A stretch of DNA of 47,290 bases from Pigoraptor vietnamica (lineage: Eukaryota; Opisthokonta; Filasterea), in the NCBI GenBank assembly GCA_943704525.1, contig CALSCQ010000373.1, forward strand, positions 1 to 47,290. Reading direction: 5' to 3'. The position numbers and the translations under genes were made by a program. Below are positions 1-47,290 of the stretch, piece after piece (position 1 is the stretch's first letter; the number at the start of each line of letters is the position of its first letter). Below the pieces are notes generated by a model that did no database searches, was not told the origin of the DNA, and saw only the letters and a list, made by a program, of their open reading frames with translations.

Positions 1-104
1 GGGGGGGGGGGACTCAAAGAGCAACGGCATTGTGTGCATTGGGAAGGAGAGTGTACCGGGATTGATGAATGCGGGCGCCACACGCGCAACAGCGTCCGAG
101 GCCC

Positions 105-1037
105 ACGCACCATGACGCACGCCTCCCAGTGGAGGAAGAGAAATATGAAAAAGACAAGCTTGAAGATCTGCGCCGCGTTCGAGCCGATCGTGATGAAACG
201 CTCCCACCGGTTCATATAGCGCACCAATCGGAACACGCGCAGAAGCTTGAGGATGCGCACGAGGTGGAACACGCGGATGAGTCTGGACGCACGGAGGGCC
301 GACGCGCCGCCGATCCCCTGGAGCTCAATGATGAGGTCAATCGGAATAATCGCAATGAAATCGGGGAAGAACCACGTCTTGAGGTACTTGAGAGCGGCGC
401 GCTTTGGGTCGAAATCGACCTTGCGCGAGAAGGGGTCCTCGATGCCCGTGCGAAAGTTGATGCCGATGTCCATGATCATGACGACGTCCAGCACGGTCGT
501 GCCGAGGAACATGTCGTGCGGAAGCGCGTCGAGAAAGAAGGCGAGCACGATTGGGAGCGAGATCATCGTGTAGATGACCTCGAGGAGAATGAAAATGTCC
601 CACAGCAGCCGCACGTACGAGCGCGGGTGCAGCATGCCCTTCTGCCCGTGGTACGACTCCATCTCCCGCACCATCTCCGGCTTGAGAAGAAGACGCCCCG
701 CGCCGCGCCCCATCGACGACAGCGTCGTTCGCGTCTTCTTCCCCAGCTTTTTCGCCGAGAACTGCCCCTTGGCCTTCATGCGCTGCGCGGCAAACGACAG
801 CCGCGACGACTGCCGCCGAAACGACGCAAGCGCGCCCACTTCATCTCCGCCCTCCGACGGTTCCCGCATGTGCTGTTGGCCCTCTGCCGCACGCAGTGGC
901 GAAGTCGGTGGGCTCGCAAACTTGAACGGACCAGAGGGCCGCGCGTCGTTCATCTTTAGCGGGCTTATCGGCGGTGTTCCGAACGTGAGCGGTGGTCGCG
1001 GCACAGCGGCCGCGTGTGCGGCAGCATGCGCGTCCAT
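105..1037 (-). CDS. Voltage-gated cation channel (CNG/HCN/EAG-like), 5' exon only
   Basis: Membrane channel subunit; the window holds the first exon, about 305 residues. From ATG at 1037 there is a Ser/Pro/Lys-rich cytoplasmic N-terminus of about 145 residues with no stop, then S1 starting WDIFILLEVIYTMI, S2 with VVMIMDIGINFRTGI, S3 with TWFFPDFIAIIPIDLIIE, a classic S4 with basic residues about every third position (RVFHLVRILKLLRVFRLVR), and S5 ending FIFLFLHWEAC. The acidic S2/S3 residues, the FPDFIAIIPID S3 and the HWxxC end of S5 are typical of the cyclic-nucleotide-gated/HCN/EAG superfamily rather than Shaker channels. The start was chosen because an in-frame TGA lies upstream near 1180 and 1037 is the first Met. 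The exon probably ends at a GTGCGT donor at 115-120 or 105-110. The pore and any cyclic-nucleotide-binding domain would lie beyond base 1, so ion selectivity and subfamily are unknown. Confidence 0.85.
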
Positions 1038-1463
1038 GACCGTGCGCAGAAAGAGCGCGCTGCGGGTACACGAAACACGTGACCGAAAACACAACCGCAC
1101 TTGCAACAGGAGAGGAGAGATGCATTTCAGCCATCGGCGTCGCCAAGGGAATCAGGTGCGTCATTTACAACAATATCGTCATCATGACGCCACTTTTCTT
1201 CCAAACAATTCTTTGAGTGAAAGAGAGAGAGAGAGTGACTACTGTGCCATAGAGTTAATCTTTGTAGGTCCTTTATACCTCTGTCCTACCTGCTCCTCAG
1301 CCACTTTGCTGGTCGGCTCCTCCAAACTGAGCCACCTGTGAGTGACTCACTGTAAGCGCCGTTCTAGTGGGCGACGGCTGGTAAGAATTCAGGGCAATGG
1401 CGGTAACGCAGGTGTTCCGATCGCCCGAATGGAACTCTCGCATGCTGTCGAAAGTCGCGCCCA

Positions 1464-1559
1464 AAGCGTTGGCGGGCGACTGAAGTGGGCGACGGCAGTC
1501 GTTTTGGCGCGAAGCGTTGGCGGGCGACTGAAGTGTGCGACGGCAGTCGTTTTGGTGCG
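1464..1559. repeat. 48-bp direct tandem repeat, two copies
   Basis: Copies at 1464-1511 and 1512-1559 both begin AAGCGTTGGCGGGCGACTGA and differ at only a few bases (tgggcg/tgtgcg, ggcgcga/ggtgcga). A weaker related fragment, gggcgacggctgg, lies near 1370. Confidence 0.85.
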
Positions 1560-1647
1560 AGTCGTAGAGTCGTAGAAAAGAATGCAAGGGGGCATGCTGC
1601 GGACGGGGCTACCCTCACACAGTGGGCAATTGACGTGTCGAATGAAC

Positions 1648-1991
1648 CCACTGGCTCAACCGCACGCGCACTTTCTCATGTACATGTGAGTTACTGGCTC
1701 AACTGCACGCGCACTTTTCCATGTGTCTGAGTGACTGGCTCAACCGCACGCGCACTTTCCATGCGAGTGACTGGCTCAACCGCACGCGCACTTTCCATGC
1801 GAGTGACTGGCTCGACTGCACGCGCACTTTTCCATGTGAGTGACTGGCTCGACTGCACGCACGCGCACTTTCTCACGTGAGTGACTGGCTCGACTGCACG
1901 CGCACTTTTCCATGTGAGTGACTGGCTCGACTGCACGCACGCGCACTTTCTCATGTGAGTGACTGGCTCGACTGCACGCGCACTTTCTCAT
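1648..1991. repeat. Minisatellite, about nine units of 36-43 bp
   Basis: Units are built on GAGTGACTGGCTCGACTGCA followed by cgcgcactttccatgt. Units begin near 1686, 1729, 1765, 1801, 1838, 1879, 1916 and 1957, with one degenerate unit before them. Variants alternate aaccg/gactg and carry or lack an extra cgca. Because most units are near multiples of three, it produces spurious open frames. Confidence 0.9.
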
Positions 1992-2252
1992 GGCAGTTGG
2001 CGACGTTGACGGAGAATTTCGTTTCTGTCAAGGCATGACTTTGGACGAAGAGATCGGTCTCCGAGAGGGTGTTTTTCAACGTGTGTTTCATTGAGAGAGC
2101 TGCGCGCACGGCGGGCCTCCGACCAGCAGAGTTGCCACCGCAAGCGCAACATCCACAGCACGCACGTGCGAGAACGCACAGCAGGCCGGCACGCAGTCCA
2201 CCTGCGGCCAAACGGCACACAAACACAAACACACATTCGACAGTCGCGCTTC

Positions 2253-5200
2253 TCAAGCCGCGCCAGACGCGACGCGCGCGGCGGGCGTGCTTGCCTCGGC
2301 CATCTCGAGGTACTCGCTCCAGCTCACAATCTCCGGCTGCGCAAGGGCGGCGTCCGACATGCGCGCGTACGCGTCCGCAAACAGCACGGCGCACTTGGCA
2401 TTCGTGATGAGGGGGACGCCGTGGTCCACTGCGAGGCGGCGCAGGCGGTAGTTCGGGTCTTCGCGGCTGTCGGCGCGCGCCACGGCGAGGTTGAGGACCA
2501 TGTCGACGTGTCCAGACACAATCTTCTCGCGGACCTCCTCGATGCCCTCGGAGACCGACAGGCGCGTGACGGGGATCGCGGCCGACTGGATCGCGTTCGC
2601 GGCAATGTCGTCCGCAAACAGCTTGAGGCCGCGCGCGCGCAGCTGGCGGGCCACGTGGACGAGCTCGCCGCCGTTCGTGAGGGAGTCCGCGCCGAGCATC
2701 ACGGCGCGTTTGGGCAGACGGAAGCCGTTGGTCGAGAGGAGGGCCTTCAGGTACGCCTCGTGCTTGTTGCGGCCAAAGCACGCGACCTCGCCCGTCGACG
2801 CCATCTCGACACCGAGCATGGGATCCGCGCCGCCGAGACGCGTGAAAGAAAACTGAGGGACCTTGATGCACTGGTACGGCAGCTCGCGCTTCATCGGGTC
2901 GATCGAGGGGACGGCCTCGCCGACAATCGCGCGCGTCGCCAGCTGGATAAAGTCGACGCCGAGGGTCTTCGAGACAAAGGGGAAGCTGCGCGACGCGCGG
3001 AGGTTGCACTCAATGACGCTCACGTGGCCGTCCTTCGCGAGCAGCTGCATGTTGAAGGGACCGGTGATCTCGAGGCCTGCGGCGACCTTCTCTGCGATGC
3101 GCTTCGCCTCAGCCAGCTGCTCCTTCGACAGGTCACGCGAGGGAAGCACGAGCGTGGCATCGCCAGAGTGGACGCCGGCGTCCTCCACGTGCTCGGACAC
3201 TGCGTGGCACACGAGGCGACCGTTCGAAGCGACGCCGTCAACGTCAATCTCCCTCGCGCCCTCCATGAACTTGGTGATGATGACGGGGTGCAGCGGCGAC
3301 ACGTCGGCGGCGCGCGAGAGGCAGCTCTTCAGCTCGGTGTCGTTTCGCGCGACGGACATCGCGGCGCCAGACAGGACGTACGAGGGGCGAACGAGCACGG
3401 GGTAGGCGACGCGGCGCGAGAACGCGACGGCCTCGTCGAGAGACGTGAGCATGGCCCACTCGGGCTGCTTCACGCCGAGGCGGTCGAGGAGGCTGCTGAA
3501 CTTGACACGGTCCTCCGCGGCATCAACCATCAGCGGCGACGTGCCCAGCATGCGCACGCCGGCGTTGTGCAGCGCCATGGCCATGTTCTGCGGCGTCTGG
3601 CCGCCCATCGACGCGACGACGCCCGCGCACTGCTCGAGGTCGTAAATGTCCAGCACGCGCTCGACCGACAGCTCCTCAAAGTACAGGCGATCGCACTCGT
3701 CATAGTCCGTGCTGACTGTCTCCGGGTTGTAGTTGACCATCACCGTCTTGCGTCCCATCGCGCGGAGGGCGCGAATGCACCCGACGCCGCACCAGTCAAA
3801 CTCCACCGACGACCCGATGCGGTACACGCCGCTGCCGAGCACCATGATGCCGCGGTCGCCAAACGAGACGTCGTGCGACGACGCGTTGTACGTCGTGTAG
3901 AGGTAGTTGGTGCGCGCGGGGAACTCGCCCGCGAGCGTGTCGATCTGCTTGACGAATGGCACGATGCCGCGCGACTTGCGCTCGGTGCGGACGTCCATCT
4001 CGTCCGAATTGAGCGCGCGCGCAATCTGCTTGTCCGAGAACCCGCGCACCTTGGCCTCCTTGAGGAGGTCGTCCGCGACAGTGGCGAGCGAGCCGCTCTT
4101 CTTGAGCTCGCCGTCGATCGAGACGATGCGCTTGAGCTTGTGGAGGAACCACTTGTCCACTTTGGTCATGTCGTGAATCTTGTCGACAGAGTAGCCGCGG
4201 TTGTACATGGCGTCCGCAATCGCATACACGCGCTGGTCCGTCGGGCGGCGCAGCACGAGGTCGACGTCGGCAAAGCGCTTGGGCTGGAAGCCGTCCACCG
4301 AGGGATCGACCATGCGGAGGGCCTTCTGCATCGCCTCCTCAAACGTGCGGCCAATCGACATGACCTCGCCGACGCTCTTCATGCTGCTCCCGATCTCACG
4401 CGACACGTGGTTGAACTTGCCGAGGTCCCAGCGGGGGATCTTGACCACGCAGTAGTCGAGCGAGGGCTCGAAGCACGCCGTCGTCTCGCGAGTGACAGAG
4501 TTGCGGAGGGTCGGGAGAGAGTGGCCGAGGGCAATCTTGGCGGCGACAAACGCGAGCGGATAGCCCGTCGCCTTGGACGCCAGGGCGCTGCAAATCGGAA
4601 TTCGACGGCGTTAGTGGAAACTCACAGCATTGCAGTCTCACGACCGTTGCACAGCCGCACATGCAAGCATACAACAGCGTACACGCAAGCGCACCTGCTG
4701 CGCGAGAGGCGCGCGTTGACTTCGATGACGCAGTATTCGGACGTCTCCGGGTTGAGGGCGTACTGGACGTTGCACTCGCCGACGACGCCGAGGTGGCGAA
4801 TGATCTTGATGGCCGCCTCGCGCAGCTTGTGGTACTCGTGGTCCGTGAGTGTCTGCGACGGCGCGACGACAATCGACTCGCCCGTGTGGATGCCGAGCGG
4901 GTCAAAGTTCTCCATGTTGCACACCGTGATGCAGTTGTTTTCGGCGTCGCGCACCACCTCGTACTCGACCTCCTTCCACCCCTTCATCGAACGCTCGACG
5001 AGAATCTGAGGCGCGAGGGACAGCGACTTGGTCGCGAGCGCGCGGAGCTCCTCCTCGTTGTCAGCAAAGCCCGACCCGAGGCCGCCGAGCGCAAACGCAG
5101 AGCGAATGATGACGGGGTAGCCGACCGCCTGCGCCGCCTTGAGGGCGTCCGAGACAGTTTCGGCAGCGACGCTGCGCGCGACGGGCTCGTTGATCTCGCC

Positions 5201-6880
5201 GAGAGCGCGCGCAAAGAGGTCGCGGTCCTCGCTGGTGACGAGCGTCTGGATGGGGGTGCCGAGCACGCGCACGCCGTTCTGCGCAAAGATGCCGGCCTGG
5301 TCGCAGCGAATGCCCGTGTTGAGCGCCGTCTGACCGCCGAAGGTGAGAAGAATGCCGTCCGGACGCTCCTTCTCGACCACGTGGCGCACGTACGAGGGGT
5401 CCACGGGGAGAAAGTACACCGTGTCGGCGAGATCTCGGCCCGTCTGGATCGTCGCAATGTTGGGGTTGAGGAGCACCGTCTCGACGCCCTCCTCCTTCAG
5501 CGCCTTGATGCACTGCGACCCAGAGTAGTCAAACTCGCCCGCCTGGCCAATCGACAGGCCGCCGCTGCCGAGCACGAGGACCTTGCGCGGGAGGCCGGCC
5601 TTCGACGACGACTTGTGCGCGTTGCGGACGTTCGCGATGCGGTGCGCGTTCTCGTGGCGACCCGTGAGCACGTCAACCGCCATCTGCGTCTTGGCAGCGC
5701 GGACGCGCGACACAAAGTCCTTGAAGAGGTACGTCGAGTCGCGAGGGCCGCCCGTCGCCTCCGGGTGAAATTGCACGCTCGAGAACGGCTTCGTCTCGTG
5801 CACGAGCCCCTCGTTCGAGCCGTCGTTGGCGTTGACAAAGTACTGCTGCCAGCCCGGCGGGAGGCGCTGGGCGTCGAGGGCGAACCCGTGGTTTTGCGAC
5901 GTGATGAGGCACGCGCCCGTCTGCTGGTTGACGGCGGGCTGGTTGTGGCCGCGGTTGCCGTACTTCATCTTGTACGTCGAGAGCCCGGCTGCCATTCCGA
6001 GTATCTGGTTGCCCATGCAGATGCCAAATATGGGGCGGTCGCCCTCGAGCGCCTTGCGGACATTCCCGATAAGGACATCGGCGCGCGCGGGGTCACCGGG
6101 TCCGTTGCTGATAAACAGCCCGTCGTAGCTCTCCTTCGAGAGGTTGTGGTTCCAGGGGACGACCTTCACCTCGGCGCCCTGCTCGGCGAGCATGCGGATA
6201 ATGTTATTCTTGATGCCGCAATCCACCGCGACAATCTTGACGTCGCCGCCGCGGTTGTACACCTTGGGCTCCGCGCACGACACCTCGCCGACGAGGTTGC
6301 GCGCGTTGGGATCGACAAAGGGAACGGCGGACGCCTCGACGCCCTCCGGTACAATGCGACCGAGCACCGTGCCCTTCTCGCGGCAAATCTTGGTCAGCTC
6401 GCGCGTGTCGATGCCGCTGACGGCGGGGACGTTGTGCTCCTTGAGCCACGCGGCAAGCGAGCGCGTCGACGTCCAGTGGCTTTCCTCGGGCGAGTAGTCG
6501 GCGACGACGAGCCCCGCGACTTGGATGCGATCTGACTCAAAGTGCGTGGGAAGGCCAAAGCGGTCGACCGTTTTGTCCGAGGGCACGCCGTAGTTGCCGA
6601 CGAGCGGGTGTGTGAGGACGAGGATCTGGCCGCGGTACGACGGGTCCGTCAGAGACTCGGGGTAGCCGACCATTGCGGTGGAGAAGACGAGCTCGCCCGA
6701 CGTCGGCGTGTTGGCGCCAAACGAGAAGCCCTTGAGCTTGCGTCCGTCCTCGAGCTCGATGGTGACGCGCTTGTTCTCCGCGGTCGCGGAGGTCACGGCG
6801 CGGACGCCGGACGCGAGCGACGCCGCCGGGAGGCGGGTCGCGGCACGAAATATATTGTGTATGGATGCGACCGACAACAT
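2253..6880 (-). CDS. Carbamoyl-phosphate synthetase, glutamine-hydrolysing, fused small and large chains
   Basis: Makes carbamoyl phosphate from glutamine, bicarbonate and ATP for pyrimidine or arginine synthesis. Exons 6880-4695 and 4587-2253 are joined over a 107-bp intron (donor GTGCGC, acceptor TTTGCAG). The join restores the conserved [20 protein letters not shown] and gives 1506 residues, close to vertebrate CPS1. Order: presequence-like N-terminus (1-35), small-chain domain, class I glutamine amidotransferase with nucleophile Cys288 (FGICMGNQ) and His372/Glu374 (FHPEA), then two ATP-grasp halves (first from about 435, LVLGSGGLSIGQAGEFDYSG) and a C-terminal MGS-like regulatory domain. 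No dihydroorotase or aspartate transcarbamoylase follows, so this is not a CAD fusion. The first 35 residues (Arg, Ala, Ser, no acid) look like a mitochondrial targeting peptide. The intact Cys argues for glutamine use, unlike ammonia-dependent CPS1. Confidence 0.97.
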
Positions 6881-7106
6881 CTTCGGGTATTAAGAGGGTG
6901 AGAAAAGGAAGCGCGCGTGTGTTGTGAGAGTGTGGTGTTCTAATTGCTCAGTAGTGTCCGAGCATAGCTCACTCCGGGTTGGCCAGCAACGGGGTGTGAG
7001 TGTGTTCGGTGTTTTGCGAATGTTGGATGTGAATCTTTTGGAAAATTGGAGCTTGATTCAATATATGCGAAGGGAAGGCGGTGCAGGGAGAGGGAGAGAG
7101 GGAAGG

Positions 7107-7141
7107 TGCGTGTGTGCGTGTGTGCGTGTGTGTGTGTGTGC

Positions 7142-7212
<71 letters not shown>
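7107..7212. repeat. (TG)n microsatellite with CG interruptions
   Basis: About 105 bp of TG/GT with occasional TGCG variants, about 230 bp upstream of the synthetase start codon on the other strand. Confidence 0.95.
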
Positions 7213-8061
7213 GGCGGGATCAGCAGTCATCTGCTGTTACTCAAAGTCACCCACGCGAATAATTATTAGCCCCTCCCATTTCTATACATTTTCCATACAA
7301 TTCATTTTTATTATTCACGCGCAGTTTTTAGCGGCAACTGATGATCGCTTATCGCCTTTCGCCATTGGCTGAGCCGTCATCGCGGCATGTGTCCAGCCCG
7401 TGGCACGTTTTCTACTACATACGCAGATTAGTGATTGCATTAAAGAGGTACTACGCATGCTTTACGAAAACCATAATGAATATTGGAGTTCATCATGGAA
7501 ATCGGAATGCTGATATGGAAGGGTGTAACATCCGCCCCTTGCGCGCCACGTGACGGGAAGCACTGTGATTGGCTGTGCACTTTGAACGGCGCTCTTCATA
7601 CAAATTGGTCACCGCTTTGCCGCGGATTCCACCTCGGCGCCGGCTGGCTTGCATTACACACGAACACAACGTTATGCAACTTCATTAGAGCTACAGGGGC
7701 ACTCCCCGCTGCTATTCAGAGTCGTCGGTGGGGTTTGGCGCGTGCGCGTGGCGAACAGGGTTGTCCGATGTGTCGAAGGTGTCAGGCAAAGCCATCGGCC
7801 ATCTCAGTTAAGACGCCACTGCAAACGTCGCCGGGTGGCAGTGGTCTACGCTTTACGCTTTGATATGGCGCATACTTGACTCTCCGCATTCGTTCGCGTA
7901 CACACTCGTGCTCTTCACGGTGCTGTAAAAGTCAACTTTGTAACTCTCAGCTTGTTCAGTGTTTTAACTGTGTCCTTCGGTCGCCGGTGGTCAGTGGGGG
8001 AATAAGTTGTGGTGTAGATGACTGGCGAACCGTACCGGTCAAACTGGTCAAGCTGACCCAT

Positions 8062-8126
8062 GGGTACTCATGGGAATAAGCATGGCGTGCAGAGTGAGGG
8101 GCCGGGGGGTACTCATGGGAATAAGC
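8062..8126. repeat. 20-bp direct repeat, 45 bp apart
   Basis: GGGTACTCATGGGAATAAGC occurs at 8062-8081 and 8107-8126. No inverted repeat or other mobile-element feature is evident around it. Confidence 0.8.
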
Positions 8127-8892
8127 CGCGCAATGGCGCCTGAGGGTCGGCGTACGCAATGTACTGCAATTTATGTTGGACTTATGCATTTCCCAATGCA
8201 GTCGTAAAACGGCCTGTCGTTGTGCGCACAGCAATAGGTGGACTGCGATTGTCGAAAATTACCGCCAGGTGAGAATGGGGAAACCCGAATGCCTGGCCTT
8301 CACTGCCCTTGCATGTTTAAGTCTAGTGAAGACAGCCGTCCTCACGAAATGTGACCGGAACGGCAACACGCGCGAGATCACAATCACCGCTTCGACAGGA
8401 GCTACACTTGCATAAGAGACCCTGTCATTCGCATCTCGCCAAATGGCCGGCAGTCAGCTCGGACCGGACTGATCAGCCGGCGCCATCACCACTCCTCAAT
8501 GAACTGTTGGCAGGTCGTTGCCAAGTCGCGAAACGAGCACTTTCTCCCAGGGTTAGAAGCAGCTTCCTCGGCTACTCTTTTGTTCATATTCTGCGCTGTC
8601 GGCTTCGTTTGATGAGCCGCAGTGGGCTCTCCGGTCGCCAGACGAGGCACCCCGGATGATCGCGCAATTTATTCAAAAATTCAAATTTCTGATGGGCGAT
8701 TTCTGATTGGTCGGAATTCAACCATCCTGTCAAACGCACGCACTCGCCATGCCTCCGTTCCCTTTCCGTGACGGAAACTGCGGCATCGTCGTCCATTCGC
8801 AAACAACACAAAACAGCACTCGTTATTGAACACAATTTGTACGCTCACGCGCGCGCACACACACACACACACACGCACTCCAAGTTGCCACA

Positions 8893-11278
8893 ATGGAGTC
8901 GGAGATGGATGCCGCCGGTGGCATTGACCCCGCCTACGAATGCGACGCGCCGATGTATTTCGACTTTGCGCGCGTTGCGGAAGGCGCAGAGGAGCAGATC
9001 AACTCGCCCGCGGACCGCTGGTTTGAGCGGCGTGCGGCGATTGGCGAACACACCGACGACCCTGTGCAGGTCCCTCAGCCCCTCCTCGAGGACTCGTTTG
9101 ACGACGAACTCAGCGAGGAGAGCGAGGCTCAGGATCAGTCGGCCGATGCGCCCCAACAGACTGCGGAGACGTCGACCGCCGGTGCGTGCGACGAGCCCAC
9201 ACCCATGGAGATTGACGTCGTGCCGGTCCTCGCGCCCGCCGTGTCCGCGGCTTCAGAGGCTGCCCCGGTCACTGTTGCGGTAACGGAGCAGACGCCCGCG
9301 GAAGTGCCGGCGCCGACCGAACCCCCGAAGCCCACGAACGTCGTCACGTCGTGGGCCGGTGCGGGTGCTATCAAGAGCGCCTTCTCCAACGCCGCACCGA
9401 GCTCCAAGTGGGTAGGATGCGAAACGTCCGTGCTGATCTCGATCTGCCTGGAGTGGCACCTCTTCCTTCTGTACTTCGCATACCTTTTTGCATCCATTGT
9501 GTCTTGTGCTCACGAATTCTCATTCTTTTTCAAATTCCAGGGCCCCTGCGCCGGAGCGTAAGCGTCGCAGCACCTCGCCCGCACCCGCCGTGCGATCGCA
9601 GCCCAAGCGTGCCAAGACGGACGCGCCGTCGACCATGTCGTCGCTCACGCGTCCCACTGCCGCCAGCATGGCTCGCGCTGCGCAGAAGGCCAAGCCCCCG
9701 CCCGCGACTGCTGCGGCCGCTGCGCTGGCATCCAAGGTCCCCGTGAAGAAGGCGACCCCAGAGGAGAAGAAGGCGGCCCCTGCGCCCCACGTGACCGCCG
9801 AGGACAAGGAGCTGGAGCGCATCGAGGCCGCGCGCATGCAGATGGCGAAGGAGCGACAGGCAGCCGCCGACAAGCTCCACGCGAACAAGAAGAAGTCGCC
9901 CACGCGGCCCCGCTCCTTCTCCTTCGCTTCGGATGCGCGCGCACGCTCCCGCTCGTCGTCGCGCGCGTCGTCCCGCCAGGCGTCTCCCACGCCCTCAGAC
10001 CGCGCCCCTTCGCGCGCCATGTCCGAGCGCTCGGTGCCTTCCACGCCCAAGCGCCTCCTTGCGAGCCCTCGCGCAATTCGCCCGCAGTCGGAGAAGATAC
10101 GCCGCGCCGTCGGTGCCCCGAAGCTCCGCACCGCCGCCCGCGCCCGCCCCACGCAGACGCTGTCGTCGGAGGAACGCGAGCGCCTTGAGCTGCTTGCCAT
10201 GCCCAAATTCCGTGCCGCCCCCGTCAACCCGCGCGTCATCGACAGCCACGGCGACGTCGGCGTCCCTCGCGTCCCCAAACGCTCGGTAACGAAGGCCCAC
10301 ACGCCCAAGTTCACGTCGGACAAGCGCGCCGTCGCCCGCCGTCCCGCCGCGCCCGCCCCGGCCCCCCAACCGGCCTCGTTCAAGGCGCACCCGCTCAACC
10401 ACGAGATTCTCGAGCACGTCGTCGGCGTTCCCGAGAAGTGCGCGCCCCCCGTCACGGTGGCCGAGTCGCCGTGCCTCCGCACGCGCCAGCGCGCCGAGTC
10501 TGAGATGCCGGCGGAGGGCCTTCCCCTCGATCTGACGGTCGTTGGCGAGGCGCTCATCATCCGCTCGTGCTCTCCCATCCCCGCTGACGCGCCTGTGCAG
10601 CTGCCCCCGAAGCCGCCCGTCCACGTGACCGCGCCCGAGCCCTTCCACTTTGATGAGGAGATTGAGCGGCGCAAGGCGGAGCGTCGCGCGAAGGAGGAGG
10701 CCGAGCGCCTCATGCAGGAAGCTGCCGCGCGCGAGTTCCACGCCCGCCCGATGCCCGTGGGCTCCCCCGTGCTCCCTCCCAAGCAGGCCAAGCCCGCGAC
10801 GCAGCCGGAGCCCTTCAACCTGCAGAGCGAGAAGCGGCACATTGAGTACGTCTCGGAGTGGGCCAACAAGGTCGCCGAGCAGATGGCGGAGGAGGAGGCG
10901 CGGTTCTCTGCGTTCCGCGCGCAGCCCCTGCCCGAGGGCGACCCCTTCATCCCCGCCAAGTCGACGATGCCCCTGACGGAGACGGCGCCCTTTAACCTCG
11001 AGACGGACGCCCGCGCCGACCAGCGCAGCGAGTTTGACGCCAAGAACCGCGAGCGCATCGCGCACGAGGAGGCCGAGCGCGCGCGCATGGAGGCGCTGAA
11101 GGCGGAGGAGGAGCGCGCGCAGATTGCCGAGCTGCGCAAGCAGATCGTGCACCACCCCGAGCCGATTCGCCGCTACCGCCCCATTGAGATTCAGCCGAGC
11201 GACAAGAAGCTCACGGAGCCCCACTCGCCCGCCATTGGTGACAAGCGGGTGCGCCGCTCGGGACAGATGCGCGCGTGA
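8893..11278 (+). CDS. TPX2: TPX2 spindle assembly factor
   Basis: Microtubule nucleator and activator of Aurora A kinase in mitosis. Exons 8893-9407 and 9541-11278 are joined by donor GTGGGT and acceptor TTCCAG, giving 750 residues (human TPX2 is 747). The alternative donor GTAGGA five bases downstream would break the frame. The N-terminus contains an Aurora-binding-like segment (AYECDAPMYFDF, then ADRWFERR). The middle is basic and Ser/Pro-rich with KRRxxSPAP and SR-like runs, suiting nuclear import and phosphorylation. The C-terminal third has repeated TPX2 modules: PFHFDEEIERRKAERR, FHARPMP, PFNLQSEKRHIE, FRAQPLPEGDPFIPAKS, PFNLETDARA, and a last coiled segment ending in RKQIVHHPEPIRRYRP and EIQPSDKKLTEPHSP, a strong family signature. 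The gene is alone on its strand, convergent with the next. Confidence 0.95.
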
Positions 11279-11832
11279 GAGGGGACTGTGTGTTCGTCGA
11301 CAGCGATGCCACTCTCACGGAGCCCTTGTCGTGTACAGTTTGTGTCCGGGTGGTTCGAGTGCCCCCCGTCTCATCTCTCATCTCTTTTTTCGCTCTCGCG
11401 TTCGAATTCCGTCGTCTCCCCCTTTTTTCCTTCCTGGTGGCAGCTGCCTTCAAACGCCTTCTCTCTCTCTCTCTTCTCTTCGGCATCCTCGTTATGGGCC
11501 GTTTTGCGTGCGTCTGCGTCTCGCATTGCGTGTCTGCGCGTTCTGACTTTTCCCAAAGGCGTGCCACAACAAACGCCTCCCTTATGACCCACCCGCGCGC
11601 TTCACGTGGCGTAGAGCAATGAATAGTCGAATAGTCGCACGGTGGGCTTGACAGCATTGAGACCTTGAGTTCGATGCCGACAAAGTTCACTACGGGACTG
11701 TCTGACCCACGAGGAGGATTGCTCGTTGTTTTATGTATGAAAAAAACTCGTGTTTTATGTATGAAAAAAGTCAAGGCGCAAAGCGATATCAGAAGTAAAA
11801 ATACGACGCAGGCAGCAAATAGAGGCGACGGC
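11279..11832. other. Spacer between convergent genes (3' UTR regions)
   Basis: Pyrimidine-rich stretches (about 11390-11480) and an AT-rich patch with a duplicated gtttttatgtatgaaaaaa-type motif near 11730-11770 lie between the stop codons of TPX2 and the convergent G8 gene. It probably carries both 3' UTRs. No gene is seen. Confidence 0.55.
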
Positions 11833-14800
11833 TCATGCACACCCCTCATCCCTCTCCCAGTTCTCAAACGCCTTGTTCCAGCGCGCCATCGCCACGCGCC
11901 ACCGCTCAATGTCCGTCTTCGGCGACTGCGACCCAAAGCCCTCCGCGCCGTCGAAGAAGTCAAACAGGTACTCGAGCCCACGCACGCCAGGAACAATCGC
12001 GCCGGGGTACGACGCAGCGTCGCCGCCGTTCGGAACAGACGTACCCGGCGACGGGCAGAACCCCGACGGGGCCGAAGGAGGCGGGCACGAGCGGTCGTTG
12101 GGGGCTTGTTGCAGGGACACGTTCCACGCGCCACCGCGCGGGAAGCACGACGTTAGCTGCGCGCCGACGGCAGCGTAGGGCTGCGGCACGAAGCCCGAGC
12201 TCATCTTAAAGGCATAGCCGAGACAGCCGCTCGCGGGGCAGTCCGCAAACGTCGTCTGCTCCCCGGGGTACATGCCGGACGTGCGCGCGCCCCAGTAGCC
12301 GCAGATCGCGTCCATCTCGTCCGCCAGTTCGGGCTCGCGCCGCGCAAAGCCGTCGGCGACGACGCACGTGGCGTTATCCGCGGACAGCTGGCACACGTCG
12401 CGGGGTAGGCACACGCTCGCCTGCGGGCGCGCCTTGAATGCGTAATCGCTGGCGATCTTAGAGTGATCCATAGTGAGAAAGAGGGTTCCGTTGACGACGA
12501 AGGCGTCGCCAGTGAAATTGGCGCCGCTCGCGTCGGGGACGACGGGCATCTGGAGGGCCCCTTCGCCCGGTGCGAGGGAATGGGGCAGCGTGCGCACCCA
12601 CTGGCCGTCTGTGGCCGGGTTGAAGCCTTCGCCGACGTAGATCTGGTACTTAACCTGCGCGGAAAGTGGTGTGTAAAGTGCGTTAGAGAAATGGTCGCGC
12701 GTCCCTAGCACGCACAGGTAGTAACAAAGAGGGTTACGTTGACAAAAAGGAAGGGTGTTACTTCAACAGCTTAAGTGTACGCACGGCATCTTCTTCCGTG
12801 ACGTGGAAAGTGGCAGCAAAGGCTGACGTCATGGCCGCCCAATGGTCAGCATTGAAGGGCTCACCTTCGTGTTGGGACTGGCGTAGATGTTCCACAGCAT
12901 GTAGTACGAGTCGGCGACAAACTGCGCCGTGGTGGAGGCGCCGCACGCGGGGCAGCACGACGACACCGTCTGCACGCTCGTGTCGATGTAATAGACTGAA
13001 GGACAGAGCGAAGAACGGACGTCAGGGTTTCGAATAAACACAGTAAACAAGCACACAACTCTACGCATGCACACAATTATCACGCCAACGTGGTGTGGAG
13101 TGCATGACCCTAACACACTTGCGAGTGTGCCGCTTACAAAGCACGCACACACACGCACCGGTCAGCCGACCCCCCCCACACACACACACACACGCATACA
13201 CGCACACACACACCCGCCAACTTTTCGCGGACACCCACCGCCCCTATTCATCGTAAGGTAGGGCGCCTGGTACGTGTCAGTTCCCATCATGAATGCCGCA
13301 CGCGTGCAGCTCGACCCATACGCACTCCCCTGGCACACGCTGTAGGGGCTCCCGCACGTGTCCGTCGGAAGCGTCAGCTGGCGGTATATCGGAATAATGG
13401 GGCGCTCTGGCCACGGGCCGTTGTTGACCACAAAGCTGAGGCCATCCTCCATCTGCGACTGAGAGGCGGGCGCCACGTTGGCGAGGACTGTCGAGACAAG
13501 GTCGTACGGCGATGTCTGGACGCCGAACGAGTCGCACTCGGGGTCCACGGAGGGGGCGTTGAAGAAGTAGTTGCGGGAGACAGAGCTCGTGCGCGAGTGG
13601 TTGGAGGCGACGGCCCCAGTGAGGCTGCCGTCGATGTCCAGCAGAATTGTCGTGGCATCGATGGGCGTGATGTTGTCCTCCTGGTACACGTTGAATGCGA
13701 GGATGCTCGGCGCCACAGAGCTGCCCGTGCCGTAGGGGACGTACTGGTCCACGACGTTGTGTCGGAGGGTGTCGTTGGAAAAGGCGCTCCGCTTAAAGGC
13801 GAAGGCGGGAGGGTAGTCTGCGCGGTGCAAGTAGGGTTAATCACGCGTGCGTGAACGACAAGAAGGAAGAGCGTGCATGGATGTCGTGCTTGCGTGCGTG
13901 CGATGTGTCACAAGTGCAATGTGTGTTCGTGCAAGCGCGCACGTGTGTGTGACGTTTACACATGTGCAGTGCGCGTGACTTCGCAACAGACACCCACAGA
14001 AGCCGTTCGGCTGCTTCCATCCAATCGCGGCGTTGACAATCGTCGTCTGAGTGTAGTAACCGTTCGATCCAGCGCCGGCGACGGGCTGCGTGGTGGTCGC
14101 ATACACGCCGCAGTCCGGAAGCGTGCATCCCACTTCGGGCACGTTCGCGAAAACGGAACCTAAAAAAGGAGAGCGACGCACCGCCATGAACAAAGGTGTC
14201 ATGTGTGGCAATAGACATACTATTATAACATTTACACAACAACAACAATTGGCGGAGTTGTTTCGCGCACCGTCGCTATAAAAGGGGCCGTCGTAGATCG
14301 AGACCATTCGCTTGGGCCCAAAGCCGCCCACAAAGACGCCTGTGCCTGCGCCAGGGAACGTGCACGCGGCCGAGCACGAGAGCCCGGCCGTCGGAAGGCC
14401 GAGGATGCCGGCCGCGGGATCGCCCTGGTTGGTCGACCCGATGAAGCTGGGGCACATCGTGAAGGGTAAGTGTGGGGGGAAAGGGGACGGACATACGCAC
14501 ATGCAAACACGCATGCGCCGGTACACGCACAAGGAGCACATAGAAGCGCAAGCTCGTATGGACTTCTTGCACGCTGACATTCGGCCATCCACAAACAGAG
14601 TGGACACCCACACGGAGTTGAACGTGATCGCAAAGTAGCCTGTCGGCGCCTGCGTCCAGTCGCCGCCGCTGACGAAGCCCAGTCCACCGCTCAGCTGGTC
14701 CGTGATCGCCGCATTCATCACCATGAACCAGCTCTCGCGCAGCCACACCGCGCCAAAGTTGATGCTGGGCCAGTTGAACGACGTGCGGAAGCGGTCGATG

Positions 14801-17556
14801 ACCGTCGCCACGCAAGACTCGACTAGCACGGATGGGTCGGTGCCCCACGGCAGCTGCGAAGGGCACGACTGGCCGCCCGTGTTCGGCATGGATGGGACGT
14901 AGTTGCCGCCAATGTTGGGGTACATGAAGTTGCTCGATACTGTCGTGTCGTACGGCGTCTGAAGGAACGTGTAGCCGGCCTCCGCCGCCGTGTTCGGGTC
15001 CACTTCAAGCGTCGTCTGGAGGCCGTACGCGGACGTCCCGCACTGGTTGCCGCGGAAGCGCGTGAGGGGCAGTTGGTGCGCCTCCTTCGCCCACGTGGGG
15101 CCGTCCGCGATTGTCCCGGTGCCACTCGTCCAGTGGAGGTTGTACGAGGGACCGCTGAGGACCGCACCAAGGAGCCAGAAGCAGACGCCGTAGCCGTGCG
15201 TGCCAACGGCCATGTTGCCCACAAACTGCATCGGCGCGAGACAGAGAGTTACAGAAGGGAACTTAGTGCTAGGGGCAGTTGCGAGCGCTGATCGTCCACT
15301 ATCAAGGGAGAAGAAGATCATAGGGGGCGGATGGAGTAGAGCGGGAGAATGAACACGCGCATATGGGTGCAGTGGCCGCACAGCAGCGTCCACGCAGGTG
15401 TCACGTGGTTCAGCACTGACCTCGTTGGCGGCGTTCATGATCCAAAAGTGCGTCGGCTGGAGGTAGTCCGACCCCTGAAAGTTCGTCGCCGTGTTGGTGG
15501 GAGGGTCCGCGCCCTGCGTGCCCGTGGCTGGAAGGATGCCGGGAACGGCGCGATAGAGCGGGCTCGACGTGTTCTGCGCGAGGCCCATTTCGATGGTCGC
15601 CGAACGCGCGGATATACCGATGTTGTGGCAGAGGAGGTTGTTGATCTCTGAGAGTGGAGTGGAGGGAGAAGGAGGTGGGGCAGTGAGTACTAGAGACTAT
15701 CACGCACATAGAGTACGCATGCACGCACACTCACACACACACACACATCCACACACGATACATTCACACGCACACGCACACACGCATGCACACGCACACA
15801 TCCACACATCCACACACGATACATTCACACGCACACGCATACACGCACGCAAGCGCACACACACGCGCGCGCGCGCATGCACACCATGCATATTACACAT
15901 GCACGCACGCACCACTTCCATCCTCGAGATAGTAGCCGTGGCCCACGGACATGAAGCCGACGTTGCGCGAGAGCTCGACGCCCTGCGTGCCGTGCAGCAC
16001 GATAAAGCGCGTCATCGAATCCCACACGGCGCAGTCGCGAACAAACGCCTCGGTGTACTCCACTGACTTTGCGAGGTGGAAATGGACGCTGCGGTGAGAA
16101 AAGGAGGGAGAGTGAGACGCAGTGACATCCGCACAAAGAGACCATGGGCTATAGAGAGAGAACTCCCATTGACTCTATAGAGAGAGAGAGAAACAGAGAG
16201 CGAGAAACAGAAAGCGAGAAACAGAGAAGGAGTGGGAGAGAGATGCATGCACACTCAATATGAGGCAATCGAGACCCACGGGTAATGGCCCATCCGCCCG
16301 CCCTGTCCCAGCTGGTAAAACTCAACACCCTGCACCTGAAACACCGCAAACCCCTGCCGCGCAATCACGTGACCGCCGAAGAAGCACGACGGCGTCACGC
16401 TGCCTGACTCGGTCGTCCCGCAGTCCGCGGGCGCGGGAAAGGGGTCGCTCGCCGTCGCACCGAGCGAACGAACGCGAATGCTGCGCGTGAGGAGGGCGTA
16501 CGCCGCCCGCCCGTCCACCTCGCCGTTCGGGTTGCCGCTCTTGCTCAGCAGCACGGGATCCACTTGGGTGACCTCCCCCTGGTGCCGGTATTGGACGGGA
16601 CCAGCCAACGGGACGCTTGTCCCTTCGCTCACACCGGCGCCACCCACCACAAGGTGTTCGGTGTGGTTCACGTACCAGTCTGTCGTCGTGAGCACGACGT
16701 TGTCCCCAGCGGAAAACGTGACGGGGCGATCGGCCGTGAACGACGTGTCGCCCGGCATGGCTGTCGCGTCCAAACGACCCCAGCCGCCGCCACTCAGCGC
16801 GGCCCACGACGCAGCGTCCGTCTGATTAGCGGGCACTGCGCACACGCGATCGCGCGTCGGCGTGTAGTCGGCCGCGTTCACGCCCTTGCGCCCGAACAGC
16901 TTGAGCGTGCCGCCGTACGAGACAGCAAACACCTTAAAGCCAAAAGTATTGCCGGCGCCGTCGTAGTTCAGGCCGCCGCTGTCGTAGCCCTCAAAGTACG
17001 CGTTGTAGTTGGTGGAAGGGCACGTCGTGTTCGTGCACGGGTTTGTCGAGCCCGTCACCGTGCAGCAGTTGCCAACGAGCGACGCGTCATAACAGCCTCC
17101 CACCCCCACACACTGGATGCCTGGCGTCGAGGGCGCCTGCGCACCAGAGTTCGTGGGGTCGCTGCCGTACAGCGCAATGTCGAGGGTACCGCCCGCGCAG
17201 CCGAAGGGAAGGCAATACGCACCAGCGACGAATGACCCCCCTTGTTCGATAAGAATGGACGACGCCGCAAAGTTAATCTGCCCGCCGTCATCCACAAAGA
17301 AGAGAGTGCCGCCCGCGACGACGTTGACGTAGCCATACACGTACGTCCCCGAAGCAACGGACATGCACGAGCTGACCACGAGGGCCTCGCCGTCGGTCGA
17401 AGGGGTGAGCGGGGTGCATCCGTCTGGCACACTCGCTTCGGCGCAATTCGAATTGCACGCAGCGTCCGCAGCCGGTGCTGCAGCGCACGCGTGAACGAGG
17501 AATCCGACGAGCACTGCCGTCAGGGCGATGTTCGCGTGGAACGCCGCCATTGTCAC
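11833..17556 (-). CDS. Secreted G8-domain / parallel-beta-helix protein (CEMIP/TMEM2/fibrocystin-L-like)
   Basis: Nine exons: 17556-16280, 16088-15913, 15647-15421, 15225-14579, 14446-14271, 14159-13998, 13817-13239, 12995-12865, 12654-11833. All phases agree and the sum is 4197 bases, 1398 residues. Donors are GTGGGT, GTGCGT, GTCAGT, GTCAGC, GTGCGC and GTGAGC; acceptors mostly CGCAG. The N-terminal signal peptide has a hydrophobic core IALTAVLVGFLVHACAAA. A G8 domain follows (ASGTYVYGYVNVVAGGTLFF, then a metal-site-like stretch). The splice across exons 1-2 gives GHYPVHFHL, the hallmark of the CEMIP/TMEM2 beta-helix, and later come VRDCAVWDSMTRF, LHGTQGV and GHGYYLEDG. The region is Cys-rich with many NxS/T sites and no membrane segment, so it is probably extracellular. 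In animals this family binds or cuts hyaluronan or acts in receptors; the substrate here is unknown. Confidence 0.88.
13139..13216. repeat. CA-rich microsatellite inside intron 7 of the G8 gene
   Basis: Interrupted CA repeat lying wholly within the intron 13238-12996; the transcript strand reads GU-rich directly after the donor. Confidence 0.85.
15721..15872. repeat. CA/CACG microsatellite inside intron 2 of the G8 gene
   Basis: Interrupted CA, CACG and CATA repeats within the intron 15912-15648, including a partly duplicated segment (cacacgatacattcacacgc occurs near 15752 and 15814). Confidence 0.85.
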
Positions 17557-18774
17557 ATACGCGCGATGAGTTTCTGAATCTGTTGGTCACCCCACCCAAA
17601 GTGAAATTCGCAACATTCGAAAACGCAGCGAGGATGGGTATGAAGTGATCGCCAACGACGCACCAAACAGAAAGAGGATGGTTCGCACACTGCTTGTTCG
17701 TGTGCGTGTGTTGTGTGTGTGTTGCGTGTGTGTGTGTGTCTCAACGTGCGTCAGTGTGCGTGAGGCTGCGCGTGCGTGCGTGTCCGATAGCGCGGGTTGT
17801 GGCTCGCAAAGGGAGGGTGTGGCATGTCACCCAACTTCGGGGAAACTTTCTTATGTATAATATATACAATACTTCATACATACTTCTATATTTACTAAGA
17901 ATTGAAATGTATCTAAGAACGCAAACCACAAACGCGTGTCTGAATAGTAGAAAAATTGGGTCGTCCACTCATCAACTTGCCGGCGTCAGCCGCCGGAGTG
18001 GCTGCCGATCAATCCCGGGACAACCCTGCTAGCGAGCAGCTCTAATGTTGTATGACTTGGTCTCGCGACCGTCGTTTGGTCGAAGCATCTAAGTGGATCT
18101 TATTTGTGGGCCTGCCCAGCAGTGCAGGCCGGCTATCACTCAGAGCCGGCCGAAGTCTGTCCGGCGGCCGGCCGGCCGGCCGGAGCGGGCTACAGTTCAG
18201 CACGCAGCCGAGGACACATATTGATTTCGCTCGGGACGACCATGTGGCCGGAAGTTCTCAGTCCGTCTCTTCGGGCGCTAGATGGATGCAGTCCTACGGT
18301 CGTGCTGTGCGGCCGCGCTCCGAGCCCGGCACTCCGGACTCGGGCCGCCGGCTCCCGCTACTGGCGCACAGTCCGAATGTCTCCGCAGAGGTTTTATCTA
18401 CATCTACCCATCGAAGCAGAGAGTTTACTGCGAGCGGTATGCTGGGAAAGACGGTCCCGCAAACTGAGGGTACACACAATTTTGCGGTGCGGACACGGAA
18501 CTGATTGAAGTGGCCACAGGGCTGTCGCATAGACACCATTCATCCACGGGCGCCGTCAGTGTATTGCAGATTCCGCTCTTCCGAAGTCCAAAGGTAAACG
18601 CAGGCGCTGGCTCGGCAGCGATTATCCGGCAAGAATCACACCATCGTCCGTGTGCACCTGGGCATCAACATAGAGTCGTGTGAATTGGGGAGCTCACGCG
18701 TACCGGTCAGTTCTGGCACAATGACAGTCTCTTAGCGACGAGGGGCCGTGAGGCGCGCAGTCGACGTACTGGCG
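17557..18774. other. Intergenic spacer upstream of the G8 gene
   Basis: Holds a TG-rich patch (17697-17740), an AT-rich patch (17850-17930) and a self-complementary (GGCC)n run near 18165-18183. No coding region, RNA gene or complete mobile element is recognised. The G8 promoter should lie at the left end. Confidence 0.55.
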
Positions 18775-19585
18775 CTAATTAATGCGTGCGCTGTGAACGG
18801 CGTCGTCTACGCAAAACGTTCCACGTAAACCCACCTCAAAGTACGTGAGGAAAGACGTCAACGCGGAGTCCTGCGCCATAGTGCCCTCCACGCGATACTT
18901 GATCACCGCCTCGGTGGTAACCTTCGACGCGAGCGTCACCGTGAAGAACCCGGGAATCTTCGTGTTCGACGGCGTCGTGGCGACAGTAGTGCCAAACCAC
19001 CGGTTGTGCTTCCCGTCCCACGTGCCGTTGAAGGCAACCGTCGATCCCGAGCCAGTGTGCGCGTTCCCGAAGGCGGGGCCGCACGCCAGGATCGCAATAG
19101 AGTCAAACTCGATCGTGGAGATGACGTCCTTTACGATCGTCGGCTCTTCGCCAATCTGGTACCAGTACTCGCCCTTGAGGCCGAGCCCGGTGCCCTCCAC
19201 AAGCGCAGGTCCGACAGTGCACGTGGTACCGCCGTTGTTCCCTCCATTGTTCCCTCCGGCGCCGCCTGTGGCTGATGGGGCTGGTGCACCCCCACTTGAG
19301 CTCGCCATCCCGTTCCCGCCGTTAGAAGAGGGCGCGGCGACGTTCGATGAAGGTGCCGGCATGCCACCGCCATTTGAAGAAGGTGCAGGCATTCCGCCTC
19401 CGTTTGACGTGGGTGCTGGTGCTGCACCGCTGTCGGACGGCTGGGCAGGCATGGTCGGCTGCGCGGCGCCAGCTGCGGGAGGATATGAGCCATCTCATTG
19501 AAAGTGCGCGTTCTAACAGCGCCAGACAGTCTGACTATAATGGCGAACGGAAGCACCGACAGACATAAACAGTATCCCCCCCATG

Positions 19586-19634
<49 letters not shown>

Positions 19635-20274
19635 GCCAGTCCCCTTTCTCCCCGCGACACTCACTCGTCGTTTGGTTGTTTGGAGGGAGTTCCCACGGCG
19701 CAAGGAGCGTCCACGTCGCGCGGTCGTCGCGGCTGTAGTAGATGCCGTCGACTGTCACGGAATAGTACAGCTTTGCGGCCCCAAAGCCCATAAACGGAAC
19801 GCCCACAATGTGGAGACGCGTGTCCGCGGGCGTGGCGGGAAACTGCGCGAGTGGGGACGAGTGGTAAGAGGCCGGCTGATGCCGGCGTCCCACAAGTGAA
19901 ACTGCCAGTGGTAGTGACATGGACTGAAACGCACATGACAGTGAAACACACGCACGGGCACAACCGTGAAATCCGAGTGCAGGCACTCGGCGCACACGGC
20001 GCACGCCGGCCGGGCGGGTGCACGGAGATGAAAGAGCACACACCTCGTTAACGGGGAGACGCGACCATACGGGCATTCCGTTGAGGCCATAGAAGAAGCA
20101 CGTGTCCTTCCAGCCGGCGCACGCGAGCGCACGCCCGTCCATTCCCACGACAAGAATGTTCCCCTTGACGGGCGGTGTGTTCGGGTCTTCGATGGCAACC
20201 GCGGCCGCCAGCGACACAACCGTCGCAAAGACTAGTACTGAAGCGAGCGCGGCAAGAGCAGCACGCCGCGCCAT
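18775..20274 (-). CDS. Secreted protein, Ser/Gly/Pro-rich linker, function unknown
   Basis: Three exons, 20274-20044, 19842-19665 and 19472-18775 (donors GTGTGT and GTGAGT, acceptors CGCAG), phases consistent, 368 residues. A strong signal peptide (AALASVLVFATVVSLAAAVA) is followed by a region with a BNR/propeller-like strand (DGIYYSRDDRATWTLL). A low-complexity linker of repeated GGGMPAPSSN and GGNNGGNN units follows, then a C-terminal domain beginning GLGLKGEYWYQIGEEPTIV. GLKGEYW is reminiscent of the start of PA14-type carbohydrate-binding domains, but the rest does not let me confirm that. No membrane segment follows the signal peptide, so it is probably secreted. It sits head-to-tail with the G8 gene. 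The third-exon acceptor was chosen because the other nearby AG breaks the frame. Confidence 0.75.
19587..19632. repeat. (CA)n microsatellite in an intron
   Basis: About 46 bp of nearly perfect CA within the second intron (19664-19473) of the secreted Ser-rich protein gene. Confidence 0.95.
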
Positions 20275-21156
20275 TGTGGAGTAGGGAGGCTGGCTGAAGT
20301 GAGCGCTCAGTGTCGGGACTCAGACCGTGATGGCGCCGTATGTGTTCAAATGACCGCCGGAGAGTCAGTCTGAGCTCCGGCCGGAGGCAGTTCAGTGCCG
20401 GTCCTGTAACAGTTACTGGCGTCACGCGGTATTCGCAGTGAACCGGCGACACACGCACACGCAATGGGCAATGTCACGCGCCAGTTCTTTTGCGTGGTAC
20501 ACACTGAGTGCGACTGATCGGAGAGTGTTGGCTGTAATGGGTGCTGAGGTGCGCAACTGCGGCGCGAAATCTAACTCCAAGCCAAATGGGGTGACCGGGT
20601 TCCCAATGGGGCTTTTCCGATCACAGTAACTTCCCTTTTAGGACAGTAACGCCTTTTCATGCGGCTAATTTATTTCGCGTGCCGTTCAGTATAAAAAATG
20701 TATGGAACTGCGATAAATATTTTCATATTTTAGTATGCGATGGTGCAGGCGGGGTGACGGTGCTTGTGCGTGGGCTGCCGGCGGGCGCGTTCCTGTAACG
20801 GCTCTCGGCGCCGGCGGGCGTAGGGCTGTGCGCTCGTGCCGGCGCCTCGTGTACCGGGCCGCGAGTGCGCTCGTGTATGTCTCTCCTCTGTCGAGCCGGC
20901 GTCAGACACTCTCCTCAGGCTCTTTGTCAGTCTACGGTGTCCTTGTAGTGCCGGCCGGCCGGCCGGAGTCTCGCGTGTAGTGATTCCCTGCCGTGTCAAT
21001 CGGTTCTCTTGCGGGGTGTCGCCCTCATGTGTGCCGTGCGTACGTGTGTCCGGCGTGGCACAGTCTCTTGCGTGACCGTATTCCTCGCGTTTCAATTGCG
21101 CACGCATTGGCCCATTATATTAGGAAGCGGAACTTGTCTTGCACGTGCATTCCGTG
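20275..21156. other. Intergenic spacer
   Basis: No convincing gene. An AT-rich patch lies at 20660-20735 and a GGCCGGCCGGCC run near 20951-20965. The open frames here are short and match no domain I know. Confidence 0.5.
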
Positions 21157-22010
21157 TCAGTTGTTGTCAGTCGACCATCGCGGAAACGGAGGCAAGGACA
21201 TGCCAGTGAAGACACCGACCGTCGTGCCTTTCGAGGAGACGGCGTCAGTGTAACTACGGCAATACCACCTCCGGCGACGGCGCCAAAGGGCCCCCCCACC
21301 GGCCACGAGCCCGATTGCGGCGCCAGCAACCACGCTGAGAGCGTGCAGCGCGAAGGGACGACGCTTCGCCGGCACCCGTGCCACTTGCACCAAGTTGAAC
21401 TGTTCCCACTCCCCGCAGTGCCAGTGGCTCTTCAAGCAGCCGTACTCGTGGTCAGCGCCCAGAAAGCGACCGTCGTGCTCATCGAAGCGCAACACACAAA
21501 TCATTGCCGCGCCGCGCGGTTCCCCAGACATGCGCCAGACCTCTTTGGGACTGCGTTCGGTCTGAGCGGCGACCGGATTGCCGTCGGCGTCCACGCCAAG
21601 CCAGCACCCGCTATCCGCAGATTTCAACGCCACACGCGCTCCGTCGGGCCCACTTCCCTCACGAATCGCGTGAAACTCGAAGCACGTTTCACGTGATATT
21701 TCGTCCTATGTGCAGCGAACGCACCCATCATTGACATTCACGTATGGGGGCAGTGTACCGATTAACCACACACCGACACACGCACACACGCACACACGTG
21801 CACGCACACACGTACGCGCACACGCACACGCACACGCACACACACGCACACGCAAGAACACCGACCCCGGCCCAGCCTAAGGGTGAATAAGCATGAGAGA
21901 AAGTGTACCTCGCTGTCGTTGGTGCCGGCAAAGCTCTTAAGTGCAGTGCGATTTTGGCACAAAATTAATGTGAAAAACGTATTGGTTTCTTGTTGAGACA
22001 GGTGTTGCAC
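21157..22010 (-). CDS. Small beta-trefoil (fascin/FRG1-like) protein with one membrane segment
   Basis: Two exons, 22010-21909 and 21705-21157, join in phase (donor GTACAC, acceptor ACATAG) to give 216 residues. Exon 1 ends RTALKSFAGTNDSE. Exon 2 carries FEFHAIREG, RVALKSADSGCWLGVDADG and RFLGADHEYGCLKS. The repeated VALKS..(G)xxLGVDxDG and a later QFNLVQV are the pattern of fascin/FRG1-type beta-trefoils, in which each lobe has such a strand pair. A hydrophobic stretch (ALSVVAGAAIGLVAGGGAL) followed by WRRRRRW and a short tail suggests a single membrane anchor with the basic side cytosolic. Only part of a trefoil is visible, so an upstream exon is possible, and the Met at 22010 is a guess. 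The donor is not a strong consensus; intron and start are inferred. Confidence 0.55.
21766..21852. repeat. CA-rich microsatellite in an intron
   Basis: Interrupted CA/CG repeat within the proposed intron 21908-21706 of the beta-trefoil-like gene. Confidence 0.85.
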
Positions 22011-22684
22011 GCCGCCAAACCGGTGGAGTGAACGTGTGAATGCGCGTCAGGGAGTGCCGTGCGGACGCAGTTAACGCAGGCACGTGAACTGCGAACGCAT
22101 GTGTGTGAGTGCGAACACACACAGTCCTACTAATAGTGAGGACGCAAGTGAAACAATCGACGCGACAGTTGTACAGTATGCGCTGGCGTTAACTACGTTC
22201 GCACTCACGCGCACTGATTCACACGTTCACTCCACAGTCGATCGTGCGAACTGCCGATGGACGGCGGTTGTACGTGACGTCTGTCAGACCCCACGTGACT
22301 GCTGCGCTGTTGGACGCGGCGCACGCACACTGGCACTCCTGGACACTTTTTGCGCTCCTCATGAAGAGCAGCGTGCGCAAGGCACTCTCACCAGTGACCG
22401 ACTTCTTCGTTACTGAAATGTTACGAACGCACGGCGAGTCTGTGTTTCTTTGTTCTAAGTACAGTGCCGGCAGTGCAATACCCTCAGTAGATAAGCCGCG
22501 GGCGTACTCAAGCCCACGGCTACTGCCACACACATGCACGCATGCGCGCACACACGCACACACGCACACACACACACGCACACACACACACGCACACACG
22601 CACACGCACACACACACGCACACACACACACGCACACACACACACACACGCACACACACACACACACGCACACACACACACACA

Positions 22685-22747
<63 letters not shown>

Positions 22748-23242
22748 CTGCATGAGTTCTCCGTTCTGTGCGACGCATCAGACACCAGCACAGACGCGTT
22801 ACCTTTCTCGTCGTTAGAGTGCCGTCCCCGTGCGCTTCCATTTGGAGTCAATTTCGCGATGCCGTCCCCGCACTCCGTTCCACGCGCGAATATCGCATTC
22901 AAGACGCGTGTCACTTGCCGAGACAGCACACTACGTGCGCGCGTGTGTGTGCTTCTCTGCGGCCGTGGGAATGAGCGCCCGTTTTCGCGACGACGCAGGC
23001 CGTCCCTGCTGCCGTCATGCGGTTCAGAGGGGCCGGCGTGAGAACTCGCGGGGCGTGTTCGGCACGGTACGCGGTTGCGCATATATGGGACGAATCGCTC
23101 TGCTGCAACGAGATTACAACGCGGTCGGAAAGCACCGCTGTTCTCACCTTTCACTCTCTGTTTTCACTCTTCACCGGTTGCGCCGTTTCCCTCTTGTGTG
23201 CGAAGCCTTTTGTGAATCTCCTTGCGACTCTCCTCAGAAAGA
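22011..23242. other. Intergenic spacer between divergent genes
   Basis: Lies between the minus-strand trefoil gene and the plus-strand deacetylase gene. Its centre is a long CA microsatellite (22527-22745). The rest shows no gene I can support. The two promoters are expected at the ends. Confidence 0.55.
22527..22745. repeat. Long (CA)n microsatellite
   Basis: About 220 bp of CA with CG interruptions in the left half and a nearly pure right half. It is intergenic, about 500 bp upstream of the deacetylase start. The Val-Cys and Thr-His open frames in it are artefacts. Confidence 0.97.
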
Positions 23243-26200
23243 ATGGGGCGCGCGTGGCAAAGCGCCGCCCTTTTAGCCTTCGCTCTCGTGCTGTTCGCCA
23301 GTGTTCCCCACAGAGTGCGCGCGCACGCTGTTGGCGGAGAGACGGCCGATGCGTACCCCCTCTACCGCTTGCAGGAGGTCATCGAAGCGGGCCTCGTGAA
23401 CGCGTCGAACACTGCGATTCCGAGCGCGCTGATGCGCAGGGCTGTCGTCGGCGGCGCGCCCACCAATTGCCCTGCGACCGGCAGCCCCAGCTACCAGTCG
23501 ATCGAGACGCTCTGCGACGGGATCGACAACGACTGCGACGGCGTGGTGGACCTCATCATCCCGACGGGTGTGGCCGCCTGCACCGTCGCCGGCGCAAAGG
23601 GGCGCTGCGCTGCCGGTTGGTACCAGTGCACGCCCTCCGGACGCGTGTGCATCGCGGGTTCGCCCGCACCCGAGTCGCTCAACGGCGTGGACGACGACTG
23701 CGATGGCATCGTGGACAATGTCAAGACGCCCCGCCAGGCCGCCTCGCGTCTCGCGCTCCTCGTCCCGTCCTACATCTCTGCGGACACCGAAGTACTCAAC
23801 GCGGTCGCCATTCTCGACCAATGGGGCGTGCCGTATACGCGCGTCAATGGCGATGCCGCGGTGGACTCTGCCCTTGCCACGCTGACGTCCGTCGGCGGGA
23901 CGTACTCTGTCGTTCTGATACCCGTTCGCGTTGACCCGAACTGGCTCACGCAGGCGCGCGCGGACAAGCTCACGGCCTTTGCGAACGCGGGCGGCGTCGT
24001 CGTGCTGCAGCGTCCCTCCGGCACGCGCGCGCTGGGCCTGGCAGGCATTACCGGGATGACCGCGAACACGGGCTCGGTGACGATTGTCCGCGTGGAAGCG
24101 TCGGCGAAGAGCACTTTCGGCATCTTTGACAAGCTGGACTCAGCAGAGGAGCTCTCGATCCCCGTCGTCGACCGCGACACGTTCGGCGACCTCAAGGTGT
24201 ACATGGACGTCTACACGGGCGTGACGAACGGCGGCACTGTGCTCATGCGCGCTTACGACGAATCGAACCGCGGCGCCGAAGTGGGACCGATGGCGGTCGC
24301 GCGCACGGTCGGTCAAGGCCGCATCTACGCTTTTGGCCACAACATGTACGCCTACTACTCGTACCGCGCCGGCTACATCAACACTTTCGATCCCGCGATT
24401 GACGTGTGGGGCCTACTACTCCGAGGTTTCCTCCGGGAAGCGACGGGCGGCCACTCTGTCGTGAAGCACACGGTGCCGGGCGCGCAGGGCTCGGCCATGT
24501 ACATCTCGCACGACGCCAGCTGGGACGAGGACTACGTGAAGGAGATGAACGACGCCGCAGCGACCGTCGGCGGGTGGCCCAACTATTACGTCCAGACGCC
24601 CATCGGCACGAACACGGCGACGTACCGCAATGTTGCCGTGTACCTCGCGACGCACGGGTCGGCGCCGCTGATGGCGCACACGGTGGAGCACGAGTCAGAT
24701 TTCAATACGCAGCCCGTGGGCGATTGCTCGCTGTCCCTGGCGCAGATAGCGTCGACGTACAAGGCGAACCCGCGTACGCTGTGCGGTGAGATTGCCGTGC
24801 CGAAGTACTGGCTGGAGCAGGCGACGGGGCTGCCGGTGACTGGGTTCCGGTCGCCGTACCTCCTCATCCACTCGAAGCAGTTTCAGCTGCTGAAGCAGGT
24901 GGGCGTTGCGCGTATGTTGTGCTGTCGTTGTGTCATGGCTTACAAGCGCACTGCGCCGTGACTTGCTTTGTACATTGCCCTTCGCTCGCCACCACTCATC
25001 TACCCATTACTCACACGTGACCACACACGCGCGTGCACGCAGTTGGGCTACACGGTCGACTCGAGCATTGCGATCTCCGAGCTGAAGACATCCCTCCCAA
25101 TTGCGACGGAGAAGATCAACATTCTGCAGTTCCAGTTCAACCGGAACGCCCTTTACACGATGCCGCTGCAGTGCGAGGACGGTTACGTCGACGCGAACAA
25201 GGTGCGCACGGACCTGCAGGTCGCGAACCTTGGCTGGTTTGCGACAAAGTGGCGCTACATAACGGCACGCACGGCGCACAACAACGCCCACACGATGATC
25301 CTGGACCACCCTGCGATCGGGTTCAACAGCGTCGACGTCGACAACAGGGGAAAGATCAACGCGTCGGTCCTCATGTACAAATTCGCCGCGGCGAACAACA
25401 TCCAGGTACAAAACCTCGCGTCACGTGAGTATCGCAGGCCTCCTCCTCTTGGAATGGTTGCGTGGAACTGTGCGTATGTGCGCGTGCGTTTGTGTGCGCT
25501 TGTGTGCGCTTGTGTGCGCATGCGTACGCGAGTCTGCGTGTGTGTCAGTGGGCGTGCGTTCTGCTTTGCACCCGTATAGTTTTACTACTGTGCCAATTGG
25601 CCGCGCTTCAGTCTGATGCCACCGCCCCCGTCACAGTGATCACGTGGTGGAAGGCGCGGGAGGCCGCCAACGTCGTCGCGACGTTCACCACCGCGGGCGC
25701 CTACGAGGGCTCCGTGTCGACTGGCGCCAATCTTCCCATCGACAACTTTGTCCTCGAATTCGGCGACTTCATCCGGGACTTTACGTGCGCGTGCTGCGGC
25801 GCATCGTCCATCACCAACAACAGGGTCGTCATCGCACACCTCAACGGCGGCGTCACGTGCTCCTTCCGCGCCACCACCGGCGTCAACCCCGCCCCTCCCC
25901 CGGCGACCACGGCGGTCCCCAGCTCCACGTCCACCCCTGCTGCGCAGTCATCGGCCAAGGCGGCCTCTTCAAACACGCCCGCAGCCACGACGTCGGTTCG
26001 CGCCCCTGTTACCTCCACTCCCGCGCCTGCCGCAACGAGCTCTGCGCGCCCGCCCACCACGTCCGCAGCCGCGCCTCCTGCGTCGACGGGCGGACCTGCC
26101 GTGACGCCCACGACCGCGCCGACCATTGTCACGTGCCCTGCGCCTCAGGGTGCAACGCTGATTGAGAATTTTGCGACGCCATCGCGCTTCACATCGCGGA

Positions 26201-26926
26201 CGAACATTCTCGGCGGCACGTGGACGGTGAGTGTTCCCTCTGGCGCCGCGTATGCACTCAGCACGCCCACTGCCCTTCCCTTCAGTGCCCATTCCAGTGT
26301 GCACGTCCTGACTAATGTTGCGCACTGAATCGCCACTCGTCTCATCTTTCCGGCTGTTGCCCGTACACGGCACGCATCCAATTTTCACTCGCCTCTTATC
26401 CTTTGGGTTGTCCGCACGCATACGCGCGTTGCGGTTTTAACACACCTACGCCTACCACACACTGACACACATACGCACACCGCAGGACGACGGCACGATG
26501 AACCTCCAGCGCACGGCCGCGTCCACGCTGCAGATGACGATCGCCTCCGCCGCGAGCCATTGGGTCATGAACTTTGTCGGTGGCAATGCCTGTTACTCGC
26601 TGGACCCGACGGTGGACGCCCTCATCCTCGCCCTGATTGCGCCGCGCGGGATCGACTTTGACGTCCGCGTGACGTACCGCACGAACGGCGAGGCGGACTC
26701 GTGCAGCGGAAGCACGCTGTCGGCGGTCGTTTCGCTGTCCAGCATCGCAGACACCAACTCGTTCGCTGGGACGCGCCCGGCCAACGCAGTGTTTCCGCTG
26801 GTGCGGTTTGGGTCGATTCGCCGGTCGGCGCTTGTGTCGGTGGGCCTCGAGAACTTCCGCGTGGCCGGGCGCACAGGCAGCGGCGATGTTGTGCAGCTCA
26901 AGTCGGTCACTGTCGCAAACTGCTAA
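23243..26926 (+). CDS. Secreted polysaccharide-deacetylase-like protein with MopE metal-binding motifs
   Basis: Exons 23243-24898, 25043-25405, 25612-26226 and 26486-26926 give 1024 residues. An alternative second intron (25425-25579, donor GTGAGT, acceptor TATAG) is also in phase and gives 1041. A signal peptide (SAALLAFALVLFASVPHRVRA) is followed by two MopE-type calcium/metal motifs, CDGIDNDCDGVVD (91-103) and a second ending GVDDDCDGIVD. A Rossmann-like stretch comes next, then a carbohydrate-esterase-4-like region with HDASWDED, MAHTVEHESDF (an H-T-x-x-H pair), GFRSPYL (R-x-P-Y), YTVDSSI and MILDHP. These match the order of NodB motifs: metal His pair, Arg-Pro, final L-x-H. The first motif lacks a clean TxDD. 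A Pro/Ser/Thr-rich linker leads to a C-terminal beta-rich domain (LGGTWTDDGTM across the last splice), probably carbohydrate-binding. Likely role: de-N-acetylation of a surface polysaccharide. Confidence 0.8.
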
Positions 26927-27512
26927 GAGTGGCCGTCAGCGTCCCGTCGCCAAGAATGGAACTTTGCGCATTGTACGTCTGGCCGCACCGTACCCGGCGG
27001 GAGTGCACTTCGCGGTGCCATGACTTAGATATGATGACGGTGCGGCAGCGGCAAGCAAACCGACGGATCGTACTAAAGCGCAGATTGAACTGTACGAGTG
27101 CGGTACTGCGGTTGGTGTGCATTGCTGCAGGCGTCGACATTGTACACTTGCGTGTGAGTGGGGACAGTAGCGTTTAGTGCACTCCAGGGGACAGATCCAA
27201 ACCCCCGAAGGAGAGCCGGAACTGGCTTGAAATGCGTGAAATGAAGGAAGAGGAAGGAAGGGTAACGCGAATAACGACAGTGGAGGAACAAGTGACGCCG
27301 GAAACGCAAAACTGCTGAATAATGCAACTAAAGCGAAAGTTGAAGAGAGAGAGAAAGAAAGGGAGAGGGGGGGGGAGAAAGAGAGAACGACGGGAAGGCC
27401 GCGACTGGAGTCACCCCCATTAGCCGTCCGTCGCGCTTCATCGTGCAGCGAACGACCGTTGACTGGACTGACTTTGAGCAGGTCGCAGTTCGGGACTGAT
27501 CCCGCCGCGCGG
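26927..27512. other. Spacer between convergent genes
   Basis: Lies between the stop codons of the deacetylase-like gene (+) and the L-domain gene (-). A purine-rich GA/G tract at about 27340-27395 is the only notable feature. Confidence 0.5.
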
Positions 27513-30500
27513 TCACTGAAGCGTGACGTAGTCCGTTCCAATCAAGGCGTCCGGGCACGTGAAGACGACGGTTTGCGTGCGGAGGGACAGGGCGACCGTG
27601 CTGCACTGCCACGGGTCGCCGACGCGCGTGGAGCGAACCTTCAGGGACACGAGCGTCCCGACATCGATGCCCGTGCGCTGGAATCTCCACGATGTTCCGG
27701 CGCCCAGCGACGCGGCAATCTGCATCTCGCCACTCTCGAGACCGTTTGGCCCGACTGCCGCGCACATAACTGGACCGGACGTGCCCGCGCCGTCGCTGTT
27801 CGGTGTGACCACGACGATCGTGTACGTGGCCGAGCCGGGCGTGCCTGTAGCGGCGCGCGAGGACGAAGGTTGTGTCGACGAAGCCACGGTCGCGGACGTC
27901 GTGGGCTGTTGAGGTGTCGCGAGGTTCGTGGAGCTAGGGGCCCGTGAAGCAGACGGCTGTTGGGCCGGTGTCGTAACCGATGACGGTCCCGTGGAAACGC
28001 CGACGCCAGCGGCAGTCGGGCTGACGGCGAGTGCCTGCGACGGGGTTCCGGAGGCAGATGGAATGGCCGAGTTGACGGCGGTAGGTGCCACTGCCGCGGA
28101 CAGACTGGGGGATGCGATGGTCGTGAACGAGCTGTTGCGCACACCTGACGAGACGATCGAAGGAAAATCATTATTCAGTCAATAGGTCAGAGTGCACTCA
28201 AGTGCAACGCCGCGTACAGACGGAGGCGGATGCGTGAGGAGCAGTGCAATAGAGTGAGAGATCCGAAACAGGGCTCTGTGTGTGTGCCGTGTGCGTGGCG
28301 TGTGCGCCGGTGTGTGTCTGCGTGAGTGTGAATGCAAGTGCCGTGTGTGTGCGCGCCGGCGTGCGCGCGTGTGTGGGCGCAGCGTCACGTCTGACACCGT
28401 TCAACGCCACGGAACTGTCAATGACTGCGACTGACAGCCGCCAGTGAGAAGCGCCTGTCACTCCGGTTCAGTGTCATAGCAAATAGTTCAGAATTCAAAG
28501 AAAAACTTAAGGGGAGTACTGGCAAGCATATGTATATCTCAGTCTTCCCACCGTAAGGCAAGGGGCATGTGCACGTGACGAGATCGCCGTTGCGGCGGCG
28601 GAGCTGAACCTGTTCGGCGCTGTTCCCAAGCGCTGAATTTTTTTTTTTTTTGAATCAGCCTTTTGAGAATCATTACAACTGAACAGCCAAAAACAAAAAA
28701 TGCAGTAATGTTGTTAGTCCACATACGCAGTCACATGAACAAAAATAAATAAAAAACAAATAAACGAAATCAATACTCACCAAATTCTCCTATGTACATC
28801 AGGCCATTGTCGCCGTCGCGGCCGCAATACGACGGCTCGACAGGGACGTACATACCGGCAGAGGACACCGCAACAGTAACGACGACCGTTTCCTTGGGCG
28901 GATACACGGTGGTAGTGACTGGAGGCGGCGTTACCGTCACGGGCACAAGCGACGTGGTTGTCACTGTCACGGAAGCTGTCACAGTAACGGGCGGTGGTGT
29001 GACGGTGACAGGCACAAGCGACGTGGTTGTCACAGTCACGGACGCCGTCACAGTAACGGGCGGCGGTGTGACAGTAACCGGAACGATCGAGGTAACGGGA
29101 ACGGTGACCGCGTAGATAGAGATGGACGTGGTTGGAACACAATACGGCGTCGCTATTCCCGTCACGCTGGCAAGTGCGGCAGTCGGCAACGCTAGCGCAG
29201 AACTGGTAGTTGACTCGCAGTTGCCTGGAATGCTGCATGGCGCAACGCAGCGCCCGTTGTAGAGAATCGCCCCGGCCTTGCACGAGACGCATCCACTGTC
29301 GGCCGCGGTGGTGCACGTCGCGCACGACGGATCGCAGACGATCTTCAGACGGTCGGCGCATTTCGTTGGGTCCGCATTCCCCGAGGCAGTAACTTTGATT
29401 CCATTCGCCACAAATGACGCATTCAGCGCAGCATCGATGCAAAGCAATACATCATTCGCAAGGGTGACTCCGCCGTACACAGCCCGCAGACCGAGAAGTC
29501 CGCTCACGTTTGCAAGCTTCTCGTTGTTTGAAATCGTGAGGCCGACCCTATAGTCAGTGTCGCCACTCGCGACTTCCGGCGACGCGACCGTCTGGAGCCC
29601 GGCGAGTCCGTTGACGTTGCGCAATAGCGAGTTTGTGCTGATGAGAAGGCCCATGGTCGTCGACGCCAGCGACGCGAGGCCATCGATCGTCTCGAGGCGG
29701 TCGTTGTTTGAGATGGAGCAGTAGTGCTGGTTTGGACCCGCGCACGCGACCCCTGTAAGCGCACGAAAGCCAGAGATGCGCGCGAGGGCAGGGTTGTCCG
29801 TGATGATGAGAGGGCCGCACCCGATGAACTCTGCGACGGGGAAGCCGGCGATTTCGGAAAGCAACGAGTTCCCGCGGATCCACACGCGCGGCCCAAAATA
29901 CCTCTGATCGCCCCGCAACCACGAGTACGTGTCGTACGAGCAAACCGTCGTGGGACTGCCCTGTAACAGCTTGTCGCGCTGTGAACGAAGGCGTAGGTCG
30001 CAGCCGATGAGCGTGAGCGCTGGGAAGCCGTCGACGCGCGTAAGTGTCGGGTTGTCGTTGATGTGCACGGCGCCAGCCGCAGCAAGCGACGGAAACCCAT
30101 CAGTGAGCGTGGCGAGGCGTGCGTTCGAGGCGACGCGCACACGGCCAACTACAGTCGCGAGTACTGGAAACGGACGGAGCGCCGTGAGCGACGAGTGACC
30201 GATGACCTCCACGTTTCCCTTGACAGTGTCGAGCGCGCTGAGGCCGGCAAACGTGAACGTCGCCGACGCACCATTCGCAACTAAAAGCGAGCCGGGTAGC
30301 ACTGTGAGGGATGGCATGCTGGGAAACGCCTCGAGCAACAGGTTACCCGAAATGTTGATGGATTGGACGGTGTCCAGACGCGGGAACGCCCCGACGCTGC
30401 GCAGCGCCACGTTGTCTCCGATCCCCATCCCGCCGCCAGTGCTGCGGATGCTGGTCAGGCTGTCGAATGATCCGATGGACGTGAGGGCGCCGTTCGCGGT

Positions 30501-32341
30501 GACGGAGAACGATCCCTTCAGAGTCTCCAGCGCGGGCAGGCCGCCGATTGTGGCGAGCTTCGCGTTTCCCCGCACCTCGAAATCGCCGCCGATGGTCTGC
30601 AGCGCCGCAAGATTCGTTCTGTCGATCGCAAGCAGCGCGGGATTGTCCTTGAACGAGAGGCTGCCGCCGTCGGCAGTCCAGCTGAGGCGCTCGAGACCCG
30701 CAACCGACAACAGCGACGGGCAGCTGTCCACAACCAGGCCGCGAATGTACGTCGCCGACGACAGCGTCGTGAGGTTGCGAATGGCGAGTCCCGACAGGCG
30801 CACGGCAGCGCCGATTGTGTCGTACCCGTCAAACAGCGAAAATTGGTCCAGCTTTGGGCTCGAGATGATCTCAATGCTCGGAATGTCGGGCATGGCGCCA
30901 AGCGCAGAGGAGATCGGCCCGTTGATGGCGCGCAAGTTGCCATTGTTGCGGATGAAAAGACCGCCCGTCACTTGCTCGAGACGGGCGAGATCGCCGCGCG
31001 CAATCGAAACGAGGTTGTCGTTCGTGTCGATGATGAGTGGCCCGTAGACAGTCCGCAGGGACGCGAGACCGGTGAGGTTCGTCAGCTTGCTGTTCACGTT
31101 GATCGTGAGGCCGACCCTATAGTCAGTGTCGCCACTCGCGACTTCCGGCGACGCAACCGTCTGGAGCCCGGCGAGTCCGTTGACGTTGCGCAGTAGCGAG
31201 TTTGTGCTGATGAGAAGGCCCATGGTCGTCGACGCCAGCGACGCGAGGCCATCGATCGTCTCGAGGCGGTCGTTGTTTGAGATGGAGCAGTAGTGCTGGT
31301 TTGGACCCGCGCACGCGACCCCTGTAAGCGCACGAAAGCCAGANNNNNNNNNNNNNNNNNNNNNNNNNNNNNNNNNNNNNNNNNNNNNNNNNNNNNNNNN
31401 NNNNNNNNNNNNNNNNNNNNNNNNNNNNNNNNNNNNNNNGTCGTCGACGCCAGCGACGCGAGGCCATCGATCGTCTCGAGGCGGTCGTTGTTTGAGATGG
31501 AGCAGTAGTGCTGGTTTGGACCCGCGCACGCGACCCCTGTAAGCGCACGAAAGCCCGAAATGCGCGCGAGGGCAGGGTTGTCCGTGATGATGAGAGGGCC
31601 GCACCCGATGAACTCTGCGACGGGGAAGCCGGCAATTTCGGAAAGCAACGAGTTCCCGCGGATCCACACGCGCGGCCCAAAATACCTCTGATCGCCCCGC
31701 AACCAAGAGTACGTGTCGTACGAGCACACCGTCGTGGGACTGCCTTGTAACAACTGGTCGAGTTGTGCACGAAGGCGCAGGTCGCAGCCGATGAGCGTGA
31801 GCGCTGGGAAGCCGTCGACGCGCGTGAGCACGGGGTTGTCGGTTATTTGGATGCCGCCCAAACGCACGAGCTTCGGGAGCGCGGTCGAATTGAGGACGGC
31901 AATGTTGGACTGGCGAATGATGAGGCGGCCCGTAATCTCCTCGCAGTTTGCGAGTGCGTTTAGGTCGTTGAGGCTTGTGACAACGCGATCGCCCGTGCAG
32001 ACATCCGCCCTCGCAGCACCACCTGAGTCGCATCCGTCACAATAATCAGTATTGCGTGCTCACGACAGTGATCAGCCGATCATTCAGTTACAGTACTCAG
32101 TACACAATTGAACTGATCAGCACGTGAGAAAGACAAATGTCAGCGGCCGCCGGATTGATGGCTCCGTCGAGCCGTCAAGCCCCTTCTAATTCTTTGCTTA
32201 CAAATCTAAGCAGTTATACGGCACGCCATAGCGAGTCAGGTCGAGCTCGAGGCGTCCCGGCTGATACTCGGTGATGCACTTACCGAGGAGGCAGAGAGCA
32301 ATTGTTAAAACGGCTGCGACTGCCACGCCGTCACGGGCCAT
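27513..32341 (-). CDS. Secreted leucine-rich / receptor-L-domain-like protein with Cys-rich, Thr/Pro and PLAT-like regions
   Basis: Exon 1, 32341-32284, encodes the signal peptide MARDGVAVAAVLTIALCLL and ends at a canonical GTAAGT. Exon 2 runs 32022-28781, and exon 3 28144-27513 follows a 636-bp intron (GTGAGT, CGTCAG). Exon 2 is interrupted by 96 N. Removing 215 bp of duplicated flank plus N makes the three exons in frame, with 1238 residues. Exon 2 holds many irregular leucine-rich units (DNPALxxIxGFPALTxIG type) like L domains of receptor ectodomains, then a Cys-rich knot (CDPSCATCTTAADSGC) and three VTVTPPPVT-containing repeats. Exon 3 is Ser/Thr/Pro-rich and ends in a PLAT-like domain (ATYTIVVVTPNSDGAGTSGP, then WRFQRTGIDVGTLVSLKV). 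No membrane segment is seen, so it is probably secreted or wall-bound. Ligand unknown. Confidence 0.82.
28145..28780 (-). other. Long intron of the L-domain gene
   Basis: A 636-bp intron, by far the longest I can define here. It contains a GT-rich patch (28275-28370), a run of about 14 T near 28636-28650 and an AT-rich donor end. No nested gene is recognised. Confidence 0.75.
28917..29100 (-). repeat. Coding tandem repeat, three Thr/Val/Pro units
   Basis: Three near-identical units of about 63 bp encode VPVTVTPPPVTVTASVTVTT-type sequence, a probable extended, possibly O-glycosylated stalk in the L-domain protein. Confidence 0.9.
29541..30017 (-). repeat. Internal duplicated leucine-rich block, copy A
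   Basis: 476 bp between matching landmarks, nearly identical to 31110-31801 (copy B) once the false duplication in B is discounted. The copies differ at scattered bases (for example gcgaccgtc/gcaaccgtc, aaccacgag/aaccaagag), concentrated near 29950-30000. This indicates a recent internal duplication or gene conversion. Confidence 0.9.
31110..31801 (-). repeat. Internal duplicated leucine-rich block, copy B (contains the assembly gap)
   Basis: Same landmarks as copy A but 691 bp instead of 476. The excess of 215 bp equals the 119 bp repeated on both sides of the gap plus the 96 N. Confidence 0.9.
31344..31439. other. Assembly gap (96 N), apparently false
   Basis: The 119 bases before the gap (31225-31343) match the bases after it (31440-31558) except at the last few positions (agccaga/agcccga). 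The two contig ends therefore probably overlap rather than being separated. Confidence 0.9.
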
Positions 32342-33607
32342 CCCGCGACCCATTTCGCTTGTCGTATTGCGAGCCACTGAAAAATTTCGCAGTTCGGTAG
32401 CAAGAAAACTCCGTGCTTCTTTCCAATCCCCTCGAACCCACGGAACACGATTTACGTTCCAGTCGAATGTTTGTGCCGTGGGAACTTCTCGCCCGTCACG
32501 TGATGAGTCGGGGGCACTCTTTGAATTGGAAACGCCCGCAATACAATTGATGCTCTCCCTAGAGATTCGAATTCCGGGAGAAAGTAACATGTCACGAGTT
32601 TTTAATCTGAGGCCGCCGGTGAATCAGTCTCATTAATCACTCGGTCGGCCAGTTCGTTGGGCGCGGCTGCCGAGTTCAGTCGGTCGCCGGCAGACATAGG
32701 GCCTAACACACGTGTGTTAGGCCCTATGCCGGCAGACCATTGGCACACCTCCCATCGAAGCGAGCAGTCTCTGATACATTTGTGAGTTAGCAGCCGAGCT
32801 TAACATTTCGTCAGTTCTCCCGCTCAGTGGGTCACCTATTCCAGACTGAAAATTCAGCGATTCCTATTCCGACCAGTGGTGCCGTGCGGTCTGATTGGTG
32901 TTCCAATTTTTATTCCAGGACGGGAATTATTTATACTGTCCCATTGGTTCTATTCCCACAACGGGTGTTGCATTCTGATTGGTGTTTCGCATTGATTTCC
33001 CGGCGTGGATTGATCGGCCTATTGTGCTTCTCGTGCAAAACGCCCGCCCGGTAAACTGCGTTACCGGCCAGCATCAATGCGTGCCCGGCAGTGCTCAGTG
33101 GATCAACTGATGAGCGAATCCGCCAGTGAATTCTCAGTCTCGGACGCCGGTCCAATGGCATATTGTTCGGTGCTTTTGCCAGTGGAACTGGCCGACGTCA
33201 GGACGGTGCGAACAAAGGTATCAGATTGTGACTGCAACGGCATCTCTGAGCGCCATGGCGAAATTTCGGGCAACCATGACAGTCGTCAACAAGCACCGGC
33301 AGCGCACCACCGTTGGCTCGAGCAGGCAACTCTGCGGGACTGTTGCATTCGTTGCACTGCTGATCGTCGGTCACTGACAAGATCACTGAGTGCCGCGCCG
33401 GTGATACTGCAGGTCAGTGTGTCTGACTGACTCACCCTGACCGGTGTGTCAGTCTGAGTTGAACGACCGGACTACTAGCCGAGCCGAACTGTGAGCCACA
33501 ACTTGGCTGCCGCGCCTATTTTACTTAGGCAAGCACTGAAGTGTCATACCCCGTAGTAAGTACTGTTGTTACCCTATTCGAAACTTGAATTTGAATAATA
33601 ATAAATT
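32342..33607. other. Intergenic spacer upstream of the L-domain gene
   Basis: Less GC-rich than its neighbours. Contains the palindrome at 32695-32728 and a near-palindromic AT run (gaataataataaa / ttttattattatt) at about 33592-33618. The open frames here match no domain I recognise. Confidence 0.5.
32687..32736. mobile_element. 34-bp perfect palindrome flanked by an 8-bp direct repeat (possible minimal MITE or excision remnant)
   Basis: The half-site CATAGGGCCTAACACAC is followed directly by its exact reverse complement (32695-32728). The palindrome is bracketed by CCGGCAGA at 32687-32694 and 32729-32736, a perfect 8-bp duplication. Eight-base target-site duplications are known for hAT and Zisupton-type cut-and-paste transposons. 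Two abutting terminal inverted repeats with all internal sequence lost would look like this. It could also be a chance palindrome or a hairpin with another role. Confidence 0.5.
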
Positions 33608-34690
33608 TTATTATTATTGCAACTTACACAGAGCAGGTCGACGATCAGGGCCCGGCGGGCGAAGCAGTTGCGACCGACTGGACGGACACGGAATCGACAA
33701 AGGACACAGCGGTCGGTTCTGAGCAGGCACAGGCGCCGACAGTGGAGGATAACTCCGCTGCAGTGGGAGCCACAAGCGATATGGCCGGCAATACAGTAGC
33801 CCCATCGCGGCTGCTGCCTGTACGTGTCCGTGGATGTGCCAGGTGCAGACCTTCAAGCAGCTACTTTTGTGCCTGCGAGAAGTGGGCGTCCTCGACGGGT
33901 GGCGGGTCGGGGTCGGGCGGGTCGGGATCGGGCGGGTCGGGATCAGGGGATGTTTTGAACGACTTTGCCGGCACCCGGCGCTGCCAGTGCCGCGTTCGAA
34001 CATGCAGCATCGAAACTGCGTTGCTTTCCGTCCCAAAGCTTTGTCACGCTTGCGAACAACACGCGCGTGGCTATGGACCGCCTTCGCGTAGGCGATCACG
34101 TCGCAGCCTTCCTCGTCGACAAAAGGACCATCGTCATAGAGCATTTCTCGATTTGAAGGAGAACGAGTCGAGCGCAATCCGCATCGAAACCGACGGCAAT
34201 CAGCTCCTACGTGTCACGCCCGCGCATCTCGTCTTTAGACTGCTCGTATCGACTCCGTCTACATCGTCGACGGCCCCTGTGCTTCCGTTTGGCAACGTGA
34301 CTGTCAGACTTCTCGAGGAGGGCGTCCACGAACTTTCGGCTGTCTTCGCCGACCAACTGCGCCCCGGCGGTCCTTCTGACAACGGCGTGGACCGGCGACT
34401 GCAACTCGCGCGTGTCAACCCCCGTAGTCCAACTGCGGCGCATCAAGTCGGTCGTTCCCGAAAACGCTCGAGGGTTTTATGCTCCGCTGACGAGGCGGGT
34501 ATGGACGACGTTGTCGCTTCGTGCTACGCCGAAGTCGATTCCCACGAGATGGCGCATCTTGCCATGGCGCCGCTGCGAGCCCTCTACAGTATTTTCCCAA
34601 CAATCGTGGTTGGTCAGCGTACGACGGCATCAACTGGTACGCCGGCATAATCAAGGACTATATCGGAGGCTTCGCGATCAGCGGACGCTG
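33608..34690 (+). pseudogene. Hedgehog-type Hint (hog/intein-like) domain gene, frame-disrupted
   Basis: Hint domains cut and splice or release the preceding chain by N-S acyl shift. Hallmarks are clear but scattered across forward frames. RCFPSQSFVTLANNTRVAMD and LRVGDHVAAF (about 34014-34115) give the catalytic Cys and first strands. AIRIETDGNQLLRVTPAHLV (about 34170-34230) is the conserved TxxH region, followed by FADQLRPG. RRIKSVVPENARGFYAPLT (34430-34490) and DDVVASCYAEVDSHEMAHLA (34505-34565) form the C-terminal part with the xVxSCYA motif of hog domains. A downstream GINWYAG remnant lies near 34630. At least three frame changes separate them without obvious splice sites, so it is probably a decaying gene or has sequencing indels. 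The upstream part carries an acidic stretch and a GGSGSGGSGSG linker and may be the remains of the N-terminal partner. Confidence 0.7.
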
Positions 34691-35057
34691 GCACCGACTG
34701 AGGATCAGTCGGCCATCAGTCTGCCCCACTGCATGCGGTAGTGCGGCAAGCGCGTTGTTAAACATCTCGGCAACCCAACGCATCACTTGACAGTCCCACC
34801 TGAAGTTCCGGACCCGTGCCTATCAATAATTAGTAATAAGGGACCGCCTCACGGACGCAGGCCCCCTCGGCCACGCCTGATCACCAACGAAAGCTACATT
34901 GTGACAACCTGGTACGTCAAACGCACGCCAACGCGCCACACGCGCACAAGTCACCACGCACAAGAACAAGTCCGTTCCGCATGAAAATAGGAGGGTCCAA
35001 GAGGGAGAGGCTAAAGAGGGTGTGAGGTGTCCGATGTGTTCGCGACGGACAGCAGCA
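34691..35057. other. Intergenic spacer
   Basis: I see no gene or repeat between the Hint remnant and the stop codon of the minus-strand P-loop gene. Confidence 0.5.
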
Positions 35058-37727
35058 TCACGGCGCCTCGCGTATCGCGGCCGCCAGATCGGCCATGGTA
35101 AGGCTGTGGCTCTGCGCGGGAAGACGCAGGCGGTCCTGCGCGAGCCGCTGGAGCACCGCGCGCGACACCTTTGTGCGCACGGCCTTGAGGGGCGTCACGT
35201 GCGTCAGCGCGCGCACGTATTCCGCGGTCATCAGGCGTCCCGTCCGGCGGCGCACCGACTGGGCACTGTCCGGACGCGCCGTGGACTGGACACCCGACGG
35301 ACGCACCATGGGCGGGTGGCTGGATGCAGTCGCCTGGGGAGCGCATGGCGTGTTGGCGGCGCCGTTGTCGACCGATGCAAGGGACGCCAGCTCTGCGCGG
35401 CAGCGCTCAATGTCCGCCGCGAGTGTGGTGGCCGCGTGAACATCGGCCGGCTTGGTACTGCGAGTGGATCAAGAAATGGCAGGCGACGGTATTAGACAAT
35501 CGTGCAACAACGACACAAGTCCACCCACAAGTGCGCACACAAAGTACGCACGGACAAAACCGCTCACCAGAAGCAGCCGTTGCGGATGGCGGCGAGGTAC
35601 GCGCAAAGGGCGCCCTCGGCGTTCTCAATGGCCTCTCTGCGCAAGCGCGGCGCGGACGACTTGAACAGCCGCAGACGCGCCTCCGTCCTGCCACGCGCGG
35701 GCGTCGTGTTCAGCATGTCACGTGCGATATCCCACATCGGCTGCAGGCCGCCGGCCATCACCGCAAAGAATAAATCATCGCTATGGATTGCGCTCACGTG
35801 CGCGACGAACGCTTCCGCGCACCGCTCGACGTGGAAGCGCGCGGCGGCGGCCACACCGGGAGCGTCCTGCACGAGGGCATCCACACGCGCCATCAGCTGC
35901 GCGGTCGCCTCCCTAGCCGCGCCCTGGAGCCGTCCTCCGCACGACATCGCCGCGTCGCTGGCACGCAGGGGGTCGAAGAGAGCCAAAAAGAGCCGGTCCT
36001 CGCGCACTCCAGAGGGAACGGAGCCGTCCTCCGAGGGGCGCAGCTTGAGAACCGCCCACGCGGCCGCCCACAGCGCCTGCCCATTCGCACCGCGCAGCCC
36101 GCTCGCGTCCAGTAAAGCCGCTTGCTCCACGTGGGTGTCCAACACGGCGTGAGAGGCAATGTCTGCATACGTCGCCGCCGCCAGGACCTGCGGGAGTGCC
36201 GTGAACTCGCGCGATTCCCGCAGCCGCTGCAGCACGCACGCAAGCTCACGGCGGCCTTCGGTTGCGCCCGCCTCCGCCTTCTGGTGTATGAAGAGCATGT
36301 TCGCAAGGGTCGCGCGCAGCACCGCCCTGCGGACATCGCGATCGGCGGCAGCGAACGGGCGCAACAGCCCTTGCACGTCGCCGCGGGCGGAGAAGGGGGC
36401 CACGCGCATGCGGCCATCGTCGAACCACCGCTGCACGAAAGCGCTCGGGTCGGCGGATGCGAGGGGAGAACCACGCACCCTCACGGCGCGCTTGACGTGA
36501 GCAACGACGGTCGTGTGCAACAAGCAACGGGTTTCAAGGGTTAGAGCACGCACAAGCATATGTTCCGTACACACGCACAGAGCGGAGCGGAGGGACACTT
36601 GCCTTCGCAAGAAGGCGAACGTCCACGCCCGTGGTGTCGATGCCGACGAGGTTGAGAGCCACAACCATCCGGAGGAACGGCTGCTGCGACTCGATGCGTT
36701 CGAAGAGGCCCGCGCGGACGAGGTCCCTCGCAAACTCGTCGACGACCTTGCCGGGCCTGAGCGTGAGCACGACGGTCGAGTGCATGGAGAAGGGGTAGCG
36801 CGCCACTGCGCCGTCGCGGTAGCTGCCGTCTGCGTATGAGCCGGGGACCTCGAGGAAGACGAGCTGCGGGTTGCGGCTGCCCTGAGGTGTGGCGAGGAAC
36901 ACCTGCACTGCGCCAATGACGGCACCGAGGCCGGTGTCGCCCGTCGCGAGGTCCGTCTGCATCGCACGCACAAGGGCGCGGTCACGCACTCGCGAGCCCG
37001 TGTTCGGGACGTATGCGAAGGCTGTGTCCAGACAACGGAGGGCATGCAGCGCTTCGTCCGCCGAAGTGGGATCGCGGTCGGCGCACATCGCGGCGATGCG
37101 GCAGAGGGCCTCCCCAAGCACGGCGGTGTCTTCAATGTCCCCACCGCGCGCTGTGGCCGCAAAATAGGCGCGCAGTGCAGCACGTGCCTTGGTGCTCGAG
37201 GCGAAGAACACGACGACCGAGTCCTGTTGGGCGCCGAACACATGCTGGACCGGCGCAGCGGACGTCGCCTGCGGAGACAAGCCGCCGACGTGGGACGCCC
37301 AGTTGGGGGACACGGGAAGAGCGGGCGCACTCGCGATGCCCTCATCGCTCGCCTGCCTGCACTTGTCGATGACCGCGGCCAGCCACGCGACGTCCATGGA
37401 GACGGTGTTGCTGTTCGTCGTTCCCGTCGTCCACACGCGCAGCTCGGGCGTGCCCGGCGTCGGCACGTAAGGACCATCGCCCTCGACGGGAGCAAGTGCG
37501 TCCGTCAGGCGATTAGTGACGAGCGTCTTGCCACTCCCCGAGGGACCGATGACAGGGAGCGTCTGCCCAAAGCAGTCGCCGCCGAGGTCGACGGGGGGCG
37601 CGAGGAGGCGTTGCTCGTGAAAGCCGTGGACGCCCAAGCCGAGCGCTCGCTCGCCGTTGGGGTCACGCAGACCATCGGTTCGAAGAGTGAGGCCGTCGGG
37701 CAGCGAGATGGTAGAGTAGGTCATCAT
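35058..37727 (-). CDS. P-loop NTPase-like protein of unrecognised family
   Basis: Three exons, 37727-36603, 36490-35568 and 35457-35058, sum to 2448 bases, 815 residues. The first intron has a GC donor (GCAAGT) and AG acceptor; the second is GTGAGC...CGCAG. Walker A is GPSGSGKT at residues 61-68, preceded by a hydrophobic strand (TLPVI). A Walker B/switch-II-like strand LVFLEVPGS lies at 289-297, about 225 residues later. The spacing, and FLEVPGS resembling kinesin DLAGSE or a GTPase-type loop, hint at a motor or large-GTPase relative. I find no kinesin NxxSSRSH and no myosin NxxSSRFG. The remainder is helical and Ala/Arg-rich with no membrane segment. Start chosen at the first of two adjacent Met codons (MMTYS); a longer frame upstream looks non-coding. 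Function unknown. Confidence 0.75.
36491..36602 (-). other. GC-AG intron in the P-loop gene
   Basis: AAG|GCAAGT...GTCAAG|CGC, 112 bp. The GT-less donor otherwise fits the consensus, and the join is in phase (RLLAK-RAVRV). Confidence 0.7.
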
Positions 37728-38506
37728 GTTGGCTTGGGGGAATGTCCTTGTTAGCTTGGTTCGATTGCAGGCCGTGTGCGGGGAAGCCCTGTTCGCGCCT
37801 CTTAGCGCTTGCTTGCACTTGTCGCGTCGTCTGTGGAGGCGCACTGCACCGACAGCGACGCCTGCTTTTATACCTTGCGGGAGGCGTGTGGTGGGACACG
37901 GATTCCAACGCACACCGATTCCAACGGCCGCGCGATTCCAGCCCGCGACAGTCCATGATTCCAGTCACTATGGCTCGCAAACTATCGCAGTAATGGGTAA
38001 AAGACGCAAAGTGTGAGTTTGGCCTGCAGTTTGTGGGTACAAGAGGACGCAGGGCGTGAGTTTCGAATACAATGGGCGCCCTTTGGGCCGATTGCACGCA
38101 GATTCCACGCCGATTCCACACACACAAAGCTGACGATGTAAGGCACCCGCTGACTGGACCACGGTACCTTTCGTCTGGACACTCGACACCCAATTTTGGA
38201 CTGTCACGACGATAACCGAAAAAGAGCAACACGCGAAAACGTTCGCTGGAACAGCGCGTCCATTTCCTTCGCACGCAACAGCACGCAAACGCACCGCTGT
38301 GACACGCACTGCCGTGCAGAAGAATACTTGTTACGCCTCTTCGTCGCACACGCGTCACATCGTCTGCAAACTGCCAATCACTTAGGGTTTATACTGTTTT
38401 CGCTCGACGTTGCTGCGCAGCGGCCGAGTGTTTCCCGCAATTCTTTCCGTGTCAATCTTCTTGTTGAGCCATTTGGGAGCGATCGCCGTCGTTTGGTATG
38501 TAACAA
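37728..38506. other. Intergenic spacer between divergent genes
   Basis: Separates the P-loop gene (-) and the bromodomain-RING gene (+). It has several cgattccaacg / gattccacgc-like short repeats at 37910-38120 but no recognisable gene. Confidence 0.5.
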
Positions 38507-40066
38507 ATGAGCGAGGAATTGCGTCGAATAGCTCGCACTCTGAGGCGCATGTCGCAAGACCTCGGTGATTGCGACGACGAGGGTGTCCAGCAAGCTCAGT
38601 CTCACGACACGCGCCAACGCAAGCGCGCACGCTCGGACGATGGCGACGATCTCGAACTCTCCGTTCGCGAGGGAAAGCGGCCCGTTGATGCCACGCTGAC
38701 TGTGAACGGCTGGCCGACACGCAACGCGTCAGCTCCAGTGCCGGCGACTTCGCTCGACGACGAGGCAAGGGCGTGGGCGGAAGCGCAGCTGTCGGACGCG
38801 CAACGGGCGGAGTTGGTGCGTGGCGTGCGACTTGATGCTGCCGACGAGTTGAACGCGGTTATCAACGGCACGCCGCCGCCGCTTCCGCTCACGAACCAGC
38901 TGGGATATCTCGTGCGTGCGATTGAGCGCGTGATCCCGACCGTGCGCGGGGCGTGGTACTTTTCGGCCCCCGTGGCCCTGCTGTGGCCGGCACTGCGCGA
39001 GTCGTACGAGGCGCTCATTTCCCGCCCAATGGACCTGTGGACAGTCCGTTCCCGCATTTTGGAGGGAACGCACTACGCCGCGTGCTCGGACGCGCTGCGG
39101 GACGTCGAGCTCGTGTGGTCCAACTGCGAGACGTTCAATGGGAGGCAATTCCTCAGGGATCCCCAGAACGAGCTCCGCGCAAGCATGGAGAACACGCGCG
39201 CGGCACTCGCCTCGCTCATGGCCGACATGCCCACACCGGAGCGCCCGCTGCAGAAGGGGGAGATGGTGGAACTGCGCGTGTCCACGGACCCCCCGTCGCC
39301 CCTGTGCTGGCGAGAGCTCGCGTTGCGCGCACTGCACGAGGAATGGCCGCCGACGCGCGATCTCGCGGGGTTGCCGGGCGTTCCCATCCGTGAGCTGAGT
39401 GCGCGCCACGCGAACTGGTGCCGTGAGATGACGCAGGCCGTGCGGTCCCTTGCCCGACTGAAGGGCGTCCGATTCCCCGACGACCTCCGCGGCGACGTCG
39501 TGTTCTGTGCGCATGATCTTTTGAACGAGGCGGCTGTGTTTGCGCCCGTGCGCTTGACGGACTCTCAGCTAGCGCGGCTGTACCCCCTGTTCGACGACGC
39601 CATGCTCGCGGCACCCCGGATGTCGGAGGTGCAGAGGCAGTGGATGGACGCGCTCGCGCTTACGGACGACCAGCGGCACGCCATCGTTCGCTCGTATTCG
39701 TTTCGCAAAAAGCTGTCGTCGCTGCTAGCGCTCGCGGACGTGCCCGTTGAAAGCGGCGCGAACCTCCGCATGCAAGTGCGCGCGGCGCATCGCTTTGTCG
39801 AAGAGCGACTGGTGCGCCCTGGCCCGCGGATTCCGGTGCCGGCCCTTGATGACGAGCGCGCCGAGTTGGAGGAGGTCAACGGGCGGCGGTTGGAAAGCGC
39901 CAAGCGGTGCGCGCGGTGTGTGGACAGGGTGGCCACGACGGTGAACGTGCCGTGCGGGCACAGGGTGCTCTGTGTCGGCTGCATGCACGAGCACGCGTCG
40001 CACGCGGACGCCGCGTGTCACGAGTGCGGGGCGGTTCTGGAGCGCGCCGTGTATTCTGTCGATTGA
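38507..40066 (+). CDS. Bromodomain and C-terminal RING-finger protein
   Basis: Single-exon gene, 519 residues. A basic patch (RQRKRARSDD, about 36-45) is a plausible nuclear signal. A bromodomain spans about 130-213: the ZA loop has AWYFSAPVALLWPALRESYE with RPMDLWTVRSRI (PMDL hallmark), then HYAACSDALRDVELVWSNCE and TFNG, where Asn211 is at the acetyl-lysine-binding position. A long helical middle of unknown fold follows (about 240-460). A C3HC4-type RING closes the protein: CARC, then PCGHRVLCVGC and CHEC, like the RINGs of IAP/MUL1-type E3 ligases. The domain pair suggests an acetyl-lysine reader that ubiquitylates chromatin proteins; this is inference. ATG at 38507 follows an in-frame TAA within 6 bases, so the start is firm. 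Confidence 0.88.
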   Translation: MSEELRRIARTLRRMSQDLGDCDDEGVQQAQSHDTRQRKRARSDDGDDLELSVREGKRPVDATLTVNGWPTRNASAPVPATSLDDEARAWAEAQLSDAQRAELVRGVRLDAADELNAVINGTPPPLPLTNQLGYLVRAIERVIPTVRGAWYFSAPVALLWPALRESYEALISRPMDLWTVRSRILEGTHYAACSDALRDVELVWSNCETFNGRQFLRDPQNELRASMENTRAALASLMADMPTPERPLQKGEMVELRVSTDPPSPLCWRELALRALHEEWPPTRDLAGLPGVPIRELSARHANWCREMTQAVRSLARLKGVRFPDDLRGDVVFCAHDLLNEAAVFAPVRLTDSQLARLYPLFDDAMLAAPRMSEVQRQWMDALALTDDQRHAIVRSYSFRKKLSSLLALADVPVESGANLRMQVRAAHRFVEERLVRPGPRIPVPALDDERAELEEVNGRRLESAKRCARCVDRVATTVNVPCGHRVLCVGCMHEHASHADAACHECGAVLERAVYSVD

Positions 40067-40263
40067 GTCGCGTCGCTTGGTCCATCAAACAGATTATTAT
40101 TTATGTTGGCTGATCACGCGCACATGCAGGTGAACGCGACGCACCATGTCGTCTAATTACTCCGAAGGCACACATAGTCGAGTCGAAAAACGTCCTTGCT
40201 TCAATTGCACTCAAACTGCGTTTCACTACGCATAGTGCGCATGTGCACAGGCTCACCACTTGA

Positions 40264-40485
40264 AAGTGCCCCTATAGCTCACACTCGAAATTGGCCCCAT
40301 AGCTTATAGCTCATCACTTTATAGCTCACACCGGAAAGTGCTCCTCAAACGAAATTGTCCCCATGGCTCACACTGGAAAGTCCCTCTATAGAGCCCACAT
40401 TCGAAATATAGCTTGTCCCAATAGCTCACACTCGAATCCCCTCTTGCTTCGAGTCGAAATTGCCCTTATAGCTCACACATTAAAT
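40264..40485. repeat. Degenerate minisatellite of TATAGCTCACACTCGAAATT-like units
   Basis: About eight imperfect units of 25-35 bp, each with ATAGCTCACAC followed by T/C-rich spacer and GAAATTG or GAAAGTG. It lies between the convergent stops of the bromodomain-RING gene and the FGD-like gene, in their 3' regions. Confidence 0.8.
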
Positions 40486-40505
40486 GACCCATGTATTCGC
40501 GCACA

Positions 40506-43282
<2,777 letters not shown>

Positions 43283-44304
43283 GCGTCTGTGTGTGTGTGC
43301 GTACTTGCGATGTTTACCAATGCGCCGCACCAACAGTTCTGTGCACACGAGCGATCGTCGCCCTTCGTTCCACTCGTTTCGGCACCGCGGACGCCTTCTC
43401 TTTGGCGTTCCCACAACGGCGCCCGTAGAGACACAGTCGAGCTGAACGTTCGTCTGGCAACCCGCGTGTGTGCGTGCGTGCGCTGCGTTGCGTGCTAATC
43501 AACAAATTGATGATGCCCATCCGAACTCGCCGCCTTTTTGACTTCGTTGAGGAGCAGTCTCAGGTGTGTCAATTACTTCGTCGTCTTCGCGTCTAGGGTC
43601 AAAACATGAGTTCTGCGTCTCTCGTCATCTAATGTCCCGGCAGTGGTCGCTCCGAACCACCTGAGAACAGAGGCCGCAACTGAAGCACAAATGTTTGTTT
43701 GAGCAATTGTGATGAAGGCGACTGATGCACCGTTACGGTGTGTTGCCAGCTAGGGATATACGCGCACAGCCCGTGGACCCACGTCCGTGAGCCGAACAGT
43801 GTGGTCGGGGGTACTCACAGCCGCCCGCGCCTCGGCCGGCGCCGGCGTGCATGCCGGCGCGTGTCGTCTCGTCGGTTCTCACTGTGCGACCATCTTCGTC
43901 GCCCGCGGCATGCCTCGGTGCCGTAGTTAGGGCGGCAGGGCCACAACACCGACGGCGAGCGGGGCGAGCGCCAGTGACTGATGATGCAGCCGGGTCTCAG
44001 AGTGCCTGAGCCGAGTGTGACGGACCGTGCCAGTGTCATGTCACCACACAATTGATAAGTAATCTGCGACACATCTGATTGGACAATGGCCCGCCATCTA
44101 CTATTCGCTCCTGCCAAACTAAGTCTGACATGGACCCGTTTTCAATACTCAATTGTGCATCCGGACCAACAGTAATTGCCCGTCACCCAACGTCAACAAT
44201 TTCCCACTGAGCGACCCGAAAACGCCGCCGGCTGCGTCGGCTGCCTCGCCAACCTGCAACGGAATCAACCGAAGAAGGGCGACATCACGAGTCAGCAGCC
44301 CCAA
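43283..44304. other. Region without a recognised gene
   Basis: The missing DH exon should lie here on the minus strand, but I find no DH-like peptide in any minus frame between 43283 and 43700. A GC-rich hairpin (gcgccggc...gccggcgc) sits near 43840-43861. From about 44176 the plus strand is open in the frame of the next gene, but the first ATG is at 44305. Confidence 0.55.
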
Positions 44305-45297
44305 ATGGAGAGAAGGATGGAAGAAATCCACGACATCGGCAGCGCCGGCGCGCCGTCGCCGTTTGAGGAGGATGACGACGTGACGGAAGCGGGCGAGAGC
44401 CGCGACGACGGCCTGCGAGTGCCGGTGGTTACGCCTTCGCTGCCGATGGCGGCGACTGCAGATGACGGCGTCAGCGAGAGCCTGTCGAACACGGCACCCC
44501 CTGCAACAGACGGGAGGAACGGCATCAGGAGCGCGCATGACATCAACAACGCCGAGACCGTCGCGGAGCCGGCCCCGTCGGCCGTTCCGGCCGCCGCGGG
44601 TTCTGATGGCAGCGTCGACGATGTGACGCAAAAAATGGCGAACCTGGCGGTGACAGAAGCGGAGAAAGAGAGCAGCAAACGCGCCGAGAGCGACACAAAG
44701 ACATTGGGGCGCAACGGCGCGCATGGCGACAAGGTCATCATCAACACCGAGATAGCCGAGTCGCCGGTGGCCCCGGCGGGTTCTGATGACGGCGGCGTCG
44801 ACAGCGCGACGCAGGAAATGGCGAAAATGACAATGGGGGAGGCGGGCAGCAGTCGCCCCGAGAACGTCGCGAAGACATTGGCGCCTCCGCCGAAGGATGA
44901 CAAGGACAAGGCGCATGCCTCCGAGCTCGGCGACAGGGACGACGAGGACGACGAGAACTTTGGGCGACGTGATCTTAACCCCACATTCGATGCGGAAGTT
45001 GACGGCGCTCCCATACCGACAACCGCGGCCAGCGTCCGCGCTCCGCGGTCTCCCGCCGTGCCCGCCGCCGACCCGTTCTGGATGCCGGCGTTCTTCAAAA
45101 CCGAAGAAGAGTATGACCGAAAGGCGAGCGAAATCGCTCAGCTGCTTACGGCAACGAAATTCAAGCATAAGAAACCGGCCGACGGAAAGTACAAGGGCGC
45201 TACACCGGTGAAGGCGTCCGGGAGCACACCATTCCGCAAAGAGGACGGATTCTTCCCCAAGGGGCAAAATGAGGACGATCCTGTCACCGAGTCGTCG
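44305..45297 (+). CDS. Acidic N-terminal part of a TAGT-like/OTU protein (gene interrupted by an inversion)
   Basis: Open frame from ATG at 44305; the frame itself is open from 44176 but only with non-ATG codons. It encodes an acidic, low-complexity region with an imperfect internal duplication (AGSDGSVDDVTQKMANLAV versus AGSDDGGVDSATQEMAKMTM), an acidic cluster DRDDEDDENF and then a less biased segment (ADPFWMPAFFKTEEEYDRKA). At the right breakpoint the frame passes TCG TCG and soon meets a stop at 45310-45312. That last stretch is antisense-derived rather than native. The same frame is shared with the piece from 45798 on and with the turned-round segment between. No domain is recognised in this part. 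The N-terminus could mediate protein contacts or nuclear retention, but that is a guess. Confidence 0.65.
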
Positions 45298-45805
45298 ATC
45301 TGCCAAACGTAGTCGAGCCCGAGCGCGTGCGCGACGAGAACGATGACGTGGCGCGCCTCGCTGATGTTGCCCTCGTCGGTCGGCAGTACGGCGATGATCG
45401 CCTCGTTGCCCCAGAAGGCAAAGTACGCCTGAAACTGGCGCGGCTTGACGACGAGAATGCGCCGGTCGCCGGCGGCAATCGGCATCGCCTTGCTGTATTC
45501 GAGGTAGCCCTTGTCGGCGCGTTCGTAGGACGGAACGAATATCCAGTGGCGCAGCTGGTTCGCCATTGGCTCGAAGCGGCGTTGCGACCTCACATTCACT
45601 TCGTCCGGCCGACCGTCGACGCGCTCCGTCTCGAAGAGGTGAAGCAGGCGGGCTGGTATCGTGAGGCGGACGTCCGTGTCCACGTCGGCGAGGCGAATCC
45701 CAACGTGTCCTATCCAAACTCTCCCCGGAGAGTGATCTCGACGGTTGCGACGTCCGCGCGTCATCTCGGCATTGATCGGCGACAGCGACTTCCCCAACGA
45801 CGACT
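45290..45805. other. Apparent 0.5-kb inversion inside one gene, with 8-bp inverted match at the breakpoints
   Basis: AGTCGTCG at 45290-45297 and CGACGACT at 45798-45805 are exact reverse complements. Flanking pieces on the plus strand are in the same frame, and the segment between them falls in that frame when turned over. Both junctions lie within codons (TCG TCG; GAC GAC) that are in frame in both partners. The overlaps of oppositely oriented open frames at 45138-45312 and 45745-45845 are then explained as antisense spill-over. Confidence 0.8.
45298..45797 (-). CDS. First half of a TAGT/GREB1-like glycosyltransferase domain, on the inverted segment
   Basis: The minus strand is open from 45845 to 45138; the part between the breakpoints carries the protein-like signal. 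It has VWIGHVGIRLADVDTDVRL, then HWIFVPSYERADKGYLEY, RRILVVKPRQFQAYFAFWG, AIIAVLPTDEGNISEARHVI and GLDYVWQIDD. This strand order, with I(F)VPSxxRA, a VVKPxQxxxY strand, an LPxxxGIxxAR segment and a final xWxIDD acidic pair, fits the TET/JBP-associated glycosyltransferase (TAGT) fold shared with the GREB1 C-terminus, a GT-A-like enzyme with Asp near the nucleotide-sugar site. The domain stops at its acidic motif; the remainder is on the plus strand from 45798. Assignment rests on motif order recalled from the family, not on a search. Confidence 0.6.
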
Positions 45806-47199
45806 TTGTGCTGTCCTGGCGGGGATCGACGCTGAACGCGCACACGGACCTTTACCTTGGCGATGGTAAATGGTTGCGCATAACGTTGTTCGAAGCGCTG
45901 AAGCTACTGGAGAGGATCGCGCGGCGCTTTGACGCCGCGAAGGTTGGCCAAAAGGGGGCCCCCGCGGGCTTCAGCGTTCTTGGCATGGCGACCGCTCGCG
46001 GCGCAAGAAACAAAATCAAGACAATGATCTCGTACGGTAACGTGTACGGCATCGTTCTTACGAACGTTCGCGACCTCATCAAGCGGAATGTGAACTACCG
46101 CTTCGTACCCGAGAATCCCGAATTTCGGGAGGATATCGACCTCATCAATGGCGCAGCGAAAGCCGCCGAACCCCTGTGGCCCATCAAGGTCAGTTGCCTT
46201 CGTTTTCAGGACTCAACCCGGCTGCGAGGCGGATGCGAATTCGTCAAGCCCGACACAAGTTTGCCGACGAGCAATGACGACGAAGGCAAGGCGGGTGACG
46301 AGGACGCGACGATGAGCAACGACGACGAAGGCAAGACGGGTGACGTGGACGCGACGACGAGCAACGACGACGAAGGCAAGGCGGGAGACGAGGACGCGAC
46401 GACGAGCAACGACGACGAAGGCAAGACGGGTGACGTGGACGCGACGACGAGCAACGACGACGAAGGCAAGGCGGGTGACGAGGACGCGACTACGAGCAAC
46501 GACGACGAAGGCAAGACGGGTGACGAGGACGCGACGACGAGCAACGACGACAAGGGCAAGACCCCGATCTACAACAAGAAGGGCGAGACCCCGATCAGCA
46601 ACGCCAAGGGCAAGACTCCGGCTGCCAAGAAAAGCTCGACCGGCAAGACTCCGCGCACGTTCAACGCCAGCATCACAGCCTCGGCCGTGAAGCGCCTGAT
46701 GGGCTACACGGTCGTACTCACAACTGAGGGCGCGCGTTTCGAGACGGAGGAGGAGGGCAAAAGCGTGCCGAATGGCTTTGATCGCGTCGTTGTCGACGGA
46801 GACGGGAACTGCCAGTTCACCGCGGTGGCGATCGCCCTCGGGGGTCTGACGACGGGGGACGTCCGCGAACGTGGAGAAGAACTTCGCCGAGCCGCCGCGG
46901 AACACATTCGCGCCAATGCGCAGGCAATTCAAGGGTGGTTGACGGTACCGGTGAACGACTACGCCGCCGAGATCGAGCGCGACGGGGTGTGGGGCGATGA
47001 GGTGACGCTGTGGGCGCTCGCGGTGGTGATCCGACGCAGAATCAACGTCTACAACCTCCTCGGAAATGTCACGGCTCGCATGGACCCAACCACCGTTGCC
47101 GGCGCAGAGACTGTTTCCGTGTTGTTCACGGGCAATCACTACGACGCGCTCGTCCGTACGTCCCACAGGGGCCCTTTCTCCCCGAACGCCGACAGATAA
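45798..47199 (+). CDS. Second half of TAGT-like domain, acidic repeats and OTU cysteine protease domain
   Basis: The plus-strand frame to the stop at 47197-47199 starts at the breakpoint with DDFVLSWRGST. It continues with the expected second half of a TAGT-like domain: LRITLFEALKLLERIARRF, GFSVLGMATARG, YGIVLTNVRDLI, VNYRFVPENPEFREDIDLIN and RLRGGCEFV. A repeat block (SNDDEGKxGDxDAT) and Lys/Thr/Pro linkers follow. The C-terminal OTU domain, about 150 residues, has the catalytic segment VVVDGDGNCQFTAVAIALGG with nucleophile Cys, a conserved DxVWGDEVTLWALA region and NHYDALV supplying His. All catalytic elements are present, so it could be an active deubiquitinase. Pairing a possible base- or protein-glycosylating domain with a deubiquitinase in one chain is unusual. 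Confidence 0.75.
46266..46560 (+). repeat. 45-bp coding tandem repeat, about 6.5 units
   Basis: Units of agcaacgacgacgaaggcaa plus 25 more bases encode SNDDEGKAGDEDATT and SNDDEGKTGDVDATT in near-strict alternation, ending in an SNDDKGKTP variant and related NKKGETP/NAKGKTP units. Likely a flexible acidic spacer between the TAGT-like and OTU domains. Confidence 0.95.
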
Positions 47200-47290
47200 T
47201 TGCGTCTCGCGTTCGGGCAAACTGCGTTGGCAGTCGCGTGCAAAGCGTCCGCGTACATCACTGAACAGAAAAGAAAGCAGGGGGGCGGGG
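47200..47290. other. Short 3' flank and scaffold end
   Basis: Downstream of the OTU stop; ends in a G-rich run. The first bases of the window are also a run of G. No telomere repeat is seen. Confidence 0.5.

Follow-up and report, generated by a model that had tools for sequence, protein, structure and literature searches.

A predicted TAGT glycosyltransferase-OTU protease gene of Pigoraptor vietnamica interrupted by an apparent in-frame inversion of about 0.5 kb

The window analysed here is the whole stretch of 47,290 nucleotides of contig CALSCQ010000373.1 from the filasterean Pigoraptor vietnamica, whose assembly comprises 32.5 Mb in 1395 contigs. Neighbouring frames of the gene described below matched the Pfam profiles of carbamoyl-phosphate synthase and FYVE, of RhoGEF and TPX2, and of the bromodomain, which marks the genome as eukaryotic. 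The frame matching RhoGEF includes a long repeat (42755-43414) coding for ...THTHTH..., which is possibly an intron. The sole run of N in the window (31344-31439, 96 bases) lies within a minus-strand frame of 1087 residues that had no Pfam match at E up to 0.01. Near the end of the contig, at 44305-47199, is the gene of interest, which holds a GREB1-type TAGT glycosyltransferase domain and an OTU protease domain and ends 91 bases from the contig end.

Three open frames make up this gene. The upstream plus frame begins with the ATG at 44305 and continues as far as 45309, the stop at 45310-45312 coming next; on the minus strand an ORF runs from 45845 down to a stop at 45138-45140; and the downstream plus frame is open again over 45745-47196, with its stop at 47197-47199. 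The upstream piece (44305..45289, plus strand) provides the start codon and an N-terminal region of low complexity that is probably disordered; its frame is favoured by codon bias and no Pfam family was found in it above the cut-off. It is followed by the left arm of an 8-bp inverted match (45290..45297, plus strand, AGTCGTCG), which gives a DD motif when read on the minus strand. The inverted segment (45298..45797, minus strand, 500 bases) encodes a linker and the N-terminal half of the TAGT domain up to that DD motif, as indicated by the Pfam model PF20691, by a profile of five relatives and by a codon bias that is mostly that of the minus strand. The right arm (45798..45805, plus strand, CGACGACT) is the reverse complement of the left one and gives a second DD on the plus strand; both arms were located by direct search. 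Downstream, all on the plus strand, are the C-terminal half of TAGT (45806..46254; 14-17 bits with the five-relative profile), with FRED at a position occupied by FRED or WED in the relatives, an acidic linker with 45-bp tandem repeats (46265..46562; 6.6 copies, 92% match, Tandem Repeats Finder) that joins the TAGT part to the OTU part, and the OTU cysteine-protease domain (46720..47196).

An earlier note on this DNA had claimed that the halves of a single domain lie head to head on opposite strands, and the domain searches bear this out. PF20691 (TET-associated glycosyltransferase, TAGT) matched the minus piece with 35 bits (cut-off 27.5), covering positions 3-93 of its 205. This model missed the C-terminal half on the plus strand, both when the translated piece was searched at E up to 1 and when the genome was searched at E up to 10; the latter search did recover both halves in two paralogues. 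The five-relative profile, composed of these two same-genome paralogues and of three proteins from a protein search, one of them from Guillardia theta, matched the minus piece over positions 59-172 of 371 with 50 bits and the plus piece over positions 252-325 with 14 bits. Among the 463 stop-free stretches of at least 60 residues in the six frames of the window these two were the only ones above the inclusion threshold, and the third scored 1.5 bits. When the plus half was cut at 45799-46254 it reached 17.4 bits, the best of 2000 shuffles reaching 3.2. The C-terminal half of TAGT is present on the plus strand. The two profile ranges are complementary, do not overlap and are ordered as for one domain, the N-terminal half stopping at the DD motif; in the assembled sequence the whole TAGT domain is nowhere on one strand in one frame. 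Neither piece matches positions 173-251 of the profile, a stretch whose length differs from one of the five relatives to another, and the profile therefore leaves the right breakpoint unfixed.

The three pieces also share one reading phase. Codons of the minus piece start at positions divisible by 3 and, when mirrored about 45290+45805, come to lie in the frame set by 44305, the one that the downstream plus piece uses as well. By this arithmetic the total is 965 codons including the stop, in agreement with the chain of about 964 residues from the ATG at 44305 predicted in the earlier note.

In both same-genome paralogues (C1299 and C274) the two halves of PF20691 share a strand, within frames 2204 and 2054 residues long that also hold the cpSF2-GREB1 domain (PF20692), and the three relatives from the protein search are likewise colinear for their TAGT halves. 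The frames carrying cpSF2 and TAGT are unbroken (L013:1072-7215 in C274; L011:2436-5600, continuing in L012:3-3542, in C1299), unlike the profilin and the many kinase matches of this genome, which are split into same-strand pieces, as by introns. The profilin exon resembled plant-type profilins most and those of Acanthamoeba less, which spoke against Acanthamoeba as the source. It would be conceivable that the two halves at our locus are two separate genes, or decayed remnants, head to head by ancestry; the DNA is GC-rich, so that long frames arise by chance on either strand (the window has 232 ORFs of at least 80 aa), and a part of the profile is covered by neither half. Against this, the halves complement each other without overlap, no third TAGT match rose above the threshold, the three pieces keep one phase and the paralogues are colinear. 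Relatives with the halves as separate, oppositely oriented genes, which the earlier note had named as the finding that would speak against an inversion, did not appear; what we found were the two colinear paralogues. Ancestral separateness is the least probable of the explanations considered here. The searches for an orthologue of the fusion, of limited reach, returned none, and the probable ancestral orientation is deduced from the paralogues.

Codon usage also changes strand, close to both of the claimed breakpoints. The codon score was trained on seven other long frames of the genome (6896 codons, two of the frames without a clear Pfam match) and the tested gene was left out. The plus frame was ahead up to 45240, the minus frame at 45300-45600 and at 45720, and the plus frame again from 45840, whereas at 45660 a different plus frame led. 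At 46800 and 46860 the antisense frame narrowly led although the OTU domain is on the plus strand, and therefore single windows of this score should not be over-read. In a likelihood scan in which stops were counted as -6 each, the best inversion pair reached 82.1 log units, the pair 45290/45805 reached 77.1 and the uninterrupted plus frame 18.5; the inversion model is thus ahead of the uninterrupted frame by about 64 log units at best and by about 59 at 45290/45805.

In the same scan the optimum for the left breakpoint lay at 45280-45282 (within 3 log units, 45247-45312) and that for the right breakpoint at 45751 (support interval 45737-45849), the pair 45290/45805 being 4-5 log units below the best pair. 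Synonymous codon use over 45751-45797 was indecisive (plus 5.1, minus 3.8). On the minus strand the family motif extends past the arm, DDSVT resembling DDNVA (+3.8 bits), which would suit a left breakpoint nearer 45280; by eye, the plus-strand DDFV also resembles the family motif. The exact breakpoints are less certain than was first claimed, and the 8-bp match does not pin them.

As to the match itself, each arm contains two Asp codons in the coding frame of its own piece (minus 45291-45296, plus 45799-45804). Moreover, a GTG lies two bases past both arms, which brings the match to 11 of 13, with an in-phase +1/-1 score of 9. The frequency with which so good a match arises by chance depends on how well the breakpoints are assumed to be known: among 2000 random pairs 500 nt apart a match of at least 8 was seen 4, 22 or 105 times when they were taken as known to within 8, 12 or 20 nt, respectively. 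With the wider uncertainty left by codon bias, about 19-20% of draws contained a match this good in any phase, and about 6% of 600 draws contained one in the given phase. The 8-bp match alone is therefore only modestly beyond chance. The exact inverted match announced in the earlier note is present and in phase, but as a marker of the breakpoints it carries less weight than stated there, another pair being 4-5 log units better and the chance of such a match in phase being about 6%. A second 8-bp inverted match at 45293/45824 was ruled out as it is out of phase. No longer inverted repeat was found at both breakpoints among the 25 longest, all imperfect, of the 125 pairs in 44000-47290.

We also asked how rare such an arrangement is in the window and in a larger sample of the genome. 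The window contains 1650 inverted matches of at least 8 bp that are 200-1500 bases apart, and with plus-strand flanks tested the match at 45290/45798 is the sole one that has at least 250 open codons to either side and encloses a segment open in the inverted orientation alone. At a threshold of 100 codons there are 12 inverted-only cases, which also belong on the side of separate genes with chance frames. Open frames are cheap because the DNA is GC-rich, and 104 of 305 candidate pair-frames were open when inverted; open-frame counting as sole evidence was accordingly rejected as too weak. When the codon score was applied to both strands, the pair 45290/45798 narrowly led the 12,099 inverted pairs of a 267,819-base sample (0.142, the next being 0.133). 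The next-best candidate, C1372:57095-58942, could be an adjacent gene in antisense orientation.

That the glycosyltransferase-OTU gene is split, relative to the ancestral arrangement, by an in-frame inversion of about 0.5 kb is well supported because the complementary domain halves, the colinear paralogues and the strand change in codon bias all point to it. We are inclined to suggest that it is a recent chance microinversion in the sequenced genome that broke the gene, a reading to which we give a probability of about one half. A single TAGT glycosyltransferase-OTU protease gene would have had its segment at about 45290-45805 turned round, probably at a short inverted match through template switching or the repair of a break. 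The flip would be recent since all three pieces are still open, although undecayed frames are equally expected of an artefact. The allele would be dead for the glycosyltransferase because in the upstream frame the fifth codon after the left arm is a stop, and a whole domain is found on neither strand. A comparable, if much smaller, kind of event is described in a human-chimpanzee study (PMC8755829), which lists 59 microinversions of 17-33 nt, each with inverted repeats of 3-75 nt at its flanks. These events share with the present flip the inverted matches of a few bases at the edges and need no dedicated enzyme. They are far shorter than the present segment of about 516 bp and have the other orientation in an orthologue, whereas at our locus only paralogues have it. 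Should the flip prove real, one gene has been broken by an inversion of half a kilobase at a match of just 8 bp.

The inversion could also have arisen in the laboratory or in the computer, the gene being intact in the organism and the flip coming from chimeras that formed by folding back at the short inverted match while the whole genome was amplified, or from the joining of contigs. This is a serious possibility to which we give somewhat less than even odds. Multiple displacement amplification (MDA) is known to make such joins: in a study of MDA from a single cell (PMC1855051), 406 of 475 mapped chimeras were inverted, most with complementary stretches of 2-21 nt and with a frequency declining with distance, and according to PMC3142133, MDA raised inversions by two orders of magnitude in a human genome. 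The chimeras described in PMC1855051 resemble our flip in the inverted joining of nearby segments at short complementary stretches, but as presented there they typically have one junction and an intervening deletion, whereas at our locus both junctions are present and the phase is kept. The undecayed frames, the fragmentation of the assembly and the closeness of the gene to the contig end would fit an artefact. A single chimera has one junction, and since both are present two events would be needed; nevertheless, both junctions would in our inference also result from fold-back switching that starts from either side of a single inverted match. The earlier note had argued from the two-sided join against a simple one-sided chimera; both junctions are indeed there, and an amplification artefact by fold-back from either side would still be compatible with them.

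Two scans addressed artefacts of a more general kind. In 276,736 bases there were 222 exact inverted matches of at least 16 bp within 5 kb, of which a low-complexity filter dropped 217 and left 5; no long fold-back palindromes were found in these bases, the longest inverted match left by the filter being 24 bp. The second scan used protein kinases as a sample (150 listed of 151 matches, with 121 of 681 candidates scored). These formed 115 clusters, 28 of them with more than one match, and the neighbouring pairs were on the same strand in 34 cases and on opposite strands in one, which we read as two genes as its members are 2.3 kb apart and have overlapping profile ranges. Complementary halves on opposite strands were found in none of the 115 clusters, a count of modest power, since a second half that matches weakly may miss the E limit. 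Both results speak against the amplification or joining artefact in so far as they make a general assembly artefact less likely; a local artefact remains compatible with them. If the flip is an artefact, it is a warning that an inversion can cut a gene model, which ordinary gene finding would then record as separate genes.

The inversion could, in principle, be a reversible one that acts as a gene switch, brought about by a recombinase or by programmed rearrangement. Both junctions are in phase, the flip is two-sided and the short inverted match encodes DD on both strands, as a switch might have it. Scrambled ciliate genes have pointers of 3-19 bp and inverted segments (PMC2394655), so that short matches could serve in principle; our locus resembles them in having a reverse coding segment bounded by a short match, but differs in that its pieces are not separated by eliminated sequence, and among the 115 kinase clusters no further scrambled gene was found. 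Moreover, the arms are only 8 bp, no longer repeat lies at the ends among the 25 longest of the 125 pairs, no recombinase family was found in the 24 window translations scanned, and the locus occurs in the assembly in one copy and one orientation. The literature entries listed for invertible segments in protists concerned bacteria. We therefore regard a switch as very unlikely. The more specific idea, that a nuclear coding segment of a eukaryote would flip back and forth at a very short match and so turn a predicted nucleic-acid glycosyltransferase-OTU protein on and off, is to our mind a little less probable still. The in-frame inversion of about 0.5 kb which the earlier note had left as mutation, switch or artefact stands; the switch gained no positive evidence, and all that was observed can be accounted for without controlled turning on and off.

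The combination of TAGT with OTU is of separate interest, as it would join a predicted nucleic-acid glycosyltransferase to a predicted deubiquitinase. The downstream piece matched the OTU family (PF02338) with 41.5 bits (cut-off 23.3). Among solved structures the plus piece had weak OTU matches and the inverted piece had none; the OTU part aligned with the OTU1 chain 4boq (E 2.9e-4, residues 21-147 of 159), its Cys and His positions matching up with those of the chain and DGDGNCQF and NHYD falling within the alignment. The positions of these two motifs are presumably those of the catalytic Asp, Cys and His of an OTU protease, the protease activity being predicted.

GREB1 proteins and related TAGT glycosyltransferases (PF20691 with PF20692) have in common with the present gene the TAGT domain with its DD motif. 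They differ in that the GREB1 proteins have cpSF2, a circularly permuted SF2 helicase, before TAGT, whereas here OTU comes after TAGT, the domain is split, and PF20692 was not matched in any of the three pieces at E up to 1. The combination of TAGT and OTU in one gene without the cpSF2 helicase is unusual. A search with the plus piece (484-residue query), in which the 7999 candidates sharing most words were scored, gave no full-length relative of the fusion among proteins of about 266-847 residues, a range that an intact protein of about 964 residues would exceed; a search with the inverted piece at padded length gave none among 234 candidates. Close relatives of the inverted piece were confirmed neither in viral contigs (2 pattern matches) nor in bacterial and archaeal genomes (14 pattern matches). 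A literature search on this combination surfaced one paper, which deals with deltaproteobacterial single-cell genomes. A stretch like the 46265-46562 linker, with 47% identity, occurs in another frame of the genome (L014, C1358:16476-16748), and the likeness is probably one of low complexity only.
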